NCBI GenBank assembly: GCA_021828405.1
Contig: JAKARZ010000002.1
Location: 1-64,000, forward strand
DNA: 64,000 bases
Origin: Bacillota bacterium
GTDB lineage: Bacteria; Bacillota_E; Sulfobacillia; Sulfobacillales; JAIMBI01
Direction of reading: 5' to 3'
Part shown: piece after piece, positions 1 to 64,000 of the stretch
Numbering within the stretch: position 1 is the stretch's first letter
Layout: each line of letters starts with the position of its first letter
The notes under the pieces: generated by a model
Seen by the model: the letters and a program-made list of their open reading frames with translations, nothing else
Told to the model about the DNA's origin: nothing
The model's database searches: none
Made by a program: the position numbers and the translations under genes

Positions 1-2048
1 TTGACTTTTTCCCGCTGACCGTTGACTTCGAAGAGCGGCTCTACGCCGTGGGTAAGATTCCCGGAGGATTCATCAAGCGCGAGGGACGCCCCTCGGAGAA
101 AGCCATCCTGGCCGCCCGCCTCACGGATCGCCCCATTCGTCCACTCTTTCCGGAAGGATTCCGCAACGATGTCCAGATCGTCGCCACCATCATGTCGGTG
201 GACCATGACCACAGCCCCGAAGTGTGCGGCATGATTGGGGCCTCCGCCGCCCTTGCGATTTCAGACATTCCCTTCGAGGGCCCGATGGGCGCCGTGGAGA
301 TGGGCCTCGTGGGTGACGAATTGGTTGTCAATCCCACGGTCGCCGAACAGAGCCTGAGCCACCTGAAACTCATGGTGGCCGGGACCGCGGACAACATCTT
401 GATGATTGAAGCCGGAGCGGACCAGATCCCGGAAGCGCGGGTCCTGGACGCGATTTTCCGCGGGCACGAGGAAATTCGCCGCATTGTGGCGGCGCTCACG
501 GATTTCCGGGACGCGGTGGGCAAGCCCAAAGGCAACTACAAGCTTTACCTCCCGGATGCCGAACTGACCATGGCTGTGGAGTCCCTGGCCATGGAGCCGC
601 TGCGCCAGGCGTTGCGCGAGGCCGACAAGCTGGCTCGCGAGGCCGCAATCGACGACGTCAACCGCACGGTCACCGCGGCCGTCTTGGAGAAGCATCCGGG
701 TCAGGACAAGGAGATTCAGAACGTCTTGAAGCACCTCCTGAAAAATGAGGTGCGCCGGGCGATTATTCAGGACCACATTCGGCCCGACGGACGCGGGCTG
801 GCCGAAATCCGACCCATCACGGTAGAGGTGGGGGTGCTGCCCCGGGTTCACGGCACCGGGCTGTTCACCCGCGGCCAGACACAGGCCCTGACCGCTCTGA
901 CACTCGGGACGCTGCGGGACCAGCAGATGCTGGATGGCATCGGGTTGGAAGACAGCAAGCGCTACATTCACCACTACAACTTTCCGCCGTTCTCAGTCGG
1001 CGAAGCAGCGCCGCTGCGCGGCCCCAGTCGGCGGTCCATCGGCCACGGCGCTCTGGCAGAGCGTGCCTTGGAGCCGGTGATTCCGCCGGTTGAGGAATTT
1101 CCCTACGCCCTCCGGCTCGTGTCGGACATCCTGGAGTCCAACGGGTCGACCTCGATGGCCTCGGTTTGCGGCAGCACGCTGGCCCTTATGGATGGCGGGG
1201 TGCCGATCAAGGCCCCGGTGGCCGGCGTCGCCATGGGCTTGGTGAAAGAAGGCGACGGCTACGCCGTTCTCACCGACATTCAGGGGCTGGAAGACGCGCT
1301 CGGGGACATGGACTTCAAAGTGGCGGGCACTCGGGAGGGCGTGACCGCCATCCAGATGGACATCAAGATCCATGGCCTTGAGCGCCGTATCCTGGAAGAA
1401 GCGGTAGAGCAGGCGCGCCTGGGTCGGCTGTTCATTCTGGACAAGATGCTCGCCGTCATGCCCGCGCCCCGCCCCGTGATGTCGGCATTTGCGCCCCGCA
1501 TCACCACGCTCCACATCGAGGCCGACAAGATCCGCGAGGTGATTGGCCCCGGGGGCAAAACCATCAACAAGATCATCGAGTCCACGAAAGTAGGCGAGAA
1601 GAAAGTCGCCATTGACATCCAGGATGATGGCACGATTTACGTCGCCGCCGTCAACCAGGAGTCGGGCGAGCGGGCCATCCGCATGATCGAGGACCTGACG
1701 CGGCGCATAGAACCCGGCCAGATTTACGATGGCAAGGTGACGCGTCTCATGAACTTCGGGGTGTTCGTGGAGCTGTCCCCGGGCAAGGAGGGCTTGGTCC
1801 ACATCTCGGAGCTTGCCCACCACCGCGTCGAACGCGTGGAGGACGTCGCCAGCGTCGGCGATCCCCTGCGGGTGCAGGTGAAGGAAATTGACCACTTGGG
1901 CCGGGTGAATCTTTCTCACCGCGCCACGCTGCCGCCGCCAAGTCCGGAGGAGCAGGCCCGGGCGGAGAGCGGGCATCCGCACCCGCCGCGCCCGGCTCAC
2001 CGCGAGGACCGGGGGCCGCGCCGAGGGCCGCCGCGCCGAGAGCCTTAG
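1..2048 (+). CDS. pnp: Polyribonucleotide nucleotidyltransferase (PNPase), 5' end outside window
   Basis: The frame is open from base 3, so the true start lies upstream and only the N-terminal few dozen residues are missing. PNPase degrades RNA 3' to 5' by phosphorolysis in the cytoplasmic degradosome. The visible part has the first RNase PH-like domain ([18 protein letters not shown] near the window start), the linker helical domain, and the second RNase PH domain. A KH domain follows with the [11 protein letters not shown] loop around base 1540, then an S1 domain at about 1720-1930 ([20 protein letters not shown]). The last 40 or so residues are a basic, Arg/Pro-rich tail. The downstream order ylxY, M16 peptidase, ymxH is the same as in Bacillus, which supports the assignment. 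Confidence 0.97.
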
Positions 2049-2387
2049 CCGCGCCTGCGGGGTGTGGGGCGGGCTGATCCAGCCTGCCGCGAGAGGATAC
2101 TCTCATCTTTCGCACGGCAACGGGCGCTCCCCCTCCTCGGGGTGTCCCTGAGGCGGCCCAGCCGCTCGAGCGGCTACGGCCCCGACTTGTTCTGCCGCAT
2201 CGGCGCTGTGGGACGCGGCCGCCGATGTTCCTGCTACGCGGCATGGCGCCCAAGCGGGGCGTAAAGGCATGTGAGGCGTCCTCCACGGTGCTTGCTGGGC
2301 GCGTTGGCCCGCCATACACCCTCGGGTGTCCGGATGATTCCGCGCCGCCGCGCATATGGTCCACAAAGCGGGCGGGGAGGCCAGGGC
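2049..2387. other. Intergenic region with a 16-bp perfect palindrome
   Basis: No gene is supported between pnp and the deacetylase. A perfect palindrome, AGCCGCTCGAGCGGCT, lies at 2160-2175. A small stem (GAGAG/CTCTC around GATA) lies at about 2091-2104 and is followed by ATCTTTC, so it could be a weak pnp terminator. No convincing promoter was recognised. Confidence 0.35.
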
Positions 2388-3134
2388 ATGTGGATTGGGG
2401 TGTGGTCCTGGCGGCGCGCCGCCCGACGGCCGGCCACCTGGTATGGGCTGGCCGCCGCCGGGCTCATGGGGTTGGCCCTGTTCGGGGCGCCGCGGCTTCA
2501 AAGTGCCGCGGCCGCCCCGCCAGCACCCGTGTATCGGGTCCTCACCCGCGCGCCGCTGATGGCGCTCAGCATTAACGTGGTGTGGGGCACGGAGTTCGTT
2601 CCCCACATTCTCCGCATCCTCGCTTCTGGGCACGTCCGTGCCACATTCTTCCTAGGCGGAGCCTGGGCGGCGGCCAATCCCGCGCTGGTGCAGGAGATGG
2701 TGCGCGACGGCATGGCGGTCGAAAACCATGGCTATGCCCATCGGCATTCGAATCAACTGTCGTTCGACGAAAACCTGAACGAAATCACGCGGGCCGCGCG
2801 GGCTATTCAGCTGGCCGGGGCGCCCCGCCCGACGTTGTACGCCCCGCCCTACGGCGAGTTCAACGGCACGGTGCTGGCGGCGGCCGATGCCCTGCACAAC
2901 CGGGTCATCCTGTGGACCATTGATACTATTGACTGGCGGCCCACATCGGATGTGGCGGCGATCACCCGGCGCGTCCTGGCCAAGGCCCAGGCCGGTGCCA
3001 TCGTCCTGATGCATCCCACCCGCCGCACCGTCGCGGCTCTGGCGGACATCCTGGCTAGGCTGCGCCAAGCGGGATACCACCTGGTGACGGTGCCCCAGCT
3101 GCTGACGGCCGGCACGCCGGCGGGGGAGAGGTGA
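2388..3134 (+). CDS. ylxY: YlxY-type polysaccharide deacetylase-like protein
   Basis: The start is ATG 2388 because GGGGAGG lies 7 bases before it. The 248-residue product has a basic N-terminus and a membrane or signal segment at about residues 20-42 (GLAAAGLMGLALFGA), so it acts outside the membrane. The NodB fold is recognisable: ATFFLGG, an NHGYAHRH segment near residue 113, a PPYG motif near 153, and LMHP near 208. The usual TFDD motif at the start of the fold is replaced by SINVVWG near residue 60, so the canonical catalytic Asp is absent. This matches the YlxY branch, and the position between pnp and an M16 peptidase matches Bacillus. The substrate is unknown; deacetylase activity should not be assumed. 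Confidence 0.8.
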   Translation: MWIGVWSWRRAARRPATWYGLAAAGLMGLALFGAPRLQSAAAAPPAPVYRVLTRAPLMALSINVVWGTEFVPHILRILASGHVRATFFLGGAWAAANPALVQEMVRDGMAVENHGYAHRHSNQLSFDENLNEITRAARAIQLAGAPRPTLYAPPYGEFNGTVLAAADALHNRVILWTIDTIDWRPTSDVAAITRRVLAKAQAGAIVLMHPTRRTVAALADILARLRQAGYHLVTVPQLLTAGTPAGER

Positions 3135-3186
3135 GCCCTCGGGCCGGCGCTGGTACGATACACTGCCCCCGAAAGGTGTTGGTGCT

Positions 3187-4512
3187 TTGGGAACCGAAGA
3201 GACGCTCGGGGTCATGGAGGTCGAGGCGGCGGCCAACGGGTCTCGCCTCGCGATGGAGGGAGCGGCTCGGGGCGGGGGCTCGGCCGCCGTCGCCGTGTTT
3301 GTGGCAGCGGGCTCGCGCGACGAGCAACCCCGCGAATGGGGGGCCGCCCACTTGCTGGAACATCTGGCCTTCAAGGGCGCGGGCGGTCTCACCATGGCTC
3401 AGCTGGCGGACCGCATGGACCGACTAGGGGGGGACGTCAACGCCTACACGACCCGCGAGGTGACGTGCTACCACGCCCACTGCTTGGGCGAGGACTGGGA
3501 GGCCGCGTTCCAGCTCCTGTGGGCTCTGGCCACGGCTCCCCACCTCGAAGCGGAAGACCTCGAGCGGGAGCGCGGGGTGGTGGAGGCCGAACTGCGCGAA
3601 GCGCTGAACGACCCGGAGGACCGGGCGGAAAACACCTACCTGAAAGCGCTGTGGGGAGATCACCCGGTTTCACGCGAGGTGCTGGGATCGACCGCCAGTC
3701 TCCGCCGGATGACCATCGATGGCCTCAGGACCTTTCATGGGCGAACGTACGCCCCGGAACGCACACTCGTGGCCGTCACGGGTAGTTGGGGTGGGACGAA
3801 TCCCGCCGCGGCGCGCACCCGCGTGCTTGGCCGGATGGGGAGCTGGGTACCCGCCCCCGGAGCCGCCCCGCCGCCACGAGGAGAGCCGACAGCCATTGGT
3901 GCGGAGCGCCTGACCCGGGTCGCCGGGGATCAAGCCTATATCGTGATGGGCTGGCCGGCCGTACCCTGGAACCATCCCGACGCGGTGATTTATCGGATGC
4001 TGGCCATTGTGCTCGGGGGGCAGAACACCAGCCGCCTGTGGCAGCGCATCCGGGAGCAGGAGGGCCTAGCCTACCAGGTGAGCGCCGGCTACAGTGGGCA
4101 TCGGGATCACGGAGACCTTTCGCTGTCCGCCGCGGTGGGCTCGGACCACGTGGAACGGGTGGTCACCGAGATGGCGGCCGAGTGGCGCGGGCTCATCGAG
4201 CGGCCGCCGACGGCCGACGAAATGGACCGAGCGGCCACGCAGCTCAAGATTGGCATCGTGTTTCAAGAGGAGAGCCCTGAGGGGCGGCTCCATCGTGTGG
4301 CGCCCTGGGTGGCCGCCGGCTGGGAGGTGCCGACGGTGGCCGAGCTTGTAGCCGCCGTGGACCGCGTGAGTCGCGAGGACATGTTGCGCGTGGCGGACGA
4401 GGTGAATCGGCGGCGCATGCCCCGCATCGCCCTGGGGGCGGCTGGACCCAGGCGGGCGCTGGTGCCGGGACTTCGCGCTCGGTTTCTTGACGAGATCGGC
4501 GGCGCCTCCTGA
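3187..4512 (+). CDS. M16-family zinc metallopeptidase
   Basis: The product of 441 residues has the inverted zinc motif HLLEH near residues 55-59 (AAHLLEHLAFKG), followed by the distal acidic segment ERGVVEAELREA near 130-141 that supplies the third zinc ligand. A second, non-catalytic half follows (QAYIVMGWPAVPWNHPD), as in processing-peptidase-like proteins. It corresponds to YmxG/MlpA of Bacillus by position after pnp and ylxY. The start used is TTG 3187, with an AAAGGTG element 9-15 bases upstream; ATG 3214 is the alternative. No signal peptide is evident, so it is probably cytoplasmic. Confidence 0.88.
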   Translation: MGTEETLGVMEVEAAANGSRLAMEGAARGGGSAAVAVFVAAGSRDEQPREWGAAHLLEHLAFKGAGGLTMAQLADRMDRLGGDVNAYTTREVTCYHAHCLGEDWEAAFQLLWALATAPHLEAEDLERERGVVEAELREALNDPEDRAENTYLKALWGDHPVSREVLGSTASLRRMTIDGLRTFHGRTYAPERTLVAVTGSWGGTNPAAARTRVLGRMGSWVPAPGAAPPPRGEPTAIGAERLTRVAGDQAYIVMGWPAVPWNHPDAVIYRMLAIVLGGQNTSRLWQRIREQEGLAYQVSAGYSGHRDHGDLSLSAAVGSDHVERVVTEMAAEWRGLIERPPTADEMDRAATQLKIGIVFQEESPEGRLHRVAPWVAAGWEVPTVAELVAAVDRVSREDMLRVADEVNRRRMPRIALGAAGPRRALVPGLRARFLDEIGGAS

Positions 4513-4538
4513 ATGAACCACAGAGAGGGGAGCACGCT

Positions 4539-4952
4539 ATGAGTGAGGCGGAAAGGTTCTTGACCCCAAGGGAGGGAGACGACCGGCTGGGGACCATCTT
4601 TGCATGGCAGCAGCGCTTTCAGGACGAGCTGGTGGCCCGGCGCAGCCTGGACTTCGACGAGCGCACCTGGATCCAGAAGCAGGCGCTGGCCCTCATCGTG
4701 GAGTTGGGGGAGGTCTTGGAAGCGGCACAGTTCAAGTGGTGGAAGAATCCCCAAGCGTGGGACCGCGCGCACCTCCATGAGGAGTTGGTGGATGTGTTGC
4801 ACTTCTATGTGGCCATGTGCCTCGCGGCCGGAATGACCGCGGAGGATCTGTTTCAAGGCTATTTGGCCAAGAGTCAGGAAAACTTTCGCCGCCAGGACGG
4901 CCAGTCGGCCAAAGCCGGGTACGCCGCGCCACCCGCCCCGGGCGACGCCTAG
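4539..4952 (+). CDS. Dimeric-type dUTPase / all-alpha NTP pyrophosphohydrolase
   Basis: This 137-residue protein belongs to the all-alpha NTP pyrophosphohydrolases (dUTPase_2/MazG-like). The metal-binding glutamates are visible in ELGEVLEA (about residues 55-62) and EELVDVLHF (about 81-89), and the FKWWK segment between them is typical of the dUTPase_2 branch. It would hydrolyse dUTP to dUMP and so keep uracil out of DNA. ATG 4539 is preceded by GAGAGGGGAG. It follows the M16 peptidase by 26 bases, probably on the same transcript. Substrate specificity (dUTP rather than another nucleotide) is inferred from the family only. Confidence 0.8.
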   Translation: MSEAERFLTPREGDDRLGTIFAWQQRFQDELVARRSLDFDERTWIQKQALALIVELGEVLEAAQFKWWKNPQAWDRAHLHEELVDVLHFYVAMCLAAGMTAEDLFQGYLAKSQENFRRQDGQSAKAGYAAPPAPGDA

Positions 4953-5023
4953 CGCCTGCCCCGCAGCCCGCTGAGGGGGGACATAGCCTCGATTCCCCGC
5001 ACATAGGCTTCCCGGGGGTGTTG

Positions 5024-5284
5024 GTGGTGCGCTTTTCGGGTCTTGCGGGCAAGGAGATCATCAACTTGCGCGACGGCGAGCGGCTGGGCCACCTAGGCGA
5101 CTGCGACCTCGAGGTTGACCCCACCGGCTCGCTCCAGGCGCTGGTCATGCCCGAGCGCCGCGGCGTCGGGCGCGGCCGCCGGCGGGTGAGCATTCCCTGG
5201 TCGGCGGTGCAGCGCATCGGCCCCGACATCCTCATCGTAGACCTCGCCCCGACGGATCTGCCCACAACCTGGCGCGGGGTGTGA
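5024..5284 (+). CDS. YlmC/YmxH-family PRC-barrel sporulation protein
   Basis: A protein of about 86 residues begins VVRFSGLAGKEIINLRDG and continues LGHLGDCDLEVD, the standard opening of the YlmC/YmxH family (PRC-barrel fold). The rest (VSIPWSAVQRIGPDILIVDL) fits the same fold. In Bacillus ymxH lies directly after the M16 peptidase gene, and here only the dUTPase intervenes. The start is uncertain among GTG 5018, TTG 5021, GTG 5024 and GTG 5027; the only purine run, GGGGG at 5014-5018, favours 5024 or 5027. The molecular function of the family is unknown. Confidence 0.82.
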   Translation: MVRFSGLAGKEIINLRDGERLGHLGDCDLEVDPTGSLQALVMPERRGVGRGRRRVSIPWSAVQRIGPDILIVDLAPTDLPTTWRGV

Positions 5285-5371
5285 TGGAGGTGTAGGCTCG
5301 CGGCCCCTGCCACACACTACCTCACGACCGGACGCGCCGCGTCCGCGGTCGTAGACATCGGCAAAGGTGGG

Positions 5372-5707
5372 GTGCATGTGTGGGTGATGGCGTTCTTTGA
5401 CACCCGGCAACGGCGGGATCAGGCGGCCGCGCGTCTGCCGACCGGCATGGTGGATCAAGTATATCGCGAGGATCCACGGGCCCCAGCAGATGAGGAGGAT
5501 GCGCCGGCCTTGGTGACGGCCGCCGAACTGCCGAGCGCAGGTCCCATCCCGCCGACTGAGCCGGTGGCGGACATGGGAGTGGGCGTCCCGCGGGCCGACG
5601 CCCGCTATCAGCTGGCGGTCTCGACGCACCGCCCCGATGCGGTGTCGAGCTGGCTGTCGCAACATCACGCACGGTGGGTGGAGCTGTCCGATGCCCCGCC
5701 TCGCTGA
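5372..5707 (+). CDS. Uncharacterised small protein overlapping the aminotransferase
   Basis: An unrecognised protein of 111 residues. AAAGGTGGG just before GTG 5372 is a good ribosome binding site; the internal ATG 5387 is a second possible start. The two ends are structured (VMAFFDTRQRRDQAAARL and YQLAVSTHRPDAVSSWL), with a Pro/Ala-rich, acidic middle of about 50 residues. This suggests a small alpha/beta domain split by a flexible linker. There is no signal peptide, membrane segment or Cys cluster. Its last 17 bases overlap the aminotransferase start, so the two are probably translationally coupled. Confidence 0.6.
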   Translation: MHVWVMAFFDTRQRRDQAAARLPTGMVDQVYREDPRAPADEEDAPALVTAAELPSAGPIPPTEPVADMGVGVPRADARYQLAVSTHRPDAVSSWLSQHHARWVELSDAPPR

Positions 5708-6869
5708 CCGCATGGCCCACCTGTCGCCATACGTGTTTCAAGCGATCGCGTGGGAGATGGCTCGGATGCGTGCGCGGGGCGAGGACGTGGTGGACCTGGG
5801 CATCAGCGATCCAGACCTTGCGCCGTCCTGGAGTGTGGTGGCCCGACTGGCGGGGGCCACCGCCAACCCGCGGAGCCACCGCTACCCGCCATACCGCGGA
5901 TCCAGCGGACTCCGGCGAGCGGTGGCTGCGTGGTATCGGAAGCGCTTTGACGTGGTGCTGGATCCCGAGCGGGAGGTGTGGATCACGCTGGGCTCGAAGG
6001 AAGCCCTGGTGCATCTGACGCTCGCTCTGGTCAACCCGGGCGAGGTCGTGCTGGTGCCGGACCCGGGTTATCCCGCGTATCGGATGGCGGGCGCCCTGTT
6101 TGGCGCACGCACGGTCGCTGTCCCCCTGTCGCCGGCACCCGACTTTCTGCCCGACGAGAGCCGGGTCGCGCCCGATGACGCGGACCAGGCCCGTGTCTGG
6201 TACGTGAATTATCCCAACAACCCCACCGGCGCGCTCGCACCGCTTGGAGCCATACGCGACTGGGTCGCGTTCTGTCAGCGGCATGATACCGTGCTGGTGA
6301 GCGACCTCGCCTATGCGGAGCTGGTTTACGACGGCCAAGCACACAGCGTCCTGGAAGTGCCGGGCGCGAAGCCCTATGTGCTGGAAAGCATCACGTGGTC
6401 CAAGGGCCATAGTGTGCAGGGATGGCGGGTGGGCGCTCTGGTGGGAAGCGCGAGCCTCATCGAAGCTGTGGGCCGCGTGGAGGCCAACGTGAACGCGGGC
6501 GTGTTTCTTGCAATCCAGGACGCGGCTGCCGAGGCTCTCGCCCACGACGACCCTGATACACGCGCGCGGCGTTATCGTGCGCGCCGCGATTTGGTGGTAG
6601 CACGCCTGGCGGAGGCCGGCATTGTGATTCCGGTGCCGCCGGCGGCCGTCTACTGCTGGGTGCCGGTGCCCGGCGGGGACGGCGATGCCCTTGCGCGCAC
6701 CGCGCTGGCCGCGGGCGTGGCCGTGGCGCCGGGCTCCGCATTCGGCCCTCTGAGCCGCGGCTATGTTCGCCTGAGCCTCACGCACCCCGATGAGGTGCTG
6801 GCGCGTGGCCTCGACCGCCTGGACACCGTGTGGGCGGACGCCTTGAAACCCAGCGCCCTGCTCACCTAA
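5691..6869 (+). CDS. PLP-dependent aminotransferase, probably LL-diaminopimelate aminotransferase
   Basis: A class I/II fold-type I aminotransferase of 392 residues. Visible marks are YPPYRGSSGLRRAVAAWY in the N-terminal part, the YPNNPTGA substrate/PLP loop near 173-180, SDLAYAELVYDG, and the Schiff-base lysine in WSKGHSVQGWR near residue 239. ATG 5691 follows GGGTGGAG. The sequence style resembles the DapL/AlaT group. It sits just before a dipicolinate-lysine cluster that holds asd, lysC and dapA, with dapB elsewhere in the window, and none of the succinylase or acetylase pathway genes is seen here. LL-diaminopimelate aminotransferase, acting on tetrahydrodipicolinate, is therefore the best guess. 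A general alanine or aspartate aminotransferase is the alternative. Confidence 0.8.
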   Translation: MPRLADRMAHLSPYVFQAIAWEMARMRARGEDVVDLGISDPDLAPSWSVVARLAGATANPRSHRYPPYRGSSGLRRAVAAWYRKRFDVVLDPEREVWITLGSKEALVHLTLALVNPGEVVLVPDPGYPAYRMAGALFGARTVAVPLSPAPDFLPDESRVAPDDADQARVWYVNYPNNPTGALAPLGAIRDWVAFCQRHDTVLVSDLAYAELVYDGQAHSVLEVPGAKPYVLESITWSKGHSVQGWRVGALVGSASLIEAVGRVEANVNAGVFLAIQDAAAEALAHDDPDTRARRYRARRDLVVARLAEAGIVIPVPPAAVYCWVPVPGGDGDALARTALAAGVAVAPGSAFGPLSRGYVRLSLTHPDEVLARGLDRLDTVWADALKPSALLT

Positions 6870-7352
6870 CTCGCCTTTTCTCTAGCGCTCACCTGCCGAG
6901 CTGTCCCGCGTCTCGGAGGCGGCACCGTCCATGCCTACTGCAGGGCGCGACCGCCGGGACACGCAGCGCATAGCCTTTGCCTGCGCCAATCACCTCGCGG
7001 GTCGGCTCGGGGCCGCCGGGGTGCAAACGGCGCTCGGCCCGCGGTGGTCAGGTACGCCGCCCGGCCTGGCCGCTGGAGCAACGCGCTGATCGCGCCGTCC
7101 GCGCAGGCATCGGCCTTTTAGCGGGCGGAGTTTGTCGCGAGGGAAAAGCCGCCGAGCGCGGACTTCGGGTCCGCACACGAACCGGGCGGCCATGACGGTC
7201 CTCGGCTGCGCACATCGGACCCGGGCGCCCTTCCTCCTACCACCGCGACACACAGAGCATGGTCCGCGCGGCCGGCTCGCGAGGATTCGCCGCGCCTGCA
7301 CCACGCCTCCAACCCATCCGTATAGTGAGCGGAGATCGGATCGGAGGATGGG
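6870..7352. other. Intergenic region before dpaA
   Basis: No gene is supported in these 483 bases; short open frames on both strands have no family signature. A stem GCGGAC/GTCCGC with a TTCGG loop lies at 7158-7174 and could end the aminotransferase transcript, but it has no T-tract. A mother-cell promoter for dpaA would be expected near 7300-7340; TATAGTGAG at 7321-7329 is the only AT-rich patch and is not convincing. Confidence 0.4.
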
Positions 7353-8243
7353 ATGACCACACACGCTGCAGAAAAGAGGCCCCCCATCCTGGTGGTGGGT
7401 GGCGATCGGCGCGAGGCCGAACTCGTGGTGCGGTGGCGGCGGCGCGGGGGAGCGGCGCAGTCGTTTGGCCACGATGCCGGTCAACTTGGTCTGCCCCCGC
7501 TCGCGCTGCTGCGCGGGGTCCTCGTGGTGGCCCCCCCGTCGGGCATCGATTCCGCGGGTCGCGTGCGCGGCGCGGCGGGGACACTGATCCTCCCACCAGG
7601 GCGCCTGGCCGCAAGCCTCGGGGTCATCGCCGGTGCGGTGGCGCCGGATTGGGCCCAGCAGTTGACGGTCCCCTGGGCGGCGTATCGCGAGCGTCCCACC
7701 TTTGCCTGGCCCAATGCCATCCCGACCGCCGAGGGGGCACTCGCGTGGGCACTCGCGTCGGGCCCCACCACCGTGGAGGGCTCGCGGTTCCTTGTGGCCG
7801 GCCTGGGGCGGGTGGGCACTACGCTGGCGGTCCGTGCGCGCGCGCTCGGGGCACGGGTGGTGGTGGTCGATCGGGATGCGTCGGCCCGAGGCCGCGCCCG
7901 CGCGCTGGGCCTGGAGGCGGTGCCCTTCCGCCCCGGCGTGCTCGCGGGCGCCGATTGGCTGTTCAACACGGTGCCCGTTCCCGTCTTTTCTCGGGAGGAC
8001 GTGCTCAGCCTGCCTCCCACAGCCCTCGTTCTCGATTTGGCCTCGCTGCCGGGCGGGTTTGCGGCGGGTGCGGCGGAAACGCTGGGCACGCGCCTCGCCG
8101 TCGACCGGGCCGTCCCCGGGCGGGTGGCGCCGGTGGCAGCGGCGGCGGTGCTGGAGCGCAGTGTAGTCGAATTGTGGCAGGCGTGGTGCGAGGCAGATGA
8201 CCGCCCCCCGTGGGGCCGGTCAAGGGAGGGAGATGTCCGGTGA
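7353..8243 (+). CDS. dpaA: Dipicolinate synthase subunit A
   Basis: A 296-residue NAD(P)-binding protein. Together with DpaB it oxidises dihydrodipicolinate to dipicolinic acid, the calcium-chelating compound of the spore core, in the mother cell. The N-terminal part starts with a Rossmann-like PILVVGGDRREAELV; the second nucleotide-binding fold has VAGLGRVGTTLAVRARALGARV near residue 149. The downstream neighbours dpaB, asd, lysC and dapA are exactly the Bacillus spoVF operon order. ATG 7353 follows GGAGG by 5 bases. The stop overlaps the dpaB start (GTGA). Confidence 0.93.
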   Translation: MTTHAAEKRPPILVVGGDRREAELVVRWRRRGGAAQSFGHDAGQLGLPPLALLRGVLVVAPPSGIDSAGRVRGAAGTLILPPGRLAASLGVIAGAVAPDWAQQLTVPWAAYRERPTFAWPNAIPTAEGALAWALASGPTTVEGSRFLVAGLGRVGTTLAVRARALGARVVVVDRDASARGRARALGLEAVPFRPGVLAGADWLFNTVPVPVFSREDVLSLPPTALVLDLASLPGGFAAGAAETLGTRLAVDRAVPGRVAPVAAAAVLERSVVELWQAWCEADDRPPWGRSREGDVR

Positions 8244-8830
8244 GCTTGATCAATGTGCGGGTGGGTGTGGCTGTTGGGGCCTCGCATTGCAACATGGACC
8301 GTGCAGTCGATACAATGAAGCAGCTCAGACGGGCGGGGGCCCTGCTGACGCCGGTCCTGTCCACCGCGCTGCGGCGGGATGCGACACGCTTTGGCACCCC
8401 CGACGGTTGGTGGGCGCGCGTGACGGAGGCCGCCGGGCAGGAGCCGTTGACGACGATCCCCGAGGTGGAGCCAAGTGGCCCGCAGCATTGGTTTGACGTC
8501 ATGTTGGTGATGCCGTGTACCGGCAACACGCTGGCCAAGGTGGCCAATGCCATCAACGACAGCCCCACCACCATGGCGGTGAAGGCCCAGTTGCGCAACG
8601 CGCGCCCCGTGGTGATGGCTATCACCACCAACGACGCCCTGGGAATGAACGCCGTGAATCTGGGCCGATTGCTCGCGTGCCGAAGCATTTACTTTGTTCC
8701 GTTCGGGCAGGACAATCCGACCGAGAAGCCGTGGTCGGTGGATGCGCATCTGGAGCTGACCGAAGACACCATCGCGGCGGCGCTCCGCGGCGAGCAGCTC
8801 CAGCCCCTGATTCGAGAGTGGAGGCGATAG
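8240..8830 (+). CDS. dpaB: Dipicolinate synthase subunit B
   Basis: A 196-residue flavoprotein-like subunit of dipicolinate synthase. It has the VGVAVGASHCNMDRAVD start and a PCTGNTLAKVANAIND segment in the middle, as in the SpoVFB branch of the UbiX/Dfp-type flavoproteins. The start is GTG 8240, overlapping the dpaA stop; GGAGGGA lies 9 bases upstream. The overlap with dpaA fits two subunits made in equal amount. The gene is intact, so spore dipicolinate production does not depend on a DNA rearrangement here, unlike in strains where spoVFB is interrupted. Confidence 0.93.
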   Translation: MSLINVRVGVAVGASHCNMDRAVDTMKQLRRAGALLTPVLSTALRRDATRFGTPDGWWARVTEAAGQEPLTTIPEVEPSGPQHWFDVMLVMPCTGNTLAKVANAINDSPTTMAVKAQLRNARPVVMAITTNDALGMNAVNLGRLLACRSIYFVPFGQDNPTEKPWSVDAHLELTEDTIAAALRGEQLQPLIREWRR

Positions 8831-8833
8831 CGG

Positions 8834-9871
8834 GTGGCGGTGACGGGATTGGCGAGCCTTGGCCCGATTGCGGTGGTGGGCGCGACCGGCCTTGTGGGAG
8901 AGGCGCTGCTGGGCCTGCTGGCGGAGGCCGGCGTGCCCCGGGAAGCGGTCGTGGCGCTTGCCACGGAGCGCAGCGCCGGGCGGACCGTGTCATATGGCAG
9001 CGAGGCTCTACCGGTGCGCATGCTGGCCGAGGAAACGCTCGGGGAGGCTGCCGTGGCGTTTCTGGCCACGCCCAACGCGGTCTCGGCCCGGTGGGGGCCG
9101 TGGGCCGCCGCGCGGGGCACGCTGGTCATCGACAAGTCGAGCCAATGGCGGATGGACCCGGCGGTCCCGCTGGTGGTGCCGGAGGTCAATGCCCACGTCC
9201 TGACCCCGGGGGTGCGTCTGGTCGCCACCCCGAATTGCTCCACGATCCCGCTCGCCATGGTGCTGGATGTGGTGCGACGCCATCGCGGGCTGGTCCGGGT
9301 CGTGGTGTCGACCTATCAATCGGTCTCCGGCAGCGGGCGTGAAGCCGTCGAGGAACTGGCGGCGCAGGATCAGGCGCGGTGGGAGGGGAGGGCAGAGCCA
9401 CCGCCCAGCGTGTACTCCCAGCCTATCGCGGGCAATGTGCTTCCTCAGTGCGATGCCCCGGGACCGGAGGGGTTCACCGGGGAAGAGTGGAAGCTCATGC
9501 GGGAAACCCAGAAAATTTTGGAGAGCCCGGTGGCGGTGGTGGCCACGGCGGTTCGTGTCCCGGTGGCGGTGGGCCACTCCGAGTCCGTCGCCATTCAGTG
9601 CGATGGCGCGGTCACGGCCGATGACGTGCGGGACTGGCTCGGCACCGCGCCGGGGATTCGCATCGCTGATGCGCCCGAGCGGGGCATCTGGCCCACCCCC
9701 CGCCAGGCGGCGGGGACGGACGATGTATGGGTCGGGCGCATCCGGTCGGACCCCTACGCCCGCGACACCGTCCACGTGTTCCTCTCCTGCGACAACCTAC
9801 GCAAGGGAGCCGCGCTGAACGGGCTCGACATCATGCGGGCGGCTATCGGGCGGGGAGCGATATCGGCATGA
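8834..9871 (+). CDS. asd: Aspartate-semialdehyde dehydrogenase
   Basis: This 345-residue enzyme reduces aspartyl phosphate to aspartate semialdehyde with NADPH, the branch point to lysine, diaminopimelate and threonine/methionine. The nucleotide loop GATGLVG lies near residues 16-22 and the active-site Cys in ATPNCSTIPLAM near residue 135. The YQSVSGSGREAVEEL segment is also diagnostic. The start is GTG 8834, three bases after the dpaB stop. Its last four bases overlap the lysC start (ATGA). Length and motifs are normal. Confidence 0.96.
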   Translation: MAVTGLASLGPIAVVGATGLVGEALLGLLAEAGVPREAVVALATERSAGRTVSYGSEALPVRMLAEETLGEAAVAFLATPNAVSARWGPWAAARGTLVIDKSSQWRMDPAVPLVVPEVNAHVLTPGVRLVATPNCSTIPLAMVLDVVRRHRGLVRVVVSTYQSVSGSGREAVEELAAQDQARWEGRAEPPPSVYSQPIAGNVLPQCDAPGPEGFTGEEWKLMRETQKILESPVAVVATAVRVPVAVGHSESVAIQCDGAVTADDVRDWLGTAPGIRIADAPERGIWPTPRQAAGTDDVWVGRIRSDPYARDTVHVFLSCDNLRKGAALNGLDIMRAAIGRGAISA

Positions 9872-11076
9872 AGGTGATCGTGCAGAAGTTTGGTGGGACG
9901 TCCGTGCAGACCGAGCACCATCGGGACCGGGTGGTGGAGTGGGTCGAGCGCGCGCGGGCGCAAGGCTATCGGCCGGTGGTAGTGGTGTCCGCGATGGGGC
10001 GCCGCGGGGCGCCGTACGCCACGGACACCCTCCTGTCGCTGGTGGAGGCCGCCGCGCTCGAGCCCGAGCACTTGGACCTGCTACTTGGGTGTGGCGAGGT
10101 GATTGCGGCTGCGGTCGTGGCGTCCCGCCTCGTTCGGCGGGGCATTGCCGCTGTGCCGCTCACGGGCGGCGCGGCGGGCATTCTGACGGATGGCACGCAC
10201 GGAAGCGCGCGCATTCTGGAAGTGGACCCCGCGCCGCTGGAGGAGCTGCTGGCCGGGGAACGCGTGCCCGTCGTCGCGGGATTTCAGGGGCGCACGCGCG
10301 ACGGCAAGCTGACTACGCTGGGACGGGGGGGATCGGACACCACGGCGGCCGCGCTGGGAGCCGCGCTGAAGGCGGAGGTGGTGGACATCTTCACCGACGT
10401 GGAGGGCCTGATGACCGCAGACCCGCGCATTGTGCCGAATGCCCACCGCGTTCCGGCGGCCGACTACGACGAGGTGCTGCAGATGGCAACACTGGGCGCG
10501 CGGGTCATGCACCCGCGTGCGGTCGAGATTGCGCGGCAGTTTTCCGTGCCGCTTCGCATCCGCAGCACGTTCTCCGATACAGATGGCACCATGGTGGGGG
10601 CTGCTCCCCGAACCCTCGATTCATGGGCGCACCGCGAGCCGTCCAGCGTAGTGACCGGGGTGACGGCGCTGGATGGTCTGGCCCAGTGCTTCGTGGAGAC
10701 CCCCGCCGGCGAGCCCAACTGGGCCACGGGACTGTTTCAGGCGTTGGCCAACGCGGGCATTTCCGTGGATCTGATCAATGTGTTCCCCGAGCGCGCGTAT
10801 TTTTGCATTCCCATGGAGCTTGCGGACCGCGCCCGCGACGTGGCCCGTGCCCAGGGCCTGGTGTGCGACATTCACGGCGACCGGGCGAAAGTGTCGGTCG
10901 TGGGGTCCGCCATTCATGGCCTGCCCGGGGTGATGGCCCTTATGCTGTCCGCGCTTTCCGCTGCGGGCATTGAGGTGCTGCAAACCGCGGACAGCCATTC
11001 GACAATTTCGTGCCTGGTGGAGCGGGCGGCGATGGAGCCCGCCGTGCGCTGCCTTCACCACAGTTTTGGCTTGTAG
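9868..11076 (+). CDS. lysC: Aspartate kinase (lysC/dapG type)
   Basis: A 402-residue aspartokinase that phosphorylates aspartate at the head of the aspartate pathway. The N-terminal kinase domain has KFGGTSV at residues 7-13, TTLGRGGSDTTA near 150, and FTDVEGLMTADPR near 175. Two ACT regulatory domains follow from about residue 265 (GLFQALANAGISVDLINV and VMALMLSALSAAGIEVLQTADS), so feedback by an amino acid is expected. ATG 9868 overlaps the asd stop. In Bacillus the corresponding gene is dapG, the diaminopimelate-sensitive isozyme; which effector acts here is not visible. Confidence 0.95.
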   Translation: MKVIVQKFGGTSVQTEHHRDRVVEWVERARAQGYRPVVVVSAMGRRGAPYATDTLLSLVEAAALEPEHLDLLLGCGEVIAAAVVASRLVRRGIAAVPLTGGAAGILTDGTHGSARILEVDPAPLEELLAGERVPVVAGFQGRTRDGKLTTLGRGGSDTTAAALGAALKAEVVDIFTDVEGLMTADPRIVPNAHRVPAADYDEVLQMATLGARVMHPRAVEIARQFSVPLRIRSTFSDTDGTMVGAAPRTLDSWAHREPSSVVTGVTALDGLAQCFVETPAGEPNWATGLFQALANAGISVDLINVFPERAYFCIPMELADRARDVARAQGLVCDIHGDRAKVSVVGSAIHGLPGVMALMLSALSAAGIEVLQTADSHSTISCLVERAAMEPAVRCLHHSFGL

Positions 11077-11099
11077 CGACCTCCGGGGAGGGACAGTTG

Positions 11100-11999
11100 A
11101 TGGCACGGGCAGGAGGGCGGGACCTCGGGAGCGTGGCGGTGTTTACGGCCATGGTTACCCCGTTTCAGGCGGACGGCGCTTTGGATGCGGACGGGGCGGG
11201 CCGTCTGGCGGCCTGGCTGGCCGCCCATGGGTCCGAGGGGCTGGTGCTGGGGGGGACGACCGGCGAGGGGCCCACTCTGTCTGTCGATGAGCGGCACCGA
11301 CTGTTCGACGCTGTCCGGGCCGCCGTCCCCGAGGTGCCCTTGTTCGTATCCACTGGCCACAACAGCACGGCCACCACGGTCGAGTGGACAGAGTGGGCGG
11401 AAGCCTGGGGCGCGGACGGGGCGATGGTGGTCACCCCGTACTACAACAAGCCGCCGCAGGCGGGTCTGGCCGCGCACTTTAGCGCGGTAGCCGCCGCCAC
11501 CCGCCTTCCCCTGATGCTGTACAACGTGCCAAGCCGGACCGGCGTGCACCTGGCGGTGGAGACCACGCTCGGCCTCATGGCGCGCCACGAAAACGTCTGG
11601 GCGGTCAAAGAGGCATCCGGGGCCGTCCAGCACGCCGCGGCGCTGGCCGCCCGCATGCCCCCGGGACGCCGCGTGTTCACCGGCGAGGATGCTCTCCTGC
11701 TGCCGTCCCTGCAGGTTGGCGCCCACGGCGTCGTCAGCGTCGCCAGCCATGTGGCGGGCCCCGAAATCACAGCTCTCATCGCGCATGCGGTCGGGGGGCG
11801 GCTCGGCGCCGCCTGGGCACTGGCGGACCGGCTCGCGCCCGTGATTGCAGCCCTGTTTTCCGTGTCGAACCCTATCCCCGTGAAGGGGCTCCTAAACCGC
11901 CGCGGCCTGCCGGCCGGACCGCCCCGACTGCCCCTCGTGCCCGCATCGGCGGTGGAGTTGGCCGAGTGGGAGCGCGTGCTGGCGGCGGCGGGGCTCTGA
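11100..11999 (+). CDS. dapA: 4-hydroxy-tetrahydrodipicolinate synthase
   Basis: This 299-residue TIM-barrel aldolase condenses pyruvate with aspartate semialdehyde, the first committed step to diaminopimelate and dipicolinate. Diagnostic segments are GGTTGEGPTLS, TPYYNKPPQAG with the conserved Tyr, YNVPSRTG, and the Schiff-base lysine in WAVKEASG near residue 170. ATG 11100 follows GGGGAGGGA; TTG 11097 is immediately upstream. It closes the dpaA-dpaB-asd-lysC-dapA run and is separated from lysC by only 23 bases. Confidence 0.95.
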   Translation: MARAGGRDLGSVAVFTAMVTPFQADGALDADGAGRLAAWLAAHGSEGLVLGGTTGEGPTLSVDERHRLFDAVRAAVPEVPLFVSTGHNSTATTVEWTEWAEAWGADGAMVVTPYYNKPPQAGLAAHFSAVAAATRLPLMLYNVPSRTGVHLAVETTLGLMARHENVWAVKEASGAVQHAAALAARMPPGRRVFTGEDALLLPSLQVGAHGVVSVASHVAGPEITALIAHAVGGRLGAAWALADRLAPVIAALFSVSNPIPVKGLLNRRGLPAGPPRLPLVPASAVELAEWERVLAAAGL

Positions 12000-12089
12000 C
12001 GCGAGCCTTGCACCAATCGCTGGCGCGCCCTCGAATTCCCTGGTGTGCGCGCTCTCCCTCAGTCCCCGCTCTGGCGCTTGGCCAAGCCG

Positions 12090-12118
12090 TTGGCGGCGGG
12101 CGCGGGTTGACGTATAAT
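12090..12118 (+). promoter_or_regulatory. Sigma-A type promoter for rnj
   Basis: TTGGCG at 12090-12095 and a perfect TATAAT at 12113-12118 are separated by 17 bases. This is one of the best housekeeping promoters in the window. Transcription would begin near 12125, leaving a leader of about 150 bases before rnj with a small GACGG/CCGTC stem at 12222-12235. No known riboswitch class was recognised in the leader. Confidence 0.75.
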
Positions 12119-12273
12119 GGCGCCGAGTAAAGCGTGCGGCGGTTCCCATCCGTGGAGTGGATGATTGGGCGCGATCTTGGCGACATCGCCACGGACGGTT
12201 TCGGACATGTCTTTCCGCCTAGACGGCACGCCGTCGGTGTCGGGGAGACTGGGTTGGCGCGTGCCTCAAACAG

Positions 12274-13962
12274 TTGGAGGTGGAAGTTCTGGATAGGCCG
12301 GCAAAAGGAACGATAAGATTTGTGCCGTTGGGCGGCATCGGTGAAATTGGAAAGAATCTAGCAGTTTTGTGGGTGGACGACGATATTATTTTGATCGACA
12401 GTGGCTTGGCGTTTCCCGACGAGGAAATGCCGGGGGTCGATCTGGTGCTCCCAGACATTCAATTTGTGCGGGAGCACGCGGACCGGGTCGCGGGCATTGT
12501 GCTGACCCACGGCCATGAAGATCACATTGGGTCGCTCCCGTACGTGCTACGCGACATCCAGGCGCCGGTGTATGGGTCCACCCTCACGATGGGCCTGGTG
12601 CAACTGAAACTCGATGAGCACCGCCTGCCGTTGCCTGCCGGCTCGGAGGTGGTGATACCCGGCGAGCCCTATCGCATTGGCAAGAGCCAGATCACCGTGG
12701 AGTGGTACCGGGTCAACCACTCCATCCCCGACGCGATGGGGCTCATCATAAAAACAGCGGCGGGTATGGTGGTGCACACGGGAGACTTCAAGTTTGACCA
12801 CACGCCCGTGGACGCGCGGGTGGCGGAGTTCGACCGTTTGGCGCGCGCCGGCGACGAGGGGGTGCTGGTGCTGTTCTCGGACAGCACGAACGCGGAGCGG
12901 CCCGGGTTTACGCCGTCCGAGCTAACGGTGGCGCATGCGCTGGACCGGGTGGTCCGGGAGGCGCCGGGACGCGTGCTGGTCTCGTCCTTTGCGAGCCATG
13001 TCCATCGCATCGCCTCGACGGTCGATATTGCGGTGCGGTATGGCCGCCGGGTGGCGGTCGTGGGCCGCAGCATGGAGAACGTCGTCAAGAAAGCGCAGGA
13101 GCTGGGCCACCTTACGTTTCCTCCGGGCACGTTTGCCGAGAAGGATGAGATTGCTAAGCTGCCGGCCAACAAACTTGTGATTCTGACGACCGGAAGCCAG
13201 GGGGAGCCCATGTCCGCCCTGTCGCGGATGGCCGCCTCGGACCATCGCACGGTGGAAATCCTCGCGGGCGACACCGTGGTCATTGCGGCCTCGCCCATCC
13301 CTGGCAACGAAAAAATGGTGGCGCGCACGATCGACAACCTGTACCGGCTGGGCGCCAAGGTGGTGTACGGCATCCCGATGGGTGTGCACGTGTCGGGCCA
13401 CGCGGCGCAGGAAGAGTTGAAGCTCATGCTGAATTTGGTGCGGCCGCGGTACATGGTGCCCGTACACGGCGAGTACCGGCATCTGGTGCACCACGCCGAG
13501 CTGGCCCGCGCTGTGGGCGTGGAGTCGGATCACATCTTCATTGCCGAGAACGGCACCGTCTTGGAGTTTTCGCAACGGGCGGGCCACGTGGCGGGCCAGG
13601 TGCCGTGGGGCAAGGTGCTGGTCGATGGGGTCGGGGTGGGCGATGTCGGGCACATCGTGCTGCGTGACCGCCGCCAGCTATCGCAAGATGGGGTGCTCAT
13701 CGTGGTGATGGGCATCGACAGCCAAACCGGCGAGCTGGTGTCCGGCCCGGACGTGGTGTCCCGGGGCTTTGTGTACGTGCGCGAGTCGGAGCGACTGATG
13801 GATGAGGCGCGCCAGCGCGTGCGTGAGGTGGTGGGGGGGTTGTCGCGGGGGCGTCCGGACTGGGGCACCATCAAAACGTCGGTGCGCGACGCGCTGGGCA
13901 AGATGCTGTTCGAACGCACCCGCCGCCGCCCGATGGTCCTTCCCATCGTCATGGAGGTGTAA
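12274..13962 (+). CDS. rnj: Ribonuclease J
   Basis: A metallo-beta-lactamase/beta-CASP ribonuclease of about 560 residues with 5'-exonuclease and endonuclease activity in mRNA turnover and rRNA maturation. It opens with [16 protein letters not shown], carries the zinc motif [14 protein letters not shown], and has the beta-CASP segments ([37 protein letters not shown]). By position before tepA-ylzJ-spoIIIE it matches Bacillus rnjB. The start is unclear: TTG 12274 opens the frame but lacks a ribosome site, GTG 12280 is in frame, and the only Shine-Dalgarno-like run (GGAGG, 12276-12281) would best serve CTG 12289. The true N-terminus may be a few residues shorter. Confidence 0.93.
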
Positions 13963-14401
13963 CTTCACCTGGGCGGGCGCCGCCTCTGCGCGCCCGCGCC
14001 GGTTGCCTGCCCCGGGAAGCGGCGCCTGTGGCAATCACGAGGGGTCCGGGGACCGTTGCCTTAGGGCTGTTGCGGGCTTTCCCCACGACGTCCGGACCCA
14101 GTCGGGCCACGACACCCAAGAGAGTCGATGCGCCCGGCCCCCCGTTGGTGACGGGAGGCCGGGTCGCTTCCAGGCGCGGCGCCACGGCCCCGATGTGAAC
14201 CCCCAAGCGAGCTCGGCACAGTCCGGGGCGAGGTTGCCCGCCAGCCAGGGGCGCTGCCCACGTGACGCCGAGCACGAGCCGCCACCACATGCACCACGCT
14301 TCCCCCGCCCCACAGTCTGCCAGCCGCCGCATAAATTGCGGACGACCCCGAACACTAGGCGGGTAGGGCAGGGGCGCGAAGATAGGGAAGGGGACGATGG
14401 A
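13963..14401. other. Intergenic region between rnj and tepA
   Basis: No gene is supported in these 439 bases. The main feature is the strong hairpin listed at 14133-14163. The frame of tepA stays open through most of the region, but without initiation signals until 14402. Confidence 0.4.
14133..14163. terminator. Strong hairpin after rnj
   Basis: A 13-bp stem with one C-A mismatch encloses a 5-base loop (TGGTG). The arms are 14133-14145 and 14151-14163. No T-tract follows, so it is either a terminator that works by stem strength, as in GC-rich genomes, or an mRNA 3'-end stabiliser. Confidence 0.5.
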
Positions 14402-15202
14402 TTGCGTGGTGCGCGATCGGGCAAGGAGCCACAAACAGCGAGACGGCCCAAATCGTCCAATGGCGAGGCGCGCGAAAACCTCGAGGCGCTGGGCACGCCT
14501 GAAGTGCCTACGAGCCAAAGCCGTCTGCACACCCTGGTGATCATTGGCCAGATCGAGGGACACCTGCAACTGCCGTCGCAAAACAAGACGACCAAGTATG
14601 AGCACGTGATTCCTCAACTCATCGCCATCGAGGAGAACCCGGACATCGAAGGGCTCTTAGTGATCCTGAACACGGTGGGCGGCGACGTGGAGGCCGGGCT
14701 CGCGCTGGCGGAGATGATCGCAGGCTTGTCCAAGCCCACCGTCGCACTGGTCCTGGGCGGCGGGCACTCCATCGCGGTCCCCGTCGCGGTGTCCGCCCAG
14801 CACACCATGATCACCGCGACGGCCACCATGACCATCCATCCCATCCGGATGAACGGTCTCGTGATCGGCGTCCCCCAAACGTATGAGTATCTGGACAAGA
14901 TGCAGGACCGGGTCGTGAACTTTGTCATCCATCACTCGCACGTCAGTGAGGGCACGTTCCGGGACCTGATGTTCCGTACCGGGGAGCTGGCGCGCGACGT
15001 AGGGACCGTGCTGGTGGGGCAGGACGCCGTCGCATGCGGCCTGGTGGATGAAGTGGGCAGTGTGGCCCAGGCCCTCTCCCGGCTTTCGGCCATGGTGGAC
15101 GCCCGGCCGGGGCTCGCCCGGCACACCGAGCCACCCCACGCGCCGCGGCGTCGACCCCGGCGCCGGCGCCTCAGCCCGGCGCCCGCGCCGGCCCCCCATT
15201 AG
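14402..15202 (+). CDS. tepA: TepA, ClpP-fold membrane-associated serine protease-like protein
   Basis: A 266-residue protein of the ClpP/crotonase fold. The line [22 protein letters not shown] and the [14 protein letters not shown] motif around residues 118-130 identify the TepA (translocation-enhancing, SppA/ClpP-like) family, with the Ser of GHS as the likely nucleophile. The N-terminal 35 residues and the last 40 (Arg/Pro-rich) are low-complexity. TTG 14402 is taken as start because GGGAAGGGGA lies 8 bases before it and no ATG or GTG is available in frame. The pair tepA-ylzJ before spoIIIE is conserved in Bacillus. Confidence 0.88.
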
Positions 15203-15259
15203 GCGATGGCCGGCCGCCGCGGGCGGCCCACACAAAAAGAGCCTCGAGGGGGAGTGGAG

Positions 15260-15466
15260 ATGGTGTTGTACACGCCACTAGCGCTGGAGCAGGTGCTGGG
15301 GCCGTCGCATGCCGAGCCGTCGGATGCCACCCTGATGCGCGTGGCCGGCCGGGTTTGCGTGGTTCGGGTGGGCGCCGACGGGCGGCGGCGGCTCGACCGG
15401 CTCTTGTCCACGGACCCGCGTGACTTCTTGGATCCACGCTGGGCCCCGGGGCAGCTCGTGGACTGA
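15260..15466 (+). CDS. ylzJ: YlzJ-like protein
   Basis: A 68-residue protein starting MVLYTPLALEQVLG and ending LSTDPRDFLDPRWAPGQLVD. The opening LYTP.ALE and the RLLSTDP.DFL..RW.PG tail are the signature of the YlzJ family, always found after tepA. ATG 15260 follows GAGGGGGAG by 5 bases. Function is unknown. The gene ends 25 bases before the perfect hairpin that covers the uppP start. Confidence 0.85.
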   Translation: MVLYTPLALEQVLGPSHAEPSDATLMRVAGRVCVVRVGADGRRRLDRLLSTDPRDFLDPRWAPGQLVD

Positions 15467-15491
15467 GCACGACACGGCGAATGTCAGGCAG

Positions 15492-15530
15492 ATTGGCATA
15501 GCCATCCCGGGGAGGGATGGCTATGCCAAT
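15492..15530 (+). promoter_or_regulatory. Perfect 17-bp inverted repeat covering the uppP ribosome site and start codon
   Basis: ATTGGCATAGCCATCCC (15492-15508) is exactly complementary to 15514-15530, with a 5-base loop GGGGA at 15509-15513. The loop plus the first stem bases form the only Shine-Dalgarno run (GGGGAGGG), and both candidate starts, ATG 15517 and ATG 15523, lie inside the right arm. In RNA this would bury the start of uppP; it could also act as a terminator for ylzJ or, as DNA, as an operator. Confidence 0.8.
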
Positions 15531-16275
15531 CACGTTGTGGCTGGGCATCCTGCAGGGGGCGACCGAGTTTCTGCCCGTGAGTTCGTCCGGGCATCTGGTG
15601 CTGGCGCGGGCGTGGCTCGGGGTGGCGACGCCAGGCGCCGGGCTGGAAGTGGCGCTCCACATGGGTACCCTGGCGGCGATTGGGGTGATGTTGCGCCGGG
15701 ACCTGGCCCGGCTTTTGGGCGGCATGGCCCGCGGTGACCCGGCGGCGCGCCGACTGGCGGGGCTCTTGGCGGTGGGGACCCTTCCCGCTGCCCTGGTGGG
15801 AGGGCTCGCGGGAGCCAACGGGGCCGCCTGGCTATTTCAGCCGGCGGTGGCGGCGGTGGGATTTTTCCTCACGACGCTCCTGCTGGCCACCACCCCGGCC
15901 CCCAATCCCGCCATGCGCGGATTCGAAAACGTGGGCCTGGCTGACGTCATCATCGTGGGGTTGGCCCAAGCCGGTGCGCTGGTACCCGGGCTCTCTCGCT
16001 CAGGGAGCACCATGGCGGCGGCCCGGTGGCGCGGACTCAGCCCTGATGCCGCGGCGCGCCTGTCATTTCTGCTGGCCGTGCCGGTGACGGCGGGAGCCGC
16101 CGTCGTGGCGCTGCCGCACGGGGGGGCGCTGCCGTGGGCGGGGATGGCCGCCGCGCTGGGCACCGGTGTGGTGGCGCTGCCCCTGGCGCGCGCGGCGCTG
16201 GCTTCGATTCACCACTGGCGCGCCTTTTCCGTGTACACTTCCTTGATGGCGGTGCTATGTCTCTGGGTGTCATAG
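15517..16275 (+). CDS. uppP: Undecaprenyl-diphosphatase (UppP/BacA)
   Basis: A 252-residue polytopic membrane protein that dephosphorylates undecaprenyl diphosphate to recycle the cell-wall lipid carrier. Motif 1 is GATEFLPVSSSGH (residues 14-26); motif 2 is PGLSRSGST near residue 158. About seven or eight hydrophobic segments are visible. ATG 15517 and ATG 15523 are both possible starts, and both sit in a perfect hairpin. It is inserted between ylzJ and spoIIIE, where Bacillus has no such gene. The intact motifs argue that it is functional. Confidence 0.92.
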   Translation: MAMPITLWLGILQGATEFLPVSSSGHLVLARAWLGVATPGAGLEVALHMGTLAAIGVMLRRDLARLLGGMARGDPAARRLAGLLAVGTLPAALVGGLAGANGAAWLFQPAVAAVGFFLTTLLLATTPAPNPAMRGFENVGLADVIIVGLAQAGALVPGLSRSGSTMAAARWRGLSPDAAARLSFLLAVPVTAGAAVVALPHGGALPWAGMAAALGTGVVALPLARAALASIHHWRAFSVYTSLMAVLCLWVS

Positions 16276-16353
16276 CCCAGGGCAAGGTTCTGGCGCGATC
16301 AGCAGCGCCGGGGTGGAGGTGCACCTACGCGGCGGGAAATTTGCGGCATTCTG

Positions 16354-18438
16354 TTGGTGGCACTGGCGCTCGTCGCCTATCTCACCCTCGCGGGGGCGAC
16401 CGGCGGCATCGTGGGTCGGTTTGTGGCCGCCAATCTCGTGGGCGGTTTTGGCTGGGTCGCCTGGGTGGTGCCTTTCGTGGTCGGCGCGGCCGGGGTGCTG
16501 CTGCTTTTTGACCGCTGGGGGTGGGGCGGCCCCCGCCGGCAGCTGGCGGCGTTGGCCGCCCTTGTGTTTCTCCTCGCCTTCCTGGGTCTCTTTGGGACCT
16601 CGGTCGGGGGCGCGGCCGGGTGGGCGCTCGGACACGCCCTGGCGCGGCTGGTCGGGACGGCGGGCGCGGGGGTGATCCTGGCGGCGCTGTTTGCCGCGGC
16701 GGCCGCCGCGGCGACCGGCATGAGCCTTGCCGCGGGCATGCGCGCCAGTGGCACGAGCGTCGCGCAGGGCGCGGGGTCGGTGGGGCGGGGCAGCGCTCAG
16801 TACGCCCGTCGGCTGCGGGACTGGGTGGCGCCCCTGGAAGAGAGCGCGCCGCCGGTGGCGCCGGTCGCTCCGGATCCCGAGCCGCCGCCGGCGCAGCCGG
16901 CCGAGGAACCGGAGCCCCCACCCCGCCCCGCGGCCCCCCGGCCGCGCACCCCCCGGGCGGAATCGTCGGCGGCGCCCGCCGGGGTGGGATCATATCGGCC
17001 GCCGTCGCTGGCGCTCTTGAATGCCCCGGTGGCCCGGGGCCCGCTGCGGGGCCGCAGCGCAGCGGAGCGCGGTCAGATTCTGGTCGACACGCTAAGACAA
17101 TTTGGTGTCGCGGTCCGGTTGGCCGATGTGAGTCAGGGGCCCGCGGTGACGCGCTTTGAGATCGTGCCTCCGCCGGGGGTGAAGGTGTCCAAGATCTTGA
17201 ACTTGTCCGATGACATTGCGCTGTCGCTGGCAGCCACCGGCGTGCGGCTGGAGGCGCCCATTCCCGGCAAAAGCGCCATCGGCATCGAGATTGCCAATGA
17301 AGAGGTGGGCATGGTCTGGCTGCGCGAGGTGCTGGAGTCGCGGGCGTTTCGCGAGAGCCCGTCCCCCCTCACGGTGGCGCTCGGAAAAGACATCGCGGGC
17401 CAGCCGGTCGTGGCGGCGCTGGACGCTATGCCGCACCTCCTGGTGGCCGGCGCCACCGGGTCGGGCAAGAGCGTCCTCATCAACAGCCTGATCCTGAGCC
17501 TGGTGTACAAGGCGGGCCCGGACCAACTGCGGCTCATCCTGATTGACCCGAAAGTGGTGGAACTGTCGATGTACGGCCGACTGCCCCACTTGGTGGATGG
17601 GGTGGTGACGGACCCCAAGCGCGCCAGTCGGGCGCTTAAGTGGGCCGTCGGGGAGATGGAGCGGCGGTACCGACTGTTCGCGGCCTCGGGCGCCCGCGAC
17701 ATCGCCCGGTACAATCGGGCAGCCGACAAGCCCTTGCCGTATTTCGTGATCCTGATCGACGAGCTCGCGGACCTCATGATGGTCGCGCCAATCGAAGTGG
17801 AGCAGTCCATTGCGCGCCTGGCTCAGATGGCGCGCGCGGCCGGCCTGCACCTGGTGGTCGCGACCCAGCGCCCGTCCGTCGACGTCCTCACCGGCACCAT
17901 CAAGGCAAACATCCCGAGCCGCATCGCGTTTGCGGTGTCGAGCCAGGTGGACTCGCGCACCATCCTGGATACCGCCGGCGCCGAGCGCCTCCTGGGCCGG
18001 GGGGACATGCTGTTTCACCCGGTGGGCGCCGCCAAGCCTCAGCGCATTCAAGGCGCGTTCGTTCAAGAAACCGAAATCGAGAACGTCATGCAGGCGCTGG
18101 ATCCCGGTGAGCGGCCCGCTGACGAGAGCTCCCCCTGGACCGCGGAGGGAGAAAATGACGGGCCGTCTGACTACGATGAGGAGGATACCCGCTTCGTGGA
18201 GGCGCTGGGCGTGGTCGTGGAAAGTCGCCAAGCGTCCGCGTCGCTGCTCCAGCGGCGCATGCGGGTGGGGTACACCCGGGCCGCGCGCTTGGTCGACCGC
18301 ATGGAAGAATTGGGCTACGTGAGTCCCTCCGACGGATCGCGCGGCCGGGAAGTCCGCCTCTCGCACGACGAGTTCCAGCGCCGGTACGGCGAGGGCTCCC
18401 GCAGCCCCGCCGGCGCGCCCGCCCCTCACGACGACTGA
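16354..18438 (+). CDS. spoIIIE: SpoIIIE/FtsK DNA translocase
   Basis: A hexameric ATP-driven DNA pump that moves the chromosome into the forespore or away from the division septum. N-terminal membrane segments lie within residues 1-135, then a Pro-rich linker, the alpha/beta motor with Walker [11 protein letters not shown] near residue 365 and Walker [11 protein letters not shown] near 466, and a C-terminal gamma winged helix ([22 protein letters not shown]). The start is problematic: TTG 16354 is the first usable codon, yet the open frame before it encodes RREICGILL, which looks like the conserved family N-terminus, and a GGTGGAGGTG run at 16311-16320 has no in-frame ATG, GTG or TTG after it. 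A rare start (for example ATT 16339) or a base error is possible. The position after ylzJ supports SpoIIIE rather than a second FtsK. Confidence 0.93.
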
Positions 18439-18466
18439 GACCGTCGCCCATGCCCGGCCGCGGACT

Positions 18467-18496
18467 GGCACGCCGCCGCCCCCCGCCGCATAGCCT
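18467..18496 (+). promoter_or_regulatory. Candidate mother-cell promoter of yhbH-spoVR
   Basis: CATAGCCT at 18489-18496 fits the CATAnnnT core shared by sigma-E and sigma-K -10 elements. A GGCACGC element begins 22 bases earlier (18467), in the place of a -35. The match is weak on its own; it is noted because prkA and the recombinase gene have similar motifs at nearly the same spacing. Confidence 0.25.
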
Positions 18497-18528
18497 CTAC
18501 CGTCGCGGAGGGCCGCGGGGAGGTGCAC

Positions 18529-19668
18529 GTGGCGCGGATAGGGCAGGATTGGTCGCTGCAGCGCAAGGGGCCCATCGACCAGGCCCGGCATTTGGCGCGG
18601 ATTAAAACCGCTTTGCGCGAGCGCCTGGGTGAGCTGGTGACGGAGGACGCTATCATCACCTCCGATAAGCGGCAGGTGGTGCGAGTGCCCCTCAAGAGTC
18701 TCGAGGAATTCAAGTTCCGCTTCGATCCCTGGCGCGGAGGCCATGTCGGGCAGGGACCAGGCGGCACGGAGGCCGGGGACGTCCTGGGCCGCCTGCCGCC
18801 GGCCGCGCCGCAGGGCGGCGAGGCCGGCTCGGCGCCGGGGCGGGATGTCTACGAAGTCGAGGTCACGGTGGAGGAAGTGGCCAGCCTGCTGTTTGAGGAT
18901 TTCCGGCTGCCCTACCTGGAGCCCCGGGGCGGACGGGCGCTCGACCAGCAGGGACCCGTCTTTCGCGACGTCCGCAAGGTGGGCCTGCTGGGCAATCTGG
19001 ACAAGCGACGCACGCTGAAGGCCAACCTGATGCGCAATGCGCGCGACGCCCGGGGACCGCGAATCCACAACCTCCGGCCGGACGACCTTCGGTTCAAAAC
19101 CTGGATTGACGAGCGCCAGCACGAGGGTTCGGCGGTCGTGATCGCCATGCGCGACGTCTCAGGCTCGATGGGCGACTTCAAAAAGCGCATGACCCGGGCG
19201 TTTTTCTTCTGGATGCTGCGCTTCCTGCGCACGCGCTACCGCCAGGTGGACGTCGTCTTTATCGTGCATCACACCCAGGCGCGGCTCGTCGATGAGGACA
19301 GCTTCTTTCAGTTGGCGGAGAGTGGAGGCACGAAGGTGTCGTCCGCCTATGAGCTGTGCCGCGCGGTGATGGCACGGCAGTACGCGGCGGGGCACTGGAA
19401 CGTGTACCCGTTTCATTTTTCGGATGGGGACAACTGGTCAGATGCGGACAATCGCCGGACGGTGGAGCTGCTGGCGGAGATCTTGCCGTCGGTGAACCTG
19501 TTCGGGTACACCGAAATCCGTGAGGGCGGCTATGCGTCCACACTCATGACGGCGTTCAGCAACGTCCACCACCCCCGCTTTCGGACCGTGGCCATTGGGG
19601 AGGCGCCCGACGTCCTCCGCGCCCTCTGCCGGTTCTTTCAGCCGCAGGCGGGGGAGGTGAAGCCATGA
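18529..19668 (+). CDS. yhbH: YhbH, DUF444 sporulation protein with von Willebrand A-like domain
   Basis: A 379-residue DUF444 protein. A metal-site-like motif DVSGSMG lies near residues 209-215 (AMRDVSGSMGDFKKR), followed by the family segments FIVHHTQARLVDED and FHFSDGDNW. In spore formers and other bacteria it is encoded next to prkA and spoVR, and the three act together in stationary phase or sporulation, probably with the PrkA kinase. GTG 18529 is chosen because GGGGAGG ends 6 bases before it; GTG 18523 is too close. The stop overlaps the spoVR start. Here prkA is not adjacent but about 4 kb downstream and interrupted. Confidence 0.92.
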   Translation: MARIGQDWSLQRKGPIDQARHLARIKTALRERLGELVTEDAIITSDKRQVVRVPLKSLEEFKFRFDPWRGGHVGQGPGGTEAGDVLGRLPPAAPQGGEAGSAPGRDVYEVEVTVEEVASLLFEDFRLPYLEPRGGRALDQQGPVFRDVRKVGLLGNLDKRRTLKANLMRNARDARGPRIHNLRPDDLRFKTWIDERQHEGSAVVIAMRDVSGSMGDFKKRMTRAFFFWMLRFLRTRYRQVDVVFIVHHTQARLVDEDSFFQLAESGGTKVSSAYELCRAVMARQYAAGHWNVYPFHFSDGDNWSDADNRRTVELLAEILPSVNLFGYTEIREGGYASTLMTAFSNVHHPRFRTVAIGEAPDVLRALCRFFQPQAGEVKP

Positions 19669-20993
19669 GCCGACTGCCTGACGCCCACACCATTTGGGAG
19701 GCGGCTAAAAGCCTCGGCCTCAAGCCCTGGCCAGTGCAGTGCGAGCAGGTGCCCGCGTCGGTGCTGTACGAGTTCGCGGCCTATCTGGTGCCCGGCCGGA
19801 TGAGTCACTGGAGCTACGGCAAGGCGTTTTATGCGATGAAAACCCGCTATGATTACGGCCTGGCCAAGCTTTACGAAATGGTGGTCAACGCCAATCCGGC
19901 CTACGCCTTTATGCTGGATACCAACACGCCCCTGGAAGACGTGTTCGTGATGGCGCATGTCATGGGACACGTGGACTTCTTTGCGAACAACCAGTGCTTT
20001 CGGTCCACCCCCGCCGACATGCTGGAGCAGATCGCCCGCCACGCCGAGCGGGTGCGCCAGTATCAATTTGCCCATGGAAGCGCGCGCGTGGAGCAGCTGC
20101 TGGATGCCGCGCTGGCTCTGGCGGACCACGTCGACTGGCCGTCACCCGACACGCGCCCTGGGGGGCGCTCCCCGACCCCGGCCGACACATCCCGCGACAC
20201 GTATGGAGACCTAGGCCCCGGACCGGTCGCCTCGGAGCGCGCCGTGAAGCCCGTGGAGGCCAACCCGGACGTCCTGGGCTTCTTGGCGCAGCACGCGCCG
20301 GATTTGGAAGACTGGGAGCGGGACGTGCTGTCCATGGTCCGGCGCGAGATGCAGTACTTTTGGCCACAGATCCGCACCAAAATTATGAACGAAGGGTGGG
20401 CCACCTACTGGCACGCCCGCCTGATGCGGGTGCTGGACCTGTCCGATGCCGATGCGGTGGACTTTGCTCGACTGCACGCCTCCGTCCTGCAGCCGGGCCC
20501 TATGGGCCTCAATCCCTATTTGGTGGGCTACAGGATCTTTGAGCATCTGAACACCAGCGAGGGACCGGACGCGGTGTGGCTTGCCCGCGAGGTGGATGAC
20601 GACGTGTCGTTTATTCGCAACTATTTGACGGAGGACTTGGTCGAGTCGCTGGACCTGTATACCTGGGGCATTCGCCACGACCAGGTCGAGGTAGAGTCCA
20701 CCTCCTGGCAGGTGGTGCGCCAGCAGCTAGTCCGGGAGCTGACTCACGGCGGCATTCCTGTGCTGCACGTCGAAGACGGCGACTTCAACCGACGCCGCGA
20801 GCTGTATCTCATCCACCGGCACGAGGGCCAAGACTTGGACATTCCCTACGCGGAGCGCGCGCTGCGGCACGTCGCCACCCTTTGGGGCCGGCCGGTCCAT
20901 CTCGAGACCCGCCTGCTGGACGTTCCCAGCGGCTTGACCCGCCGCGTCGTCCTGTCCTATGACGGCAAGGCCAACACCAAGGTCATGCTCTGA
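19665..20993 (+). CDS. spoVR: SpoVR family protein
   Basis: A 442-residue SpoVR protein, needed for normal spore cortex in Bacillus. Typical segments are GRMSHWSYGKAFYAMKTRYDYGL, YAFMLDTNTPLEDVFVMAHVMGHVDFF, and NEGWATYWHARLM. The middle stretch (about residues 165-185) is variable and Pro-rich. ATG 19665 overlaps the yhbH stop by four bases, so the two are coupled. The partner prkA lies downstream behind two opposite-strand ABC genes. Confidence 0.95.
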   Translation: MSRLPDAHTIWEAAKSLGLKPWPVQCEQVPASVLYEFAAYLVPGRMSHWSYGKAFYAMKTRYDYGLAKLYEMVVNANPAYAFMLDTNTPLEDVFVMAHVMGHVDFFANNQCFRSTPADMLEQIARHAERVRQYQFAHGSARVEQLLDAALALADHVDWPSPDTRPGGRSPTPADTSRDTYGDLGPGPVASERAVKPVEANPDVLGFLAQHAPDLEDWERDVLSMVRREMQYFWPQIRTKIMNEGWATYWHARLMRVLDLSDADAVDFARLHASVLQPGPMGLNPYLVGYRIFEHLNTSEGPDAVWLAREVDDDVSFIRNYLTEDLVESLDLYTWGIRHDQVEVESTSWQVVRQQLVRELTHGGIPVLHVEDGDFNRRRELYLIHRHEGQDLDIPYAERALRHVATLWGRPVHLETRLLDVPSGLTRRVVLSYDGKANTKVML

Positions 20994-20996
20994 GTG

Positions 20997-21022
20997 TGGC
21001 GGCCTGCATCACAAGGCCGCCA
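20997..21022. terminator. Bidirectional hairpin between spoVR and the ABC genes
   Basis: TGGCGGCCT (20997-21005) pairs perfectly with AGGCCGCCA (21014-21022) around an 8-base loop. It sits in the convergent gap and the stop codon of the ABC gene (21009-21011) is in the loop. No T-tract is seen on either strand. Confidence 0.6.
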
Positions 21023-22823
21023 TCGTGTCGGGGACCGACCGATGCACCAACTCCGCGTATAAACCGCTCCGCGCCATGAGGTGCGGGTGGGTGCCTCGCT
21101 CCACGATGCGGCCCTGGTCCATGACCAGGATGAGGTCCGCGTCGCGCACCGTCGACAGGCGATGGGCAATCACCAGGGTGGTGCGGCCTTCGGCAATGCG
21201 GGTCAACCCGTGCTGCAGCACCATCTCGGTATGCGAGTCCAAGCTGGCGGTGGCCTCGTCGAGAATGAGGATCTTGGGGTTGAACGTGAGTGCCCGGGCA
21301 AACGCCAGCAGCTGCCGCTGCCCGAGGGAGAGATTGGCCCCCTTGGCGCGGAGCCAAGCACGATAGCCCCCGGGCAGCTTGCGAATGAACTCGTCGGCAC
21401 CGGCAATGTGGGCCGCTTCCTCGACGGCCTGGTCGGTCACGTCGGGGCGGAACAGCCTGATATTGTCTGCCACCGTGCCCGAAAAGATGTTCACCTCCTG
21501 CTGCACGATGGCCACCATCCGGTGCAGGTCATGCTGCCGGTAGCGCTGAATGTCCACCCCGTCCACGGTGATGCGCCCCTCGGTCACATCGTAGAAGCGC
21601 GTCAGAAGCCCCATCAGCGTACTTTTGCCCGCACCGGTCTCGCCCACGAAGCCCACGAAGGTTTGGGGCGCCACGGTGAACGTTACGTCCCGCAGCACCT
21701 TCTGATTGGGGAGGTAGCCAAAGGAGACGTGGTCAAACACCACCTCGCCGCGCACGTCGGCGCGGCCGTGGCGGTCCCACGGCACCCGGACCGGATCGGC
21801 GGGATCTTCGATCTCGGGCTTCTCAAGCAGAACGCCTCCGATGCGCTCGGCAGAGACCATCGAGGACTGCAGGGTGTTCCAGTTTTGAGTCAGCGAGTTG
21901 ATGGGCTGGAAAAATTGCCGGATGTACGAGGTGAACGCGAAGAGCACGCCAATCTCAATGCTGTGGTGCAGCACTGCCAGGCCCCCCAGCCACACCATCA
22001 GCGCCACAGACAGGTTGCCCAGCGCATCGAAACTGCGGTTGAACAGCACCGACCACCGATACTCATTGATGTTGCCCCCGGTGTAGCGCCGGTTGAGCTC
22101 GGTGTGCCGTAGGAACTGCTTGGGCTCTTGGTGGAAAATCTGCGTGATGCGCATGCCGCCCAAGTTTTCCGCAGTGTAGCCGATGAGGCGCGAGAACTGC
22201 GTCCGGGTGTACTGGTAGCTCTCGTGGAGCTTCTTGCGAAACAGGATGGAAATTAGGGCGATGACAGGAATGACCAGGAAGCTCATGAGAGCCAACTGCC
22301 AGTTGAGCGCCAGCATGGCACCCATCACCAGCAGCAGCATCATGCCGTCCTGAATGACGCTGAGCAGAAATTGCGTGAAAAACATGCTGACGTTGGTCGT
22401 GTCACTGGACACGTTGGTGATGAGCCGCCCGGTGGCGTGCGTGTCGAAGAAGCGCATAGCCAGGGACTCCACGTGGGTGAACAGGTCTTGCCGCATGTTG
22501 CGCACGATGCGCTGGCCCATCCACTGCAGGCGGCGGTTTTGCACCAGGTTGGCGCCAAGCCCCACGGCGGTGACCGCCAAGTACAAGAGGGCCAGAAGCA
22601 AAATGGGCTCAAAAGCGGGGTGGGGCACCAGCAGGTCCTTGTCGATGACAATCTGGACCAGCCACGGCTGGAGGACCTGGGCGCCGACGTAAACCATCGC
22701 CAAACTGACCACGACCAGAAAGCCCTTACGATGGGGCTTTCCGTATCCCACCAGGCGGTTGAGCGCCGTCCGGGTGTCTGTCATCCGGATTTCGCGCCCT
22801 TCGTCCCAGTCACTATCAGGCAT
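21009..22823 (-). CDS. ABC exporter half-subunit (membrane domain fused to ATPase), second gene of pair
   Basis: A 604-residue ABC type-IV exporter. Six membrane helices lie in about residues 35-340. The ATPase follows with Walker A GETGAGKST, signature NLSLGQRQ, and Walker B ILILDEATASLD. Together with the upstream gene it would form a heterodimeric multidrug or lipid exporter of the BmrC/BmrD (YheI/YheH) type. ATG 22823 is preceded by AAGGAGG, and the gene overlaps the end of its partner by 8 bases. The substrate is unknown. It has no obvious link with the neighbouring sporulation genes beyond position. Confidence 0.92.
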   Translation of the reverse strand: MPDSDWDEGREIRMTDTRTALNRLVGYGKPHRKGFLVVVSLAMVYVGAQVLQPWLVQIVIDKDLLVPHPAFEPILLLALLYLAVTAVGLGANLVQNRRLQWMGQRIVRNMRQDLFTHVESLAMRFFDTHATGRLITNVSSDTTNVSMFFTQFLLSVIQDGMMLLLVMGAMLALNWQLALMSFLVIPVIALISILFRKKLHESYQYTRTQFSRLIGYTAENLGGMRITQIFHQEPKQFLRHTELNRRYTGGNINEYRWSVLFNRSFDALGNLSVALMVWLGGLAVLHHSIEIGVLFAFTSYIRQFFQPINSLTQNWNTLQSSMVSAERIGGVLLEKPEIEDPADPVRVPWDRHGRADVRGEVVFDHVSFGYLPNQKVLRDVTFTVAPQTFVGFVGETGAGKSTLMGLLTRFYDVTEGRITVDGVDIQRYRQHDLHRMVAIVQQEVNIFSGTVADNIRLFRPDVTDQAVEEAAHIAGADEFIRKLPGGYRAWLRAKGANLSLGQRQLLAFARALTFNPKILILDEATASLDSHTEMVLQHGLTRIAEGRTTLVIAHRLSTVRDADLILVMDQGRIVERGTHPHLMARSGLYAELVHRSVPDTMAAL

Positions 22824-24561
22824 GGACCTCCACCTCCTTTCCCATTTGAATGCGAAACAGCTCGGCGTACAGGCCCCCCGCGTGCATCAGTTCACTGTGC
22901 GTGCCGCTCTCCACGACCGCCCCTTGGTCCAGCACGAGGATGTGGTCCGCGTCGCGGAGCGCGGAGAGGCGGTGTGCCGCGATGATGGTGGTTTTCTGGC
23001 CGCGCGCGGCGCGTAGCACGCGCAGGATGTCGGTCTCGGTCCGCGTGTCCACCGCCGACAGGCTGTCGTCGAGAATCAAGATTTTGGCGTCGCTCTTGAT
23101 GAGCGCGCGTGCGATGGCGGTTCGCTGCCGCTGGCCGCCGGACAGCGTGATACCCCGCTCCCCAATCTCGGTGTGGATCCCGTCGGGCATCGCGCGAATG
23201 GCGTCCAGGATGTGGGACTGCGAGGCGGCCCGCTCCACGGCCTCCGGCACCACCAGCGGCATCGAAAAGGCGATGTTCTCGCCGATGGTGGTGGAAAACA
23301 GAAACCCATCCTGCGGAACGTACGCGATGAGGTCGCGCAGGTCCTCCAGCAGGAGGTTGCGGATGTCGGTGCCGTCGATCGCGATGGTTCCCCAGGGCGG
23401 ATCGTAGTCCCGCAGGATGAGATTCAGCAGGGTGGTTTTCCCGGCCCCGGTTCGCCCCACGATGCCCAGCACAGAGCCGGCGGGGATGTGCACGGTGATG
23501 TCGTCCAGCACCACGGCGTCGGTGGCCGGGTACCGATACGTCAGGTGCCGGATGTCGATAGCGCCCCGCCAGTCTCTTTGCACGGGATCGGACGGATCCA
23601 CGATAGTGGGCTCGGCCAGCAGCAGCACCTGCAGGCGCATCAGCGACGCGGACGCGTTCTGGAACGTGTTGATGACCCGCCCAAACTGCATCAGCGGCTG
23701 CACCATCATCGCCAGATAGGCCGAGAAGGCGACGAAGCCGCCCAGGCTGATCCGATGGTGGATGACGTCGTAGCCCCCCAGCAGCAGCCCCACGGTGAAC
23801 GCGATGCCGCTCAACATGGGCAGCATAGCCTGGAAGAGCGTGTTGAGCTCGACCAGCTTCATCTGCCGCCTCAGCACTTCATCAACCAGGGTCTCAAAGC
23901 GGGCGTTCTCGGTGTCTTCGTTGGACGTGCCCTTGATGAGGCGAATCGCGAGAAAGCTTTCCTCGGCCCGCTCCGCCATGTCGGAGAGCGCTTCCTGGAC
24001 GCGCCGGGAACGCATCCGCACGCGCGGACCCATGGCCACGATGACCGCGGGAATCAGCAGCAGAGGCAGGAGGCTCAGGAGCGTCAGCTCCACGTTGATG
24101 GTGCCCAGCGTCATGTACAGCGTGGCGGCAAACAGGAACATCGCCTGAGAAATTTGGTTGACCCCCTGCGACAGCGCCTGGCGCACCCGGGTGACGTCCG
24201 TAAGCGTGTGGTTCAGCAGATCGCCCACGCTGTGCTGCTGAAAGTACTGCGAGGACATCCGCTCCCAGTGGCGAAAGAGCACCTGGCGCACCTCGAACTC
24301 CATGGTGCGGGCCAACTGGCCCATGAGCATCTGGCCCAGACCGAACACCACCACATAGCACGCCGCGAAGAACGCGAGTTCCAGCGCATAGTGCACGACG
24401 TCGCCCTGGGTTGCCCCCGCCTTCAGGCGGTTGATGAAGTGCCCCAGGACGTGGGGAATCTGCACCTGCAAGAACTCTGCCCCGCCGATGGCTACGATGG
24501 CCAGCCCATAGGCCCACTTGTGGCTTCCGATGAATGAGCGCATCAGATTCAGGGGCTTCAA
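22816..24561 (-). CDS. ABC exporter half-subunit, first gene of pair
   Basis: A protein of about 581 residues with six membrane helices (GLAIVAIGGAEFLQV onward) and a C-terminal ATPase: Walker A GRTGAGKTT, signature TLSGGQRQR, Walker B ILILDDSLSAVD. The Asp-Asp at the Walker B end replaces the usual Asp-Glu, so the catalytic Glu is missing in this subunit. This is typical of the degenerate half of a heterodimeric exporter, in which only one ATP site is hydrolytic. TTG 24561 is preferred as start because AAGAGGTG lies about 8 bases before it; the frame is open to 24597. Confidence 0.9.
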   Translation of the reverse strand: MKPLNLMRSFIGSHKWAYGLAIVAIGGAEFLQVQIPHVLGHFINRLKAGATQGDVVHYALELAFFAACYVVVFGLGQMLMGQLARTMEFEVRQVLFRHWERMSSQYFQQHSVGDLLNHTLTDVTRVRQALSQGVNQISQAMFLFAATLYMTLGTINVELTLLSLLPLLLIPAVIVAMGPRVRMRSRRVQEALSDMAERAEESFLAIRLIKGTSNEDTENARFETLVDEVLRRQMKLVELNTLFQAMLPMLSGIAFTVGLLLGGYDVIHHRISLGGFVAFSAYLAMMVQPLMQFGRVINTFQNASASLMRLQVLLLAEPTIVDPSDPVQRDWRGAIDIRHLTYRYPATDAVVLDDITVHIPAGSVLGIVGRTGAGKTTLLNLILRDYDPPWGTIAIDGTDIRNLLLEDLRDLIAYVPQDGFLFSTTIGENIAFSMPLVVPEAVERAASQSHILDAIRAMPDGIHTEIGERGITLSGGQRQRTAIARALIKSDAKILILDDSLSAVDTRTETDILRVLRAARGQKTTIIAAHRLSALRDADHILVLDQGAVVESGTHSELMHAGGLYAELFRIQMGKEVEVHA

Positions 24562-24924
24562 ACGGGCAGCACCTCTTCCACGGGTTGGACCCGGCAATTC
24601 CTAACCAAGTTAACAGAATAGCAGACTGTGCCCATTCGAGCATCATGCGCGGGAAGGTCCCCGGGTCGCCGCTCGCGCGGGTTGCTCCCCGATTGTCCAC
24701 ATGTGGCGAAGGATGCCGCAGGTGGGTGCGCGCGCCGACGGTCCCAGGATCCGCCGTTCGAAAGCCGTCACGCGCGGTCGGGCCCCGCATACCTTGTAAC
24801 ACTCACCCTGGGGGCTCTGCTCGGCGGCCGTGGGAGCTTTGGCGTCCGCTGACGGGCCTCGGTGGGCAGGGGAGGCGGCAGGACATCAACGAGCCCACCG
24901 AATGCGCCGAAGGAGGGGATCCCG
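24562..24924. other. Divergent region between the ABC pair and prkA
   Basis: Holds the upstream regions of two divergent units and no supported gene. An AT-rich patch at 24600-24625, including GTTAAC, may belong to the ABC promoter. A sigma-E-like promoter for prkA is proposed at 24767-24795. Confidence 0.5.
24767..24795 (+). promoter_or_regulatory. Candidate sigma-E-type promoter of prkA
   Basis: CATACCTT at 24788-24795 matches the mother-cell sigma-E -10 consensus CATACAnT at all but one defined position. GTCACGCG at 24767-24774 stands 13 bases upstream and shares GTCA with the -35 consensus. In Bacillus prkA is a sigma-E gene. This would give a 5' leader of about 125 bases. Confidence 0.45.
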
Positions 24925-25917
24925 ATGGATGCGGCAGCGCTGCAGGAACGATTGCGGAGGTGGCGAGCCCAGGAGGCCGAGCTGCGCTGGACCGGCACGT
25001 TCTGGGAGTATTTCGACCGCGTGCGCGAGAATCCGCGCCTGGCGCGCCTCTCACATGCGCGCGTGTACGACCTTATTGCCGACGCTGGCGTGGAGGAAGG
25101 CTCAGAAGGGCCGCGCTATCTCTTTTTCACCGACGAACTGTTTGGGCTAGAGCGCACGTTGAGCCAACTTGTGGACTACTTTCACTCCGCCGCGAGGCGC
25201 CTGGAGGTGCGCAAGCGCATCCTGCTGCTGATGGGACCCGTCGGGGGCGGCAAGTCAACCTTGGTCACGATCCTGAAGCGTGGACTGGAGTCCTACTCAC
25301 GCACCCCAGCGGGCGCGCTGTACACGATTGTCGGCTGTCCTATGCACGAAGAGCCCCTTCATTTGATTCCCGGGCCCCTCCGCGCGGAGCTGGCTGCCGA
25401 GTACGGCCTCTACATCGAGGGCGACCTGTGCCCCGTGTGCCAGCACCGCTTGGAAACGGAATGGGGCGGGGACATTGACCAGGTGCCCGTGGAACGCCTG
25501 GCGTTGGACGAAAAGCATCGCGTGGGCATTGGCACGTTTGCGCCCAGCGATCCCAAGTCGCAAGATATCGCCGAGCTCACCGGGAGCATTGATTTGGCCA
25601 CGGTGGGGGAGTACGGCAGTGAGTCGGACCCTCGCGCGTATCGGTTTGACGGGGAGCTCAACATCGCGAACCGCGGTTTGATGGAGTTCATCGAGTTATT
25701 GAAAAGTGACGAGAAGTTTTTGTATGGACTCTTAACCCTGAGTCAGGAGCAGAGCGGGATAAAACCTTGTCGCGCGAGTGGCCGAAATGCCTACGGTCTT
25801 TCAATTGCGTCTCTGCCGCCCGAGGGCCGAAGCCCGGCACCGATGGAGCCGGGACCCAGACGGGAGGGGAGGGGCGCGTCGGCCGACAGGACGCCCGCCC
25901 GGACGAGCGCCCAGTAG
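24925..25917 (+). CDS. prkA: PrkA serine protein kinase, N-terminal half, interrupted at codon 277
   Basis: The first 277 codons (to 25755) are the N-terminal AAA-like half of PrkA: FWEYFDRVRENPRLARLSHARVYD, the P-loop GPVGGGKSTLV, GCPMHEEPLHLIP, CPVCQHRL, and the SIDLATVGEYGSESDPRAYRFDG segment. ATG 24925 follows AAGGAGGGG. Homology stops inside LLTLSQEQS. From there the frame runs on through 53 foreign codons into the inserted element and stops at 25917, giving a 330-residue product without the C-terminal kinase-like half. That half, starting with the same QEQS, is found at 32931-34013. The parts join in frame through a 12-bp repeat, so this is a split gene and not a decayed one: both halves are otherwise intact. 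Confidence 0.93.
   Translation: MDAAALQERLRRWRAQEAELRWTGTFWEYFDRVRENPRLARLSHARVYDLIADAGVEEGSEGPRYLFFTDELFGLERTLSQLVDYFHSAARRLEVRKRILLLMGPVGGGKSTLVTILKRGLESYSRTPAGALYTIVGCPMHEEPLHLIPGPLRAELAAEYGLYIEGDLCPVCQHRLETEWGGDIDQVPVERLALDEKHRVGIGTFAPSDPKSQDIAELTGSIDLATVGEYGSESDPRAYRFDGELNIANRGLMEFIELLKSDEKFLYGLLTLSQEQSGIKPCRASGRNAYGLSIASLPPEGRSPAPMEPGPRREGRGASADRTPARTSAQ
25744..25755. repeat. attL: Left attachment core, 12-bp direct repeat
   Basis: CAGGAGCAGAGC here is repeated exactly at 32931-32942. The bases on both sides differ (T and G here; C and A at the right copy), so the identity is exactly 12 bp. It encodes QEQS of PrkA and forms the left boundary of the intervening element. Confidence 0.92.
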
Positions 25918-26192
25918 TCAATCCGATGCACGGCCGCGACCAACGCATCCGGTAGCGGCCGGGGCACGCCCGAGCCAATCACATCGAGTCCCGGACCCGC
26001 AATCCGGCGCTCCAAATCCGGGGGAGCCGGCGGGATGGGCCGCGGCGCCCCGGCCTGTCGGCCTGGCACACAGATCACCTCATCACGGCATATGCGGGCG
26101 GCCCCGCCGCGTTGCCAGCGCAGGGGGAGGGGCGCACCAGGCCGGCAGGATTCGTCTCCCCTCCGCGCGAACACCTGCGCGGAAGTGATGCG
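25918..26192. other. Left end of the element, no confident gene
   Basis: No recognised gene. A minus-strand open frame (26174-25791) contains a plausible-looking stretch (DALVAAVHRIDYWALVRAGVL) but has no family signature or clear ribosome site, and it overlaps the tail of the interrupted prkA. It may be a small uncharacterised gene or the end of a decayed one. Confidence 0.25.
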
Positions 26193-26588
26193 ATGAACCC
26201 ACGTGCGGACGGGTCCTCCTCGGACTCCCGGCAGCTATGGGATCGCCTTTACGAGGAGGAGACTCGGTGGCTCGCCGACTACCTCGGCCGGTCGGCCCCG
26301 GCGGAGGCGGTCCCCGATCTCGTCCAGGAGGTCTGGTTATCGTTCTGGGCGGCGCGCGATCGGCACCAAGACACCGGACGGCGCCGGGGGTTCTTGCGCC
26401 GACTGGCGGATCGCCGCACGGCGGATTGGCATCGCGCCACCGAGAGGAGGAGGACCGTGCAGCCCCAATTCGCTCATTCCTGTTTGACCGAGGACCCTGA
26501 CCGGCCCGACGTCCCTGCACCGCCAGACGAGTTTTTGCGCGCCAGACGGCGCGCGCGGACCCGATCCGGGGGGAACCGCCGTGGCTAA
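26193..26588 (+). CDS. Short sigma-factor-like protein with region 2 only
   Basis: A 131-residue protein. LWDRLYEEETRWLADYLGR, then PDLVQEVWLSFWAARD and RRGFLRRLADRRTADWHR, resemble region 2 of ECF sigma factors (the DLVQEVFLRLW segment and the DNA-melting helix). A region 4 DNA-binding domain is absent: after about residue 90 the sequence becomes Arg/Pro-rich and ends. It may be a truncated ECF sigma factor, or a regulator that binds core polymerase only. ATG 26193 has GGAAG 8 bases upstream. Its stop overlaps the start of the MFS gene, so they are coupled. Confidence 0.5.
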   Translation: MNPRADGSSSDSRQLWDRLYEEETRWLADYLGRSAPAEAVPDLVQEVWLSFWAARDRHQDTGRRRGFLRRLADRRTADWHRATERRRTVQPQFAHSCLTEDPDRPDVPAPPDEFLRARRRARTRSGGNRRG

Positions 26589-27870
26589 CGCTGGTACTGT
26601 CCCCAGGGCTCCGTACCGACGCTTGCTCCGTCGACGCCCCTTTCTCCTGCTCTGGGCGGGGAGCGCCGTCTCTAACCTCGGGGATCACTTTTTTGCGCTG
26701 GCGCTGATGTGGTTTACGTATGCCGCCACCCGGTCCTCGCTCGAGGTGGCTGCCATCGCGGTGGTGTTTCAGTTGACCTATGTGGCGGTCGGGCCGGCCG
26801 CGGGAGTGTTCGCGGACCGCTGGGACCATCGCCGGACCATGATCGTGTGTGATGGAGCGCGGGCCGCGATCCTCAGCGCCTTCGCCCTCATCACCTGGCG
26901 GGCGGGATTCTCCTTTCCCCTGGCCTTAGTGGCTGTCTTCCTGCTTGAGTCCGCTGGGCGATTTTTCGGGCCCTCTCGGTTGGCGTATATCCCGTTCTTG
27001 ATTGAGCGCGACGACCTGGCGACGGCCAACGGTCTTTTCACCGGGACCCGCCAGGCGGCGGGTCTCGGGGGCCAAGCCCTCGCGGGACTGATGATTTCCG
27101 GGGTGGGAGCGCTGGCGGGCTTTGTGGTGGATGCCGTCTCCTTTGTGCTGTCGGGTCTGGCCCTGACCCTCATCCGACCTCCCCGCGCCCCTGAGGCAGG
27201 ATCCCCGACGGTCAGCAGCTACCCCAAAACCTCGCGTCACGGTTTCTGGTCGGAGCTGCGAGAGGGATATCAGGTCCTCGTGGGGATCCCGATGATCCGC
27301 GCGCTGCTGCTTTTCGCGGCGTTCTCCAACGCCGCGTTCGCCATGATCGAGCCCGCGATGCCGGCCTACATACGGACGACTCTCCACTCCGGAGCCTGGG
27401 CCTATGGACTCGTCGGCTCATTCCAGTTTGGTGGGACTCTCTTGGGAGGGTTCCTGGCGGGCGAGATCGCCGCCCGACTCCGAGCTGGCCCCCTCATGGT
27501 GGCCGCAACCGCCTTCGACGGTGCCGCCCTCGTGGCGGCGGGGGTTGTGCACGTGGTCCCGGTGGCCCTGGTGCTGTGGGGGTCGTGGGCGTCCGCGCTG
27601 GCCGTCATAGGCGTGGTGGAGCAGTCGTTGGACCAAGCGCTCATTCCCCGGCAGCACATGGCCCGGGTCATGGCCCTGATGTCGTCGGTGGGCATGGCCC
27701 TGATGCCGGTGGGATCCTTGGTCGGGGGCTTGCTGGCCGGCCGGATCGGCGCGGCATCGCTGTACGTCTTCGTGGGCCTTGGCTTCGTCGCCATGGCCAC
27801 CGCCATGTTGCTGCACCCGACGCTCCGGTCGACCTCGGTCAGCGGTGGAGGAGGAACACCAGATTCCTGA
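26581..27870 (+). CDS. MFS transporter (element cargo)
   Basis: A 429-residue major facilitator with about 11-12 hydrophobic segments. The start RRPFLLLWAGSAVSNLGDHFFALAL and the loop FADRWDHRRTMIVCDGARA (the inter-helix 2-3 motif) place it among the Bcr/MDR-type drug or metabolite exporters. GTG 26581 overlaps the stop of the sigma-like gene. A second MFS protein of similar architecture is encoded at 44734-45978 outside the element. The substrate is unknown. Confidence 0.88.
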   Translation: MANAGTVPRAPYRRLLRRRPFLLLWAGSAVSNLGDHFFALALMWFTYAATRSSLEVAAIAVVFQLTYVAVGPAAGVFADRWDHRRTMIVCDGARAAILSAFALITWRAGFSFPLALVAVFLLESAGRFFGPSRLAYIPFLIERDDLATANGLFTGTRQAAGLGGQALAGLMISGVGALAGFVVDAVSFVLSGLALTLIRPPRAPEAGSPTVSSYPKTSRHGFWSELREGYQVLVGIPMIRALLLFAAFSNAAFAMIEPAMPAYIRTTLHSGAWAYGLVGSFQFGGTLLGGFLAGEIAARLRAGPLMVAATAFDGAALVAAGVVHVVPVALVLWGSWASALAVIGVVEQSLDQALIPRQHMARVMALMSSVGMALMPVGSLVGGLLAGRIGAASLYVFVGLGFVAMATAMLLHPTLRSTSVSGGGGTPDS

Positions 27871-28035
27871 CGCCGATTTGAACAGGCGTCGGCCCCATCA
27901 GTGGCCTATAGACCCCCGCCCCGGCAAGCGCGCCCGGTCCTATCCGCACCGCTCACACCACCGCCTGGCCGACGAATCCGAGGCCACGGAGGCAGGGAAC
28001 GCGGCCAAAATGCCTGAAACTCTCTGCGACTCCCG

Positions 28036-28392
28036 TCAGGGCGGGTTCTTAGCCATGTCGGCGAGGATCTGCTGGAGTTTGCGGAGAATCCCCGGGACAT
28101 CCCCCTGAACGGTCTCCCAGACGATGGTGGGATCCACGTGCCCATAGTCATGAACGACCCGATGACGGATGCCGGTGACCGCAGACCACGGCACCTCGGG
28201 ATACCGCGTGGTCCAGCGGCGATTCAGATGGCCGGCGGCCTCGCCTAACACGGTGAGGTTCCGCAGCACGGCGTCAAAGAGGAGTGTGTCGCTCATGAAC
28301 TCCAGGGCCGTGCGGCCCTCACAGTACCGGATGATTTTCTCGCACGCCATCACCATGTCGGCAAGGTAGACACGGGGGTTCTTTTCTGCCAT
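28036..28392 (-). CDS. hepT: HepT-like HEPN-domain toxin
   Basis: A 118-residue all-helical DUF86/HEPN protein. The RX4H ribonuclease motif is RHRVVH at residues 76-81, followed by DYGHVD, as in HepT toxins. The ATG overlaps the mntA stop by one base, the usual arrangement of MntA/HepT type VII toxin-antitoxin modules, in which MntA adenylylates HepT to silence it. Carriage on an excisable element fits a role in keeping the element in the vegetative chromosome. Confidence 0.88.
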   Translation of the reverse strand: MAEKNPRVYLADMVMACEKIIRYCEGRTALEFMSDTLLFDAVLRNLTVLGEAAGHLNRRWTTRYPEVPWSAVTGIRHRVVHDYGHVDPTIVWETVQGDVPGILRKLQQILADMAKNPP

Positions 28393-28712
28393 CAGGCGTG
28401 GACCCGTGCCGGGAAAATCGGCACCAGCTGTTGTTGGACCTGCTCGCGGATCACGGGATGGATTTCCCGGAGGGTGTGCATGTCGACGGAGCGCCCCTCG
28501 AAGATTACCGACAGCCGGTCCTGAATCGCCAAGAGCCGAAGGAAGCCCACTCGCTGGTCGGCGGCAAATTGCACGACCAGATCGATGTCGCTCCCCTCGG
28601 CAAAATCGGCCCGCGTGGCAGACCCAAACACCGCCAGGGACTCGATATGTTCCTGCCGACAGATTCCCGACACATCCGTGAGATGTCGCTCCACAACTGG
28701 TGCCAGCACCAT
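28392..28712 (-). CDS. mntA: MntA-like nucleotidyltransferase antitoxin
   Basis: A 106-residue minimal nucleotidyltransferase. The GSX10DXD motif is exact: GS at residues 30-31 and DID at 42-44 (GSATRADFAEGSDIDL), with a further Asp in RSVDMHTL. It is the upstream partner of hepT and would add AMP to the toxin. ATG 28712 follows GGGAGG. A possible -10, TATATT, lies about 40 bases upstream on the minus strand. Confidence 0.88.
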   Translation of the reverse strand: MVLAPVVERHLTDVSGICRQEHIESLAVFGSATRADFAEGSDIDLVVQFAADQRVGFLRLLAIQDRLSVIFEGRSVDMHTLREIHPVIREQVQQQLVPIFPARVHA

Positions 28713-28779
28713 CCCGCCTCCCTTCCGCCGCTAGGAATCCGCTAAGAATATACTAGTGCGCCCGGCGCCTCCGGTCACG

Positions 28780-28843
28780 TCCGAAGTCGTCGCGGAACGG
28801 TCGGTGCTCCCTCCTGAGGAAGAGAGGGGTTTCAGACTTCGGA
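28780..28843. repeat. Spaced inverted repeat upstream of mntA
   Basis: TCCGAAGTC at 28780-28788 and GACTTCGGA at 28835-28843 are perfect 9-bp inverted arms 46 bases apart, in the 283-base gap between mntA and the ABC permease. Role unknown; a long hairpin terminator for a transcript coming from the right is possible. Confidence 0.4.
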
Positions 28844-28995
28844 GCGCCGCGTCAAGAGCCGACCCCATGCAGAGTCCCGGATTCCCGGTGAGGCGTCGCC
28901 CTCCTCGTGAATGCATGGACGCCTGGTCGCCGTGGCTCACCCGCCTCGGGCCGTGAGCGTTCTCGGGTCGTCACGGCTCCGCACGGCCCTCGGCC

Positions 28996-29700
28996 TCAGC
29001 GTCCGCTGACGTAGGTCCACCGAAGGATCCACCCGACCAGCGCCCCCAGGCCCAGGATCCACCCTAACAGTCCTAAGTCGGCCGAAGGCGGGGCGTAATG
29101 GCCGGCAAACCCTGCGTGCAGGGCCGTGGCCGCCAGCAGTGACGGGAGCCCGTGCAGGAGCGCGTGCAGCAGCGGGGCCCGTGAAAAGTTTGCGGCCGTG
29201 AGCGTAGCGAGAAACAACACCAGCATCACCACGGTTGCGAGCATGTGGCCGGCGCGGCTGGAGGGGCTGGCCATCCCGATCGCCACTCCGATGAGCGTCG
29301 CCGGCAGGCCACTGCCCACCATGGCGACGATGAGCGGCAGAGTCCAGGCCAGCGCACCGTGATTGACCGCGAAGACCAGTACCTCACTTGCCAAGGCCAG
29401 GACGGTAACCAGCAGCGTTTGCACGGCAATCAGCCATCCGATCGCCACCGCTCCGAGCTGCAGCGGCGCCCACGTGCCCTGCTCCCGTTCTTCCAGCCAA
29501 TGCCCCGACGCGAGCAGGAGTCCCGTCATGAGCTGCGCAAACACCAGCCAGACGGGGCTGAGCGGCATGGGAGGGCCCGTGTGGAGGACCGCCCAGGCGA
29601 GGCCGGTGGGCAGCGCGACCATGAGCCACATCATCACGTTGCGCCCAAGGTCATGCGCCCACTCACGCGAGACGGCGATAAGGACACGCATAGGGATCAT
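28996..29700 (-). CDS. ABC-2 type membrane permease (element cargo)
   Basis: A 234-residue protein with about six hydrophobic segments (WLMVALPTGLAWAVL, LVFAQLMTGLLLASG, LIAVQTLLVTVLALA, and others) and the loop HWLEEREQGTWAPL. This is typical of ABC-2 permeases of the NatB/drug-exporter class. Its ATG overlaps the stop of the ABC ATPase gene (ATGA), so it is the membrane partner of that ATPase. The substrate is unknown. Confidence 0.8.
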   Translation of the reverse strand: MIPMRVLIAVSREWAHDLGRNVMMWLMVALPTGLAWAVLHTGPPMPLSPVWLVFAQLMTGLLLASGHWLEEREQGTWAPLQLGAVAIGWLIAVQTLLVTVLALASEVLVFAVNHGALAWTLPLIVAMVGSGLPATLIGVAIGMASPSSRAGHMLATVVMLVLFLATLTAANFSRAPLLHALLHGLPSLLAATALHAGFAGHYAPPSADLGLLGWILGLGALVGWILRWTYVSGR

Positions 29701-30551
29701 GCCTCCTGTCGCCGGGTGAAGCGGCGGTAGACGTCGTCGAGGGTGCCGGTGGTCTCAATCTGCAGCACGCGATGCTGCGCCACAATCTGCTGGATGAACT
29801 CCATGGTGCCCGGGTCGCCGAGGCGGGCCTCCCCTTGGCGGAGCACCCCGGATTCCCACCAGTGGATGCGCACGGTGCGGTGCGGCAAGCGGTCGATCAG
29901 CGCGGCGGGCGCATCGAGCGCGACCAGCGTGCCGCGGTCCAGAATGCCCACCCGATCACACAGGGTGGCCGCCTCAACCATGTCGTGGGTGGTGAGCAGA
30001 ATAGCAACCCCCGCGTGGCGCAGGGCGCGGAGTGTGTCATAGACGGCGGCGGCGGCATGTGGATCCAAGCCACTGGTGGGTTCGTCGAGGAAGAGGACGG
30101 GGGGGCGACCGAGGAGCGCCCGGGCCAGCATGGTCCGCTGGCGCCAGCCCTTGGAGAGGCCGCGCACAGCCCGATGCCGATATTGCTGAAGGTCGAACTG
30201 CTCAAGCGCCGCTGAAATGTGCAAGCGGGGCAGTCCGCGGAGAGCCGCCGCCATCCGCAGATTCTCTTCCACCGTGAGCCGCGGATACAGCGCGGGCAGC
30301 TCGAACACCACGCCGGCCGACCGCACGACCGCACGCCGCTCGCGCACAACATCATGCCCGGCTATGGTGGCCGTGCCGGATGTCGGGCGCAGGAGTCCCG
30401 CCAACATGCGGACCGTGGTGGTCTTGCCGGCGCCATTGGCGCCCAACAGCCCGAACACTTCCCCGGCCGCGACGCTAAAGGACAGGTCTTGCACGAGCGC
30501 GTCCGGCCCGATCCGCTTCGCCAAGTGCGCGGCGTCAATCATGCCCATCAT
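29697..30551 (-). CDS. ABC transporter ATPase, CcmA/NatA type (element cargo)
   Basis: A protein of about 284 residues. Walker A is GANGAGKTT, the signature is LSKGWRQR, Walker B is VLFLDEPTSGLDP, and the switch His is in LTTHD. The C-terminal 70 residues form the extension common to ABC-2 ATPases. ATG 30551 overlaps the padR end by 17 bases; ATG 30548 and 30542 are alternatives. The regulator-ATPase-permease order suggests a PadR-controlled efflux system. Confidence 0.9.
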   Translation of the reverse strand: MMGMIDAAHLAKRIGPDALVQDLSFSVAAGEVFGLLGANGAGKTTTVRMLAGLLRPTSGTATIAGHDVVRERRAVVRSAGVVFELPALYPRLTVEENLRMAAALRGLPRLHISAALEQFDLQQYRHRAVRGLSKGWRQRTMLARALLGRPPVLFLDEPTSGLDPHAAAAVYDTLRALRHAGVAILLTTHDMVEAATLCDRVGILDRGTLVALDAPAALIDRLPHRTVRIHWWESGVLRQGEARLGDPGTMEFIQQIVAQHRVLQIETTGTLDDVYRRFTRRQEA

Positions 30552-31062
30552 CCAGCCCCCGCTCATGCGCCAGGGTGTCGAGCCAGTCGTGCTCCTCAAG
30601 GATCTGGTGCCGCTGAAACTCCAGCACCGCGCGTGACCAATACGTGTCGCCCGGCCACGCCGCCACCGTCTCGAAGTGGACAAGTTCCGCGGCCAGCCAC
30701 GCCCGGCGCTGAGCGAGCAAGTGGTGCTGCGCGGCCGTGGGGATGAGATGCCAGAGGGAGAGGCTCAAAAAGAACCGACGGCGGTCTGCGGCATTCTTGG
30801 GATCTGCCACGAGATCCTGCAGTAGCCGCCGCCCTGCGGCAGTCACGCCGTACACCTTGCGGTGGGGCGCCCCGGGGCGGGGAGACGGCTCTAGGTGCGA
30901 CGCCACCGCACCCTGTTGCTCCAGACGCCGGAGCGTGGAATACAGGCGCCGTGTATCAAAGGTTTCATCGGGTCCAATCGCACGGTCGGCTTCGTCCAGC
31001 AGGTGATAGCCGTGTTTGGGTTCGGGAAGGAGCAGGGTCAGCACCACCGTCTCATTAACCAT
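30535..31062 (-). CDS. PadR-family transcriptional regulator
   Basis: A 175-residue protein with a PadR winged helix (LLLPEPKHGYHLLDEADR, RLYSTLRRLEQQGAV, RKVYGVTAAGRRLLQDL) and a C-terminal dimerisation helix pair. ATG 31062 is chosen because AGGAGG lies 7-8 bases before it; the upstream ATG 31086 lies inside the proposed operator. It is the first gene of the minus-strand ABC operon and most likely represses it and itself through the dyad at 31080-31099. Confidence 0.88.
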   Translation of the reverse strand: MVNETVVLTLLLPEPKHGYHLLDEADRAIGPDETFDTRRLYSTLRRLEQQGAVASHLEPSPRPGAPHRKVYGVTAAGRRLLQDLVADPKNAADRRRFFLSLSLWHLIPTAAQHHLLAQRRAWLAAELVHFETVAAWPGDTYWSRAVLEFQRHQILEEHDWLDTLAHERGLDDGHD

Positions 31063-31079
31063 GGCACACCTCCTATGCG

Positions 31080-31124
31080 TCATCACTCATATGTGATGAT
31101 ACTCCGGTACTTCGGAGCGCGCAA
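31080..31124 (-). promoter_or_regulatory. Promoter and PadR operator of the element's ABC operon
   Basis: On the minus strand TTGCGC (31124-31119) and TATCAT (31101-31096) are 17 bases apart. A perfect dyad, TCATCAC-6-GTGATGA (31080-31099), overlaps the -10. A bound PadR dimer would block the polymerase. Confidence 0.65.
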
Positions 31125-31317
31125 GGCTTTGCAGCTTGGCCGCTCGTGATCCTAACCGGCTATTCCGGCGAAGATCCGCGCGCCAGCATGGCAAGTCGGC
31201 CCGCTAGCTGCCATAAGCTCACTGCGGCCCGACGAGGCCGTGTACCGCAAAAAGCTCACGTAGGTGGCACGGCGCGGATCGAACAGGAACTGGGAATCGG
31301 GTGACGAAGAGGGACAC

Positions 31318-32901
31318 ATGGCCACATACGTGATTTACACGCGGGTCTCGACCGAGGACCAGGCACGGCAAGGGTTTAGCCTGCCCGAGCAAGCGATCGC
31401 CTGCCGGCGGCGTGTGGAGCAACTGAGTGCGCAGAGCGCAGACGCCTCACCGGCAATCGTCGAGTTCACCGATGACGTCTCGGGCGATTTTCTCGAGCGG
31501 CCAGGGCTGTCGGCCGCCTTGGCGCTTGTGCGCACGGGGCAGGTTGTGGCGTTCGTCTGCATGGATCCCGACCGCCTGGCCCGGAAGCTCCTGCATCAGC
31601 TGCTCATCACTGACGAGATTGACCAGGGCGGTTGCAAGCTGGAGTTTGTGGACCACGACTACCGGCAGGACGCCGAGGGGCAGCTCTTCTACCAGATCCG
31701 CGGGTCCGTGGCCCAGTACGAGAAAGCGAAGATTCTCCAGCGGATGGCACGCGGCGCCCGCGGCAAAGCACGCGCGGGCGGAGTCCCCACGTACGTGCAC
31801 CCATATGGCTACGCCTTTCAGGCAGGGCAGGGCCATGCTCCGGCGATCGAGGTCATCGTGCCGTCGCCTGAGGAATCCCGCTGGGTGGACACCATGTTTC
31901 ACTGGTGCGCCGACGAGGGACTGGGGCCGAGTCAGATTGCGGCCCGCCTCAACCAGCTCGGCGTCCCGGCGAAGCGGGGCGGCACGTGGGATCAGAACGT
32001 CGTGCGCCGCATCCTCCGGAATCCCACCTACGCGACCGGACTGATCGCCTGGGGGCGACAAGACCACCGCGGCATCTACGCGGCACGCCGCCTCGCACCC
32101 AGCGAACGGCGCCGGCGCCGGATCCGCCTCACGCCTGTGCCCCGCCCCGACAGCGCCGCCGTCCTGCGCGTGCGCGCCCTTCTGAGCCAAGATCTCTGGG
32201 ATCGCACTCAGGAGGTCCTGGCGGGCTTCCGCGTCGGCGACCGTGCGCACAACGACCCCCGGCGGAAGCGCCTTTTGACCAGCCTCGGCCGGTGCGGCGT
32301 CTGCGGCAGCCGCCTCATGTACTATTCGGGTGGCAAAATCAGTTGTCAGGGTCGCCTGGCCGGGAACGGGTGCGCGCTTCCCTCGAAGCAAGCCGCGGCC
32401 GTGGAAGCGGCGGTGTGGGCCCACGTCCAGACCTGGCTCGCCGAAGGGCTAAAGGCGGTGCCGCCCCGTCCGCCCAGCTCCCCTGCGGAGCCGACCCCGC
32501 CCCGACAGGAGCGAGCGGCGCTGGAGCACCTCATCATCCACAAGCAGCAGGAAGTGGAACGGTGGGGACACCTCTTCGCCGAGGGGCGGGTGCCGGAATC
32601 GATTGCGCTCCCGGCCCTGACGAATGCGCAGGCGGCGTGGCGCCAAGCCGAACAGCGGCTGGCGGTGCTCGCGGCGCCGCGCGCGCTCCCTGCCCCGACG
32701 CCGTCACGCTGGGCCGAAACCCTGGCGCGAGCGCGGGAGGAGGGCGCCGGGGCGGAGTGGCCGGAGGCGGAGCGCGCCGCCGTGGTGCATGGCTTGGTGG
32801 CCCATTTTGTGCTGCGGCCGAGCCCCCGCCGCACCCCTCCGCAGGTGGAGGTGATCGCGGTCTGGGATGCCGCCCTGAATCCCGCGCCCCGCAAGACGTA
32901 G
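31318..32901 (+). CDS. Large serine recombinase of the prkA-intervening element
   Basis: A 527-residue large serine recombinase. The resolvase domain begins MATYVIYTRVSTEDQ, with nucleophile Ser11; the conserved Arg segment DRLARK and the long helix follow. The recombinase domain (VHPYGYAF) follows, and then a zinc ribbon with two Cys pairs (CGVC and CQG..AGNGC) from about residue 325. A helical coiled-coil-like segment (about 395-455) is next, and a basic tail. It is of the same type as SpoIVCA (skin) and SprA (SP-beta). ATG 31318 has GAGGGA 4 bases upstream. It reads in the same direction as prkA and ends 29 bases before the right core, so it is the obvious enzyme for integration and excision. 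All catalytic parts look intact. Confidence 0.93.
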   Translation: MATYVIYTRVSTEDQARQGFSLPEQAIACRRRVEQLSAQSADASPAIVEFTDDVSGDFLERPGLSAALALVRTGQVVAFVCMDPDRLARKLLHQLLITDEIDQGGCKLEFVDHDYRQDAEGQLFYQIRGSVAQYEKAKILQRMARGARGKARAGGVPTYVHPYGYAFQAGQGHAPAIEVIVPSPEESRWVDTMFHWCADEGLGPSQIAARLNQLGVPAKRGGTWDQNVVRRILRNPTYATGLIAWGRQDHRGIYAARRLAPSERRRRRIRLTPVPRPDSAAVLRVRALLSQDLWDRTQEVLAGFRVGDRAHNDPRRKRLLTSLGRCGVCGSRLMYYSGGKISCQGRLAGNGCALPSKQAAAVEAAVWAHVQTWLAEGLKAVPPRPPSSPAEPTPPRQERAALEHLIIHKQQEVERWGHLFAEGRVPESIALPALTNAQAAWRQAEQRLAVLAAPRALPAPTPSRWAETLARAREEGAGAEWPEAERAAVVHGLVAHFVLRPSPRRTPPQVEVIAVWDAALNPAPRKT

Positions 32902-32923
32902 CACCTCTATGTTGTCTCGGAAC

Positions 32924-32942
32924 CTGCTCCCAGGAGCAGAGC
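32924..32942. repeat. attR: Right attachment core within a perfect dyad
   Basis: CAGGAGCAGAGC (32931-32942) is the second copy of the 12-bp core. It overlaps a perfect dyad, CTGCTCC-CA-GGAGCAG (32924-32939), whose centre is the CA at 32931-32932, the first two bases of the shared core. This fits serine recombinase crossover at a central dinucleotide flanked by inverted half-sites. Confidence 0.88.
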
Positions 32943-34013
32943 ATCAAGACGGGACGCTTCTCTCTCATTTACGCAGACGAAGTGATCGTCAGTCACACCA
33001 ACGAGGCAGAGTACCAGCGCTTCGTCGAAAACGACAAGAACGAGGCTCTGCGCGACCGCATGATTTTGATTCGGGTGCCTTACAATCTTCGGGTGGGCGA
33101 CGAGGAGCGCATTCACGATAAGCTGATTCGCGAGTCGGGCCTGGAAGGCGTCCACCTGGCGCCGCACACGCTCCGGGTGGCCAGCATGTTCGCGGTCCTC
33201 TCCCGGCTGCATGAGTCCAAACGCCAGGGCTTGAACTTGGTGAAGAAGCTGAAACTCTATGACGGCCTGGCGGTTGAGGGCTTTACCGCCAAGGACGTCA
33301 AGGAGCTGAGGGATGAGCATCCGAACGAGGGAATGGCGGGCATCTCCCCGCGCTACATCATCAACCGGCTGTCCACGGCGCTGGTGCGGCCCGGTGTGCG
33401 CTGCATCAACCCCATCGACGCACTCCGCGCCCTGAAGGACGGGCTGGAGCAGCACACCGGCTTCTCTCACGATGAGAAGGAACGCCTCTTGAACCTCATC
33501 TATGAGACGCGCCGCGAGTACGACGAGATGGCCAAGGTCGAGGTGCAGAAGGCGTTCGTGTACTCGTTCGAGGCCTCGGCTCGATCCCTCTTGAACAACT
33601 ACTTGGACAACATTGAGGCGTACATCAACAAAACCAAGCTGTCTGATCCGCTGACGGGTGAGGAGCTCGAGGCGGACGAGAAGCTGATGCGCAGCATCGA
33701 GGAGCAGATTGGCGTCACGGAAAACGCCAAGCGCGCGTTTCGCGAGGAGATTTTGATTCGCATCTCGTCGCTGGCGCGCCGCGGCCAGTCGTTCGACTAC
33801 ACGTGCCACGCCGGGCTTCGGGAAGCCATCGAAAACAAGCTGTTCAGCGACCTGAAAAACGTCGTGAAAATCACCACGTCCACCAAGACCCCCGATCAGG
33901 AGCAGCTGAAGAAGCTAAATGACGTGGCCGCCCGCCTGATGAGCGAGCATGGCTACTGCCCGGAGTGCGCCAACGCCATCCTCCAGTACGTGGGGACCCT
34001 GCTCGCGCGCTGA
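32931..34013 (+). CDS. prkA: PrkA serine protein kinase, C-terminal part, separated by the element
   Basis: From QEQS the frame continues IKTGRFSLIYADEVIVSHTNEAEYQRF, IRVPYNLRVGDEERIHDKLI, and the PrkA C-terminal kinase-like domain (SPRYIINRLSTAL, ISSLARRGQSFDYTCHAGLREAIENKLF) to the usual end. It is 356 residues after the junction, with no stop or frameshift. There is no start codon with a ribosome site at the junction, so it cannot be expressed properly until it is joined to the N-terminal half. The frame remains open back to 31905 through the recombinase gene, but in the wrong frame and without meaning. The retained purity of this half implies it is under selection, which is expected only if the full gene is regularly rebuilt. 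Confidence 0.93.
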   Translation, partial: QEQSIKTGRFSLIYADEVIVSHTNEAEYQRFVENDKNEALRDRMILIRVPYNLRVGDEERIHDKLIRESGLEGVHLAPHTLRVASMFAVLSRLHESKRQGLNLVKKLKLYDGLAVEGFTAKDVKELRDEHPNEGMAGISPRYIINRLSTALVRPGVRCINPIDALRALKDGLEQHTGFSHDEKERLLNLIYETRREYDEMAKVEVQKAFVYSFEASARSLLNNYLDNIEAYINKTKLSDPLTGEELEADEKLMRSIEEQIGVTENAKRAFREEILIRISSLARRGQSFDYTCHAGLREAIENKLFSDLKNVVKITTSTKTPDQEQLKKLNDVAARLMSEHGYCPECANAILQYVGTLLAR

Positions 34014-34171
34014 CCAGCGGCCGCCAGACCCGAAAGCCAGCGGTCGCGGAGAAGAGGGGAGGCGCCGAGCGCAGGATCCCACGACCGTCCGGTGGGCGGG
34101 CCCCGCCCCGCCGTCCTGGTGCTGGCCGTGCTCCACGCCATCACGGGTGGAGGTGGCGTCCCCCGAGAGTA

Positions 34172-34206
34172 TGGCGCGAGGGCGGCCGCCGGCAGCCCTC
34201 GCGCCA
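34172..34206. terminator. Perfect 12-bp hairpin after prkA
   Basis: TGGCGCGAGGGC (34172-34183) pairs exactly with 34195-34206 across an 11-base loop. It lies between convergent prkA and the LigB-like gene and probably ends both transcripts. No T-tract. Confidence 0.65.
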
Positions 34207-34228
34207 CGCAACGCCCGTCGCCACCGCC

Positions 34229-35059
34229 CTATGGGGCCGTGTACACGGCCGACAGCATTCCGAAGTACGTCGGAACCTGGTACTGCAGAAATGTCGACCG
34301 CCACGCCACGCCGCGGCGCGCACCGGTGAGGACGGCGATTTGCCACAGGCCATCGGGCTTACCATGCTCAATCAGTGTGGGGTCCACGTGCAGCAGGGCG
34401 GACAGGTCGTCCGCCTGTACGCGGTCGACGATGTGGGCATCCAGGACCGCCGCCGCCGGGTCGAACCCGTAGGGCCCATCGGCATCGTGGGCATGGCACA
34501 GGTCGGAACTGGCGACGAGGGCCACCCTGTCCTCGCTTGCCCCAGCCACCGCGCACAGCACCTCACCAAAGCGCGCCAGGGTGTCGAAGGACAAGGCGCG
34601 CGACGGAACGACCGTAACCACGCGCTGCGCCGAGGCGCCCTCTCGGGTCGGGGCCAGGAAGTACAGGGGCACCTGCACACCCCAGTCCATGGGCAGACAG
34701 GAGTGGGGCCCGGACGATGCTCCATAGCTCAGAAGCGCCGTCGGAATCCCGGCTGCCTCGGCCGCCTCAGCGAGAGCTCGAGCCAACGGGCGGTCAACCG
34801 GGTGGCTGGCGACGACGCGTCCGTCTCCATGCCCCATCACGCCTTCCGTGCGCTCGCTGTACGAGAGGGCGAGGCGGCCCTCCGCCCGAATCCCGTGAGG
34901 AGTCACAACCACCAGCACGTCGGCCTTCGCGGCCTGGACGCTTCTCCCCGCAGCCTCGAGTCCCTCTCGCGTCGGGCGAAACAACTCGAGCCGGTCCCCG
35001 GCCAACGCCGGGATGGCGGCCCCTCCATGGGGCACAATCGCACCCACCACCAGTGGCAT
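34229..35059 (-). CDS. LigB/MEMO-like extradiol dioxygenase-family protein
   Basis: A 276-residue protein beginning MPLVVGAIVPHGGAAIPAL. HG of the start, TPHGIRAEGRLAL, and ASSDLCHAHDADGPYGFDPAAAVLD fit the LigB/MEMO superfamily (class III extradiol dioxygenase B subunit fold), where His residues bind a metal. Many bacterial members lack a known ring-cleavage substrate. ATG 35059 follows AAGGGG. No partner LigA or AMMECR1-domain gene is visible next to it, so dioxygenase activity is uncertain. Confidence 0.75.
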   Translation of the reverse strand: MPLVVGAIVPHGGAAIPALAGDRLELFRPTREGLEAAGRSVQAAKADVLVVVTPHGIRAEGRLALSYSERTEGVMGHGDGRVVASHPVDRPLARALAEAAEAAGIPTALLSYGASSGPHSCLPMDWGVQVPLYFLAPTREGASAQRVVTVVPSRALSFDTLARFGEVLCAVAGASEDRVALVASSDLCHAHDADGPYGFDPAAAVLDAHIVDRVQADDLSALLHVDPTLIEHGKPDGLWQIAVLTGARRGVAWRSTFLQYQVPTYFGMLSAVYTAP

Positions 35060-35262
35060 GTCCCAAACCCCTTTTCGGACCCATATTGTAGGATCTGTGT
35101 CTTTGGCGGCCCGTGCTGCTGGAACCCTGCGAGGGAGCGGCGTCACCCGTCTGCGGAACGGCTAGCGCGGCCCCCGAACCCGCCCCCTCGAAACCCCGAC
35201 CGCTCACAGCCCGCGCAAACATTCCGCGCGCGCATTCACAGTGGCTCGGCTCACCCTAGCCC

Positions 35263-35565
35263 CTACGCGCTGGGAATGGGAAAGTCAAAGGCCAGCACCT
35301 CGCCGTCACGGTCGCGAATCCAGCGCACCAGCTCCTGGTGCCGAGGATGGACCTGATAGGCCTCGGCCGCCGCCTCGCTGTGGAACCGGGCCACGATGCC
35401 GAACTGAAATCCCTGGGCCCGCCCGCTGACGTCCGTGCCCCAGGCCACCGATTCTATACCGCCAATCGTCTCGGGCCACGTCCGAATCAACTGATCCACA
35501 AAGGCCAGCTCGCCTGTCGCCAGCGTGTGGGGAAAGCGCATCAGTGCCACGTGTTGAAAAGCCAT
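35263..35565 (-). CDS. Dabb (stress-responsive A/B barrel) domain protein
   Basis: A 100-residue single-domain protein. MAFQHVALMRFP at the start, ARFHSEAAAEAYQVHPRHQELVRW in the second half, and the length match the dimeric alpha-beta-barrel Dabb family. Such proteins bind small ligands or act as minor enzymes; no catalytic assignment is possible. Monocistronic by spacing. Confidence 0.8.
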   Translation of the reverse strand: MAFQHVALMRFPHTLATGELAFVDQLIRTWPETIGGIESVAWGTDVSGRAQGFQFGIVARFHSEAAAEAYQVHPRHQELVRWIRDRDGEVLAFDFPIPSA

Positions 35566-35889
35566 GACTGCCTCCGTTCACCGAATCGGGGGGCATGCGT
35601 CGCGTCCACGGCCGGGCGGCGTGGGCGTGCAGTTGCACCATACCATCATTGCGGGTGCCGTGCCCATGTCCTCCCTCGCAGGGCGCCGCACGGGGATCAC
35701 CTCGGCCCCGAAGGCGCCGTGCGGCCAAAAGAGGCGTGTCGCGGAGGCGTCGGGTACGTTCAGGGGCGGCGGCTCGGCTCCCGCTCCCGCGGAACAGCTC
35801 GATCCATCCGCGGGGAGAGATGCGTCTCACGACCGGCCGACGTGGATCTTCTCCGTTCGGGCCGGCCATCCCCAGGTTCGCCCCGCGCC
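35566..35889. other. Intergenic region, no gene recognised
   Basis: These 324 bases between two minus-strand genes contain only shadow frames. Nothing with a family signature or an obvious hairpin was seen. Confidence 0.35.
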
Positions 35890-36510
35890 TCAGTTGGATC
35901 GGCGGGGCGGAAGCCGGGCGTCGTCAATCATCCGCCGAAGCAGGGTCACCTCATAGCTGAGACGCTCCGACAGGTTTGGCTGTTCAAGCAAGGTCTGTTG
36001 GTCGGCCGCGGCCAGCGGCAGACGATGCGCGATCCAGTACGAGAGGGCCTCGGGATCTTGGGGCAGGTAGGGGGCCTCCCCCGGCTCCAGGGCCAGCGCT
36101 TCGCACTCGGAGGCGAGCGCATATGCCTCGTCGGACAGGGCGCGCCCGGGACGCTCATCGAAGTCCGGCAGCAACCGCACCTGGCCGGCGACCAGCCGCG
36201 TGCCCTGGCGCCAATTGATCAACTGAAAGCGTGCCACCCCCGCCAGGGTCACGGACAGTCGTCCATCCAGCAGGCGCTGCGTTTTGAGGACCCGGGCCAC
36301 GGTTCCCACCGACGCGAGGACCAGAGGATCGCCCGGGGGCACCTCTTCGCGCTTCCACACCACGCCCAGCGGCACATCGTGGTGCAGACACTCCGCCACC
36401 ACTCGGCGGAAGCGCTCCTCGCGAACGTGCAACGACACTTTCACGCCCGGATACACGACGGCGGCCGACGGCAACAACGGCAGGGCCATCGTGTCTCGGT
36501 TGGATGCCAT
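35890..36510 (-). CDS. Stand-alone LON substrate-binding domain protein
   Basis: A 206-residue protein made only of the N-terminal domain of Lon protease: LPLLPSAAVVYPGVKVSLHV (the LPL.. opening), GTVARVLKTQRLLDGRLSVTLAGVARFQL, and a C-terminal helical bundle (SYWIAHRLPLAAADQQTLLEQPNLSERL). No ATPase or protease domain follows. Such proteins (PF02190 only) are widespread and of unclear role, perhaps in substrate handling. ATG 36510 is taken; ATG 36489 is a second possibility. Confidence 0.85.
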   Translation of the reverse strand: MASNRDTMALPLLPSAAVVYPGVKVSLHVREERFRRVVAECLHHDVPLGVVWKREEVPPGDPLVLASVGTVARVLKTQRLLDGRLSVTLAGVARFQLINWRQGTRLVAGQVRLLPDFDERPGRALSDEAYALASECEALALEPGEAPYLPQDPEALSYWIAHRLPLAAADQQTLLEQPNLSERLSYEVTLLRRMIDDARLPPRRSN

Positions 36511-37526
36511 GCGGATCCTCCTCTCACACCTCCGGCGACCTTTTTTCTTATTGTATCGTGTGGCGCGCGCTCCCGGTGCGGAGGATCTAGCTGACGCGGG
36601 GTGGGCTTTCTGTCACACCCTGTGGGATCGGGATCGGTGGACGGAAGCCCAGCAACATCTGTCGGCGATCGCGATCGCGGTTGTGGAACCCATGATCTGG
36701 GGGTGGACGCCCTCGAGGTCCGTGTGGGTGCACGCCGGGGCCCGTGGCCCGCGCACCCACAGCGCGGGCCGTCACCGGCGGAGCGTCGGGGCCCCTTTGT
36801 CGCCGCCGGCGTCGCGCCGCCTCGGCGCGGATGAGCCCGCGTGCGGGCCGGGGCGTGGAGGAGTGTCCGCCAATCGTCTGGCACGCGGTGGAGTGGGCCC
36901 AGCGCCGGATAGGGTGTGTGCATGGTGCGGGTGCCTCCGGCTACCAGGGCCGCAGGTTTTCGACGCCCTGGATCCGCAGCCCGCGCCGACTCGTTTTCTG
37001 GGTGCGGGTTTGCTCGAGACGGCACGCCTCATCCATCCCGGCCATCCCGTCCTGAATGATGGGAAAGGGGGCCACCCGGACGGCCCCCCGCGGACACGCG
37101 CGCCGCAGGGCATTCGCGTACGCGACCTTCCTGCCGAGGCAGCCCCCACGGATGCGGGCTCGTACCGACGCCGAGATCCAGGCACCCCCCGCGGCCCGCG
37201 GGGGGCCGCGGGCGGGACCCCTCGTCGGGCGCGGACAGCGCACGGCCACCCGCCAGCCCGTCGTCATCGCGTCCACCGTCTCCACCTCTTCGGGGGCACG
37301 CCCCCACACGGCGGCTGGCGATGCATTATACTCAAGTCACCGCGGGGGCACCCTCCTGCGTCGATGTCAGCTATCAACGCATTAGACGTGCTGCCGCTTC
37401 TTCCTGCCCCCGATCCCACAGGTTTTAGCATAGAGCCGCCGGGTGATTGCCAATTCAGCCCGCCTCCGGCACCATATCACCTGACGGGGCGGGTCCACAT
37501 GGCCCGAGAGGGAACGGAGGGGACGG
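36511..37526. other. 1-kb region without a recognisable gene
   Basis: Open frames on both strands are frequent, as expected at this GC content, but none shows a known domain, a hydrophobic pattern or a convincing ribosome site. The longest, 36941-37309 on the minus strand, has a composition typical of a shadow frame. The right end has AT-rich patches (37320-37330 and 37430-37440) that may hold the promoter of the acyl-CoA dehydrogenase operon. A decayed gene is possible. Confidence 0.4.
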
Positions 37527-38696
37527 ATGGCCAGAGGATTGACGGAAGAGCAGCAGTTGTTCCAGGCAACGGTGCGCCGCTTGAGCCAGGAGCGAGTTGC
37601 ACCGCGGGCGGCCGCTATCGATCGGGAGGGTCAGTTTCCCTGGGACCTTGTTGCACTGTTTCGAGAAAACGGTCTGTTGGGGCTGGGCATGCCGGAAGCG
37701 TGCGGCGGTGGGGGCGCGGACATGCTCACGACCGCGCTGGCCATCGAAGAAGTGGCCCGGGTTTCCGCCACGGCGAGCCTCCTCATCGCGGTGAATCATC
37801 TGGGCGCCCTGCCCATCATGCTCGCGGGCACCCCCGAACAGCAGCGCCGGTTCCTCACTCCCGTGGCTAAGGGCGACCAGCTCGCCGCGTTTGCGCTGAC
37901 CGAGCCAGAGGCGGGCTCCGATGCCGGGGCGGCGCGCACCCGCGCCGTGGCGGACGGAGACGGCTGGCGCCTCACCGGAACAAAAATTTTCATTACCCAC
38001 GGCAGCATCGCCACAACCCTGGTGGTGTTTGCCGCCACAGAAGCGGCCGGCCAGTCTCTGGGCATGTCAGCGTTCGTCGTGCCCAGCGACGCACCGGGAT
38101 TTAGCGTGGGCCACGTAGAAGAGAAGCTTGGCATTCATGGATCCGAAACCGCCCAACTGCAGTTTGACAACGTCAGACTGGTGCCCGGCCAACTGCTAGG
38201 CCGGGTGGGGGAGGGGTTCAAGATTGCCATGCGGACCCTCGACCGGTCCCGACTGGGCATAGCGGCCCAGGCCGTGGGTCTTGCGCAGGGGGCCTTCGAC
38301 GCAGCCCAGGCCCATTTGGCCGAGCGTCGGCAGTTTGGCCGAGCGCTGACGGAGTTCCAGGGCCTGCAGTGGATGCTGGCCGACATGGCCACCAAGATCG
38401 AGGCTAGCCGGCAACTGCTGTACACCGCCTGCGACGTGGTGGAGGCGGCGGGCTTTGCCATCGACTCGAGCGCCGAGGTCACGCGCCTGTCGGCCATGGC
38501 CAAGCTCATGGCGTCGGACACCGCGATGCAGGTGACGACCGACGCGGTGCAACTGTTTGGGGGTTACGGCTACATCCGCGACTATCCCGTCGAACGTATG
38601 ATGCGGGATGCCAAAATCACGCAGATTTACGAAGGAACCAACCAGGTGCAGCGCATTGTAATTTACCGCAACCTGCCACCGGTGCCCCAGCCGTGA
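37527..38696 (+). CDS. Acyl-CoA dehydrogenase
   Basis: A 389-residue flavoprotein that oxidises acyl-CoA to the trans-2-enoyl form with electron-transfer flavoprotein as acceptor. Signatures: [12 protein letters not shown], the flavin-binding FITHGS region, [21 protein letters not shown], and the catalytic base in [11 protein letters not shown] near residue 373. [22 protein letters not shown] precedes it. ATG 37527 follows GGAGGGGAC. Its stop overlaps the asnS start. It is probably a short- or medium-chain (butyryl-CoA-like) enzyme, but chain length cannot be read. Confidence 0.93.
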
Positions 38697-39988
38697 TGGG
38701 CGCCGAGCCGATTGCCTCGCTGGAGCGCCACATTGGGGCCGCGGTCCGCGTGGCCGGCTGGGTGACGCATATCCGCTCGTCTGGGAAGGTGCGCTTTTTG
38801 ACCATCCGGGACGGGTCAGGCGACCTGCAGGTGGTGGCCCGCGCCAGCGACGCCGAACATCCCCTGCTCGCACGGATCGCCAGCCTGACCCAGGAGGCGT
38901 CCGTCATCGTGGAGGGCGTGGTCCGTTCGGACCCCCGTTCCCCTGGGGGAGTGGAGTTAGCGGCCACCGACGTGAGGGTGCTGGGCTCCTCGGACGGGTA
39001 TCCCATCGCCCCCAAGGAGCATGGCGTCGACTTCCTGATGGACCACCGCCACTTGTGGGTGCGAAGCTCCCGCCAGACGGCGGCGCTGCGGCTCCGGGCG
39101 CGGATAGTGCACGCGCTGCGGGCGTTTCTCGACGACAATGGCTTCGTGCTCACGGATGCGCCAATCCTGACTCCGGCGGCGGCGGAGGGCACCAGCACAC
39201 TCTTCGGCGTGGACTATTTCGGCGAGCCTGCCTTCCTGAGTCAGAGTGGCCAGCTCTACCTGGAAGCCACGGCCATGGCGCTGGGGCGGGTGTATTCGTT
39301 TGGCCCCACATTTCGTGCGGAAAAGTCCAAAACGCGTCGTCATCTGACAGAATTTTGGATGGTCGAGCCGGAAATGGCCTTTTGCGAGTTTGAAGAGAAT
39401 CTCGAGTGGCAGGAGCGCCTGGTGGCGCATGTGGTGGCCGATGTGCTGGCCCATCAGCAAACGGAATTGGCGGTCCTGGGCCGCGATACTACCGCGCTCG
39501 AACGCGTCCGGGCGCCCTTTCCCCGCATTGCCTACGACGAGGCCATCGAGCGGCTTGCGGCGGCCGGGTTCCCGGTCGTGTGGGGGGATGACTTTGGCTC
39601 CCCGGAAGAAACGGCGCTGGCCAGCCTGTTTGACCGCCCGGTCTTCGTCCACCGATTCCCCACGCAACAAAAAGCCTTCTACATGCAGCCGGACCCGGCG
39701 CGACCCGAGGTCGCGCTGGCGGCGGACTTGCTCGCGCCGGAGGGATATGGGGAAATCGTGGGAGGCAGTCAGCGGATCCATGACGTGGCGCTTTTGACAG
39801 CGCGCCTCCTGGAGCATGGTCTGGATCCGAGCGCGTATTCCTGGTATCTGGATCTCCGGCGGTACGGCAGCGTCCCCCATTCGGGCTTTGGCTTGGGGCT
39901 GGAGCGCCTGGTGGCCTGGATTGGGGGACTTGAGCACGTGCGTGAAACAATTCCGTTTCCCCGCACGTTAAATCGGGTATGGCCCTGA
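38693..39988 (+). CDS. asnS: Asparaginyl-tRNA synthetase
   Basis: A 431-residue class IIb synthetase. The N-terminal OB fold has [26 protein letters not shown]. The catalytic domain has motif 2 [24 protein letters not shown] and motif 3 [15 protein letters not shown]. AsnS rather than AspS is supported by the short length, absence of the AspS insertion domain, and the QSGQLYLEA and [12 protein letters not shown] segments. GTG 38693 and ATG 38696 are the possible starts; the gene overlaps the acyl-CoA dehydrogenase stop. Confidence 0.93.
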
Positions 39989-40005
39989 AAGAGGGGGGTG
40001 GGTCT

Positions 40006-40920
40006 ATGGCCTCAGCTGAGACCGTGGGGCAGCAGCTGAAGGCACAGCGCGAGGCCCTGGAGTTGTCACTCGAGGAAGTGGCCGAGTCCACGAAGATCCG
40101 CGTCTGGTACCTGGAAGCCCTTGAAGAAAACAATCGGGCGCGCCTGCCGGCCGATGTGTATGCGCTGGGGTTTCTCCGTGCCTACGCGAAGCATCTGGGA
40201 CTGGATGCCACAGACCTGGTGGAGCGCTGGCGGGGGGCGTCCCGCAACGAGCCGCCCCCCGAGTTTCCGGCACGGCCGCCCACGCCTGTCCGGGCCACGC
40301 GCCGCCCGCGGCAGGTCCCGTCGTCGCCGCCCGGCGAGCGGCCCCCGCGTCGCCCCAGGGCGCGCGCCGCCCCAGCGGCCGGCCCGAGCGCTGCACCGCG
40401 GGCGGGGGGGTGGTGGGTCTTGGCCATGCTCCTGAGCGTGGTGCTGGTCGGGATCGTGCTGGTGATGCTAAACCGCGGCACACCGCCTACGACGGCGGCG
40501 CCTGCGCATCACCACGCCACGGCTTCGACCAAGCCAAGCACGCACAAGAAGCAGACCAGCCCACCGTCGACGCACCCCAAGTCGTCGAGCGGCTCCGGTG
40601 GGTCGGGCACTACGGCCCCCACCGGTGTCGTACTGGTGAGCCAAACAGCGAGCTTGACCACGTACCGCGCCGAGCAGGCGCCGGTGACCCTCAGTCTGTC
40701 GTTTGCCAATCCGTGCTGGGTGGAGGTATGGGTGAATGGCACCACGTCCAACCCGTATGGCCACGTCTATCAGCCGGGCCAGTCCCTGACGCTGACAGGC
40801 ACGAGCTCGGTTGAGGTGCGGCTTGGGCATCCCGGTGGCACCACGGTCGTGGCCAATGGCCAGACCCTCGCATCGCTGGGGACGAACGCCACCGACCTAT
40901 TGGTGACCACTGGCCCCTAG
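40006..40920 (+). CDS. RodZ-like cytoskeletal/HTH membrane protein (YmfM type)
   Basis: A 304-residue protein. The N-terminal HTH of RodZ type begins VGQQLKAQREALELSLEEVAESTKIRVWYLEALE, and FLRAYAKHLGLD follows. After a Pro/Arg-rich linker comes one membrane helix (WWVLAMLLSVVLVGIVLVML, about 140-160), then a Ser/Thr/Pro/Lys-rich spacer and a C-terminal beta domain (DUF4115). RodZ links MreB filaments to the membrane in rod-shaped cells. ATG 40006 follows a G-rich ribosome site. In Bacillus ymfM precedes pgsA-cinA-recA; here pgsA is not present and cinA is 6 kb on. Confidence 0.85.
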   Translation: MASAETVGQQLKAQREALELSLEEVAESTKIRVWYLEALEENNRARLPADVYALGFLRAYAKHLGLDATDLVERWRGASRNEPPPEFPARPPTPVRATRRPRQVPSSPPGERPPRRPRARAAPAAGPSAAPRAGGWWVLAMLLSVVLVGIVLVMLNRGTPPTTAAPAHHHATASTKPSTHKKQTSPPSTHPKSSSGSGGSGTTAPTGVVLVSQTASLTTYRAEQAPVTLSLSFANPCWVEVWVNGTTSNPYGHVYQPGQSLTLTGTSSVEVRLGHPGGTTVVANGQTLASLGTNATDLLVTTGP

Positions 40921-40955
40921 CGCCCGTCATGCGCCGAGCGGGCCGACCGCTCAAT

Positions 40956-41007
40956 GTATACGACACTCGCATACGGGCACACTGTAAGCGACTATACCGG
41001 GTATAGT
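40956..41007 (+). promoter_or_regulatory. Two dyads upstream of wrbA
   Basis: GTATACGA-CAC-TCGCATAC (40956-40974, one mismatch in 8) and ACTATAC-CGG-GTATAGT (40991-41007, perfect) share the GTATA/TATAC core. The second lies 6-22 bases before the ribosome site of wrbA and contains TATAGT, a possible -10. They look like paired operator sites for a dimeric repressor. Confidence 0.55.
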
Positions 41008-41028
41008 GTCCCCGGAGGAGTTGATAGC

Positions 41029-41652
41029 ATGTCAGATGTGAAGTTGGCGGTCATCTACTACAGTGCCACAGGCACGAACCACAAAATGGCGGTGGCGGCC
41101 ACGGAGGCGGCCCGAGACGCGGGAGCGGAGGTACGGCTCAGGCAGGTGCCAGAGTTGGCCCCGCCCGACGCCATTGCAAAGAACCCCAAATGGCAGGCAT
41201 TTCGGGAAGCCACCCGCCAGATCCCGGAGGCCACGCTCGATGACCTCGAATGGGCCGATGCGTATTTATTTAGCGTGCCGACGCGCTTTGGCAACGTGGC
41301 CGCGCAGATGAAGCAGTTTCTGGACACCGCCGGCCCGCTCTGGGGCCAGGGCAAGCTCGCCAACAAAGCCGTGTCCGCCATGGCGACCGCCGGGAACCCG
41401 CACGGCGGCCAGGAGGCGACGATCCTGGCTTTGTACAACACCATGTACCACTGGGGCGCCCTCGTCGTGGCTCCGGGTTACACGGACCCCGCCCTTTACG
41501 CGGCGGGTGGGAATCCCTACGGCACCAGCACCGTGGGCCCGGTCGACGGCGAGCTGCCGCCCGCCATCCTCGAAGGCGTGAAAGTGCAGGCGCGCCGGTT
41601 GGTAACGGTGGCCCAGTGGGTGAGCGCCGGCCGCGCGCTGGTGACCGTGTAA
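41029..41652 (+). CDS. wrbA: WrbA-type NAD(P)H:quinone oxidoreductase
   Basis: A 207-residue flavodoxin-fold protein. The FMN loop is YYSATGTNHKMA at the start; PTRFGNVAAQMKQFLDTAGPLWGQGKLANKAVSA and GGQEATILALYNTMYHWGALVV are diagnostic of WrbA. It reduces quinones by two electrons, protecting against redox cycling. ATG 41029 follows GGAGGAG. Two dyads upstream suggest regulation by a redox- or quinone-sensing repressor. Confidence 0.93.
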   Translation: MSDVKLAVIYYSATGTNHKMAVAATEAARDAGAEVRLRQVPELAPPDAIAKNPKWQAFREATRQIPEATLDDLEWADAYLFSVPTRFGNVAAQMKQFLDTAGPLWGQGKLANKAVSAMATAGNPHGGQEATILALYNTMYHWGALVVAPGYTDPALYAAGGNPYGTSTVGPVDGELPPAILEGVKVQARRLVTVAQWVSAGRALVTV

Positions 41653-41698
41653 CCTCTCCGGAGAGAATTGCCGCGAGCCGGGCACCCTACCTCGGGTG

Positions 41699-42829
41699 AT
41701 GGCGCTGAACGCGTTGATGGCTCTGGCGGCAGCGATTGTGATGACGGTGGGCAACACCGTGGCCCCGGGGCGGGCCACGGTGTTGCCGCGCGTCGGCGCC
41801 GGGGCAGCTGTGCTGATGGACGCAGCCACGGGCCAGGTGCTGTGGGCGGATCACGCCTATCGTCAGATGGACCCGGCCAGCACCACCAAAATGATGACGG
41901 CATACCTGGTCATTCGGGCAGGCGGCCTCCAGCGGACGGTCGTGGTGAGCCGCCGCGCCGCAGGCACGCCTGGCTCCCGCATGCACCTGGCGGCGCACGA
42001 CCGCTATACGCTCATGGACCTGCTGCGCGGGCTCTTGCTGCCCTCGGGCAATGACGCGGCCGTCGCGCTCGCTGAGGCCGAGAGCGGCTCCGTGCCCGCA
42101 TTCGTGGACGAAATGAACCGGGCCGCCCACGCGCTCGGGGCTTATCAGACGCATTTTGTCAACCCCAGCGGGCTGACGGCGCGCGGCCACTACAGTTCCG
42201 CTTACGATTTAGCGCTCATCGCGAGGGCCGCACTCCGGCTGCCTGTGTTCCAGCACCTCGTGAGCACCCCCGAGGACCGCGTGACGGAGCTTGGCCGGGG
42301 TGCGCGGCGCGCCCTCCACAACAGCAACCGCCTACTGGAGGCGTTTCCGGCGGTCGACGGCGTCAAGACGGGCACCACCACGGCGGCCGGGCCGTGCCTG
42401 GTCGCCTCGGCCACCCGGAGCGGCACCCAACTCATCGCGGTGGTGCTGAGAGCGCCCCACCGGTGGCAGGCGGCCGCCAACTTGCTGCGGTGGGGGTTTT
42501 CCGCCTGGCATCGGGTGGTCTGGCTCGCGCCGACCCACCCGGTGGCCCAAATCCGAGTCACCGGAGGCACGCAAAGCACCGTCGCCGCGGTTCCCCGGTC
42601 GCCCCTCTCGACGCTGGTACCCAGCGGGGTCATCGACGCGGAGCGCCTCGTGCAAACCTCCGCCGGGGCGCTGAGGGCACCCGTGCGCCGTGGCGCCGTG
42701 GTTGGGCGGGTCAGCGTCATCGCCAATGGCGCGCTGGCGGGGTCGCGGGATCTGGTCGCGGCATCCAGCGTGGCGCGCCGTCCGTTGGCGCGCCCGCTGC
42801 CCTGGCCCTGGGCGCTCTTCCGGCGGTAG
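41699..42829 (+). CDS. D-alanyl-D-alanine carboxypeptidase, S11 (DacF-like)
   Basis: A 376-residue penicillin-binding protein 5-type enzyme, exported by an N-terminal signal segment (LMALAAAIVMTVGNTVAPG). The three active-site motifs are intact: STTK near residue 60, SGN near 116, and KTGTT near 222. The C-terminal 110 residues are a beta-rich domain with VPRSPLSTLVPSGVIDAERL. It trims the terminal D-Ala of peptidoglycan stem peptides. ATG 41699 or GTG 41696 is the start; no strong ribosome site is seen. Spore formers often have such a gene (dacB/dacF) for cortex maturation. Confidence 0.9.
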   Translation: MALNALMALAAAIVMTVGNTVAPGRATVLPRVGAGAAVLMDAATGQVLWADHAYRQMDPASTTKMMTAYLVIRAGGLQRTVVVSRRAAGTPGSRMHLAAHDRYTLMDLLRGLLLPSGNDAAVALAEAESGSVPAFVDEMNRAAHALGAYQTHFVNPSGLTARGHYSSAYDLALIARAALRLPVFQHLVSTPEDRVTELGRGARRALHNSNRLLEAFPAVDGVKTGTTTAAGPCLVASATRSGTQLIAVVLRAPHRWQAAANLLRWGFSAWHRVVWLAPTHPVAQIRVTGGTQSTVAAVPRSPLSTLVPSGVIDAERLVQTSAGALRAPVRRGAVVGRVSVIANGALAGSRDLVAASSVARRPLARPLPWPWALFRR

Positions 42830-42926
42830 CCGGGTGGATGTAGCGTGAACGCGGCCCGGGCGTCGTATCCTAAGCTGTGCGGTCGGATCGGCACAGCGCC
42901 GCCAGTGCAGTCAGGAGGGGCCCGCC

Positions 42927-43748
42927 ATGCAGCTGCCGCCTATCGTGCATCCCACCCGCATCGCGGTCGTAGTGGCGGGGGCCACCGGCTGGGTGGGGTC
43001 GGCCCTCGTGCCAGCTATCCTCGCAGCCCCGGATTTACAACTGGTGGGCGCCGTGGCCCGGCGGCATGCGGGTCAGGATGTGGGCACCGCGCTGGGCCGC
43101 GCCGCCATCGGGGTGACGATGGCCGCGACGGTTGCCGAGGCCTTGTCGCCGTCGGCCAGCGTCCTCGTGGACTTCACCAGCCCTCTGGCCGTCCGGGGCC
43201 ACATCGCGGCGGCGCTCGACCGCGGCGTGCACGTGGTGGTAGGCACGTCGGGACTGGACCCCGGCGACGATGCGGCGCTGGACGCGCGCGCGCGCGCGTG
43301 CGGGTGCGGCGTGGTGGCCGCTGGCAACTTCAGTCTGGTCGCCACGTTGGCGAAGCGCCTGGCCTTGATGGCGGCGGCCGAGATGCCCGGGTGGGAGGTG
43401 CTGGACTATGCCGCACCGGGCAAGCCCGACGCGCCCAGCGGCACCGCATTCGAGTGGGCGGCGGCCCTGGGGGCCGCCCACCCACGGCCCCCGGCCGCCC
43501 CGGCGCCACAGGCGGGCCAGCCTCGGGCCCGGGGGGCCACCATCGCCGGGGTCCAGGTGCACTCCGTCCGGTTGCCCGGTTACGTCCTGTCGACCGCGCT
43601 GTTGGCGGGCTCTGGCGACGAGCGACTCACGATTCGCTACGACGCCGGCCAGAGTCCCGCGCCGTACCTGGCCGGGACCCTCTTGGCCATCCGGCGGGTG
43701 GGGTCGCTGTCAGGCTTGGTGCGCGGCCTGGACCAGCTCCTGTCCTGA
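42927..43748 (+). CDS. dapB: 4-hydroxy-tetrahydrodipicolinate reductase, divergent (lacks the His pair)
   Basis: A 273-residue protein with nucleotide loop VAGATGWVG, VLVDFTSPLAVRGHI, VVVGTSGLD and the GKPDAPSGTAFEW motif, all of the DapB family. It would reduce the DapA product with NAD(P)H. In typical DapB the segment before K-x-D-x-PSGTA is EAHH with the catalytic His; here it is DYAAPGK near residues 160-166, so both His are replaced by Ala while the substrate-binding Lys and PSGT are kept. ATG 42927 follows AGGAGGGG. It is either a variant DapB using another acid or a related reductase. No other dapB is in the window. Confidence 0.8.
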   Translation: MQLPPIVHPTRIAVVVAGATGWVGSALVPAILAAPDLQLVGAVARRHAGQDVGTALGRAAIGVTMAATVAEALSPSASVLVDFTSPLAVRGHIAAALDRGVHVVVGTSGLDPGDDAALDARARACGCGVVAAGNFSLVATLAKRLALMAAAEMPGWEVLDYAAPGKPDAPSGTAFEWAAALGAAHPRPPAAPAPQAGQPRARGATIAGVQVHSVRLPGYVLSTALLAGSGDERLTIRYDAGQSPAPYLAGTLLAIRRVGSLSGLVRGLDQLLS

Positions 43749-43752
43749 CGTG

Positions 43753-44511
43753 TCAACCGCGGTACTCAGGGGTGCCCATCCGCAGGAGCGCCGCCAGCGT
43801 TACGAGCTGATAGCCCCGCTGGCGGAGGTCATGAATAATGGCTGGCAGCGCCAAGTTGGTCTGCTTGCAGGTGTCTGAGGCATGCAACAACACGATGTCT
43901 CCGGGATGGGCCCGACTGATCACGCGGTGAATGATGACGGACACACCGGGGTTCATCCAGTCGAGCGAGTCCGTCCCCCAGGTGACAACCGTGTACCCGA
44001 GGGAATGCGCAGCGGCCAGCGTCGTCGCGTTGAAGTCGCCGTTCGGCGGGCGCACAAACCTGATGGGGCGCCCGGTGAGCGCCGTGAGCACCTGGTTCGT
44101 TTGGCGAATGTTAGCTACCACCCCTTGATAACCCAAGCTGGAATAGTTGACATGGGCCCATCCGTGGCTCTCGACCTGAAACCCCTCCGATACCAGCTGG
44201 TGCACGTAGTCGGGGTTGGCCTCGGCCCAGGGACCCGACAGAAAGAAGGTGGCCGGCACGTGGTCCTTCACCAGAATCGACAGCACTTGGGCAGGCATCA
44301 CGGTGCCCCACGAAATGTCAAACGTGAGGGTCAGGGCGCGCTGGGAGGTGGCCACCCCGCGGAGCGTGTACCGGGCGGCCGCCGGTGCCCTGGTTCCCCG
44401 CACGACGCCCGGACTGACCAGCCAGCCGATGAGCCACCCGACCACCGCGAGGGCTCCCACCAGCAACGCCACGCGCCCCGCGTCGCGGCGCGACAGGGCC
44501 ACAATCCGCAT
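43753..44511 (-). CDS. PdaB-like polysaccharide deacetylase
   Basis: A 252-residue protein with a short basic start and one membrane anchor (about residues 12-33, VALLVGALAVVGWLIGWLV), then a NodB domain: LTLTFDISWGTVMPAQVL, ATFFLSGPWAEANPDYV, ESHGWAHVNYSSLGYQ, RPPNGDFN, and a final LLHASD. TFDISWG and the length are those of the PdaB (YbaN) family, a sporulation protein needed for cortex stability in Bacillus. The start ATG 44511 has GGGGGGTGAAGGG before it; the frame is open further back but without meaning. Confidence 0.88.
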   Translation of the reverse strand: MRIVALSRRDAGRVALLVGALAVVGWLIGWLVSPGVVRGTRAPAAARYTLRGVATSQRALTLTFDISWGTVMPAQVLSILVKDHVPATFFLSGPWAEANPDYVHQLVSEGFQVESHGWAHVNYSSLGYQGVVANIRQTNQVLTALTGRPIRFVRPPNGDFNATTLAAAHSLGYTVVTWGTDSLDWMNPGVSVIIHRVISRAHPGDIVLLHASDTCKQTNLALPAIIHDLRQRGYQLVTLAALLRMGTPEYRG

Positions 44512-44733
44512 CCCTTCACCCCCCTGGCCACCCACGCCGCCGCTTGCTCGCAGGCATGGGTATGCGGCGCATCCGCGGGCTAGACATGGGCACCGCCGAC
44601 CGGGGCGAGGCAGGAAAAGTCGACCAGCACGGCGAACATCGCCGGCACGGCTCGCGCGTGTGGCGTGCGGGCGAAGGCAGGTCACACACATAACGCTCCA
44701 TACGTAAATTAATGAGTAGAAGGGAGATGCGGC

Positions 44734-45978
44734 ATGGCCAAGCCGCCGTCGGTTTATCGGTCCCAGTCGTTTGTCAAGTTGTGGGTGTCGCAGGTGGTGT
44801 CGAAGGCCGGCGCCAACTTTGTCGAGGTGGGCTTGGCCGTCTTTGCTATGAGCGTCGCCCGCGGAGATTTGGCGGCGTACGGCGGCATTATCTTTGCTGG
44901 CATGATTCCCGCGGTGCTGCTGGGCTGGGCCGTGGGGGGCGTTGCCGACCGCTGGAACCGCAAACGGACCATGGTGACCGGGGACATCATTCGGGCGGTG
45001 TTGGTGTTGTCCGTCCCCGTGGTGAACCAACTGTGGTGGGCGTACGGTGCCGTCTTCCTGGTGGAGACGGTGGGACTGGTGTACAAGCCCGGCGTTCGCG
45101 CTATGACGCCCGACACGGTGGGTGAGGGACAGGTTATGGCCGCCGGCAGCGCGTTGTCCGTGGGGCAATCCCTGGTTGACATTCCCGTGTACCTGCTGGT
45201 GGGCGTGATCGTGGCCCGCGCCGGCAACGCATCCCCCTTCATCATTGATGCCGCAGCCTTCTTGGTCGCCGGCGCCACGCTCGCCACGCTGGTGCTGCCG
45301 ACCCAGGCGGCGGCGCCCCGATCCGAGGGCACGAGCTTTTGGTCCGATCTCCGCGATGGCGTCGCGTTTCACGTGCGCACCCCGGTCGTCGGGCGCCTCC
45401 TCGTGTTGTCCATGGTGGGCGTGATTGGCGTAGCGGGTGTCAACGTGGCGTCTGCGGCCGTCATCCAGCGCCTCTTGGGACGGCCCGAAGGAGACTTGGG
45501 CTGGCTCTTGGCCGGCATCGCCGCGGGCATGTGGGCGGGATCCACCTTGATGGGGCGAATCGGCGACGACCACCGCCGCTACAGCACGCTCGTTGCGCTC
45601 GGGCTCTTGGGGTTCGGCCTCGAAACCGCCGGGGTCGCGTGGTCACGCGATTTATTCTTGACTATTGGCCTTTACGTGGTGGGCGGCTTTTGCAACGCGG
45701 TTTATCAGCTGCCGATCCGGGCGTGGCTCCAGACGACTGTGCCTCGCGAGATGCGGGGACGGGTCTTCGCCGCCCGCGGGATGGGCATTGGGTCCACGGC
45801 AGCCGTGGCGGCGCTCCTGACGGGCTGGGTGGTCAACATCTGGACGCTGCCGGCGCTCCTAGTCGTGCTGGCCGCCTTTGCGGTAGCGGCGGCGGGGTTG
45901 GCGGTGTTCTGGCTCGCCCGGGCGGCGCGGGCGCCAAGCGGCGGCGTGGCGCGCACGCCATCGGCGGCGGACGGCTAA
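44734..45978 (+). CDS. MFS transporter
   Basis: A 414-residue major facilitator with about 12 hydrophobic segments. The start YRSQSFVKLWVSQVVSKAGANFVEVGL and the loop VADRWNRKRTMVTGDIIRA resemble MFS efflux proteins of the same class as that on the prkA element. ATG 44734 follows GAAGGGAGA. It stands alone between pdaB and the IS remnant. Substrate unknown. Confidence 0.88.
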   Translation: MAKPPSVYRSQSFVKLWVSQVVSKAGANFVEVGLAVFAMSVARGDLAAYGGIIFAGMIPAVLLGWAVGGVADRWNRKRTMVTGDIIRAVLVLSVPVVNQLWWAYGAVFLVETVGLVYKPGVRAMTPDTVGEGQVMAAGSALSVGQSLVDIPVYLLVGVIVARAGNASPFIIDAAAFLVAGATLATLVLPTQAAAPRSEGTSFWSDLRDGVAFHVRTPVVGRLLVLSMVGVIGVAGVNVASAAVIQRLLGRPEGDLGWLLAGIAAGMWAGSTLMGRIGDDHRRYSTLVALGLLGFGLETAGVAWSRDLFLTIGLYVVGGFCNAVYQLPIRAWLQTTVPREMRGRVFAARGMGIGSTAAVAALLTGWVVNIWTLPALLVVLAAFAVAAAGLAVFWLARAARAPSGGVARTPSAADG

Positions 45979-46004
45979 TAGAGCCATTCCTACCTGACGT
46001 CCGT

Positions 46005-46625
46005 TTTGGTCGGTGTGGGATTCGCTGATTCCAAGCGCCACCGCCAGCGAAAAGAAACCGGGTCCGTGTTCACCCCGTCGAGGTATTGCTGGAGGCGGGT
46101 TTCCAGTTCCTCCGCCGCGTCCACGCGGATCCCCCCGCAAGTCCTGCTTCGCCAGCTTGGCGAAGAACATCTTGACCCGGTTCAGCCAGGAGGCATGCAC
46201 CGGGGGGAACACGAACTCAAAGCGCTTCGGTTTGGTGGCCAAGTAGGCGCGGGTCTCCTGGGACGTGTGGGCGGAATGGTTGTCTAACACGACCTGGATC
46301 TTCACGGGGGTCTCGTACTTCGCGTCCCACGCTTACAGCCACTCCACGAACTCCCGACTCCGGTGGCGGCCGCGGACTAACCCCAAGACCTCGCCCGTCG
46401 CAAGGTCGATGCCCGCGAGCAGAGTCCGGATTCCCAGCCGCTGGTATTCGTAATTCCGCTCCCACGTGCCCTGGTCGGGCATCCCCGCCTGGGGCGGGCA
46501 ATCGGGGGCGATGGCCCGCAGTGCTTGAATCCGAGGCTTTTCATCGTAGGACCAATGCACCGTGCGGGGGTCCTCCGCCGCGTCGACCGCAACGGGCACC
46601 TTGCCGTGGCGCGTCCCCGGGCGGG
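46005..46625 (-). pseudogene. IS630-family transposase remnant
   Basis: Minus-strand coding remnants in order: YDEKPRIQALRAIAPDCPP, NYEYQRLGIRTLLAGIDLATGEVLGLV, RHRSREFVEWL, then an in-frame TAA at about 46332-46334 followed directly by AWDAKYETP, VVLDNHSAHTS, and FVFPPVHASWLNRVKMFFAKLA (the DDE motif regions of IS630). At a run of six G on the minus strand (about 46129-46134) the frame shifts; in the next frame the true C-terminus continues GIRVDAAEELETRLQQYL to about 46005. The N-terminal DNA-binding part is missing. One stop, one frameshift and one truncation make it inactive. No terminal repeats were found. Confidence 0.85.
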
Positions 46626-46751
46626 AGCCGTTCATCGAACCGCTGGTGGCGGAGAAAACCCCCATGGGCCACGCCCCGCGGTTGGATGACCGCGATCGCC
46701 GTGCACTGACTGGGGTGGCCCACCGGTACAATAGGCACCGGAGGGACGGCC

Positions 46752-48005
46752 ATGTGGGAACAAGCGGGGATTGTGGCGGTGGGCGACGAGGTGCTCACGG
46801 GGGAAACCATCAACACGAACGGGGCTTGGCTGGCGCAAGAACTGCTCCAGGCCGGGAGTCGGGTCGCGTGGCAACTGGTGGTGCCCGACGACGAACAGGC
46901 GATTGCGGACGCGGTGCGCTGGGGACTGCGGTCGGTGCCGCTGGTGGTGCTGGTGGGAGGATTGGGCCCCACGCCCGACGACCGGACGCGCGCGGGGGTG
47001 GCCCGGGGGCTGGGCATCGGGATGGCTGTGGATCCCGAGTGGTCCGCCGCACTGGAGGCACGGCACGGCGGCGAGGGGGCGTCGCGAGCCCGATCGATTG
47101 GCGCCCAGGCCATGCGGCTCTACGGAGCCGAGCTGCTCGAAAACCATGTGGGCACTGCACCGGGTCAGCTGATCGCCACGCCGAGGGGCGTGGTGGCACT
47201 CCTGCCCGGGCCCCCGGCGGAGTGCCGCTCGGTGGCCGCGGCCCTGACGGCCCGGGTCGAGCGCGCCACGGGGCGGCGGATCGTCCGCCACAGCTGGCGC
47301 GTGTACGACCTGCCGGAGTCGGAGCTGGCGTTTCGCCTAGGGAGCCTGTTGACCGACGCGGGCGGCCCGCGCACGGGGCTGTACGTGCGCCCGGGTGTGG
47401 TGGAGTGGCGGGTGGAGGTTGAGGAAGGGTCTCCTGAGGCCCAGCGCCTCCCCGAACTGTTGGCGGAAGCCGAGCGGCGCGCGAGGGTCCCCCTGTTTGG
47501 GGAGGAGCCCGCCGCCGATGCGACAGCTCTGGTTCGAGAGCTGGCACGGCGCGGCGATACGGTGGCGCTGGCGGAGTCGCTCACCGGGGGAATGCTGGCG
47601 GCGCAGCTGACGACGGTGCCGGGCGCCTCACGCGTGGTCCTCGAGGGACAGGTCGTGTATACTGAGCCCGCGAAGGTGCGTGTGGGCGTGCCCGTGTCGC
47701 TGTTGTCGACAGAGGGCGCCGTCAGTGGTCATGTGGCGTTGGCGTTGGCTGATGCGGTCCGACACCGGGCCGGGGCGACGTGGGGCTTGGGGACCACGGG
47801 ATATGCAGGCCCAGAGGGTGGCGACCGGCACCATCCGGTCGGGACATACTACGTGGCACTGACCGGACCGGGGGTCAGCGAGGTGCGAGAGCGCCGTTCG
47901 CGGTCTGACCGCGAGTGGGTGCGGGGGGCTGCGGCCGAAACCGCACGGCATCTTCTTGCACTAGCGCTGGCGGGTCGACTGCCGCCTGGAGCCGAAGGAC
48001 ATTAG
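46752..48005 (+). CDS. cinA: CinA, nicotinamide mononucleotide deamidase / competence-damage protein
   Basis: A 417-residue two-domain protein. The N-terminal MoaB/COG1058 domain starts AGIVAVGDEVLTGETINTNGAWLAQEL, with VGGLGPTPDDRTR and LLPGPPAE. The C-terminal PncC amidase domain has AESLTGGMLAAQLTTVPGAS with the catalytic Ser near residue 277 and GTTGYAGPEGG. It recycles NMN in pyridine nucleotide salvage. ATG 46752 follows GGAGGGA. In Bacillus it lies just before recA; here a DEAD-box helicase is inserted between them. Confidence 0.95.
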   Translation: MWEQAGIVAVGDEVLTGETINTNGAWLAQELLQAGSRVAWQLVVPDDEQAIADAVRWGLRSVPLVVLVGGLGPTPDDRTRAGVARGLGIGMAVDPEWSAALEARHGGEGASRARSIGAQAMRLYGAELLENHVGTAPGQLIATPRGVVALLPGPPAECRSVAAALTARVERATGRRIVRHSWRVYDLPESELAFRLGSLLTDAGGPRTGLYVRPGVVEWRVEVEEGSPEAQRLPELLAEAERRARVPLFGEEPAADATALVRELARRGDTVALAESLTGGMLAAQLTTVPGASRVVLEGQVVYTEPAKVRVGVPVSLLSTEGAVSGHVALALADAVRHRAGATWGLGTTGYAGPEGGDRHHPVGTYYVALTGPGVSEVRERRSRSDREWVRGAAAETARHLLALALAGRLPPGAEGH

Positions 48006-48051
48006 TGGCACGGATGCACAACACATCACGTGGCGAGTGAACGGAGACGAG

Positions 48052-49683
48052 ATGGGACAGGAAGAACTGGACGACAAGACAACTACCCCCAGCAACCCTT
48101 TTCGCGAGATGGGCATTTCCCATGCCGTTTTGCGGTCGTTGGCCGATATGGGATTCGAGGAACCGACGCCGATTCAGGCGTTGGCGGTGCCGGTCGCCAT
48201 GGGGGGGCGCGACCTAATTGGCCAAGCCCAGACGGGCACCGGCAAGACCGCCGCGTTCGGCATTCCCATCGTAGAGCGGCTCGACCACCGGGGACGGCAC
48301 GTGCAGGCACTCGTGCTGTGCCCCACGCGCGAGCTGGCGATTCAGGTGTCAGAAGAAATTACGCGCATCGGGCGCCACAACGCCCTCCGGGTCGTCCCCA
48401 TTTACGGGGGCCAATCCTATGACCGGCAGATTCGGGCGCTGGAGCATGGGGCACAGGTGGTGATCGGGACGCCGGGCCGGGTGATTGATCACATCAAGCG
48501 CGGCACCCTGAAGCTGGACCATGTGCACCAGGTGGTGTTGGATGAAGCGGACGAGATGCTCGACATGGGCTTCATTGAGGACGTGGAGTTCATCTTGAAT
48601 CAGGTACCGATGGAACGGCAGACGCTGTTGTTTTCCGCGACCGTGCCCGATCCCATTGCCCGCCTCGCCCAACGCTACTTGAAGACTCCGGAGCGCTTGG
48701 CGGTTAATCCGGAACGGCTCACCGTACCGCTCACGGAACAAACGTACTACGAGGCGCGCGAGCACGAGAAGGTCGAGGCACTGAGCCGCATTCTGGACAT
48801 TGAGGCCGCGGACCGGGCGATCGTGTTCTGCCGTACCAAACAGCGCGTGGACGAGCTCACCGAGGCGCTGCAGGCCCGGGGCTACTCCGCTGAAGCCATT
48901 CACGGCGATTTGAACCAGTCCCAGCGGACCCGCGTGATGAAGCGGTTTCGCGATGGCGTCAGCGAAATTCTGGTAGCCACCGACGTGGCGGCCCGGGGCC
49001 TGGACATCGAGGGAGTCTCGCACGTGGTCAACTACGACCTGCCGCAGGACCCCGAAAGCTATGTCCACCGCATTGGTCGGACGGGGCGCGCGGGCCGGAC
49101 GGGCACGGCGATTTCGCTGGTGCATCCGCGCGAGGTGCGCCAGATGCGCCTGTTGGAGCGAACGCTGCACGTACGCATTCCGCGCCGGCCCGTGCCGTCC
49201 GTCCGGGACGTGGCGGCCAAGCAGCGCGAGGCGCTGCGCGGGCGGCTCGCTGAGGAAGTGGAGCGCGGCGTGGTACCCGAGTACCGGGAGATTGCCTTGG
49301 CGCTCGCGGAGGACTACGACTCCGTGGACATTGCCGCCGCGGCCATGCGCCTTTTGAACGACAAGGGGCGCGAGCCCGCCGACGCCAGTAGCTATGGCGA
49401 CACCGGCGCCGAGCCGGGCATGGTGCGCCTGTTCTTGAATCTCGGCCACGTGGATCGCCTGACCCCGGCCGACGTCGTGCGCGGGCTCGCGGAGTCGACT
49501 AACATCCGCGGCAGCATGATTGGGCTCATCGACATTTACGATCGATTTACGTTTGTCGAGGTGCCGGATGATGCCGCGCGCAAAATTATGGCGTCCGCGC
49601 AGCGTTTGTCGATTAAGGGCCGCGCGGTGAGCATCGAACCGGCCCGACCCCGGGAGGAGTCTGCCCCTAGACCGCGAATATAG
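48052..49683 (+). CDS. DEAD-box RNA helicase (CshA/DeaD type)
   Basis: A 543-residue helicase that remodels RNA structure in ribosome assembly and mRNA decay. Q motif FEEPTPIQALA, Walker A AQTGTGKTAAF, PTRELA, DEAD near residue 164, SAT, and HRIGRTGRAG are all present. The C-terminal 75 residues (VRLFLNLGHVDRLTPADVVRGL, FTFVEVP) form a DbpA-like RNA-binding domain that docks on structured RNA. ATG 48052 has GGAG five bases upstream; GTG 48037 is a longer alternative. It precedes recA by 27 bases and may be co-transcribed. Confidence 0.94.
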   Translation: MGQEELDDKTTTPSNPFREMGISHAVLRSLADMGFEEPTPIQALAVPVAMGGRDLIGQAQTGTGKTAAFGIPIVERLDHRGRHVQALVLCPTRELAIQVSEEITRIGRHNALRVVPIYGGQSYDRQIRALEHGAQVVIGTPGRVIDHIKRGTLKLDHVHQVVLDEADEMLDMGFIEDVEFILNQVPMERQTLLFSATVPDPIARLAQRYLKTPERLAVNPERLTVPLTEQTYYEAREHEKVEALSRILDIEAADRAIVFCRTKQRVDELTEALQARGYSAEAIHGDLNQSQRTRVMKRFRDGVSEILVATDVAARGLDIEGVSHVVNYDLPQDPESYVHRIGRTGRAGRTGTAISLVHPREVRQMRLLERTLHVRIPRRPVPSVRDVAAKQREALRGRLAEEVERGVVPEYREIALALAEDYDSVDIAAAAMRLLNDKGREPADASSYGDTGAEPGMVRLFLNLGHVDRLTPADVVRGLAESTNIRGSMIGLIDIYDRFTFVEVPDDAARKIMASAQRLSIKGRAVSIEPARPREESAPRPRI

Positions 49684-49710
49684 CGGCCAGCGACGCCGGG
49701 GGAGGACTGA

Positions 49711-50748
49711 ATGATGGCGATGGAACGAGACAAGGCGCTGGACCTGGCCCTGGCTCAGATCGAGAAGCAGTTTGGCAAAGGCTCCATCATGCGGATGGGG
49801 CAGGCGTCTGCGCGCATGGCGGTGGACGTGATTCCCACCGGAGCGCTCGCGCTTGACGTGGCGCTCGGCGTGGGCGGCCTGCCACGCGGCCGCGTAGTGG
49901 AAATTTACGGGCAGGAATCATCGGGCAAGACCACCGTCGCGCTGCACGTGGTGGCGGAGGCGCAACGGCGCGGAGGCGTCGCTGCGTTCATTGACGCGGA
50001 GCACGCCCTCGATCCCGCCTACGCGGCCAAGGTGGGGGTGGACTTGGACCAGCTCCTGATTTCCCAGCCGGACACGGGCGAGCAGGCGCTCGAGATTGCC
50101 GAAGCGCTGGTACGTTCCGGCGCCGTCGACGTGATCGTCGTCGACTCGGTCGCAGCCTTGGTGCCGCGTGCCGAAATTGAGGGGGAAATGGGCGACGCCC
50201 ATGTGGGATTGCAGGCCCGGCTGATGAGCCAGGCGCTGCGGAAGCTCACCGGCGCCATCTCCAAGTCCCGGACCATTACGATTTTCATCAACCAGATCCG
50301 CGAAAAAGTGGGAATCATGTTCGGAAACCCGGAAACGACCCCCGGTGGGCGCGCGCTCAAGTTCTATGCCTCCATCCGGCTCGAAGTGCGCCGGGCGGAA
50401 ACCTTAAAGCAGGGCAACGACGTGATCGGCAGCCGGACGCGGGTCAAAGTGGTGAAGAACAAGGTGGCTCCGCCGTTCAAGCAGGCCGAGTTTGATATTC
50501 TGTATGGGGAGGGCATCTCCCGTGCGGGGAACCTCCTGGACTTGGCCACCGAGATGGGCTTGGTGCAAAAGAGCGGAGCGTGGTACGCATACGGCGACTT
50601 GCGACTGGGCCAAGGTCGGGAGAATTCGCGGGATTACCTGAAGCAGAATCCCGACTTGGCGGCAGAGATCGAGGAGCGGGTGCGGGGGGCGCTGAAGCTG
50701 GGGGTGGTGGAATCGACGGATCTGCCGGAGGACGAGACCGACGCGTAG
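49711..50748 (+). CDS. recA: RecA recombinase
   Basis: A 345-residue RecA: the P-loop GQESSGKTT near residue 68, [29 protein letters not shown], the L1/L2 loops ([31 protein letters not shown]), and an acidic C-terminus. ATG 49711 follows GGGGGAGGA. There is no room for a LexA-type box between the helicase stop and this start, so if SOS control exists it must act further upstream. It is followed at once by recX. Confidence 0.97.
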
Positions 50749-50759
50749 GTGCGGCGCCT

Positions 50760-51206
50760 GTGGGGGAAGCCGACGCTCGCAGACTGGCATTGCGTTGGCT
50801 TGCCGGGCGGGCGCTCAGTCGGCGGGAATTGTCGGCCCGTCTTCAGCGTGTCGGCGTGACGGCTCCGGAGTCCACTGTGGACGCGCTGGAGCGGCAGGGC
50901 TGGCAGAGCGACCAGGCGGTGGCCCGGGCGGAGTTGGACCGGGCGCAGCGGCGGCGCGACGGCCCGGTTCGGCTGGCCCATCGCCTGCGGGAGCGCGGCC
51001 TCAGCGAAAGCTTAGTCCGCGACACGGTGAACTCCGTCGATCCCGACTTGTGGTGGGAGCAGGCGTGGCGCGAAGCGGAGCAGTTCCCGCCGGGTGGCGC
51101 TCAGCGGCCACGACTGGCCCGGCGTTTAGCGCGTCTGGGGTATTCCGCCGCCATCATCGCCCGCGTGCTGGACCGGCTGGGGCCTGAGGACCCGGACGGC
51201 CACTGA
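50760..51206 (+). CDS. recX: RecX regulatory protein
   Basis: A 148-residue, mostly helical protein of three tandem helical repeats (ALRWLAGRALSRRELSARLQRVGV; LAHRLRERGLSESLVRDTVN; RRLARLGYSAAIIARVLDRLG). RecX binds RecA filaments and limits or modulates them. GTG 50760 begins 12 bases after the recA stop; the frame is open further back, inside recA, so the start is set by length and the GEADARRLALRWLAGR opening. The ribosome site is weak, suggesting coupling to recA. Confidence 0.88.
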   Translation: MGEADARRLALRWLAGRALSRRELSARLQRVGVTAPESTVDALERQGWQSDQAVARAELDRAQRRRDGPVRLAHRLRERGLSESLVRDTVNSVDPDLWWEQAWREAEQFPPGGAQRPRLARRLARLGYSAAIIARVLDRLGPEDPDGH

Positions 51207-51249
51207 AGCGCGCCGAGGCAGACTTGGCGGCATGTTGGGGAAGGGGGCG

Positions 51250-51798
51250 ATGGCAATGGCGGAACGGTCGGCACCGAGCGAAATCGGAGGGCGCATGGCG
51301 ACCCGGGGGGTGGGGGCGCTAATCGCAAGCCTGGTTCGGTATCCCGAATTGTCCAGCTTGGACTTTCAGCCTGAAGGAGGCGACGGCGGCCGAGTGACCC
51401 TGTCCTTCTGTCTCCGTGGCCGCCTGCCGCACGATCGGGCGGCGGCCCTGGCGGATTCCTTGATGGAAGTGCTGCTGACCTATCACCACCTGCTGCGATT
51501 CCCGCTGGCTGGCGACGGGGTGGCGGAATTCACGACCGAGTACGTGGAGCCACTGACGATTCTTCGGCTAGCCCGCGACATTGAGAGCCTGTCCCCCGAC
51601 GAAGTGGGCATGGTGATCGACCTCCTGAGGGACCAGTGTGGAGTTGATCTCTTGATGGACCCCAACGACTTCAGCGAAGACGACCTTTTGGACCAGGAGG
51701 AGACGATCCAGGCGGCCCTGGACTCTCTCAGTCAGGAGCCGGGCCGTCGACTGTTTGCGCTGCGCGAAGAGGGACGGGTGTTGGTGTTCAACACGTGA
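51250..51798 (+). CDS. Uncharacterised protein between recX and ymdB
   Basis: A 182-residue protein with no recognised domain. ATG 51250 is preferred because GGGGAAGGGGGC stands directly upstream. The N-terminal half has alternating strands (GRVTLSFCLRGRLP, AEFTTEYVEPLTILRL), the C-terminal half is acidic and helical (DPNDFSEDDLLDQEETIQAALDSL), and the end LFALREEGRVLVFNT looks like a last strand. There is no membrane segment. It occupies the place where Bacillus has rny (RNase Y), and no RNase Y is seen. Confidence 0.7.
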   Translation: MAMAERSAPSEIGGRMATRGVGALIASLVRYPELSSLDFQPEGGDGGRVTLSFCLRGRLPHDRAAALADSLMEVLLTYHHLLRFPLAGDGVAEFTTEYVEPLTILRLARDIESLSPDEVGMVIDLLRDQCGVDLLMDPNDFSEDDLLDQEETIQAALDSLSQEPGRRLFALREEGRVLVFNT

Positions 51799-51859
51799 GG
51801 CGAAATCGCTTGGCGTCGCCTGACCGACGCACGCTGCCGGGTGGGGAGGATGGACCGTC

Positions 51860-52645
51860 GTGCGGGTGCTGATGCTGGGCGATGTGGTGGGCAAGCCCGG
51901 ACGGCGCTTGGTGCGCGCGTCGGTGCCGCGCCTCCGGCGGGAGCGCAACCTGGACCTCGTCGTCGTCAACGCCGAAAATGCGGCCGGGGGCAACGGCCTC
52001 ACGCACGAGGTGGCCGATGAGTTGCTGTCGTCGGGCGTCGACGTCCTGACGTCGGGCAACCACATTTTCGACAAGGACAACGTGCTCACGTTTATCGGCG
52101 ATCTGCCCGTCCTGCTTCGGCCCGTGAACTATCCCCCGGGCACTCCGGGACACGGGGCCGTGGTCGTCGAGGCGCGCGATGGTACACGGGTGGGCATCAT
52201 CAACGTGTCGGGTCGGGCGTTCCTGCCCCAAGCCTACGATGACCCGTTTCGGGCCATGGACGCCGCGTTGGACGCCCTGCCCGTTGCTGACGCCGTCCTG
52301 GTGGACGTGCATGCCGAAACCACCTCCGAGAAAGTCGCGCTTGGGTGGTACCTGGATGGGAGGGTGTCGTTGCTGGTGGGCACGCACACCCACGTACAGA
52401 CCGCCGATGAGTGGATCCTGCCCCAAGGCACGGGCTACCTGAGTGATCTGGGTATGTGTGGACCGTACAGGTCGGTGATCGGGGTGCGCACGGAGCTTGT
52501 GTTGCAAAAGTTTTTGACCCAGCGCCCGGTGCGCTTTGAGACGGCCACCGGACCCGCACAACTCTGCGGCCTGATTGCCACCATCGAGGCGGGGCGCACG
52601 GTGGCGATGGAGCGCGTTTACGAGCGAGAGCCGCTGTCGACGTAG
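51860..52645 (+). CDS. ymdB: YmdB-family metallophosphodiesterase
   Basis: A 261-residue calcineurin-like phosphodiesterase: MLGDVVGKPGRR, VVNAENAAGGNGL, TSGNHIFDKD, DVHAETTSEK and GTHTHVQTADE are the conserved metal and substrate segments of YmdB, which hydrolyses 2',3'-cyclic nucleotides and affects sporulation versus biofilm decisions in Bacillus. GTG 51860 is the start. Position after recA fits synteny. Confidence 0.94.
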   Translation: MRVLMLGDVVGKPGRRLVRASVPRLRRERNLDLVVVNAENAAGGNGLTHEVADELLSSGVDVLTSGNHIFDKDNVLTFIGDLPVLLRPVNYPPGTPGHGAVVVEARDGTRVGIINVSGRAFLPQAYDDPFRAMDAALDALPVADAVLVDVHAETTSEKVALGWYLDGRVSLLVGTHTHVQTADEWILPQGTGYLSDLGMCGPYRSVIGVRTELVLQKFLTQRPVRFETATGPAQLCGLIATIEAGRTVAMERVYEREPLST

Positions 52646-52666
52646 CAGCGGGGGCGGAGGGACACG

Positions 52667-53650
52667 ATGCGGTGGCATGAGGTGGAGTTTCCGGTGGTGG
52701 ATACGCATGCGGACAGTCTGGGCGCCGTCATTCGGGGAGAGCGCTCGCTCTCCCGCACGGACGAGCCGCCGCGCGGCCAGGCGGACATTCCACGTCTCTT
52801 AACGGCGGGAGTCACACTGCAGTTTTTTTCTTGCTGGGTGGAGCCTCCCCACAAACCCGAGCGTGCCTTGCCGCGGCTGCTCGAATATGTGGATGCATTT
52901 TACACGGCGGTAGCGACCGATCCCCGGGTGGTACCCGTGACAGGAGCGGAAAGTCTGGCCGCGCTGGAAAGCGGCCCGCCGCGGGTCGGAGCCGTGCTGT
53001 CGGTCGAGGGGGCGGAGGCACTAGGCACCACGCCCGCCATCCTCCGCATCCTGTGGCGCTTGGGCATCCGGTTGCTGTCGCTCACGTGGAACCAACGCAA
53101 TGCACTGGCCGATGGGGCTGGTGAAGACCCGGGGGGCGGAGGCCTGTCCCGCGCGGGCCGGGCGATGGTTGACGAAATGAACCGCCTGCACATGGTGGTG
53201 GACGTGTCCCACCTGGCGGCCCAGGGATTCTGGGATGTGCTGGCGGTATCACAGGAGGCGCCCATTGCCTCCCATTCCAACTGCCGTGCACTGGCGCCGC
53301 ACGCGCGAAACCTCAGCGATGCTCAGATCCGTGCACTGGCCCGGTGCGGCGGTGTGCAGGGCATCACGTTTGTGCCTGCCTTCTTGGGGGGGGGCGCGGA
53401 CCGGGCCCGGGTGGTGGACCACGTTCTGCACCATCTCTCCGTCGTCGGGGACGATCGACACCTTGGGTTCGGCAGCGACTTTGACGGGGTAGACACCCCG
53501 GTGCGGGGCCTGGAGGACGCGAGCCACTGGCCCCAGTTGCTTGACAACCTGGCCGACTGCGGGCTTGAGGACGACACCATTCACCGGATCGCCGGCGGCA
53601 ACTACCTCACGCTGCTGCGGGATCGATGGAGCCGAGACCACACGCCATAG
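52667..53650 (+). CDS. M19 membrane-type dipeptidase
   Basis: A 327-residue renal-dipeptidase-like zinc enzyme. VVDTHADSLG holds the HxD metal motif; LSVEGAEAL the bridging Glu; VVDVSHLA and IASHSNCRALAPHARNLSD the further His ligands; GFGSDFDGVD the last Asp. No signal peptide, so it is cytoplasmic. It would cleave dipeptides, possibly with D-residues at the C-terminal position. In Bacillus related genes lie elsewhere. ATG 52667 follows GGGGCGGAGGG. Confidence 0.92.
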   Translation: MRWHEVEFPVVDTHADSLGAVIRGERSLSRTDEPPRGQADIPRLLTAGVTLQFFSCWVEPPHKPERALPRLLEYVDAFYTAVATDPRVVPVTGAESLAALESGPPRVGAVLSVEGAEALGTTPAILRILWRLGIRLLSLTWNQRNALADGAGEDPGGGGLSRAGRAMVDEMNRLHMVVDVSHLAAQGFWDVLAVSQEAPIASHSNCRALAPHARNLSDAQIRALARCGGVQGITFVPAFLGGGADRARVVDHVLHHLSVVGDDRHLGFGSDFDGVDTPVRGLEDASHWPQLLDNLADCGLEDDTIHRIAGGNYLTLLRDRWSRDHTP

Positions 53651-53807
53651 CGGGTGCGCGCCCGGTCGGACTGGAGTGCATAGCGCGCCTCGTGAACCCG
53701 TCGGAAACGGCTGGCCGTATGCGAGGCGGAGCACGGACGCGGGATGCTGGCCACGGACTCGGCGGCCGCCGCCCGCATGGAGACGTGGCCCAGCGGACCA
53801 TACTACG

Positions 53808-54863
53808 GGTATGAACGAGACGGTGACGCGCTGGCATCGCCGCCATCCGGCGGTGCTCTGGGGTATCGCGGTGGGCGCCGCCCTGTTGCTGGTCTGGGGC
53901 CTGGTCCGTGTGACCCGCGGCCCGGCGGCCCCCATGGCGCTGGGAGGCCGGTTTCAGATCGTAGGCTTTTATCAGAACACGAGTCCCGGCAGCCCCCGGC
54001 CCGGTTCCCGCGCCTCCTTTGAAAGCCACGTGCGGGCCATCACCACAGTGACGCCACGCTGGTTCTCTATGACGAGCACCGGCACCGTGAACGACGTCGG
54101 GTACGACGCCTCCGTCGCATCGTTTGCCCTCACACACCACGTGCTGCTCGTACCGCTCGTCACAAACGTAGGCAGCGGGATGCTGACGACACCAGCCGTA
54201 CGCACGCGGGGCGCGGCGGCGCTGGCGGCCCTCGTGAAGCGCGACCACCTGAGCGGCGTGAACATAGATTTTGAGTTGCTGCCCGCGAGCGCGCGGGCCG
54301 GGCTGACCGACTTTGTGGCGCTCCTGCGCCACGACTTAGGGCCCCGCCCGGTCATCGCCGTGTCCGTCTTTCCCCTGGTTGGGGTCGCGCCATCCATCAG
54401 CGGGGCTTATGACTATGTCGCCCTCGCCGCTCATGCCAGCTACCTCGTGGTGATGGCGTATGACCATCACTACAGCGGGGGGCCGCCGGGTCCGGTGGCG
54501 CCGTATAGTTGGGTGGTCGCCAATGTGGATGCGGCCCTGAAAGAAGTCCCGGGGTCCAAGATCGTGCTGGCAATCGGGATGTACGGCTACAACTGGGTCG
54601 GCACCAGCGCGAGCACCGTATCGGATGTGCAGGCCGAGGCGCTGGCCAAGGCGCAAGGGGTTCGGCCTGTGTACAATGCCGCGGAGTCGCAGAACACCTT
54701 TCAGTATAGTGCGGCGGGCACGACGCACGTGGTGTGGTACATGGGGGACCGGTCGGCGAAGGCACGACTCGCGCTCGCGCGGTCCAAGCACCTGGCGGGC
54801 ATAGCCCTGTGGCGCCTCGGCGACGAGGATCCACGGTTTTGGTCGGGCCTCGGGCTGCCGTAG
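53808..54863 (+). CDS. GH18 family glycosyl hydrolase-like protein, membrane anchored
   Basis: A 351-residue protein with one N-terminal membrane helix (about residues 12-33, AVLWGIAVGAALLLVWGLV) and a GH18 domain. HLSGVNIDFELLP near residues 147-159 keeps the D-x-E catalytic part of the family, and YLVVMAYDHHYSGG, ALKEVPGSKIVLAIGMYGYNW and GIALWRLGDEDPRFW follow the YaaH/spore-lytic GH18 pattern. LysM domains are absent. It would act on cortex or cell wall outside the membrane. ATG 53808 is chosen by the anchor; its ribosome site is weak. Its end converges on the next gene with 3 bases between. Confidence 0.85.
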   Translation, partial: GMNETVTRWHRRHPAVLWGIAVGAALLLVWGLVRVTRGPAAPMALGGRFQIVGFYQNTSPGSPRPGSRASFESHVRAITTVTPRWFSMTSTGTVNDVGYDASVASFALTHHVLLVPLVTNVGSGMLTTPAVRTRGAAALAALVKRDHLSGVNIDFELLPASARAGLTDFVALLRHDLGPRPVIAVSVFPLVGVAPSISGAYDYVALAAHASYLVVMAYDHHYSGGPPGPVAPYSWVVANVDAALKEVPGSKIVLAIGMYGYNWVGTSASTVSDVQAEALAKAQGVRPVYNAAESQNTFQYSAAGTTHVVWYMGDRSAKARLALARSKHLAGIALWRLGDEDPRFWSGLGLP

Positions 54864-54866
54864 CAC

Positions 54867-56411
54867 TCAGAGAGCGTCGGCCTGCACCAGCTCGAGCGCC
54901 AGGCGAAGCTCTGCTGCTGCATCCCCGCCGAACCGCACGACGTCGTCGTAGGTCAGGGAGACATCCGGCTCAAGCGCACGCAATCCCCAGCCGGCATCGG
55001 GGATCGCCCAGCTTTCTTTGAACGAGATCGTGCCGATGAACCCGGACCGGTCGAGCCGGTAGCGCAACACATCCGTGAAACAGTTCGGCGCTTGGGCGCT
55101 GGCCACCCCTACGTGCTGCGCCCCGAGCTGGCGCAGCCGCAGGGCCACGTCGAATCCTGCGCTGTACGTGAAGGCCGACGTCACGACCACCACCCGAGGG
55201 TGCCAGGTTGGCCACGTGTCGACCGCAGCCGCAAACGTGGGAACCTGTTGGAGGAGTGTGCTCCAGTCCGCGTGACCGAGCGCTGCCCGCCGTGCGGGAT
55301 CCTCCTGTGCGCGGCGCCAAGCGGCTTCCTGCCCAAAATCATAGCCGCCCATCCCCGTGACGGCCGTCGGCACGCTTCCGTGGTTCGCCCGGTAGAGCGG
55401 CGAATAGCGCGGAATCTGATACCCGCGGTCGGCATGGACCAAAGCGTCACGCCCGTACGCCGCGAATGCCAGCAGTTCGCTCAACACCGAGTTGCCGCCG
55501 GGTGCCTCGGTGAGGTCCACCACGAGAGACTCCGTGCGAGCCGCCTGCATAGCGGTCCACAGTTCTTGCAAGACTGCGGTGGCCGATGGCATGTCCGACA
55601 GAACCGCCTGCAAACCCTCCAGGGGCGATGAACCACCCGAACCCAAGGCCCGTGCGCGCTGGCGCAGCGGTTCGTGGTAGCCCGTGGCCCACCACACCTC
55701 GCCCGCCTCCCGATAGTCCATCAGGGCGCCAATGCTCAGGCACGCCACGCGGCCGTCGCCGACGAGGTGCCACCCGAGGTGCGTGGGCCCCCGCTTTGGC
55801 CGCACGCCTATGCCCGGTGCCTGTCGGAACGCGGACCGTGGGTGGCGCGTCCACGCTCCGGGCGATATCGCGCGCGTGCCGTCGGTGAGGGTCAGGGTCA
55901 GGGGCGTCGGTGGTCCTGGCGCGGCATCGCTCATGGCCTGCCACAGGTCGGGTTGCAGTGTCGCCAAGGCCAAGCGCCGCCACCCGTCGAGGTCGCTGTC
56001 GCAGCCCAGCAACGTGCGGGTGCGCTGGTGGAGTTCGGCCGCTGACCAGCGGCCCACGGTCTCCAGCCGCGCGCCCAGCCAGGTGGAGTCAACCTCCGGT
56101 GCCACGCCCGCGACATACAGCCCTTCGGGCAGTACGCCAAAGGCCAGCGGCAGGCGCTCGCCGCCATCGGACCGCGGCTCCGCCGGATTCACCGTGGTAT
56201 GGCCATCCTCAAGGAGCGCGACGAACGGTCTAAGGCGCGCCAGCCACTCTGGCGGTGTACACGAGGCAGGCAGCGCGTCCCGGATGGCCGCAGCTGCCCG
56301 ATGAAACGGCACCGGCCCACCCACCCCCCGATAGGGATCGGGATGACTTGCGGTGATCAGCGCGACCAGTTGGTCCAGGTCGTGAGCCATGTCCTCGCGT
56401 GTCAGGTCCAT
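54867..56411 (-). CDS. S41-like tail-specific protease family protein
   Basis: A 514-residue protein. The C-terminal half has the S41 fold: VVDLTEAPGGNSVLSELLAFAAYG and VVVTSAFTYSAGFDVALRLRQLGAQHVG, the latter holding the likely Ser nucleophile. The N-terminal 200 residues have the ALLEDGHTTV segment seen in S41 helper domains. There is no PDZ domain or signal peptide. It may be a peptidase on small peptides, or catalytically inactive. ATG 56411 is used. It is the last gene of a four-gene minus-strand block. Confidence 0.75.
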   Translation of the reverse strand: MDLTREDMAHDLDQLVALITASHPDPYRGVGGPVPFHRAAAAIRDALPASCTPPEWLARLRPFVALLEDGHTTVNPAEPRSDGGERLPLAFGVLPEGLYVAGVAPEVDSTWLGARLETVGRWSAAELHQRTRTLLGCDSDLDGWRRLALATLQPDLWQAMSDAAPGPPTPLTLTLTDGTRAISPGAWTRHPRSAFRQAPGIGVRPKRGPTHLGWHLVGDGRVACLSIGALMDYREAGEVWWATGYHEPLRQRARALGSGGSSPLEGLQAVLSDMPSATAVLQELWTAMQAARTESLVVDLTEAPGGNSVLSELLAFAAYGRDALVHADRGYQIPRYSPLYRANHGSVPTAVTGMGGYDFGQEAAWRRAQEDPARRAALGHADWSTLLQQVPTFAAAVDTWPTWHPRVVVVTSAFTYSAGFDVALRLRQLGAQHVGVASAQAPNCFTDVLRYRLDRSGFIGTISFKESWAIPDAGWGLRALEPDVSLTYDDVVRFGGDAAAELRLALELVQADAL

Positions 56412-56451
56412 GTCAACCTCCCCGGTCGCCCAGTGCGGTCTTCAGGCAGAC

Positions 56452-57030
56452 TCAGGCGATCTCGCCGCCTCTGCGGCGCCGCGCGATGAACCACACCGCC
56501 CACGCCGCCACGATGATGACCCCCACCACGTATACCCACACCTGGTCGTGCAGGGCGTTGTGCCAACTCGCTCCAAACTTCGCTCCCAAGTAAATGAACA
56601 CCACGGTCCAGGGGAGGGCACCCAGCACGCTGTAGCCCAGAAAGCGGCCGAAGCGCATGCGGGCCAGGCCGGCCGGCAGCGAAATGTAGGTGCGGACGCC
56701 TGGTACCAGCCGCCCAAAGAAGACGGCGGCTTCTCCGTAGCGCTCAAACCATCGCTGAGCACGGTCCAGCCCGTGGGAATGGCTGCCCCAGGTTTTCCCG
56801 GCCCAGTATGCGACGCCATAAGACACCACCGCCCCGAGGGTGCCGCCGACCAGCGCCACCAAACCCGCCTCCCACCAGCTTGCCCGGCCGACGGCAACCA
56901 GGTAGCCCGCAAACGGCAGCAGCACTTCGCTGGGAATGGGAATCGCGGCGCTTTCAAGTACCATGCCCACAAAAACGCCCCACAGGCCCAGAGTCAGAAG
57001 TCCTTCTGCCAATACGGTCAACGTGTGCAT
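56452..57030 (-). CDS. DedA-family membrane protein
   Basis: A 192-residue inner membrane protein. The DedA/SNARE-associated core is clear: FVGMVLESAAIPIPSEVLLPFAGYLV, VSYGVAYWAGK, and FFGRLVPGVRTYISLPAGLARM (the FxRxxPxxR signature), with a basic C-terminal end. Recent work on the family points to polyprenyl-phosphate or phospholipid recycling across the membrane. It would complement uppP functionally. Confidence 0.92.
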   Translation of the reverse strand: MHTLTVLAEGLLTLGLWGVFVGMVLESAAIPIPSEVLLPFAGYLVAVGRASWWEAGLVALVGGTLGAVVSYGVAYWAGKTWGSHSHGLDRAQRWFERYGEAAVFFGRLVPGVRTYISLPAGLARMRFGRFLGYSVLGALPWTVVFIYLGAKFGASWHNALHDQVWVYVVGVIIVAAWAVWFIARRRRGGEIA

Positions 57031-57086
57031 GACATCTACCTTTCGCCTTTGCTCGCCTTTGCTCGTCAGTCGCGGTCTTCGCGTTC

Positions 57087-58148
57087 CTAGCTTTTACGTG
57101 AGTCGCGCGGTCCGGCGGTAAGCCCCCTCGACCCGGGCAGAAGCGCCGCATACCGGGGAGCGAGCCACGCGCCGACGCGATCGGCGCGCGGGACGGGCAA
57201 TTTCTCGCGGTGCGCCGCGAGGCGGTCCAAATCAAGGGTTGCCACAACGACGCCTTCGCCATCCGGGCGGGGACTTTCCGCCAAGACCCCATCACCAGCG
57301 GGGGTCTCCGCCATCGGCGCATACACCGCCGCCTTGCCCGTGAAGAGCATGCCATAAAGTTTCCCCGTCCCAGCCCCGACCACCGACACCAGCCCAGACT
57401 CCTGGGTGCGGGCCCAGGCTCCGCGCCGCGCCTTGGCCTCACCATAGACCGGCTCGGGGTCGGCCACCGGCACGGCCACAATCTCTGCACCGTGCGCACG
57501 CGCCATCCGATACGTTTCAAAGAAGCTGGCGTCGTAGCATACCACAGGCTGGACGGGGAGCGGACCGACCAGGGGTGAGAGGCTCGCGCCCGGCATCACC
57601 CCCCAAGACGCTTCGCTAGCCAGGAGGTGCAGCTTGGGCTGGGTACCGAGCAGGCGGCCGTCAGGGCCAAACATGTGCGTGAGGTTCTCTATCCCGCCCC
57701 CTTGCTCGACGAGCGTCGAGCCCGCCACCACCGTCACCCCATACGCAGCGGCCAGTCGTGAAAACACCGCCCGGTACAGGGGCACGATGGTGGGAGCCCA
57801 GGCTTTCAGCCGGACTCCCACCTCGGTCGGCGTGAGTTCATGGACCGACATATGGCGTAGCGCACGGTGCTCGGACAACAGTCCGAGCAGCGACAAGCCC
57901 AGGTACTCGGGAAAGACGACGAGTGCCGCTCCGGCGCGCGCCGCCTGGTCGCACTGAATCATCAGTCGTGCCATCCAGTCCGTGACGTCGACGACGGGAC
58001 GCATGTCCCACTGGACGGACGCCACGACCAGGGCATCGCGGCGCCAGTGCACGGGGCCGTTTCGGCGCTGCAGCACCTGTACACGGCCCCGCTCCCTGGC
58101 CACGCGCCAAGCCAGGTAGCCTCGTCCGAGCGACAGTTCCCAGCTCAC
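57087..58148 (-). CDS. Carbon-nitrogen hydrolase (nitrilase superfamily)
   Basis: A 353-residue protein with the Glu-Lys-Cys triad visible: Glu in LVVFPEYLG, Lys in TQPKLHLL, and Cys in VVCYDASFFETYRMA. It would hydrolyse an amide or nitrile. GTG 58148 is the start because it overlaps the stop of the upstream gene (GTGA), although the frame is open to 58325. The SWELSLGRGYLAWRVARERG leader of about 40 residues is unusual for the family. Its partner upstream is a shorter nitrilase-like protein without the Cys, so the two may form a heteromer. Confidence 0.85.
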   Translation of the reverse strand: MSWELSLGRGYLAWRVARERGRVQVLQRRNGPVHWRRDALVVASVQWDMRPVVDVTDWMARLMIQCDQAARAGAALVVFPEYLGLSLLGLLSEHRALRHMSVHELTPTEVGVRLKAWAPTIVPLYRAVFSRLAAAYGVTVVAGSTLVEQGGGIENLTHMFGPDGRLLGTQPKLHLLASEASWGVMPGASLSPLVGPLPVQPVVCYDASFFETYRMARAHGAEIVAVPVADPEPVYGEAKARRGAWARTQESGLVSVVGAGTGKLYGMLFTGKAAVYAPMAETPAGDGVLAESPRPDGEGVVVATLDLDRLAAHREKLPVPRADRVGAWLAPRYAALLPGSRGLTAGPRDSRKS

Positions 58149-58861
58149 GGCCGCCACCACGGACGGTTCAGGTAGGCGATGGGGTTCAATTCCTGCAACA
58201 GCGCGGCTTCGCGCACCTTGGCGAGCGACCCCCACGGCAGCGTGGCGCGCACCCAGTCGCCCAAAGATTCCACGGACAAAAATCCCATGCCCTCGGGGTC
58301 TGCTTCGCAGGGCACCGTGAGGCAAGGCGGCGCGCCGCCGCCAAACCCAATGACCTGGTTCTGCTGGGCCTCTCGCCAGATACCCAGATAATCCGGCACG
58401 CGAGGGGCCGCCACCGCAATCAACAGCACCGCGCCCATGAGCGCGAGGGTGCGGCTCACCTCCGGAACGAGAACATCGTCGCCAACCAGGATCCCCACCG
58501 CGTGCCCCGCAATTTCAAACAGCTGCACGGCGTCCGTCAGTCGAGGGGGCTCAGCCTCGCCCGGCGAGCGGTGGGTCTGACCCTGGGAGGCCACGAGCCG
58601 ACCGGCCCCGTCGTACAGGTCCGCCCGGCGGCCACCCGGATCGGGCTGGCGCGCGGCCACGAAGGTGGGCACCTGCGCGCCATCCGCCCAACGCGCCATC
58701 TGCGGGTGCGACGGCATGTGGGTAAGGTCAAGCACAATGAGATCGCTCGCTGGCCCCCACGTCCCCGGAAGGTGATCGCCCCGCCAGTAGGAAAGGGTGT
58801 CCAACTGGGTCACGACGGCCCGCGTCGCTGCGCAGGGGATTGAGTGGCGGTTCCGCGACAC
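58145..58861 (-). CDS. Degenerate nitrilase-like protein without catalytic Cys
   Basis: A 238-residue protein. LFEIAGHAVGILVGDDVLVPEVSR and TLALMGAVLLIAVAAP match the part of the nitrilase fold around the nucleophile, but the expected ICYD is LVGDD and no catalytic Lys or Glu segment is evident. The end TLPWGSLAKVREAALLQELNPIAYLNRP is nitrilase-like too. It overlaps the true nitrilase gene by four bases. GTG 58861 is the longest start; GTG 58816 or 58813 are alternatives. It may be a regulatory or structural partner of the active enzyme. Confidence 0.6.
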   Translation of the reverse strand: MSRNRHSIPCAATRAVVTQLDTLSYWRGDHLPGTWGPASDLIVLDLTHMPSHPQMARWADGAQVPTFVAARQPDPGGRRADLYDGAGRLVASQGQTHRSPGEAEPPRLTDAVQLFEIAGHAVGILVGDDVLVPEVSRTLALMGAVLLIAVAAPRVPDYLGIWREAQQNQVIGFGGGAPPCLTVPCEADPEGMGFLSVESLGDWVRATLPWGSLAKVREAALLQELNPIAYLNRPWWRP

Positions 58862-58947
58862 GGCTCAGTCATGACGACCCACCTCCCGAAGACTCGGCTG
58901 ACCGCACCTCCGCGCGTCGATGGCGCCATTGTATCACCCGAGTCCGG

Positions 58948-58953
58948 TATAAT
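58948..58953 (+). promoter_or_regulatory. TATAAT 10 bases before the ppx-like start
   Basis: A perfect -10 hexamer ends ten bases before ATG 58964, so a transcript from it would begin at about 58960, nearly leaderless. No good -35 is found at 16-18 bases. The AGGAG run that abuts the ATG leaves no spacer for a normal ribosome site, which fits a leaderless start. Confidence 0.45.
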
Positions 58954-58963
58954 GGGTCAGGAG

Positions 58964-59720
58964 ATGACGAATTCACCGCGCCGCATCGCGGCCCTCAAGA
59001 TTGGATCCACCAGCGTGGCCGTCCTCGTGGCAGACCGGATGGCGGAACCTTTGCTCCAGCACACGTGGGTTCTCCGCTTGATGGACGCACCCGACCCGGC
59101 AGCGCGCCTGGCCCCCATCCTGCGCCAACTGGCCCCGGCGCTGGGTCCTGGGACGCTGGTGGGCATAGGGGAGGTGGGCCGCCGCCAGCCCGAACTCACG
59201 CACTGGCTGGAAGCCTGGGGCTGGGCGGTCTGGCAGTTGGCCGGCCCCGAGGAGGCCCGGTGCGCTTGGTGGGGTGTGCAGGCGGGCATGGGCCAGGCGG
59301 CGACCGTGGTGGATGTGGGCGGTGGTAGCACCGAGGTGAGCGACGGGACCGACGCCGTATCCTGGCCGTTTGGTGCGGCCGCTCCGCCGGCGACGGACCG
59401 CTGGACGGTGCCTTCCGGACTCGCGGGCGGAGTGGGCCGCCCGGTGGCGGTGGGGGGAACGGCGCGAGCCCTGGCATCCCTCGCGGGCCCGGCCCGCATG
59501 GTGTCGCGCACGCAGCTGACGGCGTGGGTCAACGACCCCAAGGGGCTCTTGCGGATGGGGGTGGATCATCGGGTGGGTCCCGACCGCCTGCCCCTGTTGG
59601 GCGGGGGCGCCCGCTCGTTGCTGTGCGCAATGACGCTGCTGGGGGTGGATGACGTGGAGGTGTCGAACGCCGGGCTCATTCAGGGCTTGTGGCTGGCGGC
59701 GCGCTTGGGAAGGGTGCCTC

Positions 59721-59731
<11 letters not shown>
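58964..59731 (+). CDS. Ppx/GppA-like phosphatase domain protein
   Basis: A 255-residue protein of the ASKHA fold with AALKIGSTSVAVLVAD at the start and VVDVGGGSTEVSDG near residue 117, the paired phosphate loops of exopolyphosphatase/guanosine-pentaphosphate phosphatases. It is shorter than typical Ppx (about 300) and its first loop has K-I-G-S-T-S instead of D-I-G-S-N-S/T, so the usual first Asp is absent. Activity is therefore doubtful. It overlaps mutS by 11 bases and leads the mutS-mutL-miaA operon. Confidence 0.7.
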
Positions 59732-62224
<2,493 letters not shown>

Positions 62225-62228
<4 letters not shown>

Positions 62229-63943
62229 GCCTCATTCGGCGCTTGGCCCCGGCCGTGGCGGACCAGATCGCGGCCGGCGAAGTGGTGGAGCGGCCCGCGT
62301 CGGTCGTCAAGGAGCTGACCGACAACGCGATCGACGCTGGGGCGCGCACCGTGCGGGTGCTGGTACCCGAGGCGGACCGGCGGCATCTCGTTGTGGAGGA
62401 TGACGGGGTAGGTATGGAAATGGAGGACGTGCGGCTGGCGGTCGAGCGCCACGCGACGTCCAAAATCACGCGCCTCTCCGACCTCGACCACCTTGAAACC
62501 CTGGGATTTCGCGGAGAGGCGCTGGCGGCCATCGGGGCGGTGTCCCGGCTGACACTCGCGAGCCGGCCCCGCGAGGGAGCCGAGACCGGCTATCAGGTGG
62601 TGATCGACCACGGCCGGCGCATGGCCGCTGGGCCCGTGGCGCGGCAACCGGGCACCCGCGTCGAATGCCGCGCGCTGTTCCGGGACGTGCCCGCCCGCCT
62701 AAAGGCGCTGCCCGCGCCCGCCGCCGAATGGTCCGCCATCTGGCAGGTCGTGGCCGCACAGGCGGTGGCGCATCCGAGCGTGGGCTGGACGCTGGCCGAG
62801 CGCGCAGGGGAGGAGCCCGCCTTTACGACCCCGGCCGGTGGGGCGCTGGAGGACGTGTTGCTGGCCTGGCTGGGGCCTGAGGTGGCCTCCCAGCTGATTG
62901 CCGTGGACCGCCAGGCGTTTGGCGGAGAGATGTCGGTGCACGGGTTCATCCTGCCACCCACCCTGGCCCGGGGCAACCGGCGGCAACAGGTGCTAGTAGT
63001 GAACGGCCGGGTGGTGCGCAACTTTTCGTTGCGGATGGCGGCCGAACAGGGGTATGGCAGCCTGCTGCCCGACCGCCGGTACCCGGGATGCTGGCTCCAG
63101 ATTGTCGTGCCGGGCCCCGAGGTTGACCCCAATGCCCACCCGGCCAAAGCCGAAGTGCGACTGGAGCGGGATCGGGCCGTCGCCGGGGTGGTGCACCAAG
63201 CCGTTCGGGACGCACTTCGCCGCGAGCGCGTGTTCCGCCTGGACGCGGGGGCGGCCGACGCCTCCGAGCCCCCGGCGGCCGCCGGCCGGGCCGCCGAGCA
63301 GGCGACCTGGGACTGGCCGGCCCGGGCGGTCGGGGATGGGCGGCCGCTCTTGCATCGCGAGATTGCGGACCTGACCCCGCTGGCGCAGTGGCAGGCGCGC
63401 TACCTCTTGTGCCAGGGCTCAGCTGGGCTTTACCTGATCGACCAGCACGCCGCCCACGAGCGCGTGTACTACGACCGCCTGAAGGCCGCCGTGAGTCAGT
63501 CGGTGGCGACCCAGCCGCTCCTCATGCCCCTAATGCTCAACCTGTCGCGCGCCGAAGCCGCACTCCTGGACACGCATGCAAGCACGATGGCCGCGGCGGG
63601 ATTCGAGGTGGAGCTGCTCGGCGGGTCAAGCGCCGCGCTCCGCGCTGTTCCCGCCGCCCTAGCCGAAGTCGCCGATCTGAAGCTGGTGGCGACCTTGTTC
63701 GACTCGTTGCTGGCCGAGGGCCCCTATGGGGAGCATCCGGTGTCCTGGGCTTTGGATCATCAGTTGGCGACGGCGGCGTGCAAAGCCGCGGTCAAGGCCA
63801 ACCAGCCCCTCTCCCGACTCGAAATGGAGGGGCTCGTCGCCGACATGGCGGCCAGTCCCTCGCCCCGGAGCTGTCCGCACGGGCGCCCCACGTTGTTGGT
63901 CCTGTCGCTGGAGGAGGTGGACCGCCGGTTTGGCCGACGCTGA
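62225..63943 (+). CDS. mutL: DNA mismatch repair protein MutL (endonuclease type)
   Basis: A 572-residue MutL. The GHKL ATPase has AAGEVVERPASVVKELTDNAIDAG, VEDDGVGM and TLGFRGEALAAIGAVSRL. The C-terminal domain has the endonuclease-type metal segment LIDQHAAHERVYYDRL, in which the last acidic residue is Asp rather than the more usual Glu, and the zinc-site SCPHGRPT near the end. It is therefore of the nicking type used where there is no MutH. GTG 62225 overlaps the mutS stop. Confidence 0.96.
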
Positions 63944-64000
63944 CAAGCCGCCGCTGCTGGTCCTTTTGGGCCCTACGGCCGTGGGCAAGTCGCGACTGGC
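63930..64000 (+). CDS. miaA: tRNA dimethylallyltransferase, 3' end outside window
   Basis: The first 23 or so codons read PPLLVLLGPTAVGKSRLA after a short leader; GPTAVGKS is the P-loop of MiaA, which adds dimethylallyl to A37 of tRNAs reading UNN codons. TTG 63930 overlaps the mutL end by 14 bases, with GGAGGAGG 11 bases upstream. The mutS-mutL-miaA order supports it. Confidence 0.85.
   Translation, partial: MADADKPPLLVLLGPTAVGKSRL

Follow-up and report, generated by a model that had tools for sequence, protein, structure and literature searches.

The prkA gene in the window (the whole 64,000-nucleotide stretch of DNA that was analysed) is divided into two parts by an insert that carries a large serine recombinase (LSR) next to the downstream part. 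Judging from the sequence, there is roughly a two-in-three probability that the insert is a sporulation-gene-intervening element resembling gin (gerE-type), with prkA as a new target and with a proposed excision, and it is likely cut out again during spore formation. Literature searches found no described prkA-intervening element, in line with the preliminary description of this DNA, and prkA is apparently a new target gene for elements of this class.

The interrupted prkA gene and its insert

A 12-bp sequence, CAGGAGCAGAGC, is present at 25744–25755 and again at 32931–32942, and a search of both strands of the whole window found no third copy. Upon translation, the N part of prkA, which starts with the ATG at 24925, joins the C part in a frame of 633 residues with zero stops that is interrupted at residue 277. 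The N part covers positions 2–260 and the C part positions 258–356 of the same Pfam profile (AAA_PrkA), and the C part also contains the whole PrkA C-terminal domain. The two parts cover the AAA_PrkA profile continuously, and the break is thus located within the AAA domain without loss of residues. Sequence search, translation and Pfam therefore confirm the earlier proposal of two halves split at a shared 12-bp sequence with a joined frame of 633 codons. As a small correction, the unit of 7,187 bp comprises 7,175 bp between the cores plus one 12-bp copy. The features of the locus are as follows.

24767–24806, forward strand: block GTCACG...GCATACCYTGTAACACTCAC in the region before prkA, conserved in five of five species; resembles a sigma-E-type promoter
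24925–25755, forward strand: 5' piece of prkA, codons 1–277 including the left core copy
25744–25755, forward strand: left 12-bp core copy CAGGAGCAGAGC (attL core), a single junction copy where the prkA of relatives is whole
25756–32930, no strand assigned: intervening element, 7,175 bp between the core copies, missing at the same place in the relatives L001, L002 and L003
26193–26588, forward strand: 131-residue open reading frame whose only match is to sigma-70 region 2 (Pfam Sigma70_r2, 26.1 bits, cut-off 24)
26581–27870, forward strand: MFS transporter (Pfam)
28036–28392, reverse strand: HepT-like HEPN ribonuclease, toxin-like half of a HepT/MNT pair (Pfam; NCBIfam HepT_toxin below cut-off)
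28392–28712, reverse strand: MNT-type nucleotidyltransferase, antitoxin-like half (Pfam; NCBIfam MntA_antitoxin below cut-off)
28996–29700, reverse strand: likely ABC permease, no Pfam match, adjoining the ABC ATPase
29697–30545, reverse strand: ABC transporter ATPase (Pfam)
30535–31086, reverse strand: PadR-type regulator (Pfam)
31318–32901, forward strand: LSR of 527 residues (Pfam; PHROG integrase match)
32931–32942, forward strand: right 12-bp core copy (attR core)
32931–34013, forward strand: 3' piece of prkA, codons 274–633 (core copy counted), then the stop codon

The assignment of the likely permease is based on its location and hydrophobic appearance. The PadR protein also displays a Replic_Relax match below the Pfam cut-off. 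The LSR contains Resolvase and Recombinase domains above the Pfam cut-offs and a Zn-ribbon match below, which, together with the PHROG integrase match, bears out the earlier statement that such an enzyme closes the insert. XisF of the fdxN element and CcrB are serine recombinases that excise or mobilise DNA elements. The window LSR scores 50.3 bits against NCBIfam XisF (cut-off 375) and 53 bits against CcrB (cut-off 900), far under both cut-offs, and is therefore a relative, not a member, of these families.

The locus displays three hallmarks of sporulation-gene-intervening elements of the skin/gin type: a short direct repeat at the break with a single copy at the empty site, a sporulation gene whose two parts rejoin in one open frame, and a site-specific serine recombinase encoded by the element. 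No phage head, tail or packaging families were found among the eight element proteins compared with PHROGs, and no relaxase or transfer genes above the Pfam cut-offs among the same eight; the element thus resembles neither a prophage nor an integrative conjugative element.

Insertion site in close relatives

The prkA gene of L001, L002 and L003 is whole at the corresponding place. BLAST alignments of the window with these relatives break exactly at 25755/32931 with a 12-base overlap, and yield one uninterrupted gene of 1,899 bp. The 12-mer is present at the junction point in L001 and L002, and with one base changed in L003. Judged by these exact breakpoints and by the junction 12-mer, the break in prkA is more than a chance coincidence.

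A fourth relative, G004, has its prkA interrupted at this very base, by another element. The LSR of that element, which adjoins the prkA C piece, is 60% identical to the window LSR, and the right core with its preceding bases (CTGCTCC-CA-GGAGCAG) is identical in both elements. None of the 53 cargo open reading frames of the window (at least 40 residues, taken before the LSR) matches the available G004 element DNA. Among 42 genomes of the order, an LSR of the window's group was found only in G004, the next best matches being at most 42% identical. The host tree pairs G004 with G001, whose gene is intact, apart from the window and with a support of 100; the two insertions therefore look independent and site-directed. 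Both of the checks on relatives suggested in the preliminary description, for an uninterrupted prkA and for the same insertion point, thus turned out positive, the latter apparently through independent insertion. An assembly artefact or chimera is extremely improbable, considering the 12-bp duplication exactly at the break, the interruption of G004 prkA at the identical base by an element with a related LSR, and the protein cluster P0001, which represents the same truncated product and tail, with one residue different, from a contig of 26,668 bases. The predicted junction of the excised circle is absent from viral_contigs, which is a weak test, and no relatives of the PrkA C piece or of the window LSR were found there.

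Recurrent splits, selection and second PrkA copies

The prkA gene is split in nine other genomes, including G004, at three points (residues ~260, 277 and ~290), and the LSRs of the splitting elements fall into four groups. In two genomes, one of which matches Moorella sp. E308F, prkA is in three pieces with two elements. Each of the 12 insertions counted in the 10 split genomes has an LSR no more than about 0.6 kb from a piece of prkA. The pieces are on separate contigs in five of the nine other genomes (G004, G031, G122, G253 and G441) and the N piece was not found in G423, so that these elements were not seen end to end. Contig breaks inside prkA (G014, G022, G036, G126, G132, G160, G195 and G320) were not counted as splits, and a frame change near the prkA end in G041 was left out of the count. 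Truncation points of listed proteins (120 listed of 1,571 above threshold) were also read as insertions; many proved to be contig-end fragments, and they were kept only as leads.

On balance, we lean towards regarding prkA as a main docking gene of spore-formers, used by at least four recombinase groups, by phages and by non-phage islands, at three attachment points inside a stretch of about 30 codons of the AAA domain. The Moorella gene, in which a middle piece of 34 codons is stranded between two elements, would require two excisions per mother cell, a DNA-level counterpart of the splicing of two introns. The idea that the target is chosen for the conservation of its protein sequence is only partly borne out: residues 252–281 constitute the second most conserved 30-residue bin, while the sliding window 262–291 ranks 83rd of 588.

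The splits are patchy among relatives, whole genes occurring beside split ones, and selection in the split state is therefore not proven. Five-taxon trees of the site-B LSR and of PrkA agree with each other. The hypothesis that the site-B element is ancient and vertically inherited was rejected after whole family genes were added: in the resulting 27-sequence tree, whole and split copies lie side by side, with weak support inside Moorella. Because of this tree and of the contrast in dS between G253 and G441 (0.31 for the LSR, 0.10 for prkA), a claim of selection on a long-split gene was dropped. Between G140 and G253, the stranded middle piece shows 13 synonymous and 0 non-synonymous differences (12:1 by path-averaged count), which may be older than the insertions.

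An ordinary integrative element could simply have disrupted prkA, with the cell surviving, perhaps by means of a second PrkA, and with halves left intact by a young insertion. We consider this unlikely, though it is the most probable of the alternatives. An intact but diverged second PrkA homologue (46–47% identity) is present in four of four close relatives, so that loss of the split copy might be tolerated, and plain decay of prkA does occur (G442). The patchy splits, the lack of a recognised sporulation promoter before the LSR and the lack of a recognised directionality factor in the window's element point the same way. By contrast, no stops or frameshifts were seen in the prkA pieces tested. 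The window branch carries 33 synonymous and 4 non-synonymous codon changes, against 154 and 15 for the sum of three intact relatives, and no relaxed selection was seen on it. With 4 non-synonymous changes, at most about 6% of the window branch was without constraint by a rough hand estimate, which bounds only that share of the branch, and the insertion could be recent. Furthermore, the split pieces are the only PrkA matches in G044 and G080 (E ≤ 1e-60) and in G140, G253 and G441 (E ≤ 1e-5), all first-look candidates being scored, so that no second copy covers for them there. Four recombinase groups within one short stretch of one sporulation gene are also hard to square with harm. Of the refuting combination named beforehand, an intact second prkA and decayed halves, an intact but diverged second copy occurs in the close relatives, and no decay of the halves was seen.

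Sporulation setting and known intervening elements

According to the portions of the sources available, PrkA is required for good sporulation in Bacillus subtilis (PMC4415436) and Bacillus anthracis (PMC13001217), and losing it reduces sporulation as well as expression of a number of sporulation genes (PMC4415436, PMC13001217). Excision from prkA would therefore, if true, gate the programme itself. In the bacilli studied, prkA can be dispensed with for growth but is required for good sporulation, which would make it a suitable target for such elements. In the mechanism that we propose for the intervening element, the LSR would have made the insertion by recombining attP with attB within the shared core, and, together with a putative directionality factor, would catalyse the reverse reaction in the terminal mother cell. 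The element would be retained in the forespore and thereby inherited through the spore, and cells that lose it while growing may be penalised by the HepT/MNT pair. A candidate directionality factor of 58–73 residues is conserved in site-B elements of other genomes.

A search for a conserved mother-cell-type promoter before the LSR gave no motif common to the window and G004; the window has one loose -10-like match, CATAAGCT, that is absent from G004. Likewise, the upstream regions of 11 LSRs have no common pattern, and CATAAAAT is common only to the site-C LSRs of G140 and G253.

Excision could also be reversible irrespective of sporulation, as a random or stress-induced on/off switch of prkA in the population. 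The anatomy demonstrates site-specific recombination only, and yin in yabG is described, in the text available, as excised from a fraction of the cells at every time point tested (PMC10747680). Nevertheless, such a switch is improbable, as the other cases link excision to sporulation timing or cell type in the accessible parts of their reports (PMC6957869, PMC4191935, PMC5595907), and prkA is used in sporulation.

The closest counterpart is gin in gerE of Bacillus cereus ATCC 10987, for which the available part of the report gives 28.6 kb, three recombinases, and a directionality factor (GirX) and excision that are both proven (PMC5595907). On that basis, both elements have non-phage cargo, a large serine recombinase, a short core repeated on both sides of the break in a sporulation gene (9 bp in gin, 12 bp here) and an in-frame gene when rejoined, whereas the prkA element is smaller (7.2 kb), has one recombinase, and its excision is predicted. 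Skin in sigK, SP-beta in spsM, vfbin in spoVFB, vrin in spoVR, phi3T in kamA and yin in yabG also bear recombinases inside sporulation-used genes, but are prophages or prophage-like, as far as the sources at hand extend (PMC6957869, PMC4191935, PMC10747680). Unlike these targets, prkA is used by several recombinase groups, at three points, and twice by two elements at once. The preliminary interpretation is partly supported: it stands as to the precise insertion of an LSR element into a sporulation gene, undecayed halves and a point shared with a relative, while excision during sporulation is a prediction. Its term "skin-like" is loose, since phage structural genes are absent and the element is nearer to gin.

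If the proposal is true, prkA joins the genes that excision restores, namely sigK, spoVFB, spoVR, spsM, gerE, kamA and yabG. The reuse of one gene by distinct recombinases supports a "safe harbour" concept, in which elements occupy growth-silent genes needed only in a doomed cell, and split copies matching Moorella and Calderihabitans would allow the question to be tested in named organisms. As to the sporulation background, the window contains spore_dpaB above its cut-off and YhbH and SpoVR matches below theirs, and Spo0A_C was found in nine of nine genomes tested, including G001 and G004.

Structure of the interrupted prkA and its intact counterparts

The prkA gene of the window opens with the ATG at 24925, and its first piece comprises 277 codons, the last bases of which are CAGGAGCAGAGC (25744–25755). 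A second copy of this 12-bp core is located at 32931–32942, and no other copy occurs within the window. When the two pieces are joined at the core, a 633-codon open frame is obtained that ends at the stop codon 34011–34013; without joining, read-through into the element adds 53 foreign residues to the N part. The N part matches positions 2–260 of the Pfam profile AAA_PrkA, and the C part covers positions 258–356 together with the entire PrkA C-terminal domain. Both parts jointly span the Pfam profiles and, thus, no portion of PrkA is lost. The 277-codon piece, the 12-bp repeat and the 633-codon joined frame of the preliminary description are borne out by the sequence and the Pfam coverage. The insertion in the window prkA is real and precise, and bears a large serine recombinase (LSR).

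A single scan of the named genome contigs with the joined PrkA protein yielded 19 loci. Three of them, from Bacillota MAGs (L001, L002 and L003), contain a whole 633-codon prkA with 97, 96 and 95% identity, respectively, in the same neighbourhood as in the window. BLAST alignments of the window to these loci break exactly at 25755 and 32931 and overlap by 12 bases; the 12-mer is present at the junction point in L001 and L002, and differs by one base in L003. The whole gene with a single core in the relatives indicates that the window insert is a clean addition with duplication of the core. The preliminary description had pointed to relatives as the place where an uninterrupted prkA and the same insertion point might be met; the former is found in these three loci, and the latter in the close relative G004, whose prkA is broken at the identical base.

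Each of the four close relatives (G001–G004) also has a second intact PrkA homologue with 46–47% identity. Between spoVR and an ABC transporter pair, relatives carry about 4.6 kb that is absent from the window:

L001:1436–6080, segment of about 4.6 kb
L002:1535–6081, segment of about 4.6 kb
L005:1403–6066, segment of about 4.6 kb
Window 20993–21016, corresponding position

From left to right, the window element encodes a short ORF of sigma-70 region 2, an MFS transporter and a HepT/MNT pair, followed by a likely ABC permease, an ABC ATPase, a PadR regulator and, finally, the LSR. Its G+C content (67.5%) is that of the surrounding window. No head, tail or packaging proteins were found in a PHROGs scan of the eight element proteins, and no conjugation gene scored above the cut-off in a Pfam scan; the element has the appearance of a small integrative island that is not of phage type. 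A nucleotidyltransferase and HEPN-type pair is present both in this element and in the one splitting prkA in the genome G080, which has an LSR of a different group, as if such pairs helped to hold prkA elements in place:

Window 28036–28712, nucleotidyltransferase and HEPN-type pair
L097:7046–7757 (G080), nucleotidyltransferase and HEPN-type pair

Two insertions at residue 277 and possible selection on split prkA

In G004 (MAG DS3.bin47), the N and C parts of prkA lie on separate contigs (L005 and L004, respectively). An LSR of 535 residues, 60% identical to that of the window, is found immediately upstream of the C part, and both genomes have the identical 16-base sequence CTGCTCC-CA-GGAGCAG at the right core. 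None of the 53 ORFs (at least 40 residues) of the window element upstream of its LSR matches the available G004 element DNA. A host tree based on six regions groups G004 with G001, which has the whole gene, with a support of 100, and places the window separately; dS is 1.42 for the LSRs versus 0.47 and 0.57 for prkA. The simplest reading of these sequence comparisons is that the window and G004 represent two independent insertions by related recombinases recognising this point (site A). Several ORFs of the G004 element (L004:1–8300) resemble, by eye only, tyrosine recombinases and a transposition ATPase, and a second element is perhaps nested inside the first.

Of 42 genomes from the order, only G004 encodes an LSR belonging to this group; the next best matches do not exceed 42% identity. 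A third LSR, P0133 in the protein collection, is 45–47% identical to the site-A LSRs; it comes from a contig of equal length (83,467) to that of the truncated PrkA P0059, and the two provide a lead, but only a lead, to a possible further case.

The prkA pieces are free of internal stops in the window, G004, G031, G044, G080, G122, G140, G253 and G441, as is the C part in G423, and each piece aligns without frame change. The dN/dS values of the window against G004 or G001 (0.03–0.05) are like those of whole-gene pairs. Synonymous to non-synonymous codon changes on terminal branches number 33:4 in the window and 9:2 in G004 (one of the two being a join artefact), and 22:1, 63:8 and 69:6 in the whole genes of L001, L002 and L003. 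By a hand estimate, these counts leave at most about 6% of the window branch without constraint. Relatives with a split and with a whole prkA are intermingled, and most divergence may therefore predate the insertions. The codon data suggest that either the window insertion is young or prkA is still in use.

Recurrent interruption of prkA

PrkA was matched in 41 of the 42 genomes of the order and is split in two, G004 and G031; contigs end inside prkA in G014, G022 and G036, and G041 has a frame change near the end of the gene. In a survey of 398 genomes of the phylum (E ≤ 1e-60, top three candidates scored per genome), 116 matched, and prkA is in pieces in five (G044, G080, G122, G140 and G253). 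In G423, a C part from residue 257 adjoins an LSR, and the N part was not found. Of the 18 genomes of the G140 family, 12 have a whole prkA, three (G140, G253 and G441) have a split one and two have no match; in G442 (L128), the gene lies in several broken frames with no element found, which indicates that plain prkA decay does happen in this family. Split prkA is thus found in ten genomes, the window included. Its two pieces share a contig in the window, G044, G080 and G140, and are located on separate contigs in G004, G031, G122, G253 and G441. When all first-look candidates were scored, no PrkA match other than the pieces was obtained in G044 and G080 (E ≤ 1e-60) or in G140, G253 and G441 (E ≤ 1e-5); for G122, just three PrkA candidates were scored. 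Two N-terminal PrkA fragments labelled Alicyclobacillus contaminans and A. acidoterrestris (P0090 and P0094) stop near residue 290, a lead to more split prkA genes.

The 12 insertions fall at three points in prkA and involve four recombinase groups, and in all of them an LSR lies no further than about 0.6 kb from a prkA piece. Site A (residue 277) is used in the window and G004. Site B (residue ~290) is used in G044, G080, G122, G140 and G253, with LSRs 60–96% identical among themselves, and in G441, with an LSR 59–95% identical to these. Site C (residue ~260) is used in G140, G253 and G423 (LSRs 57–97% identical). In G031, prkA is cut at about the site-B residue; the LSR there belongs to a different group, being less than 31% identical to the others compared, and the element is probably a prophage, given its holin, tail and repressor matches:

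L054:3116–12534 and L055:1–16530 (G031), probable prophage with LSR, prkA split at about residue 290

As judged by eye, the junctions rejoin in frame in G031, G044, G080, G122, G140 and G253, and the common core is shorter at site B (3–8 bases) and site C (3 bases) than at site A of the window (12 bases). Among 34 whole PrkA proteins, the two 30-residue bins with the highest conservation (0.944 and 0.916) together cover residues 222–281. The sliding window 262–291 ranks only 83rd of 588, so conservation accounts for target choice at best partly.

In G140 and G253, prkA is broken at both C and B by two LSR elements, in the order N piece, element, 34-codon middle piece, element, C piece:

L100:2592–15449 and L101:17360–18400 (G140), three-piece prkA with two LSR elements
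L104 and L105 (G253), three-piece prkA with two LSR elements

In G140, the middle piece and the end of the site-C LSR frame share 10 bases. The repeated use of prkA, with three insertion points and doubly split copies, is more surprising than the window case.

Sporulation setting and predicted excision

In the window, the match to dipicolinate synthase B exceeds its cut-off; further matches, each under its own cut-off, were obtained for dipicolinate synthase A, YhbH and SpoVR. Spo0A_C was detected in nine of nine genomes tested; a control match was obtained in one of 14 genomes, that of B. subtilis. A GTCACG...GCATACCYTGTAACACTCAC block upstream of prkA is conserved in five of five species, and resembles a sigma-E-type promoter.

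Efficient sporulation is reported to require PrkA both in B. subtilis (PMC4415436) and in B. anthracis, whose normal growth does not depend on it (PMC13001217), and B. subtilis prkA is assigned to spore formation with reference to sigma-E regulon work (PMC4605624). Reports on intervening elements name sigK, spoVFB (once given as spoIVFB), spoVR, spsM, gerE, kamA and yabG as targets (PMC6957869, PMC4191935, PMC10747680, PMC5595907); a further case, a phage in sigK of Alicyclobacillus, was reported in 2026 (PMC13141910). The preliminary description knew of no prkA-intervening element, and none was found described among the listed matches of searches of openly licensed papers.

The window element very probably belongs to the sporulation-gene-intervening elements, gin, the described element in gerE, being the nearest known system. 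Its predicted developmental excision is the best explanation of the arrangement.

In five site-B elements, the C piece is preceded by an ORF of 58–73 codons whose end is no more than about 50 nt away, and G441 has a homologue at the matching place:

L097:8003–8179, ORF before the prkA C piece
L099:3242–3436, ORF before the prkA C piece
L101, L103, L105 and L126, ORF at the matching place

A profile of this ORF, run against 19,608 six-frame pieces from the loci, gave no further match, and no homologue was detected in the window element. Three of the five ORFs were scanned, with no Pfam match above the cut-off (best 13.6 bits versus 25) and no NCBIfam family. Directionality factors of 53 aa in C. 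difficile and, putatively, 72 aa in yin, the element in yabG, are mentioned in one report (PMC10747680). By size and place, the site-B ORF is a candidate recombination directionality factor; it has nine matches at E ≤ 0.001 in a large protein collection, including Calderihabitans and Moorella/Neomoorella.
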